Assembly: GCF_000686525.1 (NCBI RefSeq)
Contig: NZ_JMKT01000009.1
Location: 186,001-250,000, forward strand
Direction: 5' to 3'
Source: Desulfonatronovibrio hydrogenovorans DSM 9292
GTDB taxonomy: Bacteria > Desulfobacterota > Desulfovibrionia > Desulfovibrionales > Desulfonatronovibrionaceae
DNA length: 64,000 nucleotides
Shown here: in pieces, positions 1 through 64,000 of the stretch
Position numbering within the stretch: position 1 is the stretch's first letter
How the letters are laid out: every line of letters starts with the position of its first letter
The notes under the pieces: generated by a model
The model's database searches: none
Told to the model about the DNA's origin: nothing
Seen by the model: the letters and a program-made list of their open reading frames with translations, nothing else
Made by a program: the position numbers and the translations under genes

Positions 1-39
1 TCCCTGGAACTAGATGAAAGACTTAAACTTCTGCTTTAG
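1..39 (+). CDS. possible 3' end of a gene entering from the left edge
   Basis: Frame 1 is open from the first base for 12 codons and ends at a TAG at 37-39, with a charged, leucine-rich peptide. Nothing can be said about function. A short hairpin (GCCTGG/CCAGGC, about 56-75) follows it and could end this transcript. It may equally be chance open frame, since 12 codons carry almost no statistical weight. Confidence 0.25.
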   Translation, partial: SLELDERLKLLL

Positions 40-96
40 GTTTTTAAAGGGTCAGCCTGGTCTTGGAGCCAGGCCAGAAGAAATAGCAGAAGGTTT

Positions 97-342
97 TTAT
101 TCCTGACAGGTGGACTTGTTCAACTGCCTGATTATTATTGAATTGTCTGCTTCCATTGACCGCGCTTCCAACTCATGGGAGTGTCCGAAACACTTCAGCT
201 TGCCTTTGTCCAGACAAACCAGACCGGCTGAAAGGACCCGGGTGTAGGGGATCTGTTCTCGCATCTCCTGAAAGGACACCCTTTCCGGGAAGATGATGGG
301 AGTGGGTTCACCGGAAAAATCTTCAAAGATAATGTATTTCAT
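97..342 (-). CDS. small conserved protein of unknown function
   Basis: An 81-residue soluble protein with no signal peptide or membrane segment. It opens with MKYIIFEDFSGEPTPIIFP, continues with a phrase resembling MREQIPYTRVLSAG, and contains three cysteines. From memory, proteins with this opening (MKY-IFEDF-G-P-P-IFP) are found in Desulfovibrio-type genomes, always small and unassigned; this is recollection, not a search. The start is an ATG preceded by a GGGAATC stretch, a weak ribosome site. It lies downstream of the TPR gene on the same strand with a 67-base gap, so the two may be cotranscribed. No function is proposed. Confidence 0.6.
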   Translation of the reverse strand: MKYIIFEDFSGEPTPIIFPERVSFQEMREQIPYTRVLSAGLVCLDKGKLKCFGHSHELEARSMEADNSIIIRQLNKSTCQE

Positions 343-409
343 GGCTGATTCCCAAAAGTTGAATGTTGGATAGCAGTGAAAACCTGCCAGGATTTACTGT
401 CAGGCAGGC

Positions 410-2419
410 CTAAAAAAGGTATGCCCCACCGCCTGTAGAAGCACCCATTCTGGATTCAATGGCATCGATTCTTTGTCTGGCTGCCTCCTTCTGGGCATTG
501 CGGTCAGCATTTCTAAGCACGGTCTGAAAAAGATTTTTGGCCGGGTCAAGCATCCCTCTTTGTTCGTAAATTAGACCTGCCCGGTACATGGCTGTAACCG
601 CCCAGATGTTTTCCCCGGGGAATCCCCAGGCAAGCCTTAAATAATAATCCAAAGCCTTTTCAAGGTCACCCCGGTACTGGGCTCCTTCTCCCAGCCAGAA
701 TAGTATTTCAGCCTGAATTGATTCAGAAATGTTGCTTCTGTCTCTCCATAAGTCCTGGAGCATTGCCTGGGCAGTGTCCCATTGGTTTTTTTCCTGGGCC
801 AGCAAGGCAAGCTTCAGCCTGGTTTCAGGATTAAGTCTGGCAGGGTCGATCTTCAGGATTTCCTGATAGGTGCTGAGAGATTCCTCTTCCCGGCCCATGT
901 CCATGAGGATTCCGGCCTTGGCTTCCAGGAGTTCCAGCTGCCTTGGACCCTGGGCGAACTCCTGGGATATATTCTGCAGATAGCGCCAGGCCAGGGTTTT
1001 ATTTCCATCCTTGTAGGCATGTCTGGCCAGGTTCAAATAAGAACTCTGGCCGATTTCGGAATAAGGAAACAGAAAGGCAAGATTGATTGCTGATTCCCGG
1101 TCCTGTTTGGCAGTGAAGTTTTTTTGATAAAAAAGATAGTTAACAGCATAATCAAGGGGAAAAACTGTGTATAGTGAGCTTAAGTTTTTGATTTCTTCTT
1201 TCCAGAATCCAGCCATGTGCTCAGGGTCAGGGTTGAATCCGGCTGCGTTGAGAAGCTCCTTGAGCACCGGATAAGTCGAGGAGGGCAGACTGGAAAGGCT
1301 GCCAGGGTCTTTGCTCAGGATGGATACCGCCAAGATGATGGTGAAAGGCAGGCCTGATGGGTCAGTTCCGGATTTATACCAGGATTCAAGAGCCTGGACA
1401 TGGTTTTTTTCCTGAAGTTCGAAGATGAACTCCAGGGCATGAAGACGGGAGCGGACGTCACCAGAAAGCAGGGCGGATGAAAGTTCCTGCCTGATGACTT
1501 CCAGGGACCTGCCAGGAGGAAAAGTCTTGACCTGCGTAAGAAAGGGTTCCCATGATCCTGCTTCAGGAGATTTTAATCTGAAATCTTCCAGAACGAAATT
1601 AATGAGTTGTTGGGCATATACTTGGGAAAAACCAGAACTCTTTATGGAAGAATCATTACTTTTCCAGGCAGCAAGATCAGATGATCTAAGAAAAGTGCCC
1701 AGTTCCCTGAAAAAGGATTTCTTGCTGGAATTGGATACCTGTTCCAGGGCCTGGTCTGCCATTGACCAGTGGCCTATGCTCCACAAGGACAGGGCTTTGG
1801 CGATCTGGATCTGATCAGATGAAGGACCGGTTTTTTCTGCAGGGGTTGCTGCCAGGGGGCTGGATATTTTTGACCAGAACCCCTGGTCAGGCCAGGCAGC
1901 AGATGCCAGGCGAAAGGATAGATCCATGATCAGGATCCGTCCCTCATGGACCATATCAGGTCGTAATGTCTGAAAATACCATCTTTTCCAGACATTGTTC
2001 CATAGTTTTTCAAGGTCCGGCTCCTGGCTCATGAGCTGAACTGTTTCCTGGAATCCCAGTAATCCTGCTGCCTCCACAACCGACAGAATCGATCTTTCAA
2101 ATTCTCCAAGCTGCCTCAGGGCCCTGTGCCTGATCCAGTGGGACTTGCCCTGGACTTGAGGCGAGTCCATGGTTTCCAGCGAGTTTAGAACTGTAAGGGC
2201 TTCCTGAGCATTGCCCAGAGAAACCAGGGCATTGGCATAATCCAGTCGGGCCTGAGGGCTGGGGTCCTGCTCCCTGAGGTTCATGGCGTAGATATCCATG
2301 GCCCCGTAACGCTTGAGCCATTCATGGTAGGAGTCCCGATTGCCGGGATCAAGGGCCAAGGCCTGACTGGGAAAGAAAAGCAAGAGTGAAAAAAATAATA
2401 TGATAAAGTGATAATTCAT
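410..2419 (-). CDS. secreted tetratricopeptide-repeat protein
   Basis: A 669-residue protein built almost entirely of helical TPR-like repeats, clearest in the last 250 residues (for example ALDYYLRLAWGFPGENIWA and the DPAKNLFQTVL helix). The ATG at 2419 was chosen because it begins a classical signal peptide (MNYHFIILFFSLLLFFPSQ, then ALA and likely cleavage). The frame stays open another 26 codons upstream to a TTG, but that extension would bury the signal peptide. The protein is therefore exported, probably periplasmic or outer-membrane associated, and may act as a scaffold or assembly factor. No enzymatic motif is visible. A small conserved gene follows closely on the same strand. Confidence 0.8.
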   Translation of the reverse strand: MNYHFIILFFSLLLFFPSQALALDPGNRDSYHEWLKRYGAMDIYAMNLREQDPSPQARLDYANALVSLGNAQEALTVLNSLETMDSPQVQGKSHWIRHRALRQLGEFERSILSVVEAAGLLGFQETVQLMSQEPDLEKLWNNVWKRWYFQTLRPDMVHEGRILIMDLSFRLASAAWPDQGFWSKISSPLAATPAEKTGPSSDQIQIAKALSLWSIGHWSMADQALEQVSNSSKKSFFRELGTFLRSSDLAAWKSNDSSIKSSGFSQVYAQQLINFVLEDFRLKSPEAGSWEPFLTQVKTFPPGRSLEVIRQELSSALLSGDVRSRLHALEFIFELQEKNHVQALESWYKSGTDPSGLPFTIILAVSILSKDPGSLSSLPSSTYPVLKELLNAAGFNPDPEHMAGFWKEEIKNLSSLYTVFPLDYAVNYLFYQKNFTAKQDRESAINLAFLFPYSEIGQSSYLNLARHAYKDGNKTLAWRYLQNISQEFAQGPRQLELLEAKAGILMDMGREEESLSTYQEILKIDPARLNPETRLKLALLAQEKNQWDTAQAMLQDLWRDRSNISESIQAEILFWLGEGAQYRGDLEKALDYYLRLAWGFPGENIWAVTAMYRAGLIYEQRGMLDPAKNLFQTVLRNADRNAQKEAARQRIDAIESRMGASTGGGAYLF

Positions 2420-2884
2420 AAGATATTTAACCGTGAAAGTGCTTAGCCGATCGGATGAACGGCTGTTGATTAAAATGGCCCGGCTGCAAAGCACCAAGGC
2501 TGAACCAATTCTAAAATGTTTTTCCCATGAAGGTCAATAAACTGATTTCATCTCGGTGCTGGCAGATGATTGGTCTTGAAAAGATTTTTTCATGTTTGTT
2601 CAACTGCTTCCAGTTTTTTCCAGCCAGGTTCAGGGCAGGCTTAGATATCATTCTGAATTCATTGGCATTAACTTTCATTTCAACATTATTAAAGTTTACA
2701 TAATTTACATTATGGGACAATAGTAAAAAGAAAGGATTGAGCATTTAAAATAAAAAAGCCGGCATCTTTATTTTAAAAAGATGCCGGCTTTTAGACTTAA
2801 CTTAGGCCAGAAAAATGGCTGAAACTGATCAGGCCAAATCCACTTCCCTGGATGGTCAGAGACGTTCCGGGATCAAGCCTATCT
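2420..2884. other. intergenic stretch with no convincing gene
   Basis: This stretch lies between the TPR gene and the transaldolase gene. It holds one strong terminator hairpin (2752-2792, listed separately). It also contains a 77-codon open frame on the minus strand (2511-2744), but that frame begins without a usable ribosome site, has no recognisable domain, and starts within the T-rich tail of the terminator. I treat it as noncoding. The promoter for the TPR gene should lie in the 2430-2740 part, but I cannot pick a clear -35/-10 pair. Confidence 0.5.
2752..2792 (-). terminator. intrinsic terminator after the transaldolase gene
   Basis: An almost perfect inverted repeat: AAAGCCGGCATCTTT (about 2755-2769) pairs with AAAGATGCCGGCTTT (about 2777-2791) around a short A/T loop. 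Read on the minus strand, the stem is followed by TTTTTTATTTT, a typical uridine tract, so it should end transcripts leaving the transaldolase gene leftward. The sequence on the other side also has a few T residues, so weak bidirectional action is possible. Confidence 0.9.
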
Positions 2885-3526
2885 CTATTTTACTGTTTTC
2901 CAGTCAGCCAGAAAGGCTTCCAGACCTGTGTCAGTCAGCGGATGTCTGGACAGCTTTTCAATTACCTTGAATGGTATTGTTGCGATGTCAGCGCCCATCA
3001 TGGCTGATTCCAGGACATGACCAGGATGCCTTACACTGGCTACAATGATTTCCGTGTCCAGAGCATAGTTGTCGTAAATGTCAATGATTCCTGCCACCAC
3101 ATCCATCCCGTTCTGGCCAATGTCATCCAGCCTGCCCACAAACGGACTGACGTATGCAGCCCCTGCCTTGGCAGCAAGCAAGGCCTGGAGCGGGGAAAAA
3201 ACCAGGGTGACATTAGTCTCTATCTGCATGTTGGCAAGAGTTTTGACAGCTTCCAGGCCTGGCATGGTCATGGGAATCTTGATTACAACATTTGGCCCGA
3301 ATTTGACCAGTTCAACCGCCTCATTGACCATATCCTCTGCAGTCGTTCCAATTACTTCCAGGCTTACCGGTCCCTGGACAAGCTGGCAAATATCCGAGGC
3401 CACATCTCTCCAGTTTCGGCCTTCCCTGGCCATAAGGCTGGGATTGGTAGTGACACCGTCCACCATGCCGAAGTCCATGCCCTTTTTGATTTCATCAATG
3501 TTGGCAGTATCAATGAAAAATTTCAT
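2885..3526 (-). CDS. tal: transaldolase, small TalC/MipB type
   Basis: A 213-residue cytoplasmic (beta/alpha)8 enzyme of the fructose-6-phosphate aldolase/transaldolase family, moving a dihydroxyacetone unit between sugar phosphates in the non-oxidative pentose phosphate pathway. The Schiff-base lysine is K83 in VVIKIPMT. E57 in SLEV sits where transaldolases carry Glu and true F6P aldolases carry Gln, and the [19 protein letters not shown] and [11 protein letters not shown] segments match the transaldolase subgroup. The length is normal. The start is an ATG 7 bases after a perfect AGGAGG. It stands alone, with a strong terminator downstream. F6P aldolase activity cannot be excluded without an assay. 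Confidence 0.93.
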
Positions 3527-3696
3527 TCTTCAACCTCCTGGGTCGGGGTTAGTTGTTAATTCCATGATCTGAATTCAGATTGAGGCAGTTGAGGCTGTAC
3601 CCTGTTCATGGCAGCTGGATTCAGATTTGATCAGCCTGAATATCTATCTGGTTCTGTTAACAAAACAGCCGGTCAGCTATACTTTTTGTGGCAGGG

Positions 3697-3987
3697 TTAT
3701 TCTTTTTCCTTTTGATTCTGGTCCAGAACCTCATGGGCTCCGATCCTCTTCAGGTACTTGTCTCTGCAGTCATAGCTGCAAAAACAGAGGACATTTCCAT
3801 CCTTTTTAACCCGGATGTCGCTGCCCTTGTCCACGTAAGTCCCACAGACTGGGTCTTTGACCATGACTCCATTGGCAGCCATTTTTTCCTTTTCTTTGGT
3901 TACTTTTTCCTTTTTCTTTTTCTGATCATTAATCAGAAGTTTATACAGGATAAATCCAACAACGATCAGGATGACAAATTTAAGCAT
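3697..3987 (-). CDS. membrane-anchored small protein with TRASH/YHS-like metal-binding module
   Basis: 96 residues. Residues 1-19 form one membrane helix (MLKFVILIVVGFILYKLL), followed by a very lysine-rich linker. The soluble part has DPVCGTYV and a second cluster, CFCSYDCRDKYL. This CG...C...C...KYL layout is that of the TRASH/YHS family, usually linked to binding soft metals such as copper. The highly charged linker and C-terminal tail suggest the domain faces the cytoplasm. An AAGGA ribosome site precedes the ATG. It lies 36 bases upstream... in gene order it follows folK (folK starts at 4534 and ends at 4025), so the two may be cotranscribed. The actual ligand is not determined by the sequence. 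Confidence 0.8.
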   Translation of the reverse strand: MLKFVILIVVGFILYKLLINDQKKKKEKVTKEKEKMAANGVMVKDPVCGTYVDKGSDIRVKKDGNVLCFCSYDCRDKYLKRIGAHEVLDQNQKEKE

Positions 3988-4024
3988 GGCAATTCCTTAA
4001 AGTTTTAGTTTAACCTTTCAGGGT

Positions 4025-4534
4025 CTATTGATAGATGATATTATTGTCTATCCTGAATGGGATGCTCTCCAGGGCCTGCTGCAAAGACTGTCCATCAGGA
4101 AAGGTGAATTCCGGATAAATATCCATCAGGGGCACAAGGACAAAGGCTCTTTTTTTCATGGCAGGATGAGGAACAACCAGTTCAGGACTGCAAATGGTTC
4201 TTGAATTGTAAGACAGGATGTCCAGGTCTATAACCCTTGGACCTTTGGGGACATTTCTGCTCCGTCCCATCTTGAGTTCTATCTGCTGGAGTGCTTGTAA
4301 AAGACTCCATGGGTTCCATTCTGGACCGGTGACGAGCATGGCAACCTGATTCAGGAACCAGGGCTGGTCGGGTTTATCCTGGGGCTGGGTCAAATAAATC
4401 CGGGACAGTTTCAAGATGCTAAGCCCATTTAGACTGTCAAGGGCTGCAATTGCATTTTCCAGGTTCTTACTGCATAATCCTAGATTAGTGCCAAGGCTGA
4501 TAATAACCCTTTTTTTGGACACGGAAAAACCCAT
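4025..4534 (-). CDS. folK: 2-amino-4-hydroxy-6-hydroxymethyldihydropteridine pyrophosphokinase
   Basis: 169-residue HPPK, which transfers pyrophosphate from ATP to hydroxymethyl-dihydropterin, the step before dihydropteroate synthase in folate synthesis. The fold's start (IISLGTNLG, residues 11-19), a FLNQVAML segment and the family signature GPRVIDLDIL (98-107, with metal-binding D103 and D105) are all present, as is the later VVPHPAMKKRAFVL region. The length is normal. The ATG follows GAGGAG at good spacing. It is divergent from the xer recombinase gene, with about 139 bases of A/T-rich DNA between, which should hold both promoters. No other folate genes lie nearby. Confidence 0.95.
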   Translation of the reverse strand: MGFSVSKKRVIISLGTNLGLCSKNLENAIAALDSLNGLSILKLSRIYLTQPQDKPDQPWFLNQVAMLVTGPEWNPWSLLQALQQIELKMGRSRNVPKGPRVIDLDILSYNSRTICSPELVVPHPAMKKRAFVLVPLMDIYPEFTFPDGQSLQQALESIPFRIDNNIIYQ

Positions 4535-4673
4535 GTAACTCCTCTTTCCAAGGGAGGGAGCAGCTGGGTACGCCCTCAGATATGGAATGCCGGTGTTTAT
4601 TACAATATGTTATATTTTTATAACTATCCTAGCAAGCCTGAATCACCCTTCCAAGCCGTAAGGTCGGTGTAAG

Positions 4674-5588
4674 TTGTCCCTGGAACGTCCCCAACCCACA
4701 GCAGAGGTTGAAAGCTTTCTGGAGCACTCTCTGGTGGTCAAAGGCCTTTCTCAGGCCACCATCCGTTCCTATTCCCAGGATCTGGATTCTTTTTTCCTGT
4801 TCATCAAGGAAAAATCAATACCTGTCACCCGGGTTTCCGAACAGGACATCTTTATCTATCTTGTTTTTCTGCGGGGAAAGGGGCTGCAGAGTCGGAGTCT
4901 GGCCAGACACATGGCAACTCTGCGCGGGTTTTTCTTGTTCCTCCAAGATCAGGGAATTGTCCAGGACAACCCTGCTGGTCTGCTTGAAAATCCCAAACTG
5001 CCCAAGTTGCTGCCCAAGGTCTTGTCTGTTGAAGAGGTGGAAACAATTCTATCCCAGCCAGAAACAGGACAAAAGCTTGGAGCCAGGGACAAGGCCATGC
5101 TTGAGCTCCTGTATGCAGCCGGGTTGAGGGTTTCTGAGGTGGCTGACTTGAAGGTCCTCAGTTATGACCAGCAAAGCGGGCTGATCAGGGTCTGGGGAAA
5201 GGGAGCTAAGGAGAGGATAGTTCCCCTGCACTACTCCTGCATGAAGTGGCTTGATTTTTACCTGCAAAACTGGCGGAACACATTTTCGCCAAAAGAGGAT
5301 AACATCTTCCTGAACCGTTCAGGCAGAAGGCTTTCCAGGCAGGGAGTCTGGAAGATGATCAAAAAGTACGCCCTACAGGCTGGAATCAAAAAACAGGTCT
5401 CCCCTCATACCTTAAGGCATTCCTTTGCCACCCATCTTCTGGAAGGCGGGGCTGACCTGAGAACCGTGCAGATCCTGCTGGGGCACTCGGATATTACTGC
5501 TACTGAAATCTATACTCATGTCCAGAAAGATCGACTCCAGGCCACCCACGATAGATATCACCCCAGAACCCGAACTCAAAGACCATGA
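4674..5588 (+). CDS. xerD: site-specific tyrosine recombinase XerD/XerC type
   Basis: 304 residues: an N-terminal SAM-like core-binding domain (about 10-100) and a C-terminal catalytic domain. All catalytic residues are present: R152 (AAGLRVSEV), K176 or K179 (GKGAKER), H245 and R248 (SPHTLRHSF), H271 (LLGHSDI) and nucleophile Y280 (EIYTHV). It should resolve chromosome dimers at dif with a partner recombinase. The only sensible start is TTG at 4674 after AAGG, because an in-frame stop lies just upstream. Its TGA overlaps the ATG of the next gene (ATGA), indicating translational coupling. XerC versus XerD cannot be settled from sequence alone; no dif site or integron features are seen here. 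Confidence 0.88.
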   Translation: MSLERPQPTAEVESFLEHSLVVKGLSQATIRSYSQDLDSFFLFIKEKSIPVTRVSEQDIFIYLVFLRGKGLQSRSLARHMATLRGFFLFLQDQGIVQDNPAGLLENPKLPKLLPKVLSVEEVETILSQPETGQKLGARDKAMLELLYAAGLRVSEVADLKVLSYDQQSGLIRVWGKGAKERIVPLHYSCMKWLDFYLQNWRNTFSPKEDNIFLNRSGRRLSRQGVWKMIKKYALQAGIKKQVSPHTLRHSFATHLLEGGADLRTVQILLGHSDITATEIYTHVQKDRLQATHDRYHPRTRTQRP

Positions 5589-8239
5589 AGAAATCACTGA
5601 TCAAGGCTTCAACCGTAATTACCTGTCATGTCAATGCTGATTTTGATGCCCTGTCCTCAATGATCGCAGCCAGCAAGCTTTACCCCGATTCAGTGCTCAT
5701 TTTTCCGGGAAGCCAGGAAAAAAATCTGAAGAATTTTTTTATCCAGAGCGCCACTTATCTTTATAATTTTAAATCATTTCGGGACATTGACCCTGAAAGC
5801 GTCACCAGGCTGATCATAGTTGACACCAGGCAGAAATCAAGGGTCACGCACATTGCTCCTTTACTGGAAAAGGATTTGACCATCCATATTTATGATCACC
5901 ATCCTGATTCAGATGAAGATATTTCCGGAGAGGTTGAGGTGGTCAAGCCATGGGGCTCCACCACTTCCATCATCTCTGAAATTCTGGCCAGAAATGATAT
6001 TGCCCTTACCGAGGACGAAGCCACAGTTCTGGGGTTAGGCATATATGAAGATACAGGCTGCTTTACATTCAAGTCCACCACCAGCCACGATTTTGAAGCT
6101 GCTTCCTGGCTTCTGGCCAGGGGTATGGATCTGAATATGGTGTCAGATCTCATCAACAGGGATTTGTCTGCTGAGCAGGTTTCCATCCTTAATTCTTTAC
6201 TGGAATCAGCCACCACCCATAAGATCAACGGCATCGACATTGTTGTGGCCGAAGTATCTTTAGAACATTATGTTGGTGATTTTGCCCTGTTGGCCCACAA
6301 GCTTCTAGATATGGAAAACATCAGAGTTCTCTTTGCCATCGGCCGCATGCATGACCGGGTCCATATCGTTGCCAGGAGCAGGACCACGGACGTGGATGTG
6401 GGTCGAATATGTTCTTCCATGGGAGGCGGGGGCCATTCTTTTGCAGCATCGGCCACTGTCAAGCACAAGACCCTGATTCAGGTCAAGGATGAGCTTTTTG
6501 GTCTGTTGTATTCCCAAATCAATCCACAGATCCTGGTTGCTCACCTCATGTCTGCCCCGGCTGTCAGTATTGAAGAAAATGAGATCATATCTCAGGCAGC
6601 CGAAGTAATGACCAGATTTGGGTTAAAGGCTGTTCCAGTCATGGATGAAGGCAGAAAAAAGTGCGTGGGAATCATTGAGCACCAGGTTGCTGATAAGGCT
6701 GTGTCCCATGGGCTGGGCAAGATTCCTTTGAAGGAGTATATGCTTACCGACTTTTCTGTGCTGAGCACCAAAGATGATATTTACAGAGTCATGGAAATAA
6801 TCATTGGTCAAAGACAACGGCTCATCCCTATTGTCAAGGATGATGCAGTGATTGGAGTAGTGACCAGGACTGACCTGATAAATAATATTATCAAAGAGCC
6901 GGCCAGGATACCTGAAGCTCTTCTTCCGGAAAGAAAAAGAGAGAGGAACGTCAAAAAAATACTCAAGGACAGGCTTCCTGAACATATATATGTTCTAATG
7001 GAGAAATGCGGAAATTTATCCCGGGAGATGGGATTTCAACTGTACATTGTTGGAGGTTTTGTCCGGGATATCCTTCTTGGTCGGGACAATCTGGATGTTG
7101 ACCTGGTGGTGGAGGGAGATGGAATAGCCTTTGCCAGAAAGCTGGCTAAGGAGCTTGGCGGCCGGGTCAGGGCTCATCATAAGTTTCAGACCGCAGTAGT
7201 TATTCTGGATCAGGGACAGAAAATCGACGTGGCCACTGCCAGGCTCGAATATTATGAACATCCGGCTGCACTGCCTACGGTTGAACTGTCGTCAATAAAG
7301 ATGGACCTGTACCGGAGAGATTTCAGCATCAATGCCCTGGCCGTGCATCTCAATCCTGACAGTTTTGGCAAACTGGTGGATTTTTTTGGAGGTCAGAGGG
7401 ATATCAAGGACAAGGTTATCAGGGTCCTCCATTCTTTGAGTTTTGTTGAAGATCCCACCAGGATCATCAGGGCCATCAGGTTTGAGCAGAGGTTTGCCTT
7501 CAGGATAGGCAGCCAGACTGAAAAACTGATCAAGAATGCGGTGGAACTGAATATCTTTCACAAGTTATCCGGGAGCAGGATCTTTCACGAACTGAAAATG
7601 ATCTTTGAAGAAAACAATCCTCTGGGGTGCATGACCCGGATGGATAATTTCGGACTGCTGCGCAACATCCATCCCCTGCTTAAATTGACTCCAGGCATTA
7701 ACGGGCTTTTGCTGGAAACCGAAAAGGTAATCAACTGGTTCCAGTTGCTTTATACAGAAGAAAAAATAAAAAAATGGCTTTTATACCTGCTGGGTTTATT
7801 AAATAATATTAATGACGCCCAGGCCAAGATCATTTTTAACAGGTTCAGCTTTTCCAAAAAACAGGAACTCAATTTTTTCACCATCAGGGGACAGGTCCGG
7901 GAAGCAGTGTCCAGGCTTCATGACTGGCAAAGAAAAAATAAAAAAATGAGCGAGTTATATTTCATCCTAAGCCCCCTGCCCCTGGAAGCCCTTCTGTTTC
8001 TTATGGCCAGAAATCAAAAAGATGATCTGCGCAAGAAGATATCCTACTTCATAACCAGACTGCGGAATATTGAACCTTTATTGTCAGGTAAAGATTTGAA
8101 AAAAATGGGGATCACTCCTGGACCATTATATGGAAAAATACTTCAGGATTTGATTGCGGCAAGAATCGACGGGCTTTCGTGTGACCGTAAAGCCCAAATG
8201 GAGTGGGTCAGGGAAAAATATGGTCACAGCCGGGATTGA
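5585..8239 (+). CDS. DHH / CBS / tRNA nucleotidyltransferase (CCA or A-adding) fusion protein
   Basis: 884 residues in three parts. Residues 1-310 are a DHH/DHHA1 phosphoesterase (HVNADFDALSS, DTRQKSR, DHHPD, and the closing SMGGGGHSFAASA). Residues about 318-435 are a CBS pair. From about 470 a class II polynucleotide adenylyltransferase begins: VGGFVRDILLG near 488, LDVDLV metal-binding aspartates, RRDFSINALA, and DPTRIIRAIRF. This fusion is known in deltaproteobacteria and Aquificales, where class II enzymes may be split into CC-adding and A-adding forms. The catalytic head looks intact. The DHH part resembles oligoribonuclease/cyclic-dinucleotide phosphodiesterases, so it may trim RNA or hydrolyse a nucleotide signal. 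It is coupled to xerD by a 4-base overlap. Confidence 0.9.
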   Translation: MKKSLIKASTVITCHVNADFDALSSMIAASKLYPDSVLIFPGSQEKNLKNFFIQSATYLYNFKSFRDIDPESVTRLIIVDTRQKSRVTHIAPLLEKDLTIHIYDHHPDSDEDISGEVEVVKPWGSTTSIISEILARNDIALTEDEATVLGLGIYEDTGCFTFKSTTSHDFEAASWLLARGMDLNMVSDLINRDLSAEQVSILNSLLESATTHKINGIDIVVAEVSLEHYVGDFALLAHKLLDMENIRVLFAIGRMHDRVHIVARSRTTDVDVGRICSSMGGGGHSFAASATVKHKTLIQVKDELFGLLYSQINPQILVAHLMSAPAVSIEENEIISQAAEVMTRFGLKAVPVMDEGRKKCVGIIEHQVADKAVSHGLGKIPLKEYMLTDFSVLSTKDDIYRVMEIIIGQRQRLIPIVKDDAVIGVVTRTDLINNIIKEPARIPEALLPERKRERNVKKILKDRLPEHIYVLMEKCGNLSREMGFQLYIVGGFVRDILLGRDNLDVDLVVEGDGIAFARKLAKELGGRVRAHHKFQTAVVILDQGQKIDVATARLEYYEHPAALPTVELSSIKMDLYRRDFSINALAVHLNPDSFGKLVDFFGGQRDIKDKVIRVLHSLSFVEDPTRIIRAIRFEQRFAFRIGSQTEKLIKNAVELNIFHKLSGSRIFHELKMIFEENNPLGCMTRMDNFGLLRNIHPLLKLTPGINGLLLETEKVINWFQLLYTEEKIKKWLLYLLGLLNNINDAQAKIIFNRFSFSKKQELNFFTIRGQVREAVSRLHDWQRKNKKMSELYFILSPLPLEALLFLMARNQKDDLRKKISYFITRLRNIEPLLSGKDLKKMGITPGPLYGKILQDLIAARIDGLSCDRKAQMEWVREKYGHSRD

Positions 8240-8271
8240 CAGGCTGGGCTGAGGCCGCAGCTGCACGAGGT

Positions 8272-8317
8272 TGCTGTCATCCCTTTGGAGCGGACAGATC
8301 CAGAAGGGATGACAGCA
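8272..8317. terminator. 14-bp inverted repeat between convergent genes
   Basis: TGCTGTCATCCCTT (8272-8285) pairs perfectly with AAGGGATGACAGCA (8304-8317) around an 18-base loop. It sits in the 88-base gap between the CCA fusion gene and gdhA, which converge, so it is in the right place for a shared terminator. There is no T tract on either side, so it is not a textbook intrinsic terminator; it could be a barrier or RNA-stabilising hairpin. Confidence 0.6.
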
Positions 8318-8327
8318 CAGGATTCGG

Positions 8328-9677
8328 CTAAATTACTCCGTGATCAAGCATGGCATCGGCAACCCGGACAAAACCGGCAATGTTGGCCCCAGCCACAAGG
8401 TTGTCCTTCATTCCGTATTCTTCTGCCGCCTCAATACACTGCTTGTGGATGGCGGTCATGATTTCTCTGAGTTTTTGATCCACCTCTTCCCTGGTCCACT
8501 TCAGACGCATGGAATTCTGGGACATTTCCAGACCTGAGACTGCTACTCCTCCGGCATTGGCTGCTTTGCCAGGTCCGAAAAGACAGCCGGATGAAAGGGC
8601 CAGCTGGACAGCTCCGGGTTCAGTGGGCATGTTAGCTCCCTCGGAAATCAGATTACATCCGTTGTTGAACATGACCTCAGCGTCAGCAGGACTGATTTCA
8701 TTCTGAGTGGCTGAAGGAAAAGCACAGTCACACTTGATGGCCCAGGGCTTTTTCCCTTCATAGTATTCCACTCCTTTGAATTTTTCTGCGTATTCCTTGA
8801 TTCTCCCATAGCGGATGCTTTTGAGTTCCTTAATGAATCTTAGTTTTTCCTGGTCAATTCCCTGGGGATCATAAATGGTGCCTCCTGAGTCGGAAAGGGA
8901 TACTACTTTACCACCGAGTTCAAGGATCTTTTCCACCGTGAACTGGGCAACATTGCCGGATCCGCTTACCACGCAGGTCTTTCCTTCCATACTGTCGTTT
9001 TTGCTTTTAAGCATTTCCTGGGCAAAATATACAGAACCGTAGCCTGTGGCTTCCGGCCTGATGAGAGAACCTCCCCAATTCAGACTTTTCCCGGTCAGGA
9101 CACCGGTGAATTCGTTTCTAAGCCTTTTGTACTGCCCGAACATATAACCGACTTCCCTGGCCCCCACGCCGATGTCTCCAGCTGGAACATCGGTGTCAGC
9201 TCCGATATGTCTCTGCAGTTCTGTCATAAACGACTGGCAGAAACGCATGATTTCTGAGTCGGATTTGAATTTTGGATCAAAGTCTGACCCGCCCTTACCA
9301 CCACCCATGGGAAGCGTGGTCAGGGAATTCTTGAATATCTGTTCAAAACCCAAAAATTTGATTATGCCCTGGTTTACGCTGGGATGAAACCTGATACCAC
9401 CCTTATAGGGCCCCAGAGTACTGTTGAACTGGACTCTGAATCCCCTGTTGACCTGGACATTTCCCTTGTCGTCCTGCCAGGGTACTCTGAAGGTGATCAT
9501 CCTTTCAGGTTCAACTATTCTCCCCAGGATATTGGCCTCCTGATAGTCGGACCTGGCTTCAATTACCGGTTCAAGCGATTCAAGGACCTCTTTAACAGCC
9601 TGGTGGAACTCAATTTCACCGGGATTCCGTTTGACTACCTGTTCAAATACGCTTTGGATGTGCTCTTTTGCCGTCAT
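8328..9677 (-). CDS. gdhA: glutamate dehydrogenase, hexameric NADP type
   Basis: 449 residues, the usual size of small hexameric GDH. It catalyses reductive amination of 2-oxoglutarate with ammonium, the high-ammonium route of nitrogen assimilation. The catalytic-lysine motif LPMGGGKGGSDFDP, the GDIGVGAREVGYM segment, the Rossmann glycine run VVSGSGNVAQF and the SEGANMPTEPGA segment are all present. NADP preference is inferred from overall resemblance to the GdhA type, not from a decisive residue. The ATG follows AGGAAGG. It is divergent from the large KaiC/PEP-synthase-like gene across a 160-base A/T-rich region and convergent with the CCA fusion gene. Confidence 0.95.
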   Translation of the reverse strand: MTAKEHIQSVFEQVVKRNPGEIEFHQAVKEVLESLEPVIEARSDYQEANILGRIVEPERMITFRVPWQDDKGNVQVNRGFRVQFNSTLGPYKGGIRFHPSVNQGIIKFLGFEQIFKNSLTTLPMGGGKGGSDFDPKFKSDSEIMRFCQSFMTELQRHIGADTDVPAGDIGVGAREVGYMFGQYKRLRNEFTGVLTGKSLNWGGSLIRPEATGYGSVYFAQEMLKSKNDSMEGKTCVVSGSGNVAQFTVEKILELGGKVVSLSDSGGTIYDPQGIDQEKLRFIKELKSIRYGRIKEYAEKFKGVEYYEGKKPWAIKCDCAFPSATQNEISPADAEVMFNNGCNLISEGANMPTEPGAVQLALSSGCLFGPGKAANAGGVAVSGLEMSQNSMRLKWTREEVDQKLREIMTAIHKQCIEAAEEYGMKDNLVAGANIAGFVRVADAMLDHGVI

Positions 9678-9837
9678 TAACCTTCCTCTCTAAGTCTGTT
9701 TTTAGTGGACTGTTCCACAATGCTTTGCTAGATGGTTAGGGGTAGTAAAAAACTAATTAATCATGTATGTTGCACAAATATTTAATTTAGAGAAAAAACT
9801 TACAACAATCAACTTATTTTAACGATACGCAAGGCAT

Positions 9838-12471
9838 ATGCAAGATTACAATTTCAGCACAGGCCTGTCCGGTTTGGATGACATACTCAAAGGACTTAGA
9901 ACCGGAGATAATGTTGTCTGGCAGACTGATTCAATTGAAGACTCCCTACCCTTTGTAATGCCCTTCAGCGATTACTGTCTTTTTCAGGGGATACCGCTGA
10001 TATATATAAGATTTGCCAGGCATAAGCCTTTGTTGAGAGAAGACAAGGCAACAGCCATCTATCGGCTGAACCCTCAACAGGGTTTTGAAGATTTCATTTT
10101 CAGGATCCACTCGGTCATTCATAAGCATGGCAAGGGCTGCTGCTATGTCTTTGACTGTCTAAGCAACTTATCTTCGGACTGGTATTCGGATCGGATGCTT
10201 GGCAACTTTTTCATGCTGACCTGTCCCTATCTGGCCGGGATGGACACCATTGCCTACTTCACCCTGCTTCGCAACAGGCATTCATTCCACGCCACCAGTC
10301 CCATCCTTAATGTGACCCAGTTGTTTCTTGATGTCTTCAGACATGATGAGGGACTTTATCTCCACCCACTGAAGGTGGACAACAGGTATTCCCCGACCAT
10401 GAACACTCTTCACCAATGGCAGGGAGAGAGATTCATTCCTGTGCGCAGCAGCGAAAAGATCAGCCGGGTCCTTGCTTCCAAACCCTGGTCCAGACTAGAC
10501 TCTGCCCTTCAGACCCTTGGCTACTGGAGCATGACTTTTGCCCAGGCCGAACAGATTCTAAATGATTACGAACAGGGACTCGGACATGAAAGCGAGGTGA
10601 CTGAGTGGCGGAGAAAGTTACTAAAAATGATTTTTTCCAGGGATCAACGTATACTTGAACTGGCTGACAAGTACATTTCCCTGAAAGATATCCTTTTTTT
10701 CCGTCGCAGAATGATCGGCACAGGGCTTATGGGGGGGAAAAGCAGCGGCTTTCTCCTGGCCAGGGCTATGCTCAAAAAAAATGATCCAGAAAAATGGAAT
10801 GACAAGCTTGAACCTCACGACTCCTTTTACATTGGCTCTGATGTCTTTTACACCTTTCTTGTTCAAAACGGGGTATGGTGGATAAGACAGCAACAGCGTG
10901 ACCCGGACTTGTTTCTCAAGGATCTGGAACGGGCAAGGACCCAGATTCTGGGGGGGTCTTTTCCCCACTATATTGTCAAGCAATTTGTTGATCTGCTGGA
11001 TTATTTTGGTCAGTGGCCTTTTATTGTCAGATCCAGCTCCCTGATGGAGGACAATTTCGGCAATATTTTTGCCGGAAAATATGAAAGTGTTTTCTGCTCA
11101 AACCAGGGAACCAGGGGCCAGCGTTTAGCTGCCTTTATTGAAGCTGTCAGGCAGGTATATGCCTCTTCCATCAGTGAAAAAGCTCTTGTCTATCGCAAGC
11201 AAAGGGGACTGCTGGACAGAGATGAGCAGATGGCTCTGCTGGTCCAGCGGGTCAGTGGAGAGAATCATGGGAAATATTTTTTCCCCCAGGCAGCCGGGGT
11301 GGGTTTCTCATTTAATCCCTATGTCTGGGACGAAAAGGTTGATCCTGAATCTGGAATGCTCAGGCTGGTATTCGGTCTTGGGACCAGGGCAGTCAACCGT
11401 TCCGATGACGACTATACCAGGGTTATTGCTCTTAATGAACCATCCATGCAGCCTTTGGTCAGTCTTGACGGACACCGGCACACCCAGCAGAAGGTGGATG
11501 TCCTTGATCTGGAACAGAATGAGTTTTCTTCTGTTGCTTTTCAGGACCTGGCCAGAGCATGTCCTGACATCCCCTTAGATCTTTTTGCCCAAAAGGACCG
11601 GGAGTTACAGCAACGGGCCAGGAACATGAACCTTTCGGATTTTTTTCCATGGGTACTGAGTTTCAAAAAGCTTCTCATGCAGACTGATTTTGCCCAGGAT
11701 ATGCAGGACATGCTCAATACCCTTGAAAAAGCTTACGGTGCAACGGTGGATATAGAGTACACGGTCAACTCCTTTCCTGGCTATCGCGGAATGCATGATT
11801 ACTTGATTAATCTTGTTCAGTGCAGACCGCTGGAGATCAAAGGAAGTAAAGGCCAGGAAAGAACAGCCCGAGAAATTCCTGAAGATCGGATCATTGTAAA
11901 AAGCACAGGACCGGTCATTGGGCAGAGCAGAACAGACAAGATTGACCGAATTATCTATGTCTGTCCGGAAAAGTATGGCTACCTGTCCCAGGAAAATCGT
12001 CATGCAGTGGCCCGTCTGGTTGGAAGGATCGCCCATGAACCATCCTGCAGGTCATGTTTCAATATCATGCTCATGGGTCCTGGACGCTGGGGAACAAGCA
12101 TAGCCTCTCTGGGAGTGCCTGTCAGCTTTACTGAGATCAGCACTGTATCTGTGCTGTGTGAAATAGTGGCCATGCGCGGAGACTTTGTGCCTGATGTTTC
12201 CCTTGGAACTCATTTTTTCAGTGATCTGATTGAATTTGACATTTTGTATCTGGCCCTTTACCCGGATCGGCAGGGAAATATCATAAACCGGGGCTTTCTG
12301 GAAAAATCCATTAACAGACTTGAGACCATATTTCCGGAAGAGAAGAAATGGACGGAAACAGTTTTTGTCATTGACCAGGATGAACTTGGTCCTGGCAGGA
12401 CCCTGCATCTTTATGCTGATGTAAAAAAACAGTCAGTGTTGTGTTTCTCGGAGCTTGAGTCTGGTTTATGA
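9838..12471 (+). CDS. KaiC/RecA-like domain fused to PEP/pyruvate-binding domain
   Basis: 877 residues. Residues 5-230 resemble a KaiC/RadA-type domain (STGLSGLDDILKGLRTGDNV), but the segment where a Walker A GxxxxGKT should stand reads QTDSIEDSLPF, so nucleotide binding by a P-loop is unlikely. From about 290 (GLMGGKSSGF) to 640 lies an ATP-grasp PEP-synthase-type domain with VRSSSLMEDN near 397 and a closing LVQCRPLE. The phosphohistidine swivel domain and PEP-binding barrel of true PEP synthase are absent. The last 190 residues carry GPGRWGTSIASLG (near 746) and GTHFFSDLIEFD, a C-terminal module I recall from other PEP/pyruvate-binding proteins of unknown role. Probably a regulatory or phosphotransfer protein; the substrate is unknown. 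Confidence 0.8.
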   Translation: MQDYNFSTGLSGLDDILKGLRTGDNVVWQTDSIEDSLPFVMPFSDYCLFQGIPLIYIRFARHKPLLREDKATAIYRLNPQQGFEDFIFRIHSVIHKHGKGCCYVFDCLSNLSSDWYSDRMLGNFFMLTCPYLAGMDTIAYFTLLRNRHSFHATSPILNVTQLFLDVFRHDEGLYLHPLKVDNRYSPTMNTLHQWQGERFIPVRSSEKISRVLASKPWSRLDSALQTLGYWSMTFAQAEQILNDYEQGLGHESEVTEWRRKLLKMIFSRDQRILELADKYISLKDILFFRRRMIGTGLMGGKSSGFLLARAMLKKNDPEKWNDKLEPHDSFYIGSDVFYTFLVQNGVWWIRQQQRDPDLFLKDLERARTQILGGSFPHYIVKQFVDLLDYFGQWPFIVRSSSLMEDNFGNIFAGKYESVFCSNQGTRGQRLAAFIEAVRQVYASSISEKALVYRKQRGLLDRDEQMALLVQRVSGENHGKYFFPQAAGVGFSFNPYVWDEKVDPESGMLRLVFGLGTRAVNRSDDDYTRVIALNEPSMQPLVSLDGHRHTQQKVDVLDLEQNEFSSVAFQDLARACPDIPLDLFAQKDRELQQRARNMNLSDFFPWVLSFKKLLMQTDFAQDMQDMLNTLEKAYGATVDIEYTVNSFPGYRGMHDYLINLVQCRPLEIKGSKGQERTAREIPEDRIIVKSTGPVIGQSRTDKIDRIIYVCPEKYGYLSQENRHAVARLVGRIAHEPSCRSCFNIMLMGPGRWGTSIASLGVPVSFTEISTVSVLCEIVAMRGDFVPDVSLGTHFFSDLIEFDILYLALYPDRQGNIINRGFLEKSINRLETIFPEEKKWTETVFVIDQDELGPGRTLHLYADVKKQSVLCFSELESGL

Positions 12472-12519
12472 GAAGAAACATTTTGAATTTTATAATAAAA
12501 ATCAGCTCATAATTGATTC

Positions 12520-14108
<1,589 letters not shown>

Positions 14109-14741
14109 TCAGACTCCGGTTCTTGGGCAAATGTCTTCAAGTTCACATTCATGGCACAATGGTTTTCTGGCCTTACACACTTCCCGTCCGAAAAATACGA
14201 GCATATGATTTATGTTTCCCCATTCTTTCCGTGGAAAGAGCTTGATCAGGTCTTTTTCCACGGAATCCGGATTAGTCGCTTCTGTCAGGCCCAGCCTGAA
14301 AGATATCCTTTTGACATGAGTATCCACGGCAATGCCTTCGTTTTTGCCAAAAGCATTGAACAGGATTATGTTTGCAGTTTTTCTGGCAACCCCTGGCAGA
14401 ACCAGAAGATCTTTCATGGTGTCCGGAACCCGGCCATTGAATCTGGATACGATAATCCTGGACGTTGCTAAAAGGTTCCTGGATTTGGTGCGGAAAAAAC
14501 CAGCTGACCTGACAGCATCTTCCACCTCTTCCAGACTGGCTCTTGCCAGATCATGGGCTGCTGGCCATTTTTTGAAAAAAAGTGGAGTTATCCGGTTGAC
14601 CTGCTTGTCCGTGCTTTGGGCGGACAGGACCGTTGCCACCAGCAGCTGCCATGGATTTTCCCAGTTCAGGGCGGTTTCAGGGCTGGAGTACCTGGACTTC
14701 AGTCTGTTCAGGATGATTGGAGCTGTCAAAGGTCTGTTCAT
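14109..14741 (-). CDS. nth: endonuclease III (DNA glycosylase/AP lyase)
   Basis: 210 residues. It removes oxidised pyrimidines and nicks the abasic site. The helix-hairpin-helix LPGVARKTANIIL contains catalytic K121, and D140 lies in VDTHVKRIS. The [4Fe-4S] motif is complete at the C-terminus: C189-x6-C196-x2-C199-x5-C205. The length is that of the E. coli enzyme. The start has only a weak ribosome site (CAGCAG). It sits between ispA (49-base gap) and tgt (6-base gap) on the same strand, so it is probably expressed with them. Confidence 0.96.
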   Translation of the reverse strand: MNRPLTAPIILNRLKSRYSSPETALNWENPWQLLVATVLSAQSTDKQVNRITPLFFKKWPAAHDLARASLEEVEDAVRSAGFFRTKSRNLLATSRIIVSRFNGRVPDTMKDLLVLPGVARKTANIILFNAFGKNEGIAVDTHVKRISFRLGLTEATNPDSVEKDLIKLFPRKEWGNINHMLVFFGREVCKARKPLCHECELEDICPRTGV

Positions 14742-14790
14742 CTGCTGGCTTTAACGTTTAAGAAATTTGGACGGATAAGCCTGGATTAAT

Positions 14791-15702
14791 CTAATTGATC
14801 CGGTCCACAATATACTGAGCCAGAGATTCTAAAAAGTCCTTTTCAGGTCCCTTGTACCCTGTCAGTGACTCTTTGGCTTTATCCGCACATGACTGGGCCA
14901 TGATCATGCTTTGCTCAAGTCCCAGAAATTTTGGATAAGTGGCTTTGTCCATTGATTCGTCACTGCCAACTGGCTTGCCCAGGGATTCCTGGTCACCTGT
15001 GATGTCCAGGATATCGTCTACTATCTGAAAAGCCAGCCCAACAGAAGTTCCAAAGGAAGAGGCATTATCAAGGTCGCCTTGTCCCGCACCTGCGGATCGA
15101 GCCAGAATAGCTCCGCAGGTGCATGAAGCCCTGATCAGGGCTCCGGTCTTCATGGCGTGCATCTTTTTTAAAGTTTTCAGGTCCATCGCGCTGGTGCCGG
15201 TAGCCATGATGTCCACAACCTGCCCTCCGACCATTCCGCCGGGCCCGGCAGCCAGAGCCATCTCACGACAGGCAAAAAGGACGTCATCCGGAGGAAGGCC
15301 TGCTCCGGACATGAGGTAAAAAGCATGGGTGAGCAGGCTGTCTCCTGCCAGGATGGACATGGCTTCCCCAAACACTTTGTGGTTGGTCGGCCTTCCTCTT
15401 CTCAGGTCGTCGTTATCCATGGCCGGAAGGTCGTCATGGACAAGTGAATAAGTATGGATGAGTTCAATTCCACAGGCAAAGTCAATGAACTGTTTCTGCT
15501 TAAGCCCAAGCATGCCACCCCAGTACAGGCAGAGGATCGGTCTAATCCTCTTTCCACCGGCCATCAGGCTGTACTCCATAGCCTTCAGCAGCTGGTCAGG
15601 CGCGGAAACTCCATTAAGACATTCGGACAGGTGTCTTTCCACTGAACCTGCCAGATCCTTCAGCTGGGATTTGAATTCAGAATGATCAGGATGCAACTTC
15701 AT
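14791..15702 (-). CDS. ispA: short-chain polyprenyl diphosphate synthase (farnesyl/geranylgeranyl)
   Basis: 303 residues. It condenses isopentenyl diphosphate with allylic diphosphates. The first aspartate-rich motif is D90-D91-x4-D96 (VHDDLPAMDND), with the two-residue insertion typical of bacterial FPP synthases; the second is D228-D229-x2-D232 (IVDDILDITGD). GGKRIRPILC (49-58) binds diphosphate. Product chain length cannot be fixed from sequence, though C15 is most likely. The ATG lies inside the end of xseB (17-base overlap), preceded by GGAGAAA. Many bacteria carry dxs next in this operon; here nth follows instead. Confidence 0.94.
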   Translation of the reverse strand: MKLHPDHSEFKSQLKDLAGSVERHLSECLNGVSAPDQLLKAMEYSLMAGGKRIRPILCLYWGGMLGLKQKQFIDFACGIELIHTYSLVHDDLPAMDNDDLRRGRPTNHKVFGEAMSILAGDSLLTHAFYLMSGAGLPPDDVLFACREMALAAGPGGMVGGQVVDIMATGTSAMDLKTLKKMHAMKTGALIRASCTCGAILARSAGAGQGDLDNASSFGTSVGLAFQIVDDILDITGDQESLGKPVGSDESMDKATYPKFLGLEQSMIMAQSCADKAKESLTGYKGPEKDFLESLAQYIVDRIN

Positions 15703-15901
15703 TTTCTCCGGATTGTTCAGAATAAACCGTTAACTTGTGCCTGGCCTTTTCCAGCTGTTCCCTGCAGGACCTGGTCAACTCCAGTCCTTCCTGAAAAAGG
15801 GTTACTCCTTTTTCCAAAGGTAAATCGCCCTGTTCCAGATCCTGGATTATTTTTTCCAGTTTTTTCATTTTTTTTTCAAAATCTGAATGTCTTCCAGCCA
15901 T
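15686..15901 (-). CDS. xseB: exodeoxyribonuclease VII small subunit
   Basis: 71 residues, all helical, with the family core FEKKMKKLEKIIQDLEQGDL followed by PLEKGVTLFQEGLEL and CREQLEKARHKL. It should pair with the large subunit XseA, which is not in this window, to degrade single-stranded DNA. The ATG follows GAGGCAG. The gene overlaps ispA by 17 bases, the usual arrangement. It begins 53 bases after the hybrid kinase gene on the same strand, so the kinase transcript may run into it. Confidence 0.93.
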   Translation of the reverse strand: MAGRHSDFEKKMKKLEKIIQDLEQGDLPLEKGVTLFQEGLELTRSCREQLEKARHKLTVYSEQSGENEVAS

Positions 15902-15954
15902 ATGTCTGCCTCAAAGGATGTAAAAATTTTTATGATCAGCTTTTCCGTATTTTT

Positions 15955-18696
15955 TCAGGAATTGTCCACTAGAATTTTTTTAAGCAGGACTCCAAGCTCG
16001 TCAATGGTGTAGGGCTTGGCCAGGACGCCTGAAAAGCCGTACTCTTTGTAATTAGCCATAACCGGATCCTGAGAATAGCCGCTTGAAACAACAGCTTTAG
16101 CCTGGGGATCAATTGCTTTGAGTCTTTTAATGGTTTCCAGACCGCCCATGCCTCCGGGGATGGTCAGATCCATAATGATCAGGTCATAGGGATCGCCTTT
16201 TTGCCTTGCTTTTTGGTATTTTTCAAGCACTTCTTTACCATCCGATACCAGGTGCGGCTCATATCCCAGCAAATCCAGAACTTCTTTGACCACTTCAAGG
16301 ATCTCCAGGTCATCATCCAGAACCAAGACCTTGCCCTTGCCGGATGCAAGGGTCTCTTCCGGGCTGTCACTCTTAGTAACCACGGTCTTGGAAGTTGCTG
16401 GCAGATAGATAGTAAATTCAGTTCCTTTTCCGGTTTCAGAATACACTTCAATATGGCCGTTGTGGTTTTTGATTATGGAATAGGTGGTAGCAAGACCGAG
16501 TCCGGTTCCAGACTGTTTTGTTGTAAAATAGGGATCAAATATTTTTTTCAGGTTATCCTGGGAGATGCCTTTGCCATTGTCCTTAATCCTGATCTTGACG
16601 TACTTTCCGGGCGTCAGGGGGGTGTGGTGGTCCGAGCCTGCGGTCATGTTTTCAGCCCGGATCAGGATCGTTCCGCCGATGGGCATTGCCTGAACCGCAT
16701 TTATGACCAGATTTTCCAGGACCTGGGATATCTGCCCCGGATCAACATTGGCTGGCCACAGGTTCCGGGACAGCTTCAGGGTACTGACTACATTGGACCC
16801 CCTGAGGGTAAAGGCGATGGTATCTTCTATAAGCTCAACCAGGGAGGTGGTTTCCTTGATGGGTGCTCCTCCTCTGGAAAAGGTCAGCAGCTGCTGGGTA
16901 AGTCTTTTGGCTCGGATGCACGCTTTTTGGGCTGCCTCCATTTTAAGCATATTCTTGTCATCAGGAATCATGGAGGACTTGGCCATGATTATGTGATTCA
17001 AGATTGCTGTCAGTATATTGTTGAAATCATGAGCTATTCCTCCAGCGAGCAGGCCGATGGACTCCAGTTTTTCTTTGCGGAGGCGTTCCTCTTCCAGATG
17101 AAGGATGTGGGAAATGTCTTGAAACACCATAACCGTGCCCAGGATCTGACTCTGGCGGTCATAAATTGGTGAGACTTTCAAGGAAATCCTGTAGGCTTGG
17201 CCCTTTTTGCCGGTCAGAATTGCACCTCTGGATCTTTCATAAATTTTGCGGGTTACAATGACTTTTTGAAAAGGATCAATAGGGTTTCCCATCTGGTCGG
17301 AAATTGTAAAGACATCCTGGGCAGGCCTGCCTTTACATTCTTCAGGGTCCTGCTCCAGGATATCTCCGGCAACCCGGTTCATAAAGGCCAGACGACCAGT
17401 ATTGTCTGTGGTGAGTACTGCATCGCCTATGCTTTTAAGGGTGACAGCGAAAAACTCTTTTTCCGCCTGGAGCTCGATTTCAGCAATTTTTCTCAGATTG
17501 ACCTCATTGCTGAGCTTTTCATTGGTCTGAACCAGCTCCTGGGTCCTCTCCCGGATCTTTATTTCCAGACCAGCGTACAGGGCCTTTAATTCTTCTTCCA
17601 TGGATTTTCTGGTGGTAATATCATGAAAGATAACGATGTAGCTTACTCCGCAGGTCATGGTTACAAGGGAAATGGAGGCTTCTATAAAAATATTCTGGTT
17701 GTCTGGGCCTGAAAAAGAAAACTCGGTCCTCTGGTGGTCCCTGGTGGATTTGGTATGGTAGAATTTGACCAGATCCCTGCCGATGTATCTGGAAGCCTTC
17801 TCCTCTATCAGATTGCTTTTATCTATAGAAAAGATGCGTTTAAAAGAAAGATTGTAGCGGATTATCCTTCCCTCTTCATCCAGGACCACCAGTCCGTCAG
17901 CCATGTTGTCCATGATGGACCCCAGGTAGGTAAGGGCCTGCTGAAGCTCATCAGTTGCGTCTTTAACCGATTGCTGCAGCTTATGCACATATCCTGACAG
18001 CTCTTGACGCATTCCCTCCATGGTAGCTGCCAGTTCTCCGACTTCATCCTTTGACTTGATCCGGATTTCAAAATCAAGATCTCTGTTGCGCAGCCTGTGA
18101 GCGTATCCGGTCAGCTGGACAAGGGGCTGGGATATCCTTTTAATAAACTGGTATACAGCCAGAATGCACAGGATGAAGATGCCCAGATTGAAGGCCTGGA
18201 TTTTCAGAAGGGTTGAGGCGATTTTCTGATTTATCTGAGCCATCTTCATCCCAATGTGGATGAAACCCCCTTTTCCCATGAGCACAGCTCCATAGACGTC
18301 CAGGTAGGTTTCTCCGTCAATCATTATCCACTGATGGTCCAGGTGGTGCTCGAAGTAACCATGAACCTTATGGAACTCTATTTCAGGCGGAATCTGAGGC
18401 GAAAAAGTGTGGGCAATTATGTTATTTTCCTGATCATGGACCAGAACATAGCCCACACCTTCAACCAGCATGTATTGGTCAATAATCGACTGGATGGTGG
18501 CAGCGTTTTTTTCCAGAAAAACATCCGGTACTGACATGGAAATACTGGAAACAATGCTCTGAGCCTTGTTCAAATATTCTTCAATCATCTGCTGGCGCAT
18601 GACCTTCATTGAAAAAAAAGAAGAAGCTCCAACAATAACGATGAAGATCCCGAGTACAGCGATCAGGGTTTTTCTGAACAGCTTGGAGGAAATCAC
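15955..18696 (-). CDS. hybrid sensor histidine kinase with two PAS domains and a receiver
   Basis: 913 residues. A membrane helix at about 8-28 and a second at about 165-185 bracket a periplasmic sensor of some 135 residues. HAMP (about 190-240) and a coiled coil follow, then PAS 1 (about 260-375), a second coiled coil, and PAS 2 (about 420-535). The HisKA histidine is H556 (GGIAHDFNN), the HATPase carries DNGKGI and GTGLGLATTYS, and the C-terminal receiver has DDD and phospho-acceptor D843 (IIMDLTIPGG) with K in AKPYT. The ATG overlaps the stop of the upstream substrate-binding protein gene by 4 bases, so that protein is the likely ligand sensor. No output regulator is encoded next to it. 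Confidence 0.92.
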   Translation of the reverse strand: MISSKLFRKTLIAVLGIFIVIVGASSFFSMKVMRQQMIEEYLNKAQSIVSSISMSVPDVFLEKNAATIQSIIDQYMLVEGVGYVLVHDQENNIIAHTFSPQIPPEIEFHKVHGYFEHHLDHQWIMIDGETYLDVYGAVLMGKGGFIHIGMKMAQINQKIASTLLKIQAFNLGIFILCILAVYQFIKRISQPLVQLTGYAHRLRNRDLDFEIRIKSKDEVGELAATMEGMRQELSGYVHKLQQSVKDATDELQQALTYLGSIMDNMADGLVVLDEEGRIIRYNLSFKRIFSIDKSNLIEEKASRYIGRDLVKFYHTKSTRDHQRTEFSFSGPDNQNIFIEASISLVTMTCGVSYIVIFHDITTRKSMEEELKALYAGLEIKIRERTQELVQTNEKLSNEVNLRKIAEIELQAEKEFFAVTLKSIGDAVLTTDNTGRLAFMNRVAGDILEQDPEECKGRPAQDVFTISDQMGNPIDPFQKVIVTRKIYERSRGAILTGKKGQAYRISLKVSPIYDRQSQILGTVMVFQDISHILHLEEERLRKEKLESIGLLAGGIAHDFNNILTAILNHIIMAKSSMIPDDKNMLKMEAAQKACIRAKRLTQQLLTFSRGGAPIKETTSLVELIEDTIAFTLRGSNVVSTLKLSRNLWPANVDPGQISQVLENLVINAVQAMPIGGTILIRAENMTAGSDHHTPLTPGKYVKIRIKDNGKGISQDNLKKIFDPYFTTKQSGTGLGLATTYSIIKNHNGHIEVYSETGKGTEFTIYLPATSKTVVTKSDSPEETLASGKGKVLVLDDDLEILEVVKEVLDLLGYEPHLVSDGKEVLEKYQKARQKGDPYDLIIMDLTIPGGMGGLETIKRLKAIDPQAKAVVSSGYSQDPVMANYKEYGFSGVLAKPYTIDELGVLLKKILVDNS

Positions 18697-19913
18697 TTAA
18701 TAAGTCCGGACAGGTCGTTGACAGACGTGATTTGATTGTTTGCAAAAGATATGAAGTACACGTTTCCCGTATCAATCATTTCAGGATATCCATGGGCTGC
18801 CAGAATCTGGGGATAGGATTTTATCGGCTGATCCAGAACTTCACGGATTATCTTCCTTTCTATGTCCGGCCCCATTTGCTCAAGAATCTCACTCAAAAAC
18901 CAGGCGTTAAGAAATCCTTCAAAGCCGACCGCACCTGGTTCTTTGAAGGTGTATGCAGTGGTATCAATACCTTCAGGCAGCCCAGGCTTAAAAGTATCCA
19001 TGCAGGATGAAAATTTCTGGACAGGATCAAAATCCTCGAATCCGTAAAATGGAACCACCTGAGTATTGATCAAGTTGGAAGTATATTTTTCCGAGGATCC
19101 ACTTTCCAGAGATGTCAGGAGTTCATGCATTCTTTTGGCGTTAACAAAGGACAGGTTAAGGATAGGCACTTCCAGGCCGGCGTTGCGGGCGTCACGAATA
19201 AAGGCTGCAGCCGGTTCATAGGCAGCCACACTGATTATTGCGTCAGGACTTGCTTTTTTAAGAATGGAAACCTGATCATTAAAGGATGTATTAAAGCTGG
19301 ACCCACGTTCATAGGTGGCTTCTCCAGCAATCTCCAGTCCGTGTCGTTTCAGGGATGTGCTTATGCTTTGCCAGCCGCCTCGACCATAGGCATCTAGCTG
19401 GTGCAGAACAGCAACTTTTTTAAAACCTCTTTTCACTAGCTCATCTACCATTTTGCTGATTTCATCGCTGTATGAGGCCCTGAGGCTAAATATATATTCG
19501 TTATCCAGAACTGGCTGGGCACCAGTCAAGGGAGTGAAAAGCCAGATGGTCCGGTCATGGTAGTGCTTGAGCAAAGGGAGAATTCTGGTGGTGGTTGGGG
19601 TTCCCACGTAATTGAACAAGGCAAAGACATCACCATCTTCTATCAGCCTGATGGTGTTGTTTACTGCAGGTTCAGGATCATATCCATCATCATAGGCCTT
19701 GATGACAATTTTCCGACCATGAATTCCACCGTTTTGATTAACCATCCTGAAGTAGCAGTCGGCCCCTAGGTAGAATTCAGCACCCAGACCTTTGTTCGGC
19801 CCGGTGAAATCAGCCGACATCCCCAGAATGATATCCTTGGAAGCCGCTGAAGCGACTGCCAGGTGAATGACCCAGCCGGCAAGCAGGACAGCAATGGCAA
19901 GTTTTTTAATCAA
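18693..19913 (-). CDS. periplasmic substrate-binding protein of the branched-chain amino acid (Peripla_BP_6) type
   Basis: 406 residues. I chose the TTG at 19913 because AGGAAGG lies 4-5 bases upstream and because it starts a clean signal peptide (IKKLAIAVLLAGWVIHLAV, cleavage near ASA). A GTG 30 bases further upstream is possible but has no such site. The mature part has the type I binding fold: GMSADFTGPNKGLG near the N-terminus, GGIHGRKIVIKAYDDGY, and FALFNYVGTPTT. There are no permease or ATPase genes nearby. Its stop overlaps the start of the hybrid kinase, so it probably serves as a sensory receptor rather than in uptake. The ligand is unknown; amino acids, amides or similar are typical of the family. 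Confidence 0.9.
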   Translation of the reverse strand: MIKKLAIAVLLAGWVIHLAVASAASKDIILGMSADFTGPNKGLGAEFYLGADCYFRMVNQNGGIHGRKIVIKAYDDGYDPEPAVNNTIRLIEDGDVFALFNYVGTPTTTRILPLLKHYHDRTIWLFTPLTGAQPVLDNEYIFSLRASYSDEISKMVDELVKRGFKKVAVLHQLDAYGRGGWQSISTSLKRHGLEIAGEATYERGSSFNTSFNDQVSILKKASPDAIISVAAYEPAAAFIRDARNAGLEVPILNLSFVNAKRMHELLTSLESGSSEKYTSNLINTQVVPFYGFEDFDPVQKFSSCMDTFKPGLPEGIDTTAYTFKEPGAVGFEGFLNAWFLSEILEQMGPDIERKIIREVLDQPIKSYPQILAAHGYPEMIDTGNVYFISFANNQITSVNDLSGLIK

Positions 19914-19970
19914 TTTTCCTTCCTGATAAGGCCTGGATATCACTATAGGAAAACATTATCAGCCTAGATT

Positions 19971-20027
19971 AAAACCAGTGGTCAGTCCAGCAAATTGTTG
20001 GGTTGAGTTGACTGGGCCACTGGTTTT
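19971..20027. promoter_or_regulatory. inverted repeat in the divergent intergenic region
   Basis: AAAACCAGTGG (19971-19981) and its exact complement CCACTGGTTTT (20017-20027) stand 35 bases apart between the divergent substrate-binding protein/kinase genes and the receiver-TPR gene. Within and beyond the loop, GTTGAGTTGACTGG and CTCAACTCTTGACTGG partly mirror and repeat one another. This could be an operator or a leader hairpin. No T tract follows, so I do not call it a terminator. Confidence 0.35.
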
Positions 20028-20204
20028 GGGATAATCAGTTAAAGTGTTGGCTCAACTCTTGACTGGCACTGACTTGACAAATTACTCATAATCCTCAAGG
20101 GATATCTTCCCGCAGGCTTTGGGAGCCAAAGCATCAAGAGTCTTAATTATCCAGCCTGGCGGTCTTCACCTTAAACACTATGAATAGACTCAAAAAATTG
20201 CAAA

Positions 20205-21551
20205 ATGAAAAAAGATCAGAAATTATCCATCTACGATAAGATTTTTAAATTCTTCATCAATGACTCCAAGGGTTGCGTTATGGCTGTAACAGATGATGCA
20301 TTATTCCTCAAGGCAGTCAAAGGTGCCTACAAGTCTCAAGGCCTGGACTACAAAAGTTTTTTTGCCAAGCATGATCTGGAAAAAGCTGTGGCTGAAGCCA
20401 AAATGATACTGAACAGATACAAACAGATACTTTTCTTTGTTGAGGCTTCCATTGAAGGGTTGAGCAATGTCCTGATAGTCAAAAACATCAAGTCCCTCTT
20501 CGGTCATAAATGTAAACTCATAGTTATTACTGATGAGACTGAACGCAACAGGATTATTCAGATGTACGAAATGGGCGCAGATAATGTTATAGTCAAGCCG
20601 GTTTCGATCAATTCCCTTATCCAGAAAATTGCCCTGACCCTGAATCCCAACAATAATCTGGGCAAAATGGTTGATGAAGCCAAATCACTGATTCAGCTCG
20701 GTGAACTGGATCAGGCAGAAAAGGTTGCCGAACAGATTCTGAAGCAAAAACCGGACAGCTCCATCGCCTTTATTATCAAAGGAGACATCGCTCTTGCCAA
20801 GGATAAGTTCAAGGATGCGGAAGATCACTATATAAGAGCCGGGTCGCAGAGCAGGATGTACCTGGAGCCCCTGAAAAGGCTGGCTGAATTGTTTTCCCGC
20901 ACCGGAGACCAGAACAAGAGACTCGAGTATCTCAAAAAACTGGATAAGCTTTCGCCTCTCAATTATGAGCGCAAGATCGATATCGGTCATACTTACCTGC
21001 TGCTCAATGTTGAGGATAAAGCCAGGGAAAATTTTGATGAAGCGGTAAGTCAGGTGCAGAAGCAGGCCAGGGATATGGTCAGCGCCACGTTGATGCGGAT
21101 AGCCAAAACCATTGGACAGGAAAGGCCGGACCTTGGCACTGAATACATAGCCAAAGCCATTGAACACAAAGGCAGCAGTCTGACCAGGGAGGACCTGTGG
21201 ATGTTCAACGAGATCGGCATCAGCCTGAGACAACAGGGTAAATGGGAGCAATCCATTGATTACTATAAAAGAGGATTGGAAATTTCACCTATGGACGGGG
21301 GGCTTTACTACAACATGGGGATGGCCTTTGCACAGGGGAAACAATATTATAAGGCCTTGGAGAACTTTCAAAAGGCAGTTGATTCCACTCCAGACATTCT
21401 GGACCAGTCAGTCAGCATTCCCTATAACATCGCCAAGGTCTGCGCAGCCCTGAACAAATATCAGGATGCTGGAAAGTATCTGAAAAAAGCTTTGAAGATC
21501 GACCCGGATTTTGAAAATGCCAAGAAGCTGCTGGCCAAGATCTATTCCTGA
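20205..21551 (+). CDS. pseudo-receiver domain fused to tetratricopeptide repeats
   Basis: 448 residues. Residues about 24-145 have the receiver fold: acidic pair near VTDD, the T position in IVITDE, and the lysine in NVIVKPVS. The beta-3 strand reads KQILFFVEASIEG, so the phospho-accepting aspartate appears to be missing. Residues 155-448 are about seven TPR-like repeats (for example ALENFQKAVDSTPD and AGKYLKKALKIDPDFENA). It is cytoplasmic, with no output domain. It is divergent from the binding protein/hybrid kinase pair and could be an interaction partner. The ATG has no clear ribosome site. An ATG at residue 26 (20280) is another possible start, but it would cut into the receiver fold. 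Confidence 0.85.
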   Translation: MKKDQKLSIYDKIFKFFINDSKGCVMAVTDDALFLKAVKGAYKSQGLDYKSFFAKHDLEKAVAEAKMILNRYKQILFFVEASIEGLSNVLIVKNIKSLFGHKCKLIVITDETERNRIIQMYEMGADNVIVKPVSINSLIQKIALTLNPNNNLGKMVDEAKSLIQLGELDQAEKVAEQILKQKPDSSIAFIIKGDIALAKDKFKDAEDHYIRAGSQSRMYLEPLKRLAELFSRTGDQNKRLEYLKKLDKLSPLNYERKIDIGHTYLLLNVEDKARENFDEAVSQVQKQARDMVSATLMRIAKTIGQERPDLGTEYIAKAIEHKGSSLTREDLWMFNEIGISLRQQGKWEQSIDYYKRGLEISPMDGGLYYNMGMAFAQGKQYYKALENFQKAVDSTPDILDQSVSIPYNIAKVCAALNKYQDAGKYLKKALKIDPDFENAKKLLAKIYS

Positions 21552-21555
21552 TTTT

Positions 21556-22707
21556 TTATTCTTTTTCCGGGGAGCCAAGTCTGAGCTGAACCACGGACAG
21601 CCCCTGACGATCGGCCGTTTTTCTCATTGAGTCCATTTCCGTTCTTTTGTATGATCTGCCTTCAAAGGCAGTCTCCTTGATCCGGACATCCCCTTCCCTG
21701 ATCGGAACTGTGGATTGACATCTAGGCAGGATGGACCTTGATGTCCGAAATATCCTGATTCCCAGGGTCAGGGTGGATCTGAAAAATTCACTCCTGATCT
21801 TTTCCAGATCATCAAGGCTGCACAGAACCTGCATCTGGCCACCTGGTCTGTTTTTTTTCATTATGCCGGGCAGAAAAATAACGTCCAGGGCTCCTGCCTC
21901 CATTATCCGGTCAAAAAAGCAGCCCAGTTCTTCTCCGGTCAGATGATCAATGTTAGATTCAAGAACCCAGATCTGGTCTTCCTGAAATTCACTTTCAGAT
22001 CCATCTTCCCACAAAAATGTCCTCAGTCCGTTAAAGATGAAATCGTCTTTGCCGTATCCAAGGCCTGACTTCAGATACCTTCCCTTAAACCCGCTTTCAA
22101 AGTTTGAAACCAGCTGGTCCACCAGCAAAGCCCCTGTAGGGGTGATGATTTCCCTGGTGTGATCAGAGGGTGTGATCATCTTGTTCTGCATCAGGATGGC
22201 TGTTGCCGGGGCTGGAAGAGAAATTTCTCCGTGGGCAATTTTTATTTTTCCTGTGAACCAGGGCATGGGGCTGGCCGACACATCTTGAATATCCAGAAGG
22301 TCAAGGCCATAAAACACGCCCACTATATCAGCCAGAGTGTCAAGGGCCCCCAGCTCATGGAAGTGGACATCTTCTTTTTTTTGTCCATGAACCATGGCCT
22401 CGACCCGGGCCAGTCTTTCAAAGGCTGAAGCTGACCTGGCTGTTACCTGAGGGGGCAGCTTTAATTTTCTGATTATGGGCAGGATTTCATTCAAGGTCCT
22501 GGCAGGCTGGTTCCCAGTCCAGGTAACAGTGGTTAATTGTCCCAGGATTCCGTTTCTTTTTATTGGAGTGGTCGTGATCCTGATATCAAGTCCAATGGCC
22601 TGAAATGCCCTTTCCAGTCCGGAGAAATCAGCTCCAAGATCAGCCAGAGCCGAGATAAACATGTCTCCACTTATTCCCCAGGACAGGTCCAAAAACAGTT
22701 TTTTCAT
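21556..22707 (-). CDS. larC: nickel-pincer cofactor cyclometallase LarC (UPF0272)
   Basis: 383 residues. It inserts nickel into the pyridinium dithiodicarboxylate cofactor of lactate racemase-type enzymes. The family opening KKLFLDLSWGISGDMFISAL is clear, followed by VHFHELGALDTLADIVG, the ITPTGALLV segment and ESNIDHLTGEELG. The frame is open 64 codons further upstream, overlapping the divergent gene, but the family begins at this ATG (22707), which has GGTGGG upstream. Here LarC is a single frame, unlike the frameshifted Lactobacillus plantarum gene. No larA, larB or larE is nearby, so the target enzyme is encoded elsewhere. Confidence 0.9.
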   Translation of the reverse strand: MKKLFLDLSWGISGDMFISALADLGADFSGLERAFQAIGLDIRITTTPIKRNGILGQLTTVTWTGNQPARTLNEILPIIRKLKLPPQVTARSASAFERLARVEAMVHGQKKEDVHFHELGALDTLADIVGVFYGLDLLDIQDVSASPMPWFTGKIKIAHGEISLPAPATAILMQNKMITPSDHTREIITPTGALLVDQLVSNFESGFKGRYLKSGLGYGKDDFIFNGLRTFLWEDGSESEFQEDQIWVLESNIDHLTGEELGCFFDRIMEAGALDVIFLPGIMKKNRPGGQMQVLCSLDDLEKIRSEFFRSTLTLGIRIFRTSRSILPRCQSTVPIREGDVRIKETAFEGRSYKRTEMDSMRKTADRQGLSVVQLRLGSPEKE

Positions 22708-22893
22708 TTTTATTCCCACCATCAAGCGGTCGTAATCTTCGTTGAGTGGCACTTTACCCCTTGTAAAAGAAGCTGCCTGAAACCTGGATTGTTGAACTCG
22801 GGATTTTGACCGCTGACCAAAAAAGAAATGCAAGGCCCTTGTTAACTTCGTATTGGTTAGTTGCTGGATAAGCCAAAACCTTAAGCCGGGGCC

Positions 22894-24840
22894 ATGCAAA
22901 AGATGTTCACTTCAAAAAAAAAGAATGTTCTCACCCTGGATACCGCCATGGTGACCAAGTTCCTGGAAAAAACCCTTCCCTTCAACGAACTTGACCGGGA
23001 CACCCTGGAGCACCTGGCCAGGCACGCCACCATTGATTTTTTTCCCAAGGGAACCAGGATACTCACCCAGGATGTTACCGACGTCAAGCATGTCTATCTC
23101 ATTCAGAAAGGCGGGGTCAAACTGTATCTTCAGGATGAATCCGGACAGACTACTTTAAAGGACTACCGGGGGGAAGGAACAGTTTTCGGAGCACTGGCCG
23201 TGATCCGCAATGCCAGGGCCAGCCTTACTGTTGAGGCCATTGAAGACACTTTTTGTTTCCTTTTCACCAAGCAGTCTTTTCTTGAACTGCTCAAAACCCA
23301 TCCCGGGTTTTCCCAGTATTATCTTAAGGCCTTTTCTGAGAACTATATCAAAAGATCCTTTTCAGAACTGAGAAAAGAAAAGCTTACCCCCAAAACTGAA
23401 GGGGCTCTCTATCTTTTCACGGTCAAGATCAATGATATCATCCGCAAAAAACCCGAAATAGTCACTCCGGTGGAAACCATTCAAAATGCAGCCAGACGCA
23501 TGTCCAACATGGGCATCGGATCACTGCTCATCAAAGACGAGTTCGGCAAAATCGCCGGGATCATCACTGACAAAGATCTAAGGTCAAAGGTGGTGGCTGC
23601 GGGCCTGCCCTATTCCACTTCGGTGGAAAAAGTCATGACCAGTCCAGTCCAGACCATTCCGGCCAACCGGGTCTGCTTTGACGCTCTGTTAAGCATGATG
23701 AGTAAACAGATCCACCACCTGGCAGTGGAAGATGAGGGCAGGATCATTGGAGTCATCACCAGTCACGATATTCTTGTGCTCCAGGGTGAGTCCCCGGTTT
23801 ATCTGTTCAAGGAAATAATGAACCAGAACAGCATTGAAAGGCTGTATGAACTTTCCATGAAAGTACCCCTGGTGGTCAGGCCGCTCATTGAAGAAGGCGC
23901 CAAGGCCAACAACATAACCAGAATGATTACTGTGCTTAACGATCTTATCCTGGACCGCATTTTGACCCTGATGCAGGAAGAACTTGGACCGCCTCCAGTG
24001 CCTTTCTGCTGGCTGGTTACCGGCAGTGAAGGACGTAAGGAACAGACTTTCAGGACTGATCAGGACAACGCCCTTGTTTACCAGGATCCTAAAGATGACC
24101 AGGAAAAAGAGGCTGCTTTCAGATATTTCAAGATGTTTGGGCAGGAAGCCATCAACCATCTGGTCAAGTGCGGTTATCCTGTCTGCAAGGGCGGCAACAT
24201 GGCCTCAAATCCCAAGTGGAATCAACCCCTTTCGGTTTGGAAGGGTTATTTTAAAAGATGGGTGAGTGTCCCTGAACCAGAAGAGGTCCTGAACTCTACA
24301 ATATTTTTTGATTTCAGGCCGGCCTACGGCCATCTGGAGCTAGGATTCAAGCTCAGACAGTATTTGAACAGCCTTGTAGCTGGAAATGACAGGTTTTTAC
24401 GGTACCTGGCTCAGGATTGCCTGAGGACCAAGCCTCCGCTGAGTTTTTTCAAGAATTTTATAGTTGACCGGGATGGAGAACACAAAAACCGCCTGGATCT
24501 CAAGGCCAGGGGACTGGTTCCTTTTTGGGATTTTGCCAGGATTATGGCCCTTCGAAACGGTATTGATGAAACCAATACCATGGGCAGGATGGAGCTTTTG
24601 AGACAGGGTGGCCATCTGCCGGAGGAACTTTTTTTAAAAGCCAGGGAATCATACGAATTTCAGATGCAATTGCGCTTTCTGAATCAGCTCAAACTCATGG
24701 AAGCCGGCGAAAACCCACATAACTATATCGACCCTGTAGAATTGAGTGATCTGGAAAAACAGACCCTTAAAGGAGCTTTTTCCGTCATAACCAACCTGCA
24801 GAGCTTTTTAAAAGAAACCTTCAAGCTGAACATGGCCTGA
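22894..24840 (+). CDS. cNMP-binding / CBS / DUF294 nucleotidyltransferase-like signalling protein
   Basis: 648 residues. A cyclic-nucleotide-binding-like domain (about 35-150; FPKGTRILTQ, GTVFGALAVI), a CBS pair (about 190-300), then a DUF294 nucleotidyltransferase with WLVTGSEGRKEQTFRTDQDN around 373-391, the GS-G-R-E-TDQD signature shared with GlnD-type enzymes, and a helical DUF294 C-terminal domain. This is the COG2905 architecture. It likely modifies or senses a partner in response to nucleotides; no target is proved. It lies 2 bases before an exonuclease gene and upstream of the DUF4212/SSS symporter pair, a gene order I recall from other proteobacteria. The ATG at 22903 is an alternative start. 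Confidence 0.9.
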   Translation: MQKMFTSKKKNVLTLDTAMVTKFLEKTLPFNELDRDTLEHLARHATIDFFPKGTRILTQDVTDVKHVYLIQKGGVKLYLQDESGQTTLKDYRGEGTVFGALAVIRNARASLTVEAIEDTFCFLFTKQSFLELLKTHPGFSQYYLKAFSENYIKRSFSELRKEKLTPKTEGALYLFTVKINDIIRKKPEIVTPVETIQNAARRMSNMGIGSLLIKDEFGKIAGIITDKDLRSKVVAAGLPYSTSVEKVMTSPVQTIPANRVCFDALLSMMSKQIHHLAVEDEGRIIGVITSHDILVLQGESPVYLFKEIMNQNSIERLYELSMKVPLVVRPLIEEGAKANNITRMITVLNDLILDRILTLMQEELGPPPVPFCWLVTGSEGRKEQTFRTDQDNALVYQDPKDDQEKEAAFRYFKMFGQEAINHLVKCGYPVCKGGNMASNPKWNQPLSVWKGYFKRWVSVPEPEEVLNSTIFFDFRPAYGHLELGFKLRQYLNSLVAGNDRFLRYLAQDCLRTKPPLSFFKNFIVDRDGEHKNRLDLKARGLVPFWDFARIMALRNGIDETNTMGRMELLRQGGHLPEELFLKARESYEFQMQLRFLNQLKLMEAGENPHNYIDPVELSDLEKQTLKGAFSVITNLQSFLKETFKLNMA

Positions 24841-24842
24841 CA

Positions 24843-25589
24843 ATGACAGCAGCACTATCACCGGTCCACTACCTCTACTCCATGTGGTCTATGGGGTTAC
24901 TCAGATCAAAGCCAAAACATCCGGTACTGGCTGGCAGCAGGGATTACTTCAACCGGTTCAACCAGGACCTTCCTTTGGAGGAGTATGAGTTCATAGTTCT
25001 TGACACTGAATTGACCGGTCTTGACCAGAAAAGAGACGAAATTGTGTCTATTGGAGCAGTTCGGATAAAGAACCTGCGTATCGACCTGGAGGACAATTTC
25101 TATTCCAATATCTGTCCTGACCAGGATATGCCAAAATTCAGCACTCTGATTCACAGAATCACTCCTGGGCAGGCCAGGAAGTCTCCGCCCATCGCAGATA
25201 TTCTCCCTGATTTTCTGGATTATTGCGGTAATTCAATGATTATTGGTCACAACATTGGTCTGGACATGGCATTCATCAATAAGGCCCTTAAGCAGTGTCT
25301 CGGAGGCATACTTTACAACCCTTGTTTGGATACCATGCGCATGGCCAGGATTTATAGAGAGGAACAATGGATAAATTACTATGACCGTTACAATCTGAGC
25401 GTTTCATATAATCTGAAAGAATTGAGCAAGGAATATGGACTGCCCGTTTTTCCGGAGCACAATGCCATGAACGATGCCATTCAGGCGGCATACCTGTTTC
25501 TGTATCTGGTGCATAAGCTTCAGCACGGAAGCATCAGGACGCTGAAGGATCTGTATATGGCCGGTCGGAACTGGCGCTGGATGTTCTAG
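24843..25589 (+). CDS. 3'-5' exonuclease, DnaQ/DEDDh type
   Basis: 248 residues. The DEDDh residues are visible: D54 and E56 (FIVLDTELTGL), D141 (HNIGLDMAF), H206 and D211 (EHNAMNDAIQAA). The first 45 residues precede the nuclease fold and look like a short helical extension. Proteins of this kind are often called DNA polymerase III epsilon-like, but in this gene order they are free-standing. Only 2 bases separate it from the cNMP/CBS/DUF294 gene, so they are translationally linked. The physical role beside a transporter is unclear; it might act on small RNA or nucleotide messengers. Confidence 0.9.
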   Translation: MTAALSPVHYLYSMWSMGLLRSKPKHPVLAGSRDYFNRFNQDLPLEEYEFIVLDTELTGLDQKRDEIVSIGAVRIKNLRIDLEDNFYSNICPDQDMPKFSTLIHRITPGQARKSPPIADILPDFLDYCGNSMIIGHNIGLDMAFINKALKQCLGGILYNPCLDTMRMARIYREEQWINYYDRYNLSVSYNLKELSKEYGLPVFPEHNAMNDAIQAAYLFLYLVHKLQHGSIRTLKDLYMAGRNWRWMF

Positions 25590-25630
25590 AAGTAAGGGCT
25601 CAACAATATAACTTCATGAGGAGGGTAATC

Positions 25631-25885
25631 ATGAAAAAGTCCTTTCAGGAGTACTGGGCCAAAAATCTTAGGCTGATCACCATCTTGCTGATCATATGGG
25701 CAGTAGTGTCCTACGGTTTCGGAATCATTCTGGTCAAGCCCCTGAACGCCATCTGGATGGGTGGATTCCCTCTGGGATTCTGGTTCGCCCAGCAGGGCTC
25801 CATCTATGTGTTTGTGATTCTGATTTTTGTTTATTGTTTTTTGATGAACCGGCTGGACCGTCAATACGATGTTGATGAAAAATAG
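25631..25885 (+). CDS. DUF4212 small membrane subunit of a Na+/substrate symporter
   Basis: 84 residues with two membrane helices (around 13-35 and 50-72). It contains YWAKNLRLITILLIIWAVVS and FWFAQQGSIYVFVILIFVY, characteristic of the small subunit that precedes VC_2705-type SSS symporters. The ATG at 25631 follows GAGGAGGG; an in-frame ATG 15 bases earlier lies before that ribosome site and is unlikely. It is 38 bases upstream of the symporter gene. In this family the two proteins are thought to work together. Confidence 0.92.
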   Translation: MKKSFQEYWAKNLRLITILLIIWAVVSYGFGIILVKPLNAIWMGGFPLGFWFAQQGSIYVFVILIFVYCFLMNRLDRQYDVDEK

Positions 25886-25923
25886 TTCATGTCAATATAA
25901 CATATGATTTTCAGGGGGACTTT

Positions 25924-27699
25924 ATGTCAATATTAGCTTGGACCTATATAATGGTCATTATAACTTTCGGGCTTTACCTTTTTATCGCCTGGAGATCCAG
26001 GGTTAAGGAAACAAAAGGGTTTTATATTGCTGGAGCAAGCGTTCCCCCCCTGGCTAACGGTATGGCCACTGCCGCAGACTGGATGAGTGCAGCCTCTTTC
26101 ATATCCATGGCCGGGCTGATCTCTTTCATGGGGTACAGTGGTGCAGTCTACCTCATGGGCTGGACCGGAGGTTATGTGCTCCTGGCCCTTTTGCTTGCTC
26201 CTTATCTTCGCAAGTTTGGCAAATTCACAGTGCCAGATTTTGTCGGAGACAGATACTACTCCTCCACTGCCCGGGTCGTAGCCCTTATCTGTGCTATTTT
26301 TGTGTCCCTGACCTATGTAGCCGGTCAGATGCGAGGTGTGGGGATAGTTTTCAGCCGGTTTCTGGAAGTGGATGTAAATACCGGAGTCGTTATAGGTATG
26401 GCTATTGTCTTTTTCTATGCTTCACTGGGCGGAATGAAAGGCATCACTTATACCCAGGTGGCTCAGTATTGCGTATTGATTGTTGCCTTTATCATCTGTG
26501 CTGCTGCCATCTCCCTGAAAATTACTGGTAATCCTGTTCCTCAGCTGGGATTCGGTTCAACAATTATCGAGGGAGAGAGTGCCGGCAAATACATTCTCCA
26601 GGCCTTGGACGGTATTCACAAGGATCTCGGCTTTTCAGAATATACTTCAGCCTTTGGGCCCGGGGACATGAGCATGCTTTCGGTCATCTGCATCACCCTG
26701 GCATTGATGGTTGGAACTGCCGGACTGCCCCATGTTATCATCAGGTTTTATACAGTACCAAGCGTCAAGGCTGCCAGGCTGAGTGCCGGATACGCCCTTT
26801 TCTTTATTGCCCTTTTGTATACGACTGCCCCTACTCTGGCTGCATTTGCCAGGTACAGCATGATTGATTCCGTAAATAACACGTCTTACGCCGAAGCCCC
26901 CTCCTGGTTCAAGAATTGGGAACAGACCGGGCTTGTGGCCTGGTATGACAAGGATGGGGATGGAATAATCCGTTACAGAGACGGGGCTCCTTTCCAAGGC
27001 CCTCCCCAGTTTTCGGGTGAAGTTGGGGAATATGGACAGAGACTGGTGACCAACAGTCCAACGGATAATGAGAATGAACTTTACATTGACCGGGATATTA
27101 TTGTTCTGGCGAGTCCGGAAATGGCGAACCTCTCCCCCTGGATCATCGGACTTATGGCTGCAGGAGGTCTGGCCGCAGCCCTTTCAACGGCATCAGGGCT
27201 GTTGATAGTAATTTCATCATCGGTATCTCATGATCTTTACTACCGGATCATAAATCGGCAAGCCAGTGAAAAACAGAGGATGCTGGTGGGAAGGGTGATG
27301 GTAGGTATCGGAGTACTTATGGCCGGATACCTTGGAATTAATCCACCCGGATTTGTTGCCCAGGTGGTGGCCTTTGCCTTTGGCCTGGCTGCTTCTTCCT
27401 TTTTTCCGGTAATCATTTTGGGCATATTCACCAAGTGGGTCAACAGGGAAGGAGCAATCGCCGGGATGATAAGCGGTATAGGATTTACAATGTTTTACAT
27501 CCTTCAGACCAGGTTCATGGGTGTGGATCCCTGGTTTTTTGGCATAACTGCTGAAGGTATCGGAACCATTGGCATGCTTATTAACTTTGCTGTAACTATG
27601 TCTGTTTCTAAATTCACCAAAGCGCCTCCGCCGGAAATACAGGAACTGGTGGAAAGTGTCCGTACGCCGCGGGGTGCAGGGACAGCTATCGATCATTAG
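25924..27699 (+). CDS. sodium:solute symporter (SSS family, VC_2705/ActP-like)
   Basis: 591 residues with about 13 membrane helices. The family's early GFYIAGASVPPLANGMATAA and ADWMSAASFISMAGL, and the later GLAAALSTASGLLIVISSS, match acetate/monocarboxylate permease relatives. A soluble insertion between helices (about residues 325-390) includes DKDGDGIIRYRDG, an EF-hand-like D-x-D-x-D segment that could bind calcium. Substrate is not determined; acetate, pyruvate or other short acids are plausible. GGGG precedes the ATG. It is preceded by its DUF4212 partner and followed by a good terminator. Confidence 0.92.
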   Translation: MSILAWTYIMVIITFGLYLFIAWRSRVKETKGFYIAGASVPPLANGMATAADWMSAASFISMAGLISFMGYSGAVYLMGWTGGYVLLALLLAPYLRKFGKFTVPDFVGDRYYSSTARVVALICAIFVSLTYVAGQMRGVGIVFSRFLEVDVNTGVVIGMAIVFFYASLGGMKGITYTQVAQYCVLIVAFIICAAAISLKITGNPVPQLGFGSTIIEGESAGKYILQALDGIHKDLGFSEYTSAFGPGDMSMLSVICITLALMVGTAGLPHVIIRFYTVPSVKAARLSAGYALFFIALLYTTAPTLAAFARYSMIDSVNNTSYAEAPSWFKNWEQTGLVAWYDKDGDGIIRYRDGAPFQGPPQFSGEVGEYGQRLVTNSPTDNENELYIDRDIIVLASPEMANLSPWIIGLMAAGGLAAALSTASGLLIVISSSVSHDLYYRIINRQASEKQRMLVGRVMVGIGVLMAGYLGINPPGFVAQVVAFAFGLAASSFFPVIILGIFTKWVNREGAIAGMISGIGFTMFYILQTRFMGVDPWFFGITAEGIGTIGMLINFAVTMSVSKFTKAPPPEIQELVESVRTPRGAGTAIDH

Positions 27700-27726
27700 C
27701 CCATTTAAGCTTGTTTTAATTAGCGC

Positions 27727-27769
27727 AAAAGGCCGCAGCAACTGGAAAAGGCAGGTGCTGCGGCCTTTT
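27727..27769 (+). terminator. intrinsic terminator after the symporter gene
   Basis: AAAAGGCCGCAGCA (27727-27740) pairs perfectly with TGCTGCGGCCTTTT (27756-27769), a 14-bp G/C-rich stem with a 15-base loop that ends in TTTT on the plus strand. It separates the symporter operon from the AcuB-like gene. Confidence 0.85.
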
Positions 27770-27879
27770 GCAGCAATCTTCCGGTGTTGATTTGCAGGAT
27801 TTTTTGGATTAACAGACAGATAAGTTTGTTAGTTAAAAACAGGTCCAAGACAATAGTTAAATCAAGGAGGAGTTGAATA

Positions 27880-28542
27880 ATGCTGGTCAGAGACTGGATG
27901 AGCAGAGATGTAACTACCGTGACCAAGGACACCTCGATGCTTAAGGCCTCCAAAATATTTAAAGACAATGATTTTAGAAGATTGCCGGTTGTTGACGAGT
28001 CAGGACGTCTGGTGGGCATTGTCACCGACCGGGACATCAAGGATGCTTCTCCATCCAAAGCTACCACTCTGGATGTGCATGAATTATACTATCTGCTTTC
28101 AGAGATTAAGATTAAGGATATTATGACTTCCAGTCCCTTTACTGTTGGAATTGATGACAGTCTGGAGAAAGCAGCCATCAGGATGCTTGAAAAAAAAGTC
28201 GAAGGCCTTCCAGTGGTTGATGAAGGACGGGTCGTTGGCATCATCACTGAAACCGATATTTTCAAGGCTTTGGTCAATATTACCGGAGCTTTTCAGGGAG
28301 GTATCAAGGTCGGTCTTAAGCTTTCCAGCGAACCCGGAACCTTGAAGCCCATCCTTGACCTCTTGAGATCCCACCAGGCCAGGGTGATCAGCATACTGAC
28401 CTCTCATGATCAGGCTGAAAAAGGTTTCAGGCATGTTTACATGAGAATCCAGGATATGGACAAGTCTGCTGAGAATACCTTGAAGAGCGAACTTTCCAGC
28501 GGACACGATCTTCTTTTCTGGCTTCGTGACAATCCCAAATAG
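27880..28542 (+). CDS. AcuB-like CBS-pair protein with C-terminal ACT-like domain
   Basis: 220 residues. Two CBS motifs (about 1-60 and 75-135): LVRDWMSRDVTTVTKD and IKDIMTSSPFTVGIDDSL, each with the typical GRVVGIITETDI-type ending. Residues about 145-215 form an ACT-like regulatory fold (GTLKPILDLLRSHQARVISI). This is the layout of AcuB from acetoin utilisation, but no acuA or acuC is present, so the name is only structural. It likely senses adenine nucleotides. An excellent AGGAGGAG precedes the ATG. It lies 110 bases beyond the symporter terminator. Confidence 0.88.
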   Translation: MLVRDWMSRDVTTVTKDTSMLKASKIFKDNDFRRLPVVDESGRLVGIVTDRDIKDASPSKATTLDVHELYYLLSEIKIKDIMTSSPFTVGIDDSLEKAAIRMLEKKVEGLPVVDEGRVVGIITETDIFKALVNITGAFQGGIKVGLKLSSEPGTLKPILDLLRSHQARVISILTSHDQAEKGFRHVYMRIQDMDKSAENTLKSELSSGHDLLFWLRDNPK

Positions 28543-28557
28543 CATCCTTCCTGTTCA

Positions 28558-28592
28558 AGGCTCTGGACAGCTTTGTTTGATGTCCAGAGCCT
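28558..28592 (+). terminator. hairpin after the AcuB-like gene
   Basis: AGGCTCTGGACA (28558-28569) pairs exactly with TGTCCAGAGCCT (28581-28592), a 12-bp stem with an 11-base loop, 16 bases after the stop codon. A T-rich segment does not follow directly (GTCGTGCAGTGCTTTT), so it may be a weak terminator or a 3'-stabilising hairpin. Confidence 0.55.
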
Positions 28593-28714
28593 GTCGTGCA
28601 GTGCTTTTAATCAGCCGACCATGAAGACTCGAAGCCATTTTTTTTGACAACTGTCTAATGGTCCCTATATTTTTCATTTCCGAATCAATCTAACTTGATA
28701 AAAGGAGTTGCAAC

Positions 28715-28966
28715 ATGTCCAAAGACATTTTCCTTTACGCCCTGAGTACCTGCATCCACTGTAAGAATACTAAAAAATTTCTTGAAGAAAATAATATTGA
28801 TTATGATTTTGTTTATGTTGATCAGTTGAGTGGTGAAGAAAAAGAGAGAATCGTGGAAGAAATCAAAAAGTATAATCCCAGAATTTCTTTTCCGACCCTG
28901 GTTGTTGATGGAAAAAAGGTCATTGTCGGCCTTAAGAAGGATGAAATCATGGAGGCCTGCCAATAA
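28715..28966 (+). CDS. glutaredoxin-family protein
   Basis: 83 residues with a thioredoxin fold. The active site is CxxC at C13 and C16 (LSTCIHCKNTKKFL), and the cis-proline lies in RISFPTLVVDGKKVIVG. It is shorter than thioredoxin and lacks a signal peptide, so it is cytoplasmic. AAGGAG precedes the ATG. Its stop overlaps the start of the ferredoxin-thioredoxin reductase gene by one base, so the two are translationally coupled and probably form one redox pair. In anaerobes such proteins can accept electrons from ferredoxin through FTR instead of glutathione. Confidence 0.93.
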   Translation: MSKDIFLYALSTCIHCKNTKKFLEENNIDYDFVYVDQLSGEEKERIVEEIKKYNPRISFPTLVVDGKKVIVGLKKDEIMEACQ

Positions 28967-29298
28967 TGACTCCCCAGAAGCTTTATGAAGCTCTGAAAAA
29001 AGTCCAGGAACCCCAAGGCTATTATTTTAACAAAGATCATTCCATGACTATGGAATTGATGGCCAGTCTTCTGGAAAATAAAAATCGTTACGGCTATATG
29101 GTCTGCCCATGTCGTCTGGCTTCAGGAGACCGTGCTCAGGACAGAGATATAATCTGTCCTTGTGCCTACCGTGAAGCTGATGTGAAGGAGTTTGGAAGCT
29201 GTTACTGCGGGCTTTATGTATCCAGAGCCTGGAATGAAGATGAGATACCTCATGAGTATGTTCCTGAGCGCAGGCCTTCAGACAAAATGCCAATTTAA
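28966..29298 (+). CDS. ftrB: ferredoxin-thioredoxin reductase catalytic subunit
   Basis: 110 residues. The six conserved cysteines occur as C47-P-C49, C64-P-C66 and C79-Y-C81, the arrangement that holds a [4Fe-4S] cluster next to a redox-active disulfide. The enzyme passes ferredoxin electrons to a thioredoxin-like partner. No variable (alpha) subunit is encoded here, as expected for non-photosynthetic versions. It is coupled by a one-base overlap to the glutaredoxin gene; GGAGG lies inside the end of that gene. The partner is most likely that glutaredoxin. Confidence 0.93.
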   Translation: MTPQKLYEALKKVQEPQGYYFNKDHSMTMELMASLLENKNRYGYMVCPCRLASGDRAQDRDIICPCAYREADVKEFGSCYCGLYVSRAWNEDEIPHEYVPERRPSDKMPI

Positions 29299-29390
29299 AG
29301 GGCAGGGCCTTTATTTCAACCTCTCTGGAACAGGCTAGTTTTTTTGACAGTTTCTACTGGATTTTACCTTGATGAACCAGATATTACGAA

Positions 29391-30074
29391 ATGAAATCTC
29401 TGCAGGACCTGAAAAAAGTTAAAATTACCCGAGTCAAAAAAAACAAGGATTCCAAGGTAGTTTCAGATAAAAAAGAAAAGCCCCCTCAAACTGAGGATGG
29501 GATTTTTTTTCAGGCCATGCAGGGGGTCAAGCCGCTGAACCGCAGGGGACGTGATGTTGCCTTGTCTCCTGTTGAACAAAATATTGCCCAGCCTGAGCAG
29601 GACAACAGTCTGGAAATTTTGAACATGCTTGTCAGCGGTGAGATTTCTTTTGATGTTGAGTATTCTGACGAGTATGTTCAAGGGGTTGCTCAGGGAATAA
29701 ATTCCAAAACACTCCGTAAATTCAAGGCTGGTAAGCTCAGCATCGAGGCCCATCTGGACCTTCATGGCTTGAACGCACTCCAGGCCAGGCTCCAGCTTTT
29801 GAATTTTATGCGTGACCAATATATTAACAGCAGAAAGTGTCTGCTGTTGATAACTGGTCGAGGTAAAAACTCCCCCCTGGGTACACCAGTCCTTAAAAAT
29901 GAGGTTCAAAGCTGGCTTACCCGGGAACCATTAAAGAGAATAGTTCTGGCTTTTTGTTCTGCCCAGCCCAGACACGGTGGGACAGGAGCCCTTTACGTAC
30001 TCTTGCGTAATTTCAAAAAGTCAGGCGGAAAGATTTTCTGGGAAAGGTTTACTGTTGATCCGGAAGCTGATTAG
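29391..30074 (+). CDS. Smr-domain protein
   Basis: 227 residues. The first 110 residues are charged and low in structure. The Smr domain starts near residue 120 with HLDLHGLNALQARLQLLNF, then LLLITGRGKNSPLG and a C-terminal half ending AQPRHGGTGALYVLLRNFKK. It includes the H-G and T-G-R-G signatures of the MutS2 C-terminal nuclease fold. Free-standing Smr proteins of this size (YdaL/SmrB class) act on nucleic acids, some as ribosome-rescue endonucleases. No ribosome site is clear. ftsY follows after 21 bases on the same strand. Confidence 0.88.
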   Translation: MKSLQDLKKVKITRVKKNKDSKVVSDKKEKPPQTEDGIFFQAMQGVKPLNRRGRDVALSPVEQNIAQPEQDNSLEILNMLVSGEISFDVEYSDEYVQGVAQGINSKTLRKFKAGKLSIEAHLDLHGLNALQARLQLLNFMRDQYINSRKCLLLITGRGKNSPLGTPVLKNEVQSWLTREPLKRIVLAFCSAQPRHGGTGALYVLLRNFKKSGGKIFWERFTVDPEAD

Positions 30075-30095
30075 TATAATTCAGGAGGAGCTGGA

Positions 30096-31400
30096 ATGGG
30101 TTTTTTCAGTAAAATAAAAAAATTCTGGAAGACTGAAAAGCCGGATCAGGACCCGGCCAAACATTTAGATTCTGAAAAGGAACAAAGCCCTGATCTGGAT
30201 CACCCGGACTGGCAAGGTGCGCTTAGACGTTCTCTTTCTCTGGCTGAACCCAAGCTCAGCATCTGGCTTGAATGTCTTTTGGACGGGGTGGATAAAAAGG
30301 GAGATCTTCTCTGGGACAGGCTGCTTTTTCTGTTTAAGGTCCTTGAGACTCCCGAACATGAAGCTGATAAATTTGTTGCTTCTTTTTCCGCCTGGCTTGA
30401 TGACATGGGTTATGTCCACCTTGATGAGTTTAAATCTGAGCTTCAATACAGGCTGGCCCTGGCTCTGGATCTGGAAGATGAGGAGGATGAGCGGGACAGG
30501 CTTTTCCTGAAGCTCTCCCAAGGTCTGACCAAGACAAAGGAGCAGCTTTCCCATAGAGTGGACATGCTGCTTTCATCCACCACCAGCTTTGATGATGCAT
30601 TCTGGGAAGAGCTGGAAGAAATACTTATTATGGCTGATGTGGGCTACCAGGCCACATCAGAACTGCTGGATAAACTAAGGCCCCAGGTCCGGGGCGTGGA
30701 CCCTGAGGACAGAGACAGGTTCAAGGAACTTTTCATGCAGGAGTTGGCCGGGATTTTTCCTGTGCCGCCCAAGAGAATTCCTCCTGACCCTCCAGAGATA
30801 ATCCTGGTTATAGGGGTCAATGGGGTAGGCAAAACCACTACCATTGCCAAACTGGCCTATCGATCTAAAATGAAAGGACGCAAAGTTATGATAGTGGCTG
30901 GTGATACCTTCAGGGCTGCCGCTATTGAACAGTTGTCCATCTGGTCTAAAAGGACCGGGGCTGGTTTTTTTGCCAAGGACCGTGGATCTGATCCAGCCTC
31001 TGTGGCCTATGAAGCAATGGATAAAGCCCGGGCCGAAGGATATGATCAGGTCCTGGTGGACACTGCTGGAAGATTGCATACCAAGGTTGATCTTATGCAG
31101 GAACTCAAAAAGATCAAAAACGTCATCGCCAAAAAGTGTCCAGGGGCTCCACACAAAACCATACTGGTCCTTGATGCCACTACAGGTCAGAATGCCCTGT
31201 CCCAGACCGAGCTGTTTGGCAGGGAAGTAAGGATCGATGAGATCATCATGACGAAACTTGACGGAACTGCTAAAGGCGGGGTAGTTGCCGCCATAGCCCT
31301 GCAGCACCAAATTCCCATAACTTATATCGGGTTGGGTGAGAAAATGGAGGATCTGCGTCCGTTTGACGGACAAAGCTTTGCCAAGGCCCTTTTGGGATAG
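30096..31400 (+). CDS. ftsY: signal recognition particle receptor FtsY
   Basis: 434 residues. An acidic N-terminal region (1-130) probably aids membrane contact. The N domain is about 135-220, followed by the SRP-type GTPase domain: G1 GVNGVGKTTTIAKLA near 245, DTFRAAAIEQL, G3 VDTAGRLH, G4 MTKLDGTAKGG. It docks SRP-ribosome complexes at the inner membrane. The start follows AGGAGGAG, one of the strongest ribosome sites in this region. It is preceded closely by the Smr gene. Ffh is not in this window. Confidence 0.96.
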   Translation: MGFFSKIKKFWKTEKPDQDPAKHLDSEKEQSPDLDHPDWQGALRRSLSLAEPKLSIWLECLLDGVDKKGDLLWDRLLFLFKVLETPEHEADKFVASFSAWLDDMGYVHLDEFKSELQYRLALALDLEDEEDERDRLFLKLSQGLTKTKEQLSHRVDMLLSSTTSFDDAFWEELEEILIMADVGYQATSELLDKLRPQVRGVDPEDRDRFKELFMQELAGIFPVPPKRIPPDPPEIILVIGVNGVGKTTTIAKLAYRSKMKGRKVMIVAGDTFRAAAIEQLSIWSKRTGAGFFAKDRGSDPASVAYEAMDKARAEGYDQVLVDTAGRLHTKVDLMQELKKIKNVIAKKCPGAPHKTILVLDATTGQNALSQTELFGREVRIDEIIMTKLDGTAKGGVVAAIALQHQIPITYIGLGEKMEDLRPFDGQSFAKALLG

Positions 31401-31477
31401 ACATGGGTTTGAAACTAAGATATTATTTTTTACTTGAACTATAACATAACCGGATACTAACTTGAAAGGCGAAAAAA

Positions 31478-32062
31478 ATGGCCAAGAATAAAAAACAGAA
31501 AATACTTTCCACAGCAACAAAGCTGTTTGCCCTTCAGGGATTTGACAACACCACCACCCTGCAGATCGCCAAAGAATCCGGGGTGACCGAGCCTCTTTTG
31601 TACTATCATTTTAAGGGCAAGGAAGAGATTTTTACCGATATCATCAGAAGAATTTTTGATGAATATGCCAGGCTGATCAGCTCTCTCCCTCAAGAAACTG
31701 AGACCGAGTTCGACAAAATCAGCAACCTGATAAGACTTCATCTTCATATTGCTGAAAACAGGCCCCATGACGGCAGACTGATCCTGGCCAATTGTCCAGC
31801 CAAGCTCAAAAATGATCGTCATATCTGCCAGGAAGTTTTGTATAAGCAGCAGGAGCTGGTTACTAACTATCTCAGAGATTGCCTGAACCAGGGCAATTCC
31901 AGTGGAGAGTTTAATGCTCAACCTGTGGATGACTTGGTGATTGTAATTTTATGTCTTCTCAACGGAATTATCCGGAAAAAACTGTTGGGAAAAAAGGAGA
32001 CTTCCTCATACGAGTATACTGCGATTGATTTTTGCAGAAAAGCCCTGACTGCTGCTGACTGA
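31478..32062 (+). CDS. TetR-family transcriptional regulator
   Basis: 194 residues. The N-terminal helix-turn-helix covers about 10-57 (TTLQIAKESGVTEPLLYYHF, then KGKEEIF). The C-terminal ligand-binding half is divergent, as usual. It contains two cysteines and no membrane segment. AGGCG precedes the ATG. It lies 72 bases before a DUF401 membrane protein on the same strand, which it may regulate. The inducer is unknown. Confidence 0.9.
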   Translation: MAKNKKQKILSTATKLFALQGFDNTTTLQIAKESGVTEPLLYYHFKGKEEIFTDIIRRIFDEYARLISSLPQETETEFDKISNLIRLHLHIAENRPHDGRLILANCPAKLKNDRHICQEVLYKQQELVTNYLRDCLNQGNSSGEFNAQPVDDLVIVILCLLNGIIRKKLLGKKETSSYEYTAIDFCRKALTAAD

Positions 32063-32134
32063 TAAGCTGCTGGATTAATCTCTGTCTGCCTTCCTCCCTG
32101 CAACCATTCACCTTCCTGGGGTGTTTCCAGCGGT

Positions 32135-33409
32135 ATGGATGCAAGTTCACTGATTCCCCTTTTTAAAGTGGTTCTCATCTTCGGGACCATGCTGGCCGGC
32201 ATTAAATTTGGCCTGGGCATTGGTCTTTCCATTTTATCCGGAAGCCTGGCAACCGCCTTTTTTTTCAAGATTCATCCTCTGGATCTGACGGTCATCGCCT
32301 TTCAAGCTGTTTTTGATTTTCAGTTCATTATTTTGGCCATGATTGTCATTCTGATCATGCTTCTCAGTCGGATCATGGAGAACTCCGGACAAAGCCAAAA
32401 ACTCATGAGTGAACTGGCCGGACTTTTGACCTGGCCAAAATTCAAGCTGGCCTTTTTCCCGGCCTTAATTGGTCTCTTGCCCATGCCTGGAGGTGCTGTT
32501 TTTTCTGCTCCAATGGTCAAGGCTGTTGCCCAGGACCAGAACCTGTCCAGTCAGGACAAGATTCTGATCAACTACTGGTTCAGGCATGTTTGGGAACTTG
32601 TCTGGCCTCTTTATCCCGGCATAATACTGGCTGCCTATCTGTCCGGAATTCCGCTGGTCAAGCTCCTGGGATATACATGGCCAGGCCTGGTAATTTGTCT
32701 TCTGGTCGGCTGGATATTCTATCTTGCTCCGCTGCGCTTGAACTCAGGGCAAGGACAGATGGACAAACCCGACTTCAACGCTGGTAAAGCCTTTTATCAG
32801 GGAATGCCACTGATCATGGCCATTGCAGGGTCACTAAGTCTGGAAGGAGTGGTCTGGTCTTTGACATCTTTTGATCCTGAAATCGGCCTGGTGGCCGGTC
32901 TGGTTCTCTCTATAGCCATATGCATGGCACAGAATAAAATGTCGCTTTTCCAATCCCTTGGCTACCTCAGGGAAAAACATCTCTGGCAGATGGTTTTTGT
33001 GATTCTGGTGATTTTTATTTTTAAAAATGTCCTGGATCATGGAGGGGTTGTAAAGGAAATATCTGGAAGTATTTCCGGACCCGGGGCTCTCCTGGCAGCT
33101 GCCGCCCTTTTGCCCATGCTGGTGGGAATGATTTCCGGCATCACCATAGCTTTTGTGGGATCAACTTTTCCCTTGTTTTTGGGTGTGGCAGAACAGCTGG
33201 GCATACAGAGCAATATACCCTATGTAATCCTTGGTCTTTTTTCAGGTCTGGCCGGAGTCATGGTTTCTCCTATTCACATCTGCTTTGTGCTGACCTGCGA
33301 ATTCTTTCACACCAATATCACCAAAGTCTGGCCCAGACTTTTCCGCCCCTGTGCCCTACTTTTTGTTTCAGGGTTGGGGTATTTTTTTCTTTTAAAGGCC
33401 TGGACCTGA
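32135..33409 (+). CDS. DUF401/COG1906 family integral membrane protein
   Basis: 424 residues with about 11 membrane helices, for example FKVVLIFGTMLAGIKFGLGI and IILAMIVILIMLLSRIMENS. A glycine/proline-rich segment LLPMPGGAVFSAPMV (near 113-127) and a later SGLAGVMVSPIHICFVLTCE match a family of predicted permeases whose substrate is not known. The start at 32135 has no clear ribosome site. It follows a TetR gene, so expression may be controlled by it. Its 3' end abuts the DUF3334 gene on the opposite strand. Confidence 0.85.
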   Translation: MDASSLIPLFKVVLIFGTMLAGIKFGLGIGLSILSGSLATAFFFKIHPLDLTVIAFQAVFDFQFIILAMIVILIMLLSRIMENSGQSQKLMSELAGLLTWPKFKLAFFPALIGLLPMPGGAVFSAPMVKAVAQDQNLSSQDKILINYWFRHVWELVWPLYPGIILAAYLSGIPLVKLLGYTWPGLVICLLVGWIFYLAPLRLNSGQGQMDKPDFNAGKAFYQGMPLIMAIAGSLSLEGVVWSLTSFDPEIGLVAGLVLSIAICMAQNKMSLFQSLGYLREKHLWQMVFVILVIFIFKNVLDHGGVVKEISGSISGPGALLAAAALLPMLVGMISGITIAFVGSTFPLFLGVAEQLGIQSNIPYVILGLFSGLAGVMVSPIHICFVLTCEFFHTNITKVWPRLFRPCALLFVSGLGYFFLLKAWT

Positions 33410-33411
33410 AT

Positions 33412-34047
33412 CTAGAGCCCCAGCTTTTTCATTAATTCTTCCGGACTCTCATTGTTTTCAGCAGATCCATTGCCCATGGAATCCTCGGACATGGCTGGGT
33501 CCTGATAAATAAATTCGACTTTTTCCAGGGTTATTTCCAGATAAAAGAATTTATGGTCCTGAGTCTTCATCTCCACCCTTCTGAATTGAGGGCGATCAAG
33601 ATCCGCCTCAAGGGACAACTTCATGGCTTGGTTCAAGGCAACCATTTTGGGCTGGGTCTGATTGACTCCAACACCTACGGCATTTTTCAAGAGCTGTCTG
33701 AATTTGCCTATGCACTGATTCATCAGTTCACCCATGGCGTCAGCGACTTCATTGGAGGTGTGGTGTCTGGCCAGATCTTCTTTAGGCATTCCCATGTTAA
33801 GGTTATATTTTGTGTAAATTTCCAGAGCAGCCTCAGCAGAAAAGTTCATGGCCACCAGACCAGAAAATCCTCCCTCAAAAAGGACAAAACAGCCGATATC
33901 CGGACGTAGGCAGGTTTTATTGGTTTTAATAAAGGTCGGAGAATAATAAATCTGGGAGCCGGTTGTAGTTTCCAGGGTTTCTTTGATTCCCTGGCAAAGT
34001 ATGGTCAGAATTTCATCAGTACTTTTGGTTAGTTTCTTTTTGGCCAT
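33412..34047 (-). CDS. DUF3334-family protein
   Basis: 211 residues, soluble. The segments TCLRPDIGCFVLFEGGFSGL, NLGM/EDLARHHTSNEVADA, GELMNQCIGKF and LDRPQFRRVEMKTQ are characteristic of DUF3334, a family known from Vibrio and sulfate reducers. Its E-x-x-D...GE-x-x-N-Q pattern faintly resembles CheX/CheC-type phosphatases (E-x2-N motif), which is only inference. AAGGAG precedes the ATG. The last 25 residues are an acidic, serine-rich tail. It ends 3 bases from the convergent DUF401 gene. Confidence 0.88.
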   Translation of the reverse strand: MAKKKLTKSTDEILTILCQGIKETLETTTGSQIYYSPTFIKTNKTCLRPDIGCFVLFEGGFSGLVAMNFSAEAALEIYTKYNLNMGMPKEDLARHHTSNEVADAMGELMNQCIGKFRQLLKNAVGVGVNQTQPKMVALNQAMKLSLEADLDRPQFRRVEMKTQDHKFFYLEITLEKVEFIYQDPAMSEDSMGNGSAENNESPEELMKKLGL

Positions 34048-34177
34048 CCAGCACTCCTTTTTACCTGAAATTATTTTAACTCTTTCCTGACAAAATCATA
34101 ATGAAATACGATTATACCATCAAGTCCAGCCGGCAATCAAATTTTGGGCTGTTCTCTGGACCTTCTGTTTTAATTAC

Positions 34178-34213
34178 AAAAGCCCATTTTGCCAGCTGGC
34201 AAAATGGGCTTTT
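34178..34213 (-). terminator. terminator after the RNA-binding protein gene
   Basis: A perfect 36-base palindrome: AAAAGCCCATTTTGCCAG followed directly by its complement. Read leftward it ends in TTTT. It lies 28 bases beyond the stop codon of the RRM gene and should end its transcript; symmetry allows action from the other side, too. Confidence 0.85.
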
Positions 34214-34240
34214 GATACAAGTCTGATAAGCTATGGCTTA

Positions 34241-34495
34241 TTAATAGCTGGATTCCCTTCTGGGCTTGGCTACGTTGACTTTAAGGTTGCGGCCGTCAAG
34301 GTCGTAACCATTCAAAGATTCGACTGCCTTTTCAGCACCTGATTCCATTTCCACAAAACCGAAGCCGCGAGATCTTCCTGTTTCACGGTCCTCAATGATC
34401 TTGGCCGAGAGAACCTGACCATAGGTAGAAAAAAGATCGCTAAGCTGGGCCTCTGTTGTGTTCCATGAAATGTTGCCGACGTACAGATTGGTCAT
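34241..34495 (-). CDS. small RRM RNA-binding protein
   Basis: 84 residues, one RNA recognition motif and almost nothing else. RNP2 is NLYVGNI (3-9) and RNP1 is RGFGFVEM (44-51), both with the RNA-stacking aromatic residues. Bacterial proteins of this size (Rbp type) are often cold- or stress-responsive and bind mRNA. The tail KPRRESSY is basic. The ATG follows AGGAG. A two-tier hairpin with a T-rich tail lies 34 bases upstream and may be a leader element. A perfect palindromic terminator follows the gene. Confidence 0.94.
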   Translation of the reverse strand: MTNLYVGNISWNTTEAQLSDLFSTYGQVLSAKIIEDRETGRSRGFGFVEMESGAEKAVESLNGYDLDGRNLKVNVAKPRRESSY

Positions 34496-34528
34496 AAACT
34501 AAAAACTCCTAAAAAATTAAAAACAAAA

Positions 34529-34575
34529 TCACCAGCAAGGGTTTATCCATTTTCCCCTTGTACAATCACTGGTGA
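34529..34575 (-). terminator. two-tier hairpin with T-rich tail between fumB and the RRM gene
   Basis: On the minus strand TCACCAG and CAAGGGG are mirrored by CCCTTG and CTGGTGA around an A-rich loop, followed by TTTTGTTTTTAATTTTTT. This has the form of an intrinsic terminator for the fumarase genes. Because it sits immediately upstream of the RRM gene's ribosome site, it could also act as an attenuator or a temperature-sensitive leader. Confidence 0.65.
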
Positions 34576-34641
34576 AAGACAAAGAATCAACCATATCTAT
34601 TATTTTTATAAAAGCAAGCTATTTTATCAATAATCAGCCAA

Positions 34642-35187
34642 TTATTTTATTCTGGGCTTAACGTAGAGCTCTCCTCCAAAAGAATCGTTAACAACCAGTA
34701 ATGGAAAATCCTTTACTTCCAGCTCCCGGATGGCTTCAGGGCCTAAGTCTTCATAGGCCAGGATTCTGGCACTGGTGATCCTCTGAGATAGCAATGCTCC
34801 GGCTCCACCGGTTGCCCCAAAGTAAACACCTTTGAATTCCTGCAAAGCATCCTTGACCGTATCACCCCTTTTGCCCTTGCCGATGCTGGCCTTGACCCCC
34901 ATGGAATGGAGTCTTGGAGCGTATGTATCCATGCGGTAGCTGGTGGTTGGTCCGGCTGATCCAATAGGTCTGCCCGGAGGCGCTGGGGATGGGCCAACAT
35001 AGTAGATCACAGCCCCTTCAAGTTCAAATGGGGGTTTCTGGCCTGCATCAATATCTGCCAGAAGCCTTTTATGGGCTGCATCCCTTGCTGTGTATATCTT
35101 GCCGGACAGCAATACCTTGTCGCCGGTCTTGAGACCGGCAATATCTTCATCCTTAAGGGGAGTTGAAAGTCTTATGGGTTCAGACAT
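34642..35187 (-). CDS. fumB: fumarate hydratase class I, beta (C-terminal) subunit
   Basis: 181 residues, the smaller subunit of the two-part [4Fe-4S] fumarase, interconverting fumarate and malate. Characteristic segments include LRTG/LKTGDKVLLSGKIYTARD near residues 14-33, GPSPAPPGRPIGSAGPTTS and the GKGKRGD loop. The ATG follows AAGGAGG and overlaps the alpha-subunit stop by one base (TAATG), so the two are made in equal amounts. It ends the frdCAB-fumAB set. The gene symbol follows its order here, not the E. coli fumB gene, which is a full-length fusion of both parts. Confidence 0.93.
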   Translation of the reverse strand: MSEPIRLSTPLKDEDIAGLKTGDKVLLSGKIYTARDAAHKRLLADIDAGQKPPFELEGAVIYYVGPSPAPPGRPIGSAGPTTSYRMDTYAPRLHSMGVKASIGKGKRGDTVKDALQEFKGVYFGATGGAGALLSQRITSARILAYEDLGPEAIRELEVKDFPLLVVNDSFGGELYVKPRIK

Positions 35188-36023
35188 TATATTACCACCT
35201 CCTTATGCCTTGCACTATGGCATTGGATATTCACGGCCAGGGGCAGACTGGCAATATGGCATGGAGCCATCTCAATCTTGACCCCCAGACTGGTGGTGTT
35301 CCCACCCATGCCCATGGGGCCGATGCCAAGGTCATTAATGGCTGCAAAAAGTTCATCCTCCATGGCCGCAATTTCCGGATCGGAATGCTTTTGATCCAGG
35401 GGCCGGAAAAGAGCTTTTTTGGCCAGGATGGGAGCATGGTCAAAAGTCCCGCCAATACCCACACCAACTATGGTCGGGGGACAGGGATTGGGACCTGCTT
35501 CAGCCACCCTGTTGACCACGAACTTTTTGATTCCTTCCCAACCCTGGGCCGGAGTTAGCATGGTCGCCCTGGACATGTTCTCACTGCCGCCACCCTTGGC
35601 CATGAACTTTATCCTGATTTTATCTCCAGGAACCAGGTCAAGGTGGATGATGGCCGGGGTATTGTCTCCGGTATTTTTCCTGGTCAGGGGATGGCAGACA
35701 GATTTTCGCAGATAGCCTTTTTCATAACCCTGCCTGACACCATCATTTATGGCTTGATAAAGGTCACCCTCCACCCGGCAGTCTGTGCCCAGTTCCACAA
35801 AAAAAACTGCCAGACCAGTATCCTGACACAAAGGCAATCCGGTTTCACCGGCCAGCTTCACGTTTTCCAGAAGCTGATTCAGGATCTCCAGCCCGGCAGG
35901 ACTGGTCTCTGTTTCCTGGGACTTTTTAAAGGCCTGTAATACATCGTCCGGAGCTTTGATATTAGCCTCCAAACAGATTTTGGCCACAACATCGGTTATT
36001 GCACCGGCATTAATGGTTCGCAT
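35187..36023 (-). CDS. fumA: fumarate hydratase class I, alpha (N-terminal) subunit
   Basis: 278 residues carrying the cluster ligands: cysteines in GLPLCQDTG, in VCHPLTRKN and in NPCPPTIVGVGIGG. Also typical are KGGGSENMSRATML and GNTTSLGVKIE. The cluster is oxygen-labile, suiting an anaerobe. The enzyme feeds fumarate to the fumarate reductase encoded upstream, or removes its reverse product. A CAGGAAA ribosome site precedes the ATG. A hairpin terminator lies between frdB and this gene, so it may also have its own promoter. Confidence 0.95.
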   Translation of the reverse strand: MRTINAGAITDVVAKICLEANIKAPDDVLQAFKKSQETETSPAGLEILNQLLENVKLAGETGLPLCQDTGLAVFFVELGTDCRVEGDLYQAINDGVRQGYEKGYLRKSVCHPLTRKNTGDNTPAIIHLDLVPGDKIRIKFMAKGGGSENMSRATMLTPAQGWEGIKKFVVNRVAEAGPNPCPPTIVGVGIGGTFDHAPILAKKALFRPLDQKHSDPEIAAMEDELFAAINDLGIGPMGMGGNTTSLGVKIEMAPCHIASLPLAVNIQCHSARHKEVVI

Positions 36024-36079
36024 GCGTTTTCCTGTTGTTAATTATTGCTGGTTAATAATTATGTGGGGCCATAAAATAA

Positions 36080-36115
36080 CCGGGCAGGTTACAATTTTGC
36101 CCTGAACCTGCCCGG
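36080..36115 (-). terminator. hairpin between frdB and fumA
   Basis: CCGGGCAGGTT (36080-36090) pairs exactly with AACCTGCCCGG (36105-36115). Read leftward the stem is followed by TTATTTTATGG, a weak uridine tract. It could end the frdCAB transcript or reduce readthrough into the fumarase genes. Confidence 0.65.
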
Positions 36116-36166
36116 AACAATCCCCACCCTCAGACCTTTAGGAGACAGGATAGCCTGTGACAGGCT

Positions 36167-36910
36167 TCAATTTTTCCAGGGAATTATTTTTTTCAGGGCG
36201 TACATTCCCATCCTGCGCCGGACAAAGGCCAGCTGATCTTGCAAAGGCAAGTGTTTGGGACAGACATCTTCGCAACCCAGAAGCCCCATGCAGCCGAATA
36301 TGCCCTGATCAGTACCCACCACTTCAAAGTAGTCCTTTTCCTGCCTCTTGTCCCTGGGGTCAATGATGAATCTGGCGATGCGGTTCAAAGCAACAGCTCC
36401 CAGGAAATCCTCACGCATCTGGGCAGTGGCGCAGGCCCCAACGCAGCATCCGCATTCAATGCACCGTTCCAGCTCATATATCTGCTCAGCCACACTGTTG
36501 TCCATGCGCTCTTCTTCAGCATTGGGATCAAATTCCCCATCCGTATGAATCCAGGACCTGACTTTTTCATTCATGGATCTAAACCAAGTTCCGGTGTCCA
36601 CGGACAGATCCCCAACCAGCTTGAATCCAGGCAGGGGCATGAGGGTAATGTCAGCCGGGAGATCTTTGGCCTTGGTATGACAGGCCAGGCCGGGACGACC
36701 ATTGATGACCATTGCGCAGGCTCCGCAGATACCGGCCCGGCAACAGAAATCAAACTGCAGTGAAGGGTCCTGTTCTTCCCTGATCTTGTTCAATGCTACA
36801 AACAGGTTCAGATTCTCAGTTTCTTCCAGTTTGAATTTCTTCATCTCTGGCTTGGATGAAGGGTCCATGGGATTATATCGAAATATATTGAAGATTAACT
36901 TTCTTGCCAT
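36167..36910 (-). CDS. frdB: fumarate reductase iron-sulfur subunit
   Basis: 247 residues with three clusters. The [2Fe-2S] ligands lie in CCRAGICGAC (C57, C62, C65) with C77 beyond, the [4Fe-4S] ligands in CIECGCCVGAC, and the [3Fe-4S] region in CMGLLGCEDVCPKHLPL. It relays electrons from cytochrome b to the flavin subunit. GAGG precedes the ATG, which begins 1 base after the frdA stop, so translation is coupled. Overall it is closest to the Wolinella/epsilon-delta type rather than the E. coli type. Confidence 0.96.
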   Translation of the reverse strand: MARKLIFNIFRYNPMDPSSKPEMKKFKLEETENLNLFVALNKIREEQDPSLQFDFCCRAGICGACAMVINGRPGLACHTKAKDLPADITLMPLPGFKLVGDLSVDTGTWFRSMNEKVRSWIHTDGEFDPNAEEERMDNSVAEQIYELERCIECGCCVGACATAQMREDFLGAVALNRIARFIIDPRDKRQEKDYFEVVGTDQGIFGCMGLLGCEDVCPKHLPLQDQLAFVRRRMGMYALKKIIPWKN

Positions 36911-36911
36911 G

Positions 36912-38741
36912 TTATGCCTCTTTTGTTTCAGCGCTGATTATCTTTCCTCCACCGTATCCCCGGTCTCCAGGAGGCAGTTCAACAACTTTGGTTGCTGGTT
37001 CATACTTGAGCTCGGGCAAATCTTCGCCCTCTTTCCAGTAGGCCAGGGTCCGGACCAGCCAGTCCCTGTCATTGCGTTCAGGAAAGTCTTCTCTGGCATG
37101 TGAACCACGGCTTTCTTTTCTTTCCAAAGCCCCGTAAGCAACGCACAGGGCAAGCCTGACCATTCCAGGCAGACGCAGAGCCAGAGCCATTTCCGGGTTG
37201 GCGCCTGTTCCATTGGATTTAAGCTTGAGGTTGCCTGCCCGTTTATGGATCTCTTTGAGTTTGTCCACAGCCAGGGCCAGATCCTTTTCGTTCCGGAAGA
37301 TGCCGACATAATCCATTAATACATCCTGCATGGCATCCCTGACCTCAAAAACACCCTCTTTTCCGTCTCCTGAAACCAGGTCTGCCATTCTCTCCTGCTG
37401 TTTTCTCAGGGCTGAATTAACAACTTTAGTGTCAAAACCGGTCTCGTAACCTTTGAGGAATTCAACTATTTTCTCTCCGACAATCATGCCGGCCACCACG
37501 GTTTCAGCCAGGGAGTTTCCACCCAGGCGGTTAAAGCCATGCATGTCCCAGCAGGAAGCTTCTCCGGCCGAGAAAAGCCCTTTCAGCCCATAAGCAGCTC
37601 CATCCTTATTTGTCCGAACACCGCCCATACTGTAGTGCTGGGTGGGTCTGACCGGAATGAGTTCGGTTATGGGGTCAATACCCAGGAAGTTTTTGCATAT
37701 TTCATAAACCTCCCTGAGCTTGGTGGTGATGTGCTGTTTGCCAAGATGACGGATATCCAGCCAGAGGTGTTCTCCATAAGAACTCTTGACCCCCAGGCCT
37801 TTTCTGATGTGTTCGGTCATGCGTCTGGAAACCACGTCTCTGGAGGCCAATTCTGCCTTTTCCGGTTCATATACATGCATGAACCGTTCAAGGTTGACAT
37901 CCAGGAGGGTGCCTCCGTCTCCGCGACAGCCTTCTGTGACTAGAATGTCCGTAGGCACGATCCCGGTGGGGTGAAACTGGACTGCTTCCATGTTGCCCAG
38001 AGGAACCACACCAGTATCCAGAGCAATGATCAGTCCGCCCCCGTCATTGATGACTGCATTGGTCGAAGCCCGGTAAATCCGTCCGAAACCGCCGGTGGCG
38101 ATGAGAGTTGCTTTGGCCAGATAGGCCCTGAGTTCACCTGTTTTAAGGCATCTGACAACAGCACCCAGGCATTTTTCCCCGTCATGGATCAGACTGATGG
38201 CTTCTGTGCGGTCATGTACCTTGACCCCACTCTGCACCGCAACATTGTCCAGGGTGTAAAGCATGGCATGGCCGGTTCCATCGGAACAGTAACAGGCCCG
38301 CCACTTGGCTGTGCCGCCGAAATCCCTGGCCGTGATCAAGCCCTCCCGGTCTTTTTTCTCTTCCTTTTCCAGTTTTTCTCCGCCCTTATAGTAACTGGAT
38401 TTGCCAGGCACCACCCTGTTCCAGGGCACTCCCCAGTAAGCCATCTGGCGAATGGCCAGGGGAGCGTTATCAGCAAACATCCTGACTACTTCCTGGTCGC
38501 AACCCCAGTCAGAACCCTTGACAGTGTCCTGGAAATGGACATCAGGACAGTCTCCTTCGCCTTTGATGCAGTTTCCAAGGGAAGCCTGCATACCGCCCTG
38601 AGCAGCTGAAGAATGGGAACGCCTGGGAGGGACAAGACTTAAACAGATGGCCTCAAATCCGGCTTGAGCAGCTTCAATGGCCACCCTTTCTCCGGCCAGG
38701 CCCGATCCAATACATAGTAAATCAGTATAAATTATCTGCAT
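36912..38741 (-). CDS. frdA: fumarate reductase flavoprotein subunit
   Basis: 609 residues. N-terminal FAD motif GSGLAGERVAIEAAQAG (12-28), H43 in RSHSSAAQGGMQ for covalent FAD, the substrate-binding HPTGIVPTDILVTEG segment, and MGGVRTNKDGAAYGLKGLFSAGE near 400. It reduces fumarate or, in reverse, oxidises succinate in the cytoplasm. Sulfate reducers can use it both ways with menaquinone. It lies 15 bases after frdC and 1 base before frdB. The GGAG ribosome site is well placed. Confidence 0.96.
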   Translation of the reverse strand: MQIIYTDLLCIGSGLAGERVAIEAAQAGFEAICLSLVPPRRSHSSAAQGGMQASLGNCIKGEGDCPDVHFQDTVKGSDWGCDQEVVRMFADNAPLAIRQMAYWGVPWNRVVPGKSSYYKGGEKLEKEEKKDREGLITARDFGGTAKWRACYCSDGTGHAMLYTLDNVAVQSGVKVHDRTEAISLIHDGEKCLGAVVRCLKTGELRAYLAKATLIATGGFGRIYRASTNAVINDGGGLIIALDTGVVPLGNMEAVQFHPTGIVPTDILVTEGCRGDGGTLLDVNLERFMHVYEPEKAELASRDVVSRRMTEHIRKGLGVKSSYGEHLWLDIRHLGKQHITTKLREVYEICKNFLGIDPITELIPVRPTQHYSMGGVRTNKDGAAYGLKGLFSAGEASCWDMHGFNRLGGNSLAETVVAGMIVGEKIVEFLKGYETGFDTKVVNSALRKQQERMADLVSGDGKEGVFEVRDAMQDVLMDYVGIFRNEKDLALAVDKLKEIHKRAGNLKLKSNGTGANPEMALALRLPGMVRLALCVAYGALERKESRGSHAREDFPERNDRDWLVRTLAYWKEGEDLPELKYEPATKVVELPPGDRGYGGGKIISAETKEA

Positions 38742-38756
38742 GAATGCACTCCGGAT

Positions 38757-39407
38757 TTATATTTTAACGAAAAGAAATCGAATAAGGGTGATCAGGCCAA
38801 GGAAAATAAAGAAGCCGGTAATATAGTATTCGAATTTTTTAACTTTTTTCCTGGCCTGGCTCTTGATGAATCCCCATTTGACCCCCAGCCTGTACCAGCC
38901 TACTCCCACATGCAGCTCAACCATGGGCAGAAGAATCAGGTAAAAGGTCAGCCAGAATCCGCTTTGAATCCTGGCGGCACTTTTGTCAGCAGTGATAGGC
39001 AGATCCGTCAGGACTACCCACATATGAATCGCCCCCATGATCAGGATGATCATGGCAGACACTACCTGGACCACCCACATCCAGGTATCCCTGTGAGCCA
39101 GCATCTTGCTTTGAAACCAGAGTTTCTTCTGCTGTTCCGATCTGAAGGGAATCTTTCTGGCCGCAAGAATAAAATGGGCGAAAAAGATCAATACGATCAA
39201 AGGTCCACCTACCTGAGCCAGGTAATAGTCTTCAAAGAAATTGGCCAGCGCATTAAAGGCTCCGGTTCCAAAGATAATACTGGCTACAAAAAGGGCATGC
39301 AGATACATGAACGATATCAGACAAAGCCCTGTAAACATCTGCAGCCAGTCCAGATAAGCGGCCTGCCTGGTAACGGCAGGCACATACACTGTACTGTCAA
39401 TACGCAT
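38757..39407 (-). CDS. frdC: fumarate reductase di-heme cytochrome b subunit
   Basis: 216 residues with five membrane helices. The heme-ligand histidines are placed as in Wolinella FrdC: H37, H78, H128 and H166 (spacing 41/50/38). It links menaquinone to the FrdAB catalytic pair across the membrane. I use the ATG at 39407, which has AGGAGG upstream; the open frame extends 34 codons further but without a ribosome site. Order frdC-frdA-frdB is the Wolinella order. A single membrane subunit agrees with group B quinol:fumarate reductase. Confidence 0.93.
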   Translation of the reverse strand: MRIDSTVYVPAVTRQAAYLDWLQMFTGLCLISFMYLHALFVASIIFGTGAFNALANFFEDYYLAQVGGPLIVLIFFAHFILAARKIPFRSEQQKKLWFQSKMLAHRDTWMWVVQVVSAMIILIMGAIHMWVVLTDLPITADKSAARIQSGFWLTFYLILLPMVELHVGVGWYRLGVKWGFIKSQARKKVKKFEYYITGFFIFLGLITLIRFLFVKI

Positions 39408-39478
39408 ACTTCCTCCTGTTATATTTCTGAAAAAATAATTTTTGCTGGACAGCTTTATAGCTGTGATAACAACACACT

Positions 39479-40243
39479 TTACATTTCCAGTTCCAGTCCA
39501 ATGGGACAATGGTCTGAACCCTTCACTCCCGGCTCAATCCAGGATCGGAGAACCTTGCTCTTCAATTCCTCGGACACAAAAAAATAATCAATCCGCCAGC
39601 CAGCGTTTCTGGATCTGGCTCCAAATCTGTAGGTCCACCAAGTATACTGGTCCGGCTCCTGGTTGAACATCCTGAAGGTATCCACATAACCGTGGCTGAT
39701 AAACCTATCCAGCCACTGCCTTTCAATGGGCAAAAAGCCGGAGCGGTCCTGGTTGGCCTTGGGGTTTTTCAGGTCGATTTCCTTGTGGGCAGTATTAAAA
39801 TCCCCGCAAACCACTATGGGCTTTGATTTCCTCAGCTCTTCAGCATAATTTAGAAATGAATCATAATAATCCAGTTTGAACTTGAGGCGTTCTTCATTCA
39901 TCTGGCCGTTGGGAAAGTAAACATTGAGCAGATGAAAATCTTCATATTCCATGCAGATCAATCTGCCTTCACCCTGAAATCTATCTTCAGGCAAACCTGT
40001 GGAGATCTTAAGGGGTTTAACCCTGAAAAAAGAAGCTACCCCGGAATACCCCTGTTTAGCCCTGGAAGGATTCCAGGCCATGTCATAACCGGGTATGGAT
40101 CTATCCCGCTCCTCAAGCTGGTCAAGTCTGGCCTTGGTCTCCTGCAGACAGACAACATCCGAGTCAGACTGCTGGAACCAATCCCAGAAGCCCTTGCCGA
40201 CCACCGCGCGAAAGCCGTTGACATTCCAGGAATGAATTATCAT
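39479..40243 (-). CDS. xth: exodeoxyribonuclease III (AP endonuclease)
   Basis: 254 residues, EEP nuclease fold. The motifs are SWNVNGFRAV (5-14), LQETKAR, GDFNTAHKEIDL, and the final GSDHCPIGLEL with catalytic His. It cuts abasic sites and removes 3' blocks. Its ATG overlaps the stop of the phosphoesterase gene (ATGA), so the two are translationally linked. It stands beside, but on the same strand as, the frdC gene, 71 bases ahead of it. Confidence 0.95.
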   Translation of the reverse strand: MIIHSWNVNGFRAVVGKGFWDWFQQSDSDVVCLQETKARLDQLEERDRSIPGYDMAWNPSRAKQGYSGVASFFRVKPLKISTGLPEDRFQGEGRLICMEYEDFHLLNVYFPNGQMNEERLKFKLDYYDSFLNYAEELRKSKPIVVCGDFNTAHKEIDLKNPKANQDRSGFLPIERQWLDRFISHGYVDTFRMFNQEPDQYTWWTYRFGARSRNAGWRIDYFFVSEELKSKVLRSWIEPGVKGSDHCPIGLELEM

Positions 40244-40908
40244 TGGACCATTCTCAACTGGGCGTCCAGTTCAGAGCCACTAAAAGAAATCCGGACATAT
40301 CCCCCGGATGACAAGGGACCAGGGTTGATGATCAGGGTTTTACCAATGCGATCCACAGACCGGGCTTCATGGATATGCCCGGTTACGCAGACTCCTGGCT
40401 GAACTTTTTCAATAAACTCTCTTACAGCCCTGCTGCCCACATTGCTGCCTGATTTCAGAAGATCAGCCTTGGTCCTGTACGGGGGGGTGTGGGTCAGAAA
40501 GATGAGATGTTTTGGCTCCATGGCCTGGTCTTCAACGCTGTCCAGCCACAATTTGAGTTGTTCTTCTTCCACTTCTGACGGCGTGGAAAAAGGGGTTGGA
40601 GTTGAGTATCCAAGGCCGGTGAGATGTACGCCGCCGACCATGGGGATGACCCTGGCATGAATGTTCATCCCTGTCTGGTCGAGATATTCTTCCACTTCCC
40701 GGGTATCCATATTCCCTATCTGGGCATAGACGTTGGGATTCAGTTTTTTAACTTCTTCCATCAGCCTGGAAACCTTTCCAAGGTTGCCCACATTGGTCAA
40801 ATCTCCGGACATGAGTATACCCGAGGCCATGGAAATATCATCAATTTTATGGATATTCTTCAGCCGCTCATGCACATCGCCAAAGGCTATCCAAAAGAGT
40901 TCAAACAT
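40240..40908 (-). CDS. calcineurin-like metallophosphoesterase
   Basis: 222 residues. The five metal-binding blocks are seen: GDVHERLKNI, MSGDLTNVG, IGNMDTREVEEYL, LTHTPPY and VTGHIHEARS. The GNMD in place of GNHD resembles the YfcE-like subgroup, which hydrolyses phosphodiesters of small molecules. No signal peptide is present, so it is cytoplasmic. The substrate is not known. It overlaps xth by 4 bases and follows the cysteine synthase fusion gene by 91 bases in transcription order. Confidence 0.9.
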   Translation of the reverse strand: MFELFWIAFGDVHERLKNIHKIDDISMASGILMSGDLTNVGNLGKVSRLMEEVKKLNPNVYAQIGNMDTREVEEYLDQTGMNIHARVIPMVGGVHLTGLGYSTPTPFSTPSEVEEEQLKLWLDSVEDQAMEPKHLIFLTHTPPYRTKADLLKSGSNVGSRAVREFIEKVQPGVCVTGHIHEARSVDRIGKTLIINPGPLSSGGYVRISFSGSELDAQLRMVQ

Positions 40909-40999
40909 GTTGAAAAACCTGATCCTAAAATGGATTAGTGTGTTGCTTGCGATCTACTGCTTAATCTGAAGTCTGGCATTCTTACCTGGACAACCTTGA

Positions 41000-43294
41000 T
41001 CATCTGACTTTGTAGACCCTTGGGCCGGTGTGAGTGTCCTCCAGACGAAAACCAAGCTCTGTGAGCTTCTGTCTCAGCTGGTCAGCCAGGACGTAATCCC
41101 TGTTGTTCCTGGCTGTTATTCTTTCCTGTATTAGCTGAGACAGCCCGGCTGGGAACTCATTTTCGGCCAGAGGCAGATTGTTCCAGTCCAAAATACCCAG
41201 AATATCATCAATATCTTTTAAAGCTTCCAGACAGGCATCAGCTTCAGCCTGGCTCAGCTGGAGAGCTTGGGATACCTTCCTGATTTCTTTGCAAAAGGAT
41301 AGAAGATCAGGCCAGAATCTGTATATTGAGAGATCATCTTCCAGGTGTCTGTCCAGGCTTTGCCTCAGTTCAGTGCACTTTTTGATGATTGTTTCTCTTG
41401 ATTCCCCGTCCTGGTCAAACCTGCCTGACTTCAATATGGCATAAAGATCCTGGACTTTGTGCCAGTTCTTCATCCACATGTTCAGACTGGGTTCCGAAAA
41501 AATCAGACTTTTATGGTATGATGCAGACAGCAGCCATAGCCTGAGGGCCAGATAACCGGTTCCCTGGGAAAACAGGTCATTGAGTCCCGGCAGTAAGGAT
41601 GTACCTGGCTCGGGTCTGACAGCCTGGGCCAGCATCCAGCACTGGGGAATCAGGTTCATGGCACCCTGCCAGAGGCTTTTCAAATTATCCAGGTGGGGGA
41701 AGAAATGAGCTTCTCCACCAAGAACCAGGTCCAGGTGAGATTCCCGGGCTGAAGCAGCCATCTGGAGATACCATGAGGGACGGACATTGCCCCATCTGGT
41801 TTTAAGGACATTATCCTCTTTGAGATCTTTCAGGCTGGCCCGTTTAAGCAGAGTGAAATCCCTGGGGCTGTCTTTGACATAATCTTCCAGGTCCACGGTC
41901 TTGCCCGAAATAATGGACTCAGGATCAATGCCTGATAAATGTCCGTATTCAGCATCCCGGCCAACATCGAAATAAACCGAGCGCAGCTTTTCATAGGCCA
42001 GGCCTTTGGATAACAGTCTGGAGCAGATCTGTACTCCTTTTTCCAGGTTGGCCGAGGCTGGAACAAATCTAAATTCTTTACTCAAGTTGAGTTCAGCTGC
42101 CAGGTTCTCAAGAAGATCTATGGATCGACTGCTGAACTCCTTAAGACTCATTCCTTTTTTCCGGACAGCTTCCAGGGTCCGGTCATCAAAGTCAGCCACA
42201 GCGACCGCTGGCTTTGACTGATCACCTTTTTTTACCAGAAATCGATGGACCACATCCAGGAGTACTGCCCTTCTCCAAAAATCAGGATCATCCGGAAAGT
42301 CTGTTCTGGGCCCTATGGTAAATAAAACAGGCTTTTTGGCAGTACTCTGCATGGATACCTTGGTCCGGGAGCGTAAATCAAAGATCTTGATCCCGCCCTG
42401 ATCAGGGGAACTGAACAGGGCAGTGCTCAAATATCTTTCTCCGCTGTCCGGGAAAATTGTGACAATCGTACCCTGGTCGATCATTTTGGCCAGCTCAAGT
42501 GACCCGGCCATGGCGGCTCCCGAACTCATGCCTACAAAAAGCCCTTCTTTTTCAGCCAGTTCCCGGCACATGGCAAAAGCATCCTGGTCCTTGACGTGAA
42601 TAACCTGGTCCAGAAATTTCTTGTCATATATTCCAGGAGGGTATGACTCCTGCATATTTTTGAGACCCTGAATCTTATGGCCTGGATAGGGCTCAATGCC
42701 TATACACCGGATTTCTGGATCGATCTCTCTCATCTTCCTGGTAATGCCCATGATGGTCCCGGTGGTACCCAGACATGCCGCCACATGGGTGACCTCTCCT
42801 CTGGTCTGCTCCCATATTTCAGGTCCAGTTGTCCGGTAATGGGCTTCAATGCTGGCCGGGTTATTGAACTGGTCCATGAGCACATACCGGTCAGGTTCTT
42901 CCCTGGCCATGCGGTAGGCTTCTTCTATGGCTCCATCCGTGCTCAGATGCCCTGGAGTCAGAACTATCTCGGCCCCGTAAGCCCGCATGATTTTTTTCCT
43001 TTCTTCTGAAGCAGCCGAGGACATGAGCAGCTTGATGGGATAACCCTTTACCGCACAGACCATGGCCAGACCAATGCCGGTATTTCCGGACGTAGCCTCG
43101 ATGACGGTCTTGCCGGGAACCAGGTCTCCGGTATTTTCCGCCCGCTCAATCATGGCCAGGGCTACCCTGTCCTTGACCGAACCCCCTGGATTCTTCATTT
43201 CCAGCTTGGCCAGAATCTTGACCTTGGGATTGGTGGAGATGTTCCTGATTTCCACCAGAGGAGTGCTGCCGATAAGAGAGAGGAGGTTGTTCAT
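41000..43294 (-). CDS. cysK: cysteine synthase fused to a degenerate cysteinyl-tRNA synthetase
   Basis: 764 residues. Residues 1-300 are an O-acetylserine sulfhydrylase with PLP lysine K41 (NPGGSVKDR), the T68-S-G-N-T-G phosphate/substrate loop, GTTGTIMG and S284 (DSGERYLS). Residues 302-764 follow the whole length of CysRS, but its catalytic signatures are lost. The HIGH region reads TDFPDDPDFW, the zinc cysteine of the WHIEC motif is methionine (WYLQM), and the E of FPHHENE is lost (FPHLDNL). Nothing like KMSKS remains where expected (PGTSLLPG). The C-terminal end, IQERITARNNRDYVLADQLR, is well preserved. The synthase should be active, while the second half is probably a regulatory, tRNA-binding or complex-forming module. 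The start lacks a clear ribosome site. Confidence 0.92.
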   Translation of the reverse strand: MNNLLSLIGSTPLVEIRNISTNPKVKILAKLEMKNPGGSVKDRVALAMIERAENTGDLVPGKTVIEATSGNTGIGLAMVCAVKGYPIKLLMSSAASEERKKIMRAYGAEIVLTPGHLSTDGAIEEAYRMAREEPDRYVLMDQFNNPASIEAHYRTTGPEIWEQTRGEVTHVAACLGTTGTIMGITRKMREIDPEIRCIGIEPYPGHKIQGLKNMQESYPPGIYDKKFLDQVIHVKDQDAFAMCRELAEKEGLFVGMSSGAAMAGSLELAKMIDQGTIVTIFPDSGERYLSTALFSSPDQGGIKIFDLRSRTKVSMQSTAKKPVLFTIGPRTDFPDDPDFWRRAVLLDVVHRFLVKKGDQSKPAVAVADFDDRTLEAVRKKGMSLKEFSSRSIDLLENLAAELNLSKEFRFVPASANLEKGVQICSRLLSKGLAYEKLRSVYFDVGRDAEYGHLSGIDPESIISGKTVDLEDYVKDSPRDFTLLKRASLKDLKEDNVLKTRWGNVRPSWYLQMAASARESHLDLVLGGEAHFFPHLDNLKSLWQGAMNLIPQCWMLAQAVRPEPGTSLLPGLNDLFSQGTGYLALRLWLLSASYHKSLIFSEPSLNMWMKNWHKVQDLYAILKSGRFDQDGESRETIIKKCTELRQSLDRHLEDDLSIYRFWPDLLSFCKEIRKVSQALQLSQAEADACLEALKDIDDILGILDWNNLPLAENEFPAGLSQLIQERITARNNRDYVLADQLRQKLTELGFRLEDTHTGPRVYKVR

Positions 43295-43450
43295 TATGGA
43301 TGTCGCATGCTTTATGATGGATCCCGGGTCCTGCCGGATTCTGGCCCGGATATGTGTTGATCAAAAAAGACAAAAGTTTTAAATAAATCCGTAAGCATAT
43401 CTTTTCAAGTAAAAAATTCTTTAATAATTTTTCAAGATGATGCCCAGTTT

Positions 43451-44338
43451 ATGTCAGATCAAAAAAAAGCCTATTTATATGCCCTGCTCACCGTAGGCAT
43501 CTGGTCAACTGTTGCCTCGGCCTTTAAGATCTCTCTTCGATACCTGGACCATGTGCAGCTGCTCTTTTATTCCGGTCTAACGTCAACTCTGGTGCTTGGC
43601 TGCCTGTGCATCTACTTTTTCGGTCCTTTTTTCTGGATGAGGATTTCAATCTCTAATATTAAATCCTCCCTGGTGCTGGGTTTTCTCAACCCTTTTTTAT
43701 ACTATCTTGTGCTGTTCAAGGCCTATGATCTGTTGCCGGCCCAGGAAGCCCAGCCTTTGAACTATACCTGGGGCATAACCCTGGCCCTTTTGTCCATCCC
43801 TTTGTTAAAGCAAAGAATTACCAAGGCTCAGATCCTGGCCATTCTGATCAGTTATTCCGGGACTCTGGTCATTTCCACCCGGGGAAACGTCCTGGGGCTT
43901 GAATTTTCCAATCCTCTGGGGGTCAGCCTGGCCCTGGGGAGCACCATCATCTGGTCCCTGTACTGGATATATAACACCAGGGACAGTCTTGATCCTTTAT
44001 TAAAGCTTTTTCTGAACTTTTGCGCCGGACTGGTTTACATCAGCATTTTTTTACCCTTTGTAACCACATTCAGCTTCGGGGATATCCGGGGGTTATACGG
44101 AGCAATGTATGTGGGGGTATTTGAAATGGGTATTACTTTTGTGTTCTGGCTGATGGCTCTTCGTCTTTCCAGGACAACGGCCCAGGTAAGCAATCTGATC
44201 TATCTCTCGCCCTTTTTGTCTCTTGTGTTTATTTACTTTCTCGTGGGTGAACAGATACTTTCGTCCACTTTAATCGGGCTGGCCCTGATCATGTCAGGCC
44301 TTATCATCCAGAGCAGAACCCGGGGCTGGTCAGATTAA
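43451..44338 (+). CDS. EamA-type (DMT superfamily) transporter
   Basis: 295 residues with ten predicted membrane helices in two EamA halves, each about 140 residues. The first half contains GIWSTVASAFKISLRY and the second LGVSLALGSTIIWSLYWIY. Such proteins export or import amino acids, purine bases or similar small molecules; the substrate is not shown by sequence. It is divergent from the cysteine synthase fusion across 156 bases and could share its regulation, perhaps for cysteine-related metabolite export, but this is speculative. A terminator follows. Confidence 0.9.
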   Translation: MSDQKKAYLYALLTVGIWSTVASAFKISLRYLDHVQLLFYSGLTSTLVLGCLCIYFFGPFFWMRISISNIKSSLVLGFLNPFLYYLVLFKAYDLLPAQEAQPLNYTWGITLALLSIPLLKQRITKAQILAILISYSGTLVISTRGNVLGLEFSNPLGVSLALGSTIIWSLYWIYNTRDSLDPLLKLFLNFCAGLVYISIFLPFVTTFSFGDIRGLYGAMYVGVFEMGITFVFWLMALRLSRTTAQVSNLIYLSPFLSLVFIYFLVGEQILSSTLIGLALIMSGLIIQSRTRGWSD

Positions 44339-44401
44339 GAATCAGACAACCATCCTAAATTACCTGGATTTTTTACACCGATCCGGATATTTTTAAGTTG
44401 A

Positions 44402-44428
44402 AGGGCATGCAACCTGCCCTATTTTTTT
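44402..44428 (+). terminator. intrinsic terminator after the EamA transporter gene
   Basis: AGGGCA (44402-44407) pairs with TGCCCT (44415-44420) around a 7-base loop, then ATTTTTTT. It separates the transporter gene from the B12-binding/kinase operon, which begins 13 bases further on. Confidence 0.75.
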
Positions 44429-44441
44429 AATCCAAACAGCC

Positions 44442-45086
44442 ATGATCACAGAAAAATTATATAAGCACTATATGCAATGCCTTCTTGAAGGTGACCGAGC
44501 CCAGTGTTTCAAGATAGTTAAAGAACTCCTGGAAAAGGATGTCCCAATTCATGATCTTTACCTGGGCTTGTTTCAAAAATCATTGTATGAGGTTGGCGAG
44601 CTCTGGGAAAACAACCGGATATCAGTTGCTGTAGAACACATGGCCACTTCCATCACCGAGAGTCTGCTCACTCTGGCCTATCCAAGAATTTTTGCTGCTG
44701 AACACAACGGCAGAAAAGCTGTTATTTCCTGCATAGCCAACGAATTCCATCAGATCGGCGGAAAAATGGTGGCAGACTTTTTTGAACTCAACGGCTGGGA
44801 TGGGTACTTTCTGGGTGCCAATACTCCTGCATCTGAAATGATGGATATTATCCATCATAAACAGCCGGATATGCTTGCACTTTCATTAAGTATCTATTTC
44901 AATATGAATTCTTTGTACCAGATTCTTGAACTGATAAAAAAGGCCCATCCAGGTCTGAAAGTCATAGTCGGGGGACAGGCCTTTCAATGGGGAGGAAGGG
45001 ATATCAGCAGCAGGTTTCCAGGGGTTGAGTATGTTGCCTCGATTTACCATCTGGAAGCCCTTCTGGAAAGTTATGAGCCAGCTTAA
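44442..45086 (+). CDS. B12-binding protein with CarH-type photoreceptor motifs
   Basis: 214 residues. Residues about 1-85 form a helical cap domain, with the Wx9EH motif W55...E65-H66 that in CarH-type photoreceptors packs against the upper face of adenosylcobalamin. Residues 92-212 form the cobalamin-binding Rossmann domain with E101-x-H103-x2-G106 (EFHQIGG), the lower-ligand motif, followed by LSLSIYFNMNSLYQ and VIVGGQAF. There is no DNA-binding domain, unlike CarH. It overlaps the next gene, a histidine kinase, by 14 bases, so the signal probably passes to that kinase. Methionine synthase-like methyl transfer is an alternative, but no methyltransferase genes are nearby and the Wx9EH motif argues for sensing. 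The ATG has a poor ribosome site. Confidence 0.88.
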   Translation: MITEKLYKHYMQCLLEGDRAQCFKIVKELLEKDVPIHDLYLGLFQKSLYEVGELWENNRISVAVEHMATSITESLLTLAYPRIFAAEHNGRKAVISCIANEFHQIGGKMVADFFELNGWDGYFLGANTPASEMMDIIHHKQPDMLALSLSIYFNMNSLYQILELIKKAHPGLKVIVGGQAFQWGGRDISSRFPGVEYVASIYHLEALLESYEPA

Positions 45087-46227
45087 AGCATCCATTTTTT
45101 CTGGCCATATCCTGAGTGAATACCTGCTTCAGGAATCAGCCGTCTTGATTCTTGTTTTGGACAGCCAGGGTTTAATAGTTGAAGCAAACAACTATGCCCT
45201 GAATATTGTTGGTCAAGATATCAAGGGCAAGGACTTCAATCAGGTTATTGTCGACTTTTCTGAAAATTTTAATTTTCAGAAAATCATGGCTGAAAACAAT
45301 CAGACCCACCTGCTGAATATTTCCTCTTACACCGGCCTGCCTCAGACGTTTTACTTCAGATTTTTGAAACATGGTGACAAAATTATTGCTGTGGGCGAAC
45401 TCAACCATCTGGAAATCGAGTCCCTGCGAAAAAGCCTGATCGACCTTAATAATGAGTTCAGTAATCTCAACCGTGAGCTGCAAAAGAAAAATGCTGAATT
45501 GTCCAAACTCAACCAATTAAAGAATCATCTTCTGGGTATGGCCGCCCATGACCTGCGAAATCCCATAGGGGCCATTGACAGCCTTAGTGAATTTTTACTG
45601 GAAGAAGCTGGTCCAGAGTTGACCCAGGAACATATCCAGTTTTTACAGGCCATTCAAAGTTCCAGCAGATTCATGCTCAATCTTCTGGACGATCTGCTGG
45701 ACGTAGCCAAAATAGAGGCAGGCAGGCTTGACTTAAATATCCAGTCTGCTGACCTGGCTGCCCTTACAAGGTCCTGGATCGCCCTTAACCAGGTCATGGC
45801 CCAGAAGAAAAAAATCCGTATTGATCTTCATCAGGATGAAAGCCTGCCCTTGGTCCCTTTGGACTCAATGAAGATCGAGCAGGTCATGAACAATCTCTTG
45901 TCCAATGCGGTCAAATTTTCTCCGTCAGGCACAGTAGTTAAAGTAAGTGTGTTTTTAAATTCTGAACAGGTTACAGTGGCTGTTTCTGACCAGGGTCCGG
46001 GAATTCCTAAGGATGACCTTAAAAAAATTTTTCAACCTTTTACCAAGACCAGCGTAGCCTTGCCTGAAGGAGAAAAGAGCACAGGTCTTGGTCTGGCCAT
46101 TGTTCAAAAAATAATCAAGGGGCACAAGGGAAAGATCTGGGTGGAAAGCGAGCCTGGAAAAGGCTCGACATTCTACATTTCTCTACCTTTGACAGACAAG
46201 AATAAAGATGGAGTCCATGAGAAATGA
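45073..46227 (+). CDS. soluble PAS-containing histidine kinase
   Basis: 384 residues without membrane segments. A PAS-like domain (about 20-112) leads to a coiled coil (115-150), HisKA with H159 (MAAHDLRNPIGA), and HATPase with N box MNNLLSNAVKF, DQGPGIP and STGLGLAIVQ. I start at the ATG at 45073, 2 bases after GGAAAG, which gives a 14-base overlap with the B12-binding gene. The open frame extends 16 codons further upstream but would lie deeper inside it. There is no receiver domain and no response regulator gene here. It is also coupled (ATGA) to the next gene. Its input is probably the B12-binding protein. Confidence 0.92.
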   Translation: MSQLKASIFSGHILSEYLLQESAVLILVLDSQGLIVEANNYALNIVGQDIKGKDFNQVIVDFSENFNFQKIMAENNQTHLLNISSYTGLPQTFYFRFLKHGDKIIAVGELNHLEIESLRKSLIDLNNEFSNLNRELQKKNAELSKLNQLKNHLLGMAAHDLRNPIGAIDSLSEFLLEEAGPELTQEHIQFLQAIQSSSRFMLNLLDDLLDVAKIEAGRLDLNIQSADLAALTRSWIALNQVMAQKKKIRIDLHQDESLPLVPLDSMKIEQVMNNLLSNAVKFSPSGTVVKVSVFLNSEQVTVAVSDQGPGIPKDDLKKIFQPFTKTSVALPEGEKSTGLGLAIVQKIIKGHKGKIWVESEPGKGSTFYISLPLTDKNKDGVHEK

Positions 46228-46658
46228 ACAGACAAGAACTTATTGAAAGGGCTGCCCGGATCACCCCCCCTTCCATCAAGTCGGCTTCAGAGTATGGGGA
46301 AAAAAGCCAGATTATGGCAGCTGAGCTGAACATGATCATGTCTGCCAGGCCGGATCTGGATAGCCTCATCGGGAAAAACAACCGGGACATGATGGAGGAC
46401 AATCATAGAAACCATGCCAGGTTTATTTCATCCTTGATTCTTGATTATCGTCCTGACGTGCTGGTTGATACAGTCATCTGGGTATTCAGAGCCTACAGGG
46501 CTCATGGGTTCAAACTGACTTACTGGCCAGCCCAGCTGGATATCTGGGTCAATGTCCTGAAAAAACACCTCTCCCAGGACGCTTATCAGGAAATTTATCC
46601 CATATATGACTTCATGATCGTCAACCAGGCCCTCTTTGCCCGCTTGAGCACCAATTAA
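46224..46658 (+). CDS. small helical protein of unknown function in the B12/kinase operon
   Basis: 144 residues, predicted all-helical, with DYRPDVLVDTVIWVFRAYRA and WPAQLDIWVNVLKK. The pattern (a helical bundle with an L-V-D-x-x-x-W-x-F helix) faintly recalls helical regions found next to B12-binding and kinase domains in other bacteria; this is an impression and not a firm match. The ATG overlaps the kinase stop by 4 bases, so it is made with the kinase. Candidate roles are kinase adaptor, phosphotransfer protein or partner of the B12 protein. No conserved histidine context typical of HPt domains is clear. Confidence 0.8.
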   Translation: MNRQELIERAARITPPSIKSASEYGEKSQIMAAELNMIMSARPDLDSLIGKNNRDMMEDNHRNHARFISSLILDYRPDVLVDTVIWVFRAYRAHGFKLTYWPAQLDIWVNVLKKHLSQDAYQEIYPIYDFMIVNQALFARLSTN

Positions 46659-46731
46659 TACTTTGGATTGAACCAGCTTAAGGATAAGATCAGCTCAAGG
46701 CAGCAGGATGGATAGTTGTCATCTATAATAC

Positions 46732-48501
46732 TCAGGAAGAACCTGTGGCTGAGCGGACCTGATGAATGTCGGTTATTCCGGATAGGACTTTTATTATCCC
46801 GTCCTGCTTGATGGAAAGCATCCCTTCTTTCAGGGCCTGAGCCCTGACCTCTTCTGTAGGCTTTTTATACTTGATCATCCGCTTGATGCCCTCAGTGCTT
46901 AGCATTAATTCGTGGATGCCGATCCTTCCCTTATACCCTCCGATGCATTTTCTGCAGCCCTTTGCCCTGTACAGAACCGAATCGTGAAGAAAAGCCTTTT
47001 CCAGCCGGCCCTGGAATCCCTGACCGTATTCCAGGGCCAGCTCTTCCATTTCATCGGCAGTTGGGAAATATTTTTCTTTACAGGATGGACACAGGGTTTT
47101 GATGAGCCTCTGGCCCAAGACTCCCAGCAGGGAATCAGCAAAATTAAATGGATCCAGATTCATGTCCAGGAGTCTGGTTACGGTTTCCGGAGCAGTGTTG
47201 GTATGCAGGGTGCTGAAAACCACATGACCGGTCAAGGAGGCTTCAACGCCTATGTGGGCTGTTTCTCTGTCCCTCATTTCCCCGATCATTATCACGTCGG
47301 GATCAGCCCTGAGAAAAGAGCGCAGAATCGAAGCGAAAGTCAGCCCGATCTTCGGGTTCACCTGGACTTGGCGCAATCCTTCCTGGCTGATCTCAACCGG
47401 ATCTTCAGCAGTCCAGATCTTGCGCTCAGGGGTGTTGATATAGCTGACTGCTGAATGCAGGGTAGTGGTTTTTCCCGATCCAGTGGGTCCCACCACCAGA
47501 ATCAGTCCGTAGGGACTGTGAATCAGACGCTCAAAGCTGACTTGATTATCTTTACTGAGACCCAGTTCCTCCAGTGACATGGGCTTACCAGAGGCCAGGA
47601 CCCTCATGACCACATCCTCCTGCCCTTCCATGGTAGGAATGGTGGCCACCCTGAACTCCAGAACCCTGTTTGCCTCGGACAGACGGATCTTGACCTTGCC
47701 ATCCTGGGGCAGTCTTCGTTCAGCAATATCCAGGTGGGCCATGATCTTGATTCTGGAAACCAGGGGTCTGGCCAGAGGCAGGCGGAGTTTTCTGAATTCA
47801 TGGCAGGTACCGTCTATCCTGAGTCGAATCAGACAGTATCTGGAACGGACATTGGGTTCGATATGAATGTCTGAAGCGTTTCTTTTCCAGGCTTCAAGCA
47901 ACAGGGCATTGACCAGTCTGACCACTTCACTGTCATGTTCGGAGAGTTCGTTATCTTCAATGAAATCGTCAACCGCCTGATCAGATCCGATATCCATACC
48001 CTCCACCAGAGAAGATATATCCTGCTCGGACTTATATTGCTGGTGAAAGTGATCAATGAACAGTTCAATATCTCTGGCAGTGGCCACCTGGGGTATAATC
48101 CGGCTGGTTCCGAATATAAACCGGATTTCATCCAGCCGTCCCAGGTCAAAGGGGTTGCTGACCAGCACGATTATATTGTTCCCTTCTTTTTTTAAAGGAA
48201 CCCATTGGTATTTTTTCAAAAAATCAGGATCAAGCCTTTTCTGCTCATAAAGCTCGTATGGAGGTTCAAAGGACTGATCAAAAGCCACGAAGGTGGCATC
48301 ATAATAGGTCTCAAGAGACTTGCCCAGTTCCGCTTTATCCACGGCAAATGAGTCAAGAAGGACGTCGTCCATGGATTTCTGGTGCTCTTTTGCAATTTCC
48401 ATGGCCTTGTCTAGGCTGGCAGGGCTCAAACAGCCGGTTTTGACCAGATAAGCATACCTGTTATCAGGTTTGGCATGATCAGTGGTTTTTTTTTCCAGCA
48501 T
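46732..48501 (-). CDS. GspE/PilB-type secretion ATPase
   Basis: 589 residues. The N-terminal part (about 15-150) is a T2SSE-N domain (LPASLDKAMEIAKEH-like region at 27-42). The ATPase core has Walker A GPTGSGKTTTLHS, Asp box TAEDPVE, Walker B DPDVIMIGEMRD and His box TGHVVFSTLHTN. A four-cysteine zinc site (CPSCKEKYF, then GCRKCIGG) is intact. It powers type IV pilus or type II secretion assembly. No other pilus or secretion gene is in this window, so its partners are elsewhere. PilB versus GspE cannot be decided. It begins after an isolated ilv-operon terminator. Confidence 0.92.
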   Translation of the reverse strand: MLEKKTTDHAKPDNRYAYLVKTGCLSPASLDKAMEIAKEHQKSMDDVLLDSFAVDKAELGKSLETYYDATFVAFDQSFEPPYELYEQKRLDPDFLKKYQWVPLKKEGNNIIVLVSNPFDLGRLDEIRFIFGTSRIIPQVATARDIELFIDHFHQQYKSEQDISSLVEGMDIGSDQAVDDFIEDNELSEHDSEVVRLVNALLLEAWKRNASDIHIEPNVRSRYCLIRLRIDGTCHEFRKLRLPLARPLVSRIKIMAHLDIAERRLPQDGKVKIRLSEANRVLEFRVATIPTMEGQEDVVMRVLASGKPMSLEELGLSKDNQVSFERLIHSPYGLILVVGPTGSGKTTTLHSAVSYINTPERKIWTAEDPVEISQEGLRQVQVNPKIGLTFASILRSFLRADPDVIMIGEMRDRETAHIGVEASLTGHVVFSTLHTNTAPETVTRLLDMNLDPFNFADSLLGVLGQRLIKTLCPSCKEKYFPTADEMEELALEYGQGFQGRLEKAFLHDSVLYRAKGCRKCIGGYKGRIGIHELMLSTEGIKRMIKYKKPTEEVRAQALKEGMLSIKQDGIIKVLSGITDIHQVRSATGSS

Positions 48502-48523
48502 TAAACTGAAAACCTTTCAAAAA

Positions 48524-48547
48524 AGGCCCTGCTTTCACAGGGCCTGG
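48524..48547 (-). terminator. intrinsic terminator of the ilvC transcript
   Basis: AGGCCCTG and CAGGGCCT form a tight hairpin with a 6-base loop. On the minus strand the stem is followed by TTTTTTGAAAGG. It sits 15 bases beyond the ilvC stop codon and before the GspE-type gene that continues on the same strand. Confidence 0.88.
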
Positions 48548-48561
48548 AGATGGATGAACAA

Positions 48562-49551
48562 TTATTTCTTGAGCCAGGGCATCATTTTTCTAAGTTTTGT
48601 TCCGACTTCTTCAATCTGATGCTGGTGGGCCTTGCGTCGCATGGCCTTGAAGCCAGGGGTTCCAGCCTGGTTTTCCAGGATCCATTCCCTGGCAAAAGTT
48701 CCGTCCTGGATCTCTTCAAGGACTTTTTTCATTTCCTTCTTGGCCTCAGGTGAAACAATCCGCTTGCCTCTGGAATAATCTCCATATTCCGCTGTATCAC
48801 TGATTGAATGGTGCATTTTGCTGAATCCACCTTCATACAGCAGGTCAACTATCAGCTTGAGCTCGTGCATGCATTCAAAGTAGGCTACTTCAGGCTGATA
48901 CCCTGCTTCCACCAGGGTTTCAAAGCCGCATCTGATAAGTTCGCTCACTCCTCCGCACAGGACAACCTGTTCGCCGAACAAATCGGTTTCCGTCTCTTCC
49001 TCAAAGGTAGTCTGGATTACACCTGACCTGGTTGAGCCGATCCCCTTGGCATAGGCCAGGGCATACTCCATGGCTTTCCCGGAATAATCCTGGTGAACAG
49101 CAGCAAGAGCCGGCACTGCGCCACCCTTGACGTATTCCCTGCGAACCAGGTGTCCGGGGCCTTTGGGCGCGACCATGACTACATCCACATCCCTGGGCGG
49201 CTGAATCTGATTAAAATGGATATTGAAACCATGGCTGAAAACCAGGACCTTGCCAGCAGTCAGGTTGGGCAGGACTTCTTTTGCAAAAACCACGGGCTGA
49301 TACTGATCCTGAACCAGGATCTGAATCAGGTCAGCCTTCATGGCTGCATCAGCAGCTGAAACCGGCTCAAAGCCGTCTTCCCTGGCTTGCTTCCAGTTTT
49401 CTCCTCCAGGACGCTGCCCAACAACAACGTCCAGTCCGGAATCTCTCAGATTCTGGGCGTGGGCGTGTCCCTGACTGCCATAGCCGATTATGGCAATGGT
49501 CTTGTCTTTAAGTATGGATAAGTCAGCGTCGTTTTCATAATAAACTTTCAT
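48562..49551 (-). CDS. ilvC: ketol-acid reductoisomerase (class I)
   Basis: 329 residues, short-form KARI, which converts acetolactate and acetohydroxybutyrate in valine, isoleucine and leucine synthesis. The nucleotide motif [17 protein letters not shown] (25-41) and VVGQRPGG mark NADPH binding. Catalytic regions include [28 protein letters not shown] and [11 protein letters not shown]. The ATG at 49551 is chosen over the adjacent upstream TTG because GGAG lies 6 bases before it. It follows ilvN after a 207-base gap, so it may have its own promoter. Confidence 0.97.
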
Positions 49552-49758
49552 CAATAACTCCTTAACTTATTTGTATAACATTGAAAAATGCACTTGACCG
49601 GCAAGTCGGCAAAAAGATGAGGCAGCTTGGCCAGCCCAAAATTAATTATCAACAGAGCACTAGTCAGGATGCTGGGAGGTGAAACCAATATTGCTCTGGG
49701 TGCATCACTGGCCTTTCATCCAGATAAGCCCGGCTTATGAAGGTTTATTGTTTTTTTA

Positions 49759-50238
49759 CTATTGCATGCTCCTGCGCAGGGCTACAGTTCCGGTTCTGGC
49801 AAATTCTTTGATCCCGAACCGCTGGAGCAGATTGACAATGGCCTTGATCTTACCCTGATCACCTGTGACTTCCAGAGTGATTTCGTCCACACTGACATCC
49901 ACAACCTTGCACCTGAAGATATCGGCTACTCTGAGTATTTCCGCTCTTTTGGAGTCTTCTGCATTGACCTTGATCAAGACCATTTCCCTTTCTACGGACT
50001 TTAGATCGGTCAGATCCACGACTTTGATTACAGAAACAACTTTACGCAGTTGTTTAACAATCTGTTCGATTATCTGTTCGTCTCCAAAAGTGGTAATGGT
50101 CATCAGGGAGATACCCTTTTCAAGGGTGGGGCCAACATTGAGAGTGTCGATGTTGAAGCCTCTCCCGCTGAAAAGGCCGGCAACTCTGGACAGGACTCCG
50201 GGCTCATTTTCCACAAGAACTGATAGGACATGTCTCAT
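49759..50238 (-). CDS. ilvN: acetolactate synthase small (regulatory) subunit
   Basis: 159 residues, normal for IlvH/IlvN. The N-terminal ACT domain begins MRHVLSVLVENEPGVLSRVA, the part that binds valine for feedback inhibition, then ISLMTITTFGDEQIIEQI. The C-terminal domain includes RAEILRVADIFRCKVVDVS and ITLEVTGDQGK. AGGAGG precedes the ATG. It lies 10 bases after ilvB on the same strand. Confidence 0.96.
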   Translation of the reverse strand: MRHVLSVLVENEPGVLSRVAGLFSGRGFNIDTLNVGPTLEKGISLMTITTFGDEQIIEQIVKQLRKVVSVIKVVDLTDLKSVEREMVLIKVNAEDSKRAEILRVADIFRCKVVDVSVDEITLEVTGDQGKIKAIVNLLQRFGIKEFARTGTVALRRSMQ

Positions 50239-50248
50239 AGTCAGCCTC

Positions 50249-51937
50249 CTAAACCAAAAGCATTTCAGTCAGTGAGGCCCCAGCCGGAACCATGGGATAT
50301 ACATTTTCCTCTGGTTCCACCCGGACGTCAACAATGCAGGGAAGGGGCGAAGCAAAGGCTTTAGTCAAAACAGGCTCCACATCCTCATTTTTCTCAATCA
50401 GGTATCCTTCAGCTCCAAATGCCTGGGCCAGCTTGACAAAGTCTGGGTTCAGATGGAGGCAGGTGGAGCAGTAATTCCTGTTGTAGAAGAGCTCTTGCCA
50501 TTGTCTGACCATGCCTAGGTATCCATTGTTGAGGATGACTATCTTGACCGGGAGCTTGTAACTCATGGCAGTGGCCATTTCCTGGATATTCATCTGAATA
50601 GAACCGTCCCCTGCAATATCAATAACCAGTTTGTCAGGATGGGCCACCTGGGCGCCGATGGCAGCAGGAAAGCCGTATCCCATTGTGCCAAGTCCTCCGG
50701 AAGTCAAAAGCGTTCTTGGAGCATGATACCGATAGAACTGGGCCGCCCACATCTGGTTCTGACCCACTTCAGTGGAAATGATGGCTTCCCCTTTAGTGAT
50801 TTGGTAGATTTTTTCCATAACGAACTGAGGCTTTACAACCCCTTCTTTAGATTCATACTTCAGGGGATGTTCGTCAGCCCATTTCTGGACTTTTTTTAAC
50901 CAGCTGTCGTGTTTTTGCTGCCAGTCCAGGTCCTCAAGGCTGTCCAGTTCCTGTTCCATGGCTTCAAGAGCATTCAGGCAGTCGGATACTATGGGGATAT
51001 GCACAGATACGTTCTTGCGGATGGATGTCGGGTCTATGTCAATATGAATGATCTTGGCTCTAGGTGCAAAAGTGTTCACTTTTCCGGTGACCCGGTCATC
51101 AAATCTGGCCCCGACAGAGATCAGAACATCGGAGTTGTTCACAGCCATGTTGGCAGGAAAAGTCCCATGCATTCCAAGCATTCCAAGCCACAAAGGATCA
51201 TTGCCAGGAAATGCCCCCAGGCCCATCAGGGTGGCTGTGACAGGAATCGCATGCTTTCTGGCAAGTCTGGTCAGGACCTGGCCTGCATGGGAGGATATTA
51301 CCCCGCCTCCGGCATAGATCAGCGGCTTTTCAGCCTTGGCAATGAGCCTTACAGCCTTTTTGACCTGTTTTCTGTTGGGCAGATAATTAGGGTTGTAACT
51401 TCTGATGCTGATGGTTTCCGGATATTCATAACCAGTCTTGGCCTGCATAATGTCTTTGGGCAGGTCCACCAGCACTGGGCCGGGTCTTCCTGTAGAAGCA
51501 ATGTAAAAAGCTTCCTTGATAGTTCCGGCCAGCTTTTCAATATCCTTGACCAGGTAGTTATGCTTGGTACAAGGCCTGGTGATGCCCACAATATCAACTT
51601 CCTGAAAGGCATCATTGCCGATGAGCGGAGTCGGCACCTGCCCGGTGAAAATAACCATAGGTATGGAATCCATGTAGGCAGTGGCGATGCCGGTCACAGT
51701 ATTTGTGGCTCCGGGACCAGAAGTGACCAGACAGACCCCTACCTTGCCGGTTGACCTGGCATATCCGTCCGCAGCGTGCACAGCCCCCTGCTCATGGCGC
51801 ACAAGATAATGCTGGATCGGATAGTTTGGAATTTGGTCATAAATATCAATGACCGCTCCACCAGGAAAACCGAATATATGTTTCACACCTTCCCGCTTAA
51901 GGCTTTCAAGCAGGATCTGAGCCCCGGTGAGCTCCAT
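50249..51937 (-). CDS. ilvB: acetolactate synthase large subunit
   Basis: 562 residues, a TPP-dependent enzyme. The activating glutamate is in [17 protein letters not shown], the central FAD-binding domain contains GVNSD-type segments near [20 protein letters not shown], and the TPP/Mg motif is [15 protein letters not shown]. It joins pyruvate to pyruvate or 2-oxobutyrate as the first common step of branched-chain amino acid synthesis. An excellent GGAGG site precedes the ATG. It directly follows the DUF465 gene by one base, a curious coupling. Confidence 0.97.
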
Positions 51938-51938
51938 T

Positions 51939-52169
51939 TTATTCCTCCGCTGTTTTATATTTATCGAGAATCGTATGCATTTTTGTTTTGCCGGCCAGTT
52001 TCTTTTTCTTCAGTTCCTTTACTTCCTGTTCTTCAACCGGGGTTAAAAAAGGTTTGGTTTCATACTTTTCCAAAATTTTTTCATATGAAATATGATCATC
52101 CCACAGTTGTTTGAGTTCCTCATCCTTTTCCCCATATTTGGCAATCAATTCCAGCTCGAATTGCTCCAT
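51939..52169 (-). CDS. small DUF465 (YdcH-like) protein
   Basis: 76 residues, highly charged and helical, with the family middle part [21 protein letters not shown]. YdcH-type proteins are small coiled-coil proteins without assigned role. AAGGAGG precedes the ATG. The stop lies 1 base before the ilvB start region, and the gene is preceded by a YggU-type gene, so it is a small link between the YggT-DivIVA-YggU group and the ilv genes. It may be cotranscribed with ilvB. Confidence 0.88.
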
Positions 52170-52189
52170 TACGCCCTCCTTAAATGAAC

Positions 52190-52486
52190 TTATTGTATTT
52201 TTTTAAAAAAAAGTTCCATTGTCTGTCTGTCCACATTCGAAACAACCACACTTTTACATCGGGATGACAACCCTTTTTCCACCACGACCTGATTCCTTCT
52301 CAGGCCAATGACCCCAGCCAGGAATGCACACAGATAATGATTGGCCTTGCCGTCCACTGGTGGCGCCTTTATCCTGATTTTCATCCTTTGATCATGAATG
52401 CCGGCGATTTCATCCTTCCTGGCCCTGGGCTGAACCAGGACATTGATTCTCCATGTATTGTTGCTGATTTTTTCAAAGTAATTCAT
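52190..52486 (-). CDS. DUF167 (YggU) family protein
   Basis: 98 residues, the normal size for this fold. Segments INVLVQPRARKDEIAGIHDQ, IRIKAPPVDGKANHYL and FLAGVIGLRRNQVVVEKGL match the family. I start at the ATG at 52486; the frame extends 32 codons further, but that would overlap the DivIVA gene. There is no strong ribosome site (TGGAA is too near). Its function is unknown, though the family often neighbours YggT. Confidence 0.9.
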   Translation of the reverse strand: MNYFEKISNNTWRINVLVQPRARKDEIAGIHDQRMKIRIKAPPVDGKANHYLCAFLAGVIGLRRNQVVVEKGLSSRCKSVVVSNVDRQTMELFFKKIQ

Positions 52487-52520
52487 TTCCAGTATCGACT
52501 GATCAACTCCAGATTGAAGG

Positions 52521-53021
52521 TCAGGCTTTCTGCAGAAATTTGAGCTTGGATTCAGCTTCCTCCAGGTGCAGATTGTCCTCATCTTGAGAATCCAGGAGCT
52601 TAAGATGAGACTCGATTATGGACCTGAGCTTGATTTCAAAATGAGCCCGCTGCTTTTTCAGCTCAGAGATGTCTTCGTGAATCTGGGCCAGCCGTTTATG
52701 GGCATGTCTTAAAATGTCTTCAGCCTTGGACTGAGATTCCTGGATGATCAGTTTGGCCTGCTTTTGAGCATTGGACTTGATATCATCTGTCATTTTCTGG
52801 GTGGTCACCAGAGTATTCTGGAGTATTTCCTCCCTTCCTCTGTACTCCTGAATCTTTTCTTCCAGGCCTTTGAGACTGCGTTCCAAGTCCATCTTCTGTT
52901 CCGCCAGGGTCCCCACATAGTCGGCCAGCTCCTGCAGAAACATTTCAACATCCTGTTTTTTATAGCCAAACAAAGAAGAAGAGAATTTTTTGTTAAGTAT
53001 GTCAATTTTGGATATGTCCAT
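52521..53021 (-). CDS. DivIVA-domain protein
   Basis: 166 residues. The N-terminal DivIVA module reads DILNKKFSSSLFGYKKQDVE then MFLQELADYV, with the F-G-Y-x3-D-V-E core. The rest is one long coiled coil (about 40-160). In Gram-positives these proteins bind curved membranes at the poles and septum; in deltaproteobacteria their role is less defined. GAGGA precedes the ATG. It lies between a YggT gene and a YggU gene, which are themselves linked to cell division and membrane processes in some bacteria. Confidence 0.9.
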   Translation of the reverse strand: MDISKIDILNKKFSSSLFGYKKQDVEMFLQELADYVGTLAEQKMDLERSLKGLEEKIQEYRGREEILQNTLVTTQKMTDDIKSNAQKQAKLIIQESQSKAEDILRHAHKRLAQIHEDISELKKQRAHFEIKLRSIIESHLKLLDSQDEDNLHLEEAESKLKFLQKA

Positions 53022-53054
53022 AATTTTGCGTCCTCATGCCGGGGATTGATCCGC

Positions 53055-53357
53055 CTATCCAACCCCAGCAGCCATTTGATAAAGGGTTTGTATAATGAAC
53101 ATGCGGATAAACTGGATGCCGATCAGGACAACCACCGGAGAGAGATCAATGCCGCCGAGGTTGGTAAAGGGAATCCAGGTGCGGACACGGTAAAAAACTG
53201 GTTCAGTCAGATTTCGGAGTATCCGGACAATAGGGTTGTAGGGATCAGGATTGACCCAGGACAACAGAGCTGAAATGATTACTATCCAGAAGTAAAGGGA
53301 AAGCAGGGTATCAGCTACGCTGATTATGGCAGTTAAAAAGTTGCTGAAAACGAACAT
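53055..53357 (-). CDS. YggT-family membrane protein
   Basis: 100 residues with two membrane helices separated by a conserved loop: ALLSWVNPDPYNPIVRILRN, TEPVFYRVRTWIP and LGGIDLSPVVVLIGIQF. The ATG at 53357 follows GGAGG; the frame opens 9 codons upstream but without such a site. The family is also known as YlmG and is linked to division-site or thylakoid membrane biology; its molecular activity is unclear. It is the first gene of the YggT-DivIVA-YggU-DUF465 run. Confidence 0.93.
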   Translation of the reverse strand: MFVFSNFLTAIISVADTLLSLYFWIVIISALLSWVNPDPYNPIVRILRNLTEPVFYRVRTWIPFTNLGGIDLSPVVVLIGIQFIRMFIIQTLYQMAAGVG

Positions 53358-53420
53358 CCTTCCTCCATATGAACAGGACAACATCCTGCAGGGCTTATCT
53401 TTTACAAACAGTTTACTAAA

Positions 53421-54083
53421 TTAATCCAGATTGCGCATCAAAAAATCGCGTAGAATCCAAAAATCAGGAACAAGCATTTTTGCCTGCAAACCGTCGTTTT
53501 TGTATCCCCAGAACTGAACATCAGCTCCCTGGGCTGTTTCTTGGTCAACGATGGAGTCACCGATGAACACCATCTCTCTTGCAGAAACAGACCAGATATC
53601 CATTATCTTAAAAAGACTTTCCGGATGAGGCTTGGGCCTGCTTACATCAGATGCGGTTACAACCGGCCAGAAGTACTTATCAAGCCCAAAGGTTGCCAGA
53701 AGCAGATCCATGGTTGTTGTTCTGTTGGTATTGATTGCGGTTTTGATCTTTCTCAGACTCAAAAGTTCAAGCAGCTCAACCAGACCTTCTTCCATGCGCA
53801 TATGGGGCAGTAAACTCGAATAATCCAGTTTGTCCTTGATCTTTGAAAGCTCTGATTCATAGCCCAGGGGCAGAATATGGTTGAATGATTCCTGCACCGA
53901 ATGCATATGAACAAAATCTTCCTGTTCCTTGGACATGGGGGAAAGATCAAAACAGCTTCGGACCTGATTGTAAAAATGGATGTTTACATCTTTGGAATCA
54001 AAAAGGACCCCGTCACAATCGAATACTATACCCTTAATCTCTTTCAGGCCGGGGTCTTTTAAAAAAGGATTGCACAGCTGCAA
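53421..54083 (-). CDS. HAD-superfamily phosphatase (phosphoglycolate phosphatase-like)
   Basis: 220 residues. Motif I DCDGVLFDSKD, motif II NTNRTT, motif III lysine in SRPKPHPE and motif IV IGDSIVDQETA are present, with a helical cap between I and II typical of subclass IA. It starts at a TTG (54083) 4 bases after GGGAGG, as no in-frame ATG precedes motif I. It may dephosphorylate a small sugar or glycolate phosphate. Substrate unknown. It follows the acyl-CoA ligase gene on the same strand by about 33 bases. Confidence 0.9.
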   Translation of the reverse strand: MQLCNPFLKDPGLKEIKGIVFDCDGVLFDSKDVNIHFYNQVRSCFDLSPMSKEQEDFVHMHSVQESFNHILPLGYESELSKIKDKLDYSSLLPHMRMEEGLVELLELLSLRKIKTAINTNRTTTMDLLLATFGLDKYFWPVVTASDVSRPKPHPESLFKIMDIWSVSAREMVFIGDSIVDQETAQGADVQFWGYKNDGLQAKMLVPDFWILRDFLMRNLD

Positions 54084-54116
54084 AATACCTCCCGTATTAC
54101 TGGGTAATGGGAAAAA

Positions 54117-55769
54117 TTACTTAATTGCCTGGGGAAAATAATCCAGTGCTGCCTCGCGCAATTTATACTTCTGGACTTTACCACTAGCTGTCATGGGATA
54201 TTCGTTTACAAAGGCCACATACTTTGGAGTCTTATATCTGGCAATCTTGCCTCTGCAGAAATCCCGCACATCTTCGGGTGCATAGTCATATCCAGGTTTG
54301 AGTATGATGAATGCCCCGACTTCTTCACCATACTTCTGACTGGGCACACCTGCAACCTGGACATCCTGTACCCCTTCCATGGTATACAGGAATTCTTCTA
54401 TCTCCCTGGGATAAATGTTCTCTCCCCCCCGGATAATCATATCTTTCAGACGCCCGGTTATGCTTAAATAACCATCCTCATCCATGACCCCTAAATCTCC
54501 TGAGTGAAGCCAGCCGTCCCTGTCAATGGTTTTAGCCGTTTCATCAGGCAGATTGTAGTATCCTTTCATGGTATTGTAGCCCCTGCAGCAGACTTCTCCC
54601 TGGACTCCAGTCGGCACCTCCTGACCAGTTTCCGGATCCACCAGGCGGATTTCAACCTCGGGCATAGGCCTGCCTACAGTTTCAACCCTTTTACTGATGT
54701 CATCATCTGTTCTGGTCTGGGTCATCACCGGAGAAGACTCTGTCAGGCCGTAGCAGATGGTTATATCCTTCATATTCATTTTATCCATGACCTGACGCAT
54801 GACCTTGATGGGACAGGGAGATCCGGCCATAATGCCTGTCCTGAGAGATGAGTAATCGAACTTGGCGAACATGCGGTGTTCCAGGATGGCGATGAACATT
54901 GTAGGCACACCGTAAAGGGCAGTGCATTTCTCAGTCTCTACAGAGGTCATGACCAGGAGAGGATTAAAACCCTCAAGGATAACCAGAGTGGAACCGTGGC
55001 TCACTGCAGCCAGGACCCCCAGAACACATCCGAAGCAATGAAAGAGGGGAACTGGAAGACATATCCTGTCTTCATGGGTCAGTTTCTGGTTTTCTCCAAT
55101 CCAGTAGCCATTGTTGGCGATATTGTAATGGGTCAGCATAACACCCTTGGGAAAACCTGTGGTTCCTGAAGTGTACTGCATATTGACCACATCGTGAGGG
55201 TTAAGACTCTTTTGCCTGGCCAGATATTCTGAATCAGTGATCATTCCCCCCAAGGCCATGATCTCCGGTACTGAATACATGCCCCGGTGTTTTTCCTGAC
55301 CCAGAAAAAGGACCCTTTTCAAGTGAGGGAAGTCATTGCTTCTTAGATGTCCCCTAGGCTTGGTCTTCAGCTCCGGAACAAGTTCATACACAGTTTGAAC
55401 GTAATCAGTATCTCTGAACCCATCAATTATTACCAGGTTCTCACATTCAGACTGTTTAAGCAGGTAAGCCAGCTCATGTCTTTTGTAATAAGTATTCACA
55501 GTCAGCAGAACCGCACCAATCTTGGCAGTTGCAAATTGCAAGGCTACCCAGTGGGGGACATTGGTTGCCCAGATAGCGACCTTTTCCCCCTTTTGGACAC
55601 CAATGGACATGAGTCCCTTGGCCAGCTTGTCAACCACGTCAGAAAATTCGCGATAAGTAAGCTTGTAGTCCCGGTCAACATAAACCACTGCATCATTGTC
55701 GGGATATCTCTCAACTGCTTCATCCAGCAGATGTCCAAGGGTGATTTCTCTTAACGGCTTATCCCACAT
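54117..55769 (-). CDS. AMP-forming acyl-CoA synthetase
   Basis: 550 residues of the ANL superfamily. The ATP motif is [16 protein letters not shown] near 206-221, then [38 protein letters not shown] and catalytic lysine in [13 protein letters not shown]. It activates a carboxylic acid as CoA ester; sequence resembles medium/long-chain FadD-like ligases of syntrophic and sulfate-reducing bacteria. An XRE-cupin regulator lies upstream on the same strand (155-base gap), an arrangement that suggests substrate-responsive control. Confidence 0.93.
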
Positions 55770-55924
55770 AAAGTAAACTCTCCAAAATAAGATTCAACTT
55801 GAATTTCCCTGGTTTCTCCGGCTGAATGTTCCTGTGCAGAAATCAGGGCCAGACCGGAGGCATCCTTGTTCAGTATTCTTAGGAAGCCAGTCCTTTCTGA
55901 ACTGCTCCTGAGAAGAAAACCTGG

Positions 55925-56494
55925 TTAATCCGGAAAATACAGGACAGCATATATTTCTGCAGTCTGACCGCCTCTTGAAGAAACATGGTGAGGGACAATG
56001 GAGTTGTAGTAAATACTGTCTCCAGGCTTGAGTACATGAGTTTCCTGACCATAGGTTATCTCAATTTCACCGGACACAACCACTATGAACTCTTCACCTT
56101 CATGAGATGACAGCTTCTTGTCTTTGGCAGAATCTGGGAATATTTCAATGTAAAAAGGCTCCATATGACGATCACTTTTCCCCCTGCCCAGGGAAAAGAA
56201 ACGCAGAGCTGCAGGTTTTTCCGTTCCTTTAAGAAGACCGGATTCCTCCTGCCTTTCTTCAAGCCGGACAACCAGTGGGTCCTGGCTGATGGTGTCGTCC
56301 AGGAATGTTCCCAATCTTGTCCCCATGGCTCTGGCTATCTTCAGAAGCGGGCCCAGAGAAGGATACATCCCCTCTTCCTCAATGGCCATGATGTATTCCT
56401 GATCCAATCCGCTCCTGGCAGCCAGCTCTTCCAGGGTTATTTCTTCCAGTTCTCTGAACTTTTTGATTTTATGGCCGATTCTTTCCTTGATCAT
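55925..56494 (-). CDS. XRE-family regulator with C-terminal cupin domain
   Basis: 189 residues. The helix-turn-helix lies at about 9-65 (ITLEELAARSGLDQEYIMAI) and the cupin barrel at about 105-185, with HEGEEFIVVVSGEIEI and LKPGDSIYYNSIVPHHV. The cupin likely senses a small ligand, possibly an acyl compound handled by the ligase gene downstream. GAGGAGGAAGG precedes the ATG, a very strong site. Members of this class commonly control a neighbouring metabolic gene. Confidence 0.93.
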   Translation of the reverse strand: MIKERIGHKIKKFRELEEITLEELAARSGLDQEYIMAIEEEGMYPSLGPLLKIARAMGTRLGTFLDDTISQDPLVVRLEERQEESGLLKGTEKPAALRFFSLGRGKSDRHMEPFYIEIFPDSAKDKKLSSHEGEEFIVVVSGEIEITYGQETHVLKPGDSIYYNSIVPHHVSSRGGQTAEIYAVLYFPD

Positions 56495-56556
56495 CCTTCC
56501 TCCTCAAGGCAATTTGAAAATAAAAATAGATCAATAGGTCATTGGGTTAATTTTGG

Positions 56557-57390
56557 TCAACCCGCCCTCTGGTTTTCTCCAGATTTTACATGCAGAAAAA
56601 ACAAGTCGTTTTTCAGCCTGGAAAGGTGGGTGGTTTTCTGACCTGATTTCAAGACACCGGAGAAAAGCTGGAGGCCTGCAGGGAAAGGGTTATAATAATC
56701 CCTGTGGTCAACCTCTCTCCAGCTCAGACCAGCCTCCTCCAGTTCAGAAGCGGTTTCTGGATCATGGACCAGTAGAAAGACACTCCGGGGTAAAAGCATG
56801 GCAAAGGCCCATAACAGTTTTTTCCAGTCTGCAGATGTGGAAAGCCCTGATACCGGGTCCCGGTCAATATATGCAAAGTCACCATCTTCGCGTTCTATTC
56901 CAAGATCCTGGTCGAATTTTTTCCAGGTTTCACCAAGGTCCCTGTCCAGGAGACGCAGGTCAGCAACCCTTTCTTCAAATACATATTCAAGGATCAGCAT
57001 TTGCTGAGCCTGCAGCAATTCCTGACTGGGCTGGGTATGATTTTTGTCTTGATCATAGGTGGAGATCTGCCACCTCAAGGCCAGGGAGGTGTCGGAATAA
57101 AAATCATCATTGTTTTTCACTCCCAGGTAAGCCATGTCAGAGGGTTTTTTGAACTGTTCTCCGAACTGAATGCTTTGATTAAGAAAAAAATTGGCTTCTT
57201 TGGGAGAAAGGACCAGCCGTTCAGGACGAAAGGCATTGGGAGTATCTTCCACAAGCCCGGGATTGAGGAAAAGAGCCAGAGATCTTAACTGCTCAGAAAC
57301 AAAGTCTTCATGCATGAAAGGAAAATGGATAATCAGACTGTCTTTATTCACTGCACTCCTCAGTTGTTCAAATCGTGGTATGCCTGTCAA
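56557..57390 (-). CDS. soluble protein of unknown function
   Basis: 277 residues, no signal peptide, membrane segment or metal-binding motif. It contains FMHEDFVSEQLRSLALFLNP, NAFRPERLVLSPKEANFFLN and repeated acidic/aromatic helices. I recognise no family. The TTG at 57390 is the likely start because AGGTGGGG lies immediately upstream. It is the last of three same-strand genes together with a 129-residue protein and the rhodanese-tailed oxidoreductase-like protein; they are likely cotranscribed. A role in sulfur or redox handling is only suggested by that context. Confidence 0.75.
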   Translation of the reverse strand: MTGIPRFEQLRSAVNKDSLIIHFPFMHEDFVSEQLRSLALFLNPGLVEDTPNAFRPERLVLSPKEANFFLNQSIQFGEQFKKPSDMAYLGVKNNDDFYSDTSLALRWQISTYDQDKNHTQPSQELLQAQQMLILEYVFEERVADLRLLDRDLGETWKKFDQDLGIEREDGDFAYIDRDPVSGLSTSADWKKLLWAFAMLLPRSVFLLVHDPETASELEEAGLSWREVDHRDYYNPFPAGLQLFSGVLKSGQKTTHLSRLKNDLFFLHVKSGENQRAG

Positions 57391-57437
57391 CCCCCCACCT
57401 TTCAGGAGGGCTCGGGTTTTTTATATGAAAATACCTG

Positions 57438-57827
57438 TTAACTCTCAATATCTTTTTTCGGCTTAAAAACGGAATAACTGGAACAGATTCCCAGACACCG
57501 GGGTAAAAACCCAAGGCAGGAATTGCCGAAAAGATACCGGCATCGATCATCCAGTTCAGCCTGGGGCATATAAGAGGTACAAAGAGAGTCCCAGGAAATT
57601 TCTTCACCAAATCTTGAAGCCCATATGGTGTGAACCTGTTCGCTGGTCAACCTGAATACGTCAGCCTGGTGCAGCAGATGATCAAACTTTTTTTCGAGTT
57701 CAGCCAGGACTGAACACTGGACCTTGGGATCAAATCCAGGATTAAGGGCCTCCTCGTAGACACAACTGCCTAATCTGAAAAAAACACAGTTGTAGGCCGG
57801 GAACTTTTTGACTTTGTGTTGGGCCAT
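57438..57827 (-). CDS. small protein of unknown function
   Basis: 129 residues after choosing the ATG at 57827 (MAQHKVKKFPAYNCVFFRLG); the frame stays open 37 codons upstream but would overlap the end of the rhodanese gene. It contains seven cysteines, including CVYEEA, CSVLAELE, LCTSYMPQ and RCRYLFGNSCLGFLPRCLGI. The clustered cysteines near the C-terminus could hold a metal or disulfide. I recognise no family. It starts 7 bases after the stop of the oxidoreductase-like gene and belongs to the same run. Confidence 0.7.
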   Translation of the reverse strand: MAQHKVKKFPAYNCVFFRLGSCVYEEALNPGFDPKVQCSVLAELEKKFDHLLHQADVFRLTSEQVHTIWASRFGEEISWDSLCTSYMPQAELDDRCRYLFGNSCLGFLPRCLGICSSYSVFKPKKDIES

Positions 57828-57834
57828 GAATTCT

Positions 57835-59448
57835 CTAGCAGGCAGGGCAACCACCTGCTGAAGCGGGCCGGTCTGAAGCCGAAACCAAAGAAATATCCTT
57901 TTCAAGGGTATACAAACCATATCCACCATCCAGCACATAAAGCTGCTTTGCTCCCATACCCTTCAGGATTCTGGCGCCCTGGTAAGCCCTGGCAGAACAT
58001 TCCGAATAAAGCACCAGTGGAGTGAACCTTGGAATCTCCATGACTCTTTTTTTAAGTTGATCCAGGGGAATATTAGTCGAACCAGGCAGTCTTCCTTTGG
58101 AGAATTCTTCCTTGCTTCTTACATCCATAAGGAAAAACTCAGCTCCCTGATCAGCGGACTGCTTGAGTTCAAGGGGTGTTATGCCGAGGATACCCGGCTG
58201 AGCTTTGTTTTTCAGCATGCGTGAACACCGGATCAAGGGATTGATTCCCAGACCGGGCCAGGTAAATTCAGAATCGGAAATATCCGAAATCTCTGCCTGA
58301 CTGTTCATGAGACAAGCTCCAATGTTCAGCCACTCATGAGCATACATCCCAACAGCTTCCATCTCAACAAGTCTTGAGTTTGATTTATCCATGCCCATTC
58401 TAATCAGGAAGCCATTGTCTCCTGACTCAAGACCATCGTGCAACAGTGCGGATTCAAACATATCCCCGGGCCCATCCGGCCATTGATTGTCGACCCGGAT
58501 ACGTCCGGCAAAAAAATCTCCCAAGTTCCAGAGAGTTGCCTTGACTCTGTTGGTGATTTCCCGACCTTTTCCAGTCAAGGATGCTTCCACAATTCGCATG
58601 GCCTGAGAAAGATTTTTTTCCGGAGAAAAATCTGATGCCAGCCATTCTTCGAAATCCTGAACCTGGACCCGGACAACCTGTTTTCCATGGTCCTGTTCAT
58701 TAGGGCCCTGCCCGTGACTATCCATTTCTTCCAAACCGAACTGGTTCAGATTAGTCAACTGAAGCCCGGCTGAGTCGGAGATGAAAACCGGGCCATAAGA
58801 AAGAGCCTTTCCTTCCAGACACTGGTACCAGGTTTCGAATGGATCCTGATCCAGAATCGTAACTCCCTTTTGTTTGAGCTTCCGGTCAAGACAGTACCCC
58901 ACCTGTTCACTAAAGGGGTTTTCAGACCTGACCCAAATAAATTTTTTACCGCTTCTGGCCAGCACCTGAAGCAGCCCCATGTCTGAACCTACGACCACAG
59001 GTTTTTTGATATGGCTCCAGTTATTGACCAGATACTCGACAGTACTACTTAAAGGCCAGACATGAGTGTCTTGTTTTTCAAAGCTAGAGGATATTTCGGG
59101 CTTAGAAAAGATAAATACCCGGTCAAAGGAATATGACATGGTTCCCATATCGGATAAAAAGGAAACCTCGCTTTCCTGGGCATTTACTTTGATTTTGCTG
59201 ACCTGCTTGGGATAATGATTCATTCTTTTTTGATAGGCATCAAATTCAACCTTGATCTTGGCTCTGATCCTGGGCCATTGGTCCGGCTCAGCTGAAGAAC
59301 GGATGAGCAGGCTTAATATCTCCAACGGGTACTTTTCACTACTGTACTGGGAAATCCAGAGCAGATCCGTACTGGGCAGTGTATTACTGATAAGTCGAAC
59401 CGCCTTGCCGGCAATATAGCCACCACCGATCACCACAATTCTTTTCAT
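57835..59448 (-). CDS. degenerate FAD/NAD-reductase-like protein with C-terminal rhodanese
   Basis: 537 residues. The N-terminal Rossmann motif VVIGGGYIAGKAVRLI (5-20) and a second nucleotide-binding segment VVVGSDMGLLQVLARSG suggest the CoA-disulfide reductase/NADH oxidase class, but the segment where an active cysteine (SYxxCGxP) is usual reads PLEILSLLIRSS. The last 120 residues are a rhodanese with FLMDVRSKEEFSKGRLPGS and catalytic C484 in YSECSARAYQG. The protein ends in CPAC (C534, C537), a thiol pair. It probably handles sulfane sulfur using the rhodanese part; whether the front half binds FAD is uncertain. Start has a weak ribosome site. Confidence 0.8.
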   Translation of the reverse strand: MKRIVVIGGGYIAGKAVRLISNTLPSTDLLWISQYSSEKYPLEILSLLIRSSAEPDQWPRIRAKIKVEFDAYQKRMNHYPKQVSKIKVNAQESEVSFLSDMGTMSYSFDRVFIFSKPEISSSFEKQDTHVWPLSSTVEYLVNNWSHIKKPVVVGSDMGLLQVLARSGKKFIWVRSENPFSEQVGYCLDRKLKQKGVTILDQDPFETWYQCLEGKALSYGPVFISDSAGLQLTNLNQFGLEEMDSHGQGPNEQDHGKQVVRVQVQDFEEWLASDFSPEKNLSQAMRIVEASLTGKGREITNRVKATLWNLGDFFAGRIRVDNQWPDGPGDMFESALLHDGLESGDNGFLIRMGMDKSNSRLVEMEAVGMYAHEWLNIGACLMNSQAEISDISDSEFTWPGLGINPLIRCSRMLKNKAQPGILGITPLELKQSADQGAEFFLMDVRSKEEFSKGRLPGSTNIPLDQLKKRVMEIPRFTPLVLYSECSARAYQGARILKGMGAKQLYVLDGGYGLYTLEKDISLVSASDRPASAGGCPAC

Positions 59449-59652
59449 GAGTTTTACCTAGATTTTTTGAAGGTTATCTTGAATCAACCGACTGTAAAAT
59501 AAGCATAAAGTCAAGCTTTTGCCCGACCATGTCACAATATCAGCTGACTCCAAAAACACAACCTGAAATTTTCAAGGGGTTACAGATGGTTCTTGACCGG
59601 TATTTATGTGGGGTGTATATGCCATGAATCTGCAAACGAGGGAGGCAAGAAT

Positions 59653-59865
59653 ATGTTTGGCATTGGCATGACTGAGTTAATAATTATTTTAGTGATAATC
59701 CTGGTTATTTTCGGGGCAAACAAACTGCCTGAAATAGGATCGGGAATGGGAAAAGCCATTAAAAATTTCAAAAAAGCCACTACCGAACCTGAAGAAATTG
59801 ATGTGACCCCTGATGAGAAAAAAGGGGACAAGGAAGAAAACACTCAGAAAAACCAAGATAAATAA
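59653..59865 (+). CDS. tatA: twin-arginine translocase subunit TatA/TatE
   Basis: 70 residues. One membrane helix (about 5-21, [20 protein letters not shown]), then the amphipathic helix with the [16 protein letters not shown] motif, and a charged tail. It forms the pore for folded proteins, with TatC. TatC and TatB are not nearby. GGAGG is 8 bases before the ATG at 59653; the frame extends 20 codons upstream, but that stretch is unlike TatA. A terminator follows. Confidence 0.94.
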
Positions 59866-59896
59866 ATCAAAAACCGGGGAAGCCCGGTTTTTGATT
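59866..59896. terminator. bidirectional terminator between tatA and pgsA
   Basis: ATCAAAAACCGGG and CCCGGTTTTTGAT form a 13-bp stem with a 4-5-base loop, right after the tatA stop and between the two convergent genes. T-rich DNA follows on the plus strand and A-rich DNA precedes it, so it works for both. Confidence 0.85.
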
Positions 59897-59961
59897 TTCC
59901 TGCCCTGTTTCAGCCCGTCATTCAGTCTTTTTTTATTCGAATTCCCTTCCATAAATAATGA

Positions 59962-60555
59962 TCATGATTCCTGGTTCATATCAGCATGTAAAAAACTGAA
60001 TCCCAGCAGGACATACCTGACCCCTGAAAAAATCGTTAAAAAGCCAACCAGGAAAACCAGGATGGAAGTCAGCAGCAGGAGTCCGGAAACATCAAATGTA
60101 TAGGCAGCCATTGCCACCAGCAGCAGGATGATTTGAAAAAGGGTGTTTAGCTTGCTGTCCAAGGTGGGGTTGATCTTGTTCTTCACGTTGATCCCAAAGA
60201 TATGCAGAACAAACAGCCCGCCAATGACGATCAAATCTCTGCTGATGACCACCACGATGAGCCAGAATGGAATCCATCCCTGTACCCCTAAACAGACAAA
60301 TGATGTTAAAAGCAGAAATTTGTCAGCCAGAGGATCGATCATGGCCCCCAGTCTTGACCTCTGTTTAAGAACCCGGGCCAGAAAACCATCCAGTCCATCT
60401 GTCAATCCGGCCAGTACAAAGAGGGTCAGGGCCAGGATGTAATCCTCGTTAAAAAAGGCCACCACAAAAGCCGGAGTGATAAAGATCCTGATGATGGTCA
60501 GCAGGTTGGGGATGGTCCAGTTGGAACCATAGTGAACAGACTTAGTCTCCGACAA
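59962..60555 (-). CDS. pgsA: CDP-diacylglycerol-glycerol-3-phosphate 3-phosphatidyltransferase
   Basis: 197 residues, about five membrane helices. The CDP-alcohol phosphatidyltransferase motif DG-x2-DG-x2-AR-x8-G-x3-D-x3-D is complete: DGLDGFLARVLKQRSRLG then AMIDPLADK. It makes phosphatidylglycerol phosphate in the inner membrane. The start is a TTG (60555) with AAGGA 9 bases upstream; no early ATG is available in frame. It follows the secreted protein gene of unknown function by 15 bases. Confidence 0.92.
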   Translation of the reverse strand: MSETKSVHYGSNWTIPNLLTIIRIFITPAFVVAFFNEDYILALTLFVLAGLTDGLDGFLARVLKQRSRLGAMIDPLADKFLLLTSFVCLGVQGWIPFWLIVVVISRDLIVIGGLFVLHIFGINVKNKINPTLDSKLNTLFQIILLLVAMAAYTFDVSGLLLLTSILVFLVGFLTIFSGVRYVLLGFSFLHADMNQES

Positions 60556-60570
60556 TTCCGATATCCTTGT

Positions 60571-61452
60571 TTATTCGATATTAAATGCAACTCCCCTGGC
60601 AGGAAGGTAATTTTGCAGCCTTTTTTCCAGGGATTCAGGGTTGAGGGTCAATACTTTCCAGGTGGCCTTCATGGAGGGTACATCCGTGAAAACAGATACT
60701 ATCTTTCCGGACTCCACCTCCTGTTTCCAGGCAGCCAGTATACGGTCAAAGTTCATTACTGCATCAGTAGTAGGCCAGCCCGAAGTACTCAAAATAACTA
60801 CCCGGACAAACCTGTCCCGGATGTCGGGATGCCCGAAAAAATACTTCCAGAGCTCAAACCACGCCTTTTCCAGACTTTCAGCTGAAACACTGGTTTCAAC
60901 ATGCTGATGTCCAATGGAGCCTGACCAGGCCCCCTGGCCGGACTTGCGCAGACTAAGGACTGTCCTGGCCGTGCTGTCGACCTGGACCCCGGTAATCAGT
61001 TGCAGGTGCTGCAATTTGATTAGGTCATCAGGAGAAGCTCCACTGGTATTCAGATCGTAGCTCCAGGGATGGAGGCTGGTATAATAGACTCCTGCGTCCT
61101 GAAGTATCCTTCTCAGGGAACTGGAGTCGATGTTCACCTCCATTTCAAGGATAAGACCGTGATCAGTTTCTCTGACCGACACTCCTCTGTATCCCTGAAC
61201 CAATCCTTCAACCCTGCCGTCGATATAACTCATAACTGCATGAAGTCTTTCCTGAGAAATCCGACCAGGAAGGATCAGTCCCATTTCCTGAAGCACGGCC
61301 TTTCTGAAACCAGAATCCAGTGCTCTGTCCCTGTTTTCTCTTAAGGACTCTTCCTCACTCCTGGCTTCTTCAACAGTCACCGGCTGCCAGGAAAAGGCCG
61401 TGGCCGGAAAAAACATGAAACAGAACAGGATAACTAATATACTATTTTTCAT
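60571..61452 (-). CDS. exported protein of unknown function
   Basis: 293 residues with a signal peptide at 1-21 (MKNSILVILFCFMFFPATAF). The front half has a helical core (RALDSGFRKAVLQEMGLI) and a conserved-looking LILEMEVNIDSSSLRRIL segment, loosely like DUF2066 or FlgT-type envelope proteins. The second half, SFLRKSGQGAWSGSIGHQHV-like, is not recognised. It lies 28 bases downstream of another exported gene on the same strand, so the two should act together in the envelope. Function unknown. Confidence 0.75.
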   Translation of the reverse strand: MKNSILVILFCFMFFPATAFSWQPVTVEEARSEEESLRENRDRALDSGFRKAVLQEMGLILPGRISQERLHAVMSYIDGRVEGLVQGYRGVSVRETDHGLILEMEVNIDSSSLRRILQDAGVYYTSLHPWSYDLNTSGASPDDLIKLQHLQLITGVQVDSTARTVLSLRKSGQGAWSGSIGHQHVETSVSAESLEKAWFELWKYFFGHPDIRDRFVRVVILSTSGWPTTDAVMNFDRILAAWKQEVESGKIVSVFTDVPSMKATWKVLTLNPESLEKRLQNYLPARGVAFNIE

Positions 61453-61480
61453 AAAAGCCTGATAAATTCTCTATCCCGGA

Positions 61481-62332
61481 TCAATCCAGGACGATTTTGA
61501 CGATGCAATTCTGTTCAGTGCTGGAAATTACCCGCTTGAACCTTTCAGCTCCCTCTTTGGTCAGAACAATATCGGAATTATTCTTTCCAGATGCCCTGTC
61601 AGCCTTGACCCACATGCTCTGGCCCCTGGTCCTGATGGTCCTGAATTCCCGTCCTTCCCTGGGGGCTCGAATGTAGGTTACACTGCTCTGCCTGGCCCGG
61701 GGTTCAGGACCCAGGGCCGACGCCCGGAAAAGAATATTGCCCTTATCATCCACAATAGCCGGAACAAGGGCCGGGTGAATCCCAGCCTGGTCAGCTTCAA
61801 CGTATATAACGCAATCTCCGGACATAAAAGAATCTGCAGACCTTGACCCACCTTGGTGCGGAGGAAGGAACAGATTCCCGGGCATCAGTATCCTGGATTG
61901 TTCATCCCATAAATCGATAAGAAGAAAGACCTCTACAAGGTATTTATCTCCTGCAGTGTGGATCCTGTCCAGAACCAGGGCGTGCTGAATCAGGGCAGAA
62001 AAATCATTTTTAAGGGCTGAATCCTCCCGGAAAAGCCTTTCCAGCTCTGTTTCAGAATCAAAACTGATCCTGCCCAGTGATTCAAGAAGATTTTTTCTGG
62101 CCTGGATCATTGCCTTGCGTTCAGCAATCATGGCTTTCTCACTCATCCTTTCTCCCTGTCCTGAGTAAGATCCAGATCCTGAAGCAATGACTCGGCCTTT
62201 TGTCCAGTTGATGGACCCTGTTTCCAGCTGCCTCACATAGTTTTCCTGGCCCGGCAGATCATTTTCAGCCTGAGTTATGGAATAGGAAAAAAGGAGTAAA
62301 GCCACAATAAAGATTGGATATAATTTTTTCAT
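61481..62332 (-). CDS. exported protein with LPP20/FlgT-like N-terminal region
   Basis: 283 residues. The ATG at 62332 starts a signal peptide (MKKLYPIFIVALLLFSYSI, then TQA cleavage). The frame is open 31 codons upstream, but without a signal or ribosome site. The segment GQGERMSEKAMIAERKAMIQ followed by ARKNLLESLGRI matches the LPP20/FlgT-N pattern of envelope proteins that process an alanine/arginine-rich helix. The later part includes an IVYVEAD-like strand and VKIVLD end. It is likely periplasmic and coupled in expression to the next exported gene. Confidence 0.75.
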   Translation of the reverse strand: MKKLYPIFIVALLLFSYSITQAENDLPGQENYVRQLETGSINWTKGRVIASGSGSYSGQGERMSEKAMIAERKAMIQARKNLLESLGRISFDSETELERLFREDSALKNDFSALIQHALVLDRIHTAGDKYLVEVFLLIDLWDEQSRILMPGNLFLPPHQGGSRSADSFMSGDCVIYVEADQAGIHPALVPAIVDDKGNILFRASALGPEPRARQSSVTYIRAPREGREFRTIRTRGQSMWVKADRASGKNNSDIVLTKEGAERFKRVISSTEQNCIVKIVLD

Positions 62333-62803
62333 GCTTCTGATTCCCGACTGTCCAGAATGCTCCTGGTTAGCTGACCAGGCAAGTGCCGCAACACAGCCTG
62401 CTTTTCCAGTGACTAAGTTAATCAAGGCCAGCCTGATCCTGCAGCTCTAAAAAACAGTCATTCAGTATAAATAACAGCCCCTGAATAATCCAAAAACTTT
62501 CCAAAGGCAAAACCTGGTTTTGGTCTGCTTGGGCTTGTAAAAACTAAATTGTCAGTATCTGATCTGGTCTGTCTGACCAGGATCTGCAAGCAGCTAAGCC
62601 ATCATCCTCAGCCAAGGATTTTTCCCTGAAAATAGTGACCCCTGAAATCCTGGGAGAGGTTCAGAACATGGGAGATCAACTAGAGCAAGCTTCTCCCCTG
62701 GTCCAGCCAGTGATCTTTTGAGGCAGCACACTTCAGAGTGAGGCCGGGACAACTGCTGTAGCAAATCTGATAATGAATTAATCTCTAATACTCTTCAAGT
62801 AAC
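62333..62803. other. intergenic stretch with no recognised gene
   Basis: About 470 bases between the exported protein gene and miaA. I see no open frame with a ribosome site and no tRNA-like cloverleaf. A bulged hairpin (GATCTGGTC/GACCAGGATC) lies near 62551-62574. The promoter of the exported-protein genes and the 3' end of the miaA transcript should lie here. A small RNA cannot be excluded. Confidence 0.4.
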
Positions 62804-63745
62804 TCAAAAGACATTTTTCAGAAATTTTTCGACCTGCATACTGGCTTTGGAGAAATCTCCAGGAGCAGTCCAGATTATTCCAGGTTCTTTTCTGAACCAG
62901 GTAATCTGGCGTTTGGCATATGCCCGGGTGTTTTTCAGCCAGAGGGATTTAGCCTGCTGGAGGTCCATTTCCTTTTCAATGTATGAGATAATCTCTCTAC
63001 ATCCAATTCCGGAAAAACCAGGAAGGGAAAAATTCTGTCCGGAATACTCATATGCCCTTTGCACTTCGTCGATAGCCCCCCGGCCGATCATTTTCTCGAT
63101 TCTCAAGGCCAGAAAAGGAGTAAGTTCTTCCAGGTCAGTTTTGATTCCAAGTAACAGGGCTTTATAGCGCGGTTTCTTGTTCTGCCTTTCATGCCACTTT
63201 GAAATGGGTTCTCCAGTAGTTCTGTACACCCCCAGGGCCCTGGAAATCTTCTGCCTGTCTCTGGCAGTTATGGTTGAGGAGTAAACAGGGTCGACCCTGG
63301 ACAGTTCTTGGTACAAGGTCTCAATACCGTGGTTAGATAGCTCTTTTTGAATATCTTTTATGATCTGGTCCGGAATTTTCGGGATTTCAGCCAGGCCATA
63401 AATCAGGGACCTCAGATACAGTCCGGTTCCACCAACCAGAAAGGGAAGCTTTTTTCTTGAGGCGGTCTTATTAATGGCTGAACTGGCCATTTCAGTAAAT
63501 TTGCCTGCGCTTATTCCCTTATTGATTTCAAGGAACCCGTAAAGATGGTGAGCACAGAGTTTTTTATCCTCCGGGCTGGGCTGGGCTGTAATTATCTCTA
63601 GGCCCTTGTACACCTGTCTGGAATCAAAATTAATGATTTCCAGAGAAAAATTCCGGCTCAGCTCAAGGGCCAGGTCGTTTTTGCCGCTTCCTGTGGCTCC
63701 CAGTACACAGACAATGGGAGTAAGTCCGGTTTTATCAAAATTCAT
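62804..63745 (-). CDS. miaA: tRNA dimethylallyltransferase
   Basis: 313 residues. It adds the dimethylallyl group to A37 of UNN-reading tRNAs. The nucleotide motif is GATGSGKND (residues 16-24), where N23 stands in place of the usual T or S. The remaining family parts are present: INFDSRQVYKGLEIITAQPS, ISAGKFTEMA, FLVGGTGLYLRSLIYGL, DRQKISRALGVYRTTG and AYAKRQITWFRKE. The ATG has a weak ribosome site. It lies 18 bases after coaD on the same strand. Confidence 0.95.
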   Translation of the reverse strand: MNFDKTGLTPIVCVLGATGSGKNDLALELSRNFSLEIINFDSRQVYKGLEIITAQPSPEDKKLCAHHLYGFLEINKGISAGKFTEMASSAINKTASRKKLPFLVGGTGLYLRSLIYGLAEIPKIPDQIIKDIQKELSNHGIETLYQELSRVDPVYSSTITARDRQKISRALGVYRTTGEPISKWHERQNKKPRYKALLLGIKTDLEELTPFLALRIEKMIGRGAIDEVQRAYEYSGQNFSLPGFSGIGCREIISYIEKEMDLQQAKSLWLKNTRAYAKRQITWFRKEPGIIWTAPGDFSKASMQVEKFLKNVF

Positions 63746-63763
63746 AACAAGCTGAAAACAGGA

Positions 63764-64000
63764 TCAGAGATGACCGTATTTTTGGTAAAGTTTTTTTTCA
63801 ACTTCAGGTGGAACCAGGCCTTTGATGTCTCCCCCGAGCTTGGCTACATCTTTGATAATGGTCGAACTGATATAAAGCCACTTATAATCGGTCATTAAAA
63901 AAACCGTTTGGATGTTACGGTCCAGTCGACGATTCATCAGGGCCATCTGGAATTCATATTCAAAGTCGGCTACAGCCCGCATCCCCCTTAAAATAGCGCC
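63764..64000 (-). CDS. coaD: phosphopantetheine adenylyltransferase, 3' part
   Basis: The last 78 codons of a gene whose start is beyond the right edge. The window begins inside GAILRGMRAVADFEYEFQMA, then MNRRLDRNIQTVFLMTDYK and the ISST motif before VAKLGGDIKGLVPPEV, all typical of the C-terminal half of CoaD. It transfers AMP to 4'-phosphopantetheine, the penultimate CoA step. The reading frame continues without interruption to base 64000. miaA follows after 18 bases. Confidence 0.93.
   Translation of the reverse strand, partial: GAILRGMRAVADFEYEFQMALMNRRLDRNIQTVFLMTDYKWLYISSTIIKDVAKLGGDIKGLVPPEVEKKLYQKYGHL

Follow-up and report, generated by a model that had tools for sequence, protein, structure and literature searches.

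What do a B12-binding protein, a soluble histidine kinase and a small unannotated protein sense when they are encoded together in Desulfonatronovibrio hydrogenovorans DSM 9292, which belongs to a genus of haloalkaliphilic anaerobic sulfate reducers? The three genes lie on contig NZ_JMKT01000009.1 within a stretch of 64,000 nucleotides (positions 186,001 to 250,000), which is called the window in the following and to whose first letter all coordinates refer. The original prediction was that light or the cobalamin state is passed from a B12 sensor to the kinase, with the third protein acting as an adaptor in a system that could not be named. Our analysis bore out the cobalamin pocket of CarH type, the stand-alone B12 subunit, the soluble kinase dedicated to it and the conserved synteny, while the unnamed adaptor is replaced by a predicted globin. 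On balance, we lean towards the view that the three genes encode a photocobilin-like sensor divided between two polypeptides, which would be coupled to its own histidine kinase by light-driven loss of the adenosyl group of adenosylcobalamin (AdoCbl). The locus resembles a photocobilin whose two parts have become separate proteins; photocobilins are photoreceptors that have already been described (PMC10979010).

Organization of the three-gene locus

All three genes are located on the forward strand. The B12 protein gene (44442-45086) encodes 214 amino acids comprising a four-helix cap (PF02607) and a Rossmann B12-binding domain (PF02310). Pfam detected only B12-binding (6.7e-18) and B12-binding_2 (3.6e-15), which agrees with the claim that the product is a stand-alone B12 subunit devoid of a DNA-binding domain. 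It is followed by the gene of a soluble sensor histidine kinase (45073-46227; 384 amino acids), made up of a PAS-like domain, a signalling helix, HisKA and HATPase_c. The last two domains were recognised by Pfam, while the PAS domain remained below the threshold; in the AlphaFold model, residues 13-110 form a PAS-like alpha/beta domain running into one long helix. H159 resides in a conserved HDLRNP-type box of HisKA, and a membrane segment was not apparent in the kinase. The third gene (46224-46658) encodes 144 amino acids. Inspection of the start and stop codons confirmed that the B12 and kinase genes overlap by 14 bases and the kinase and third genes by 4 bases (ATGA), as had been stated.

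In the gap that separates the B12 gene from the transporter gene preceding it, a terminator-like hairpin followed by a T tract was identified (44402..44430, forward strand). It is more likely to close the preceding unit than to act as a leader. As a leader attenuator the hairpin was discarded; its folding energy is ordinary and nothing obvious was seen in two relatives. A search of 40-48 kb of the window disclosed neither a cobalamin riboswitch nor another Rfam element. Farther upstream, on the reverse strand (41000-43294), a single frame of 764 residues was noticed by eye, whose N-terminus is cysteine synthase-like and whose end resembles cysteinyl-tRNA synthetase.

The predicted cobalamin pocket of the B12 protein

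Among proteins of solved structure, the best matches of the B12 protein were the photocobilins SasPcob (8j2w, E 1.4e-22) and AbPcob (8j2y, 1.4e-17), followed by the more weakly related corrinoid protein 1y80 (6.8e-11) and CarH (5c8a, 7.9e-06). The cap motif W55-x9-E65-H66 (44604..44639) and the cobalt-ligand motif E101-x-H103-x2-G106 (44742..44759) are present at the residues given in the original prediction. All cofactor residues of SasPcob are matched in the alignment: W55, E65 and H66 correspond to Trp61, Glu71 and His72, and H103 to the lower ligand His108 (an offset of +6 converts the chain index to the author numbering of PMC10979010). In 47 related B12 domains, W55 and H103 are invariant, while E65, H66, E101 and G106 are each conserved in 46. 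The residue after the cap Trp is a glutamate both in the window protein (E56) and in 45 of the 47 domains. At this position CarH has His132, which forms the bis-His light state of that protein. With Glu in its place this state is unavailable, so that the light state of the photocobilins, with water or hydroxide on the cobalt, is the closer model.

In the tree, the B12 family and the photocobilins are set apart from MetH and 1y80 with a support of 98/90, and the nearest relatives of the window protein include that of the phototroph Halorhodospira abdelmalekii. The genome also encodes a BtuR-type adenosyltransferase (PF02572); PF01923, another adenosyltransferase family, was not found in it. From sequence comparisons, the B12 protein is thus predicted to possess a CarH-type cobalamin pocket whose probable ligand is AdoCbl.

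Light-responsive B12 domains have been characterised by the motif set GxxW, EH, GxxH and GxxxP (SignatureFinder; PMC11796333). The window protein contains all of these except GxxH, whose G is replaced by N100. The same substitution by Asn occurs in 38 of the 47 related domains, and a strict search including GxxH would therefore miss most of the family. The published survey (PMC11796333) probably overlooked it for this reason, and surveys of this kind may have undercounted the family.

The third protein as a predicted globin

By sequence, the third protein gave no meaningful match in Pfam (including PF00502), NCBIfam or the PDB. Its AlphaFold model, which was built from 15 natural sequences, reached a mean pLDDT of 96.6. 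The leading Foldseek matches of this model were allophycocyanins and globins with a probability of 1.00, none of them having an E-value below 0.001. Structural comparison yielded VIA Z values of 14.3 for the heme globin of DosC, the closest match, 13.5 for smURFP, about 12-13 for allophycocyanins, and 11.6 and 11.4 for the photocobilin globin domains of 8j2x (residues 227-346) and 8j2w, respectively; such values are close to the range that helical bundles reach by chance, and the fold is not decisive by itself. The profile of the family matched that of the heme-oxygenase-linked globins described below weakly (hhalign E about 8e-4, probability 24-26%). As this match, the fusions to B12 domains and the exchange of partners in other genomes point in the same direction as the fold, we concluded that the third protein, according to the model, belongs to the globins and is akin to photoglobins and phycobiliproteins. 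An otherwise unannotated family of small proteins that is conserved across phyla thereby gains a name and a structural model.

Four residues (N60, F67, W86 and Y91) are invariant in 39 sequences of this small globin. Two histidines of one helix, H61 and H64, are found in 34 and 35 of them, respectively, and no His or Cys is invariant. The placement of residues within the globin rests on alignments and on spacing: N60 and W86 are 26 residues apart, exactly like Asp270 and Trp296 of SasPcob (PMC10979010).

Synteny, fusions and exchange of the globin partner

To judge the conservation of the gene set, 28 B12-centred loci of other genomes were used, which had been gathered without reference to the globin. 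The small globin gene adjoins the B12 gene or is one gene off in 14 of these loci, and 27 contain a kinase-like frame on the same strand within 2.6 kb. The set is therefore not due to chance, in line with the synteny that had been expected. The 14 loci show the order B12-kinase-globin or B12-globin-kinase and span Thermodesulfobacteriota, Bacteroidota, Planctomycetota, Gammaproteobacteria (Halorhodospira) and an archaeal Methanofastidiosum metagenome-assembled genome (MAG). Kinases of the B12-kinase-globin loci and of the heme-oxygenase loci are 37-59% identical to the window kinase over the full length including the PAS region. Some loci (L009, L012-L014, L024, L027 and L029) have the B12 and kinase genes with no globin gene nearby, so that the globin may not always be needed. 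In the genus g205 the globin gene stands alone, with the B12-kinase pair at another place. At six further loci (L074-L079) a small globin gene was seen with no recognised B12 or kinase gene nearby, most of these genomes having a B12-kinase pair elsewhere.

In other Desulfobacterota, the globin domain is fused N-terminally to the B12 domain (e.g., L035-L038, L040, L041, L056 and L058-L062; 13 globin domains were sampled). A PAS-GGDEF gene was observed directly after such a fusion at L035, L036, L037, L038, L056, L058, L059, L061 and L062. Apparently, the same sensor feeds there into c-di-GMP signalling in place of a kinase.

A different globin was encountered at L008, L010, L011 and L017, where a protein of 445-501 residues combines an N-terminal heme oxygenase (PF01126) with a C-terminal globin-like domain; L016 contains the latter domain alone. 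The fusion genes are located at L008:4625-6001, L010:4450-5952, L011:1041-2375, L017:6546-7970 and L070:22-1485, and those of L008, L010, L011 and L017 adjoin a stand-alone B12 gene, usually together with a PAS kinase gene. The fusion protein, of which we found no description in the literature searched, may both make biliverdin and hold it. At L069, the same kind of C-terminal domain is fused to a B12 domain next to a heme oxygenase gene. This domain matched allophycocyanin (2.8e-4) and, just under the cut-off, PF00502 (2.6e-4), and its family could be aligned weakly with the photocobilin globin, placing its Trp on Trp296 of SasPcob. Through this chain of matches, the C-terminal domain of the heme oxygenase fusions is taken to be a photoglobin-type globin. 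Both globin types alternate across the B12 tree: L055 and L034, where the small globin occurs, form a group with L008 and L010, which have the heme-oxygenase globin (100/98), and L007 groups with L011 (89/88). Such swapping of partners within a single B12 clade speaks for a common function of the two globins.

Two loci deviate in their gene structure. One of them, L030:1354-2473 of an Eisenbacteria MAG, adds to the 14 loci a related globin copy with an internal deletion. Its B12 gene is shortened, and the kinase frame passes from the HisKA region directly into the last part of the globin, which looks like a loss of the intervening DNA, through decay or mis-assembly. In Geofilum rubicundum (L019:4603-6627), a kinase frame runs into a B12 domain upstream of the globin gene and a second kinase gene; either a fusion or a frameshift may account for this.

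The Asn/Asp switch and the distribution of heme oxygenase

Asn60 (46401..46403) is aligned with the Asp that holds the bilin in photoglobins (Asp270 of SasPcob). It is present in all 39 small globins, fused and free, whereas seven of eight canonical globins have the Asp at this position. By contrast, Trp86 (46479..46481), the counterpart of SasPcob Trp296, is shared by all small (39/39) and canonical (8/8) globins; both results were obtained in three MAFFT modes. Trp296 of SasPcob contacts the bilin as well as the corrin, and AbDPcob, which has His at the position of the bilin Asp, binds biliverdin poorly and is nevertheless light-switched through AdoCbl (PMC10979010).

Searches of the window genome for heme oxygenase PF01126 and the bilin reductase PF05996 detected neither family. 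A match to HutW was below the cut-off and was set aside, as it is probably HemW. In the 29 genomes covered (28 related genomes and that of the window), PF01126 was found in seven. It occurs in seven of the eight genomes with a strong canonical-globin match and in none of the 21 others (Fisher p 5e-6, a value that arises partly by construction, since canonical globin and heme oxygenase are fused in several genomes). Among genomes with the small globin, one of 17 contains PF01126, as compared to six of 12 without it (p 0.01), although the samples lack independence and some of the MAGs cover their genomes only in part. The single exception has its heme oxygenase separately, together with a canonical globin-B12 locus (L069).

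As Asn60 has taken the position of the bilin-holding Asp and PF01126 was not found in the host, the small globin most likely works without biliverdin. The three-gene system is probably an AdoCbl light sensor independent of this bilin, light perception and cobalamin binding both being predicted. More tentatively, and less likely than not, it could represent a widespread, biliverdin-independent, kinase-coupled photocobilin system of two proteins, in which cobalamin is the sole chromophore or another, oxygen-independent tetrapyrrole is held. If so, strict anaerobes would have a light sense, and heme-oxygenase-linked and heme-oxygenase-free versions would be swapped on one B12 clade. The Asp-globin with heme oxygenase and the Asn-globin without it offer a natural comparison that could reveal what the bilin contributes to a B12 photoreceptor.

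Proposed mechanism and alternative explanations

Drawing on the observed gene structure, homologies, predicted fold, conservation, synteny, fusions and heme oxygenase pattern, we propose the following course of events. The B12 protein would bind AdoCbl with H103 below the cobalt and W55, E65 and H66 above it, and would form a head-to-tail dimer. The small globin would dock on it, with W86 lying at the corrin edge like Trp296 of SasPcob, and would serve as a structural and signalling partner without biliverdin. Breakage of the Co-C bond, most simply by green light, would release the adenosyl group, whereupon the helix carrying E65 and H66 would move and the B12-globin assembly rearrange. The rearranged assembly may finally touch the soluble PAS kinase directly and thereby alter how active it is. 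Control in trans has a precedent, as a stand-alone photocobilin was reported to control a cyclase domain by protein contact in vitro (PMC10979010).

Some findings weigh against light as the signal. Many carriers of the genes live anaerobically, and the source of some MAGs is apparently sediment, where light is possibly scarce. The same B12-globin-kinase assembly might instead report the state or supply of AdoCbl, or oxygen or redox conditions via the cobalt, an explanation that we regard as the main rival, though a less likely one. In this case, the apo, adenosyl and oxidised forms would give different B12-globin-kinase complexes. For the likely anaerobic carriers, among them the Desulfonatronovibrio host, Syntrophobacteraceae and the Methanofastidiosum MAG, light is no obvious cue, and the activity of AbDPcob already varies between its apo form, its AdoCbl form in the dark and its light form (PMC10979010). 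However, the adenosyl-facing residues W55, E65 and H66, which are nearly invariant in this family, mark characterised light-responsive domains (PMC11796333), and the occurrence of the phototroph Halorhodospira abdelmalekii among the nearest relatives speaks for light too.

It also weighs against the preferred reading that the small globin is only weakly connected to the photoglobins by sequence and has DosC as its closest structural match, and that no function follows from the globin fold as such. A globin that binds heme and turns the unit into a sensor of gas or redox state, to which the B12 protein would contribute a second input, would fit the DosC match as well as the frequent H61 and H64. 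We consider heme binding improbable, since the invariant residues include neither His nor Cys and since fusion and partner exchange associate the small globin with B12 domains and bilin-type globins. Hardly credible is a role of the B12 protein as a corrinoid carrier for a methyltransferase with the kinase as an incidental neighbour. The similarity to corrinoid proteins that would suggest it is weak (1y80, see above; NCBIfam matches far below the cut-off), the tree separates the B12 protein from 1y80 and MetH, and the recognised neighbours in tens of genomes are kinase, globin, heme oxygenase or diguanylate cyclase genes; the methyltransferase neighbourhood that would have spoken against the original prediction was not among them. 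A light-responsive, photocobilin-like sensor of two proteins remains the reading that we prefer.

Relationship to known cobalamin photoreceptors

Photocobilins, photoglobins and B12-globin gene pairs have been published. In the literature searched, a split photocobilin-like pair with a dedicated histidine kinase is new, although the 2022 photoglobin survey may list such neighbourhoods. The same applies to the Asn-type globin subfamily in genomes mostly free of heme oxygenase, to its exchange with the heme oxygenase-globin fusion and to the presence of the system in anaerobes, on which that survey may overlap. The system would link B12 photobiology with two-component signalling in anaerobes, and since its cobalamin and globin subunits are distinct proteins, such a sensor in two parts could serve optogenetics.

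The photoglobins of Schneider et al. 2022 (doi 10.1016/j.csbj.2021.12.022) are reportedly globins without heme that work together with B12 domains in signalling. Likewise, the family found here would join a probably heme-free globin to B12 domains; it is not detected by Pfam and only weakly related in sequence. The photocobilins SasPcob (8J2W) and AbDPcob share with the window system a B12 domain of the CarH type that agrees in its cofactor residues (W-x9-EH, E/DxH), the globin partner with a Trp at the corrin edge and, in one known case, the control of a separate enzyme in trans (PMC10979010). They differ in that B12 and globin domains reside on one polypeptide, while the window has separate genes, which are fused in other Desulfobacterota. 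Moreover, the window output is a histidine kinase, the bilin Asp is replaced by Asn and the host has no detected PF01126. The BBAG-2 globins, which bind biliverdin, contain an RGMC Cys motif and occur in a genome with bilin reductase and heme oxygenase, are also encoded next to a separate B12-protein gene, while no kinase is mentioned for them (PMC10151467). CarH/LitR proteins have the cap W-x9-EH and the cobalt-ligating His in common with the window protein, which lacks their MerR-type DNA-binding domain and has Glu instead of the bis-His histidine of CarH. The corrinoid proteins of methyltransferases differ by their separate position in the tree. AerR/PpaA is another B12-binding photoreceptor acting on a separate protein, the partner being the transcription factor CrtJ (PMC6199135).
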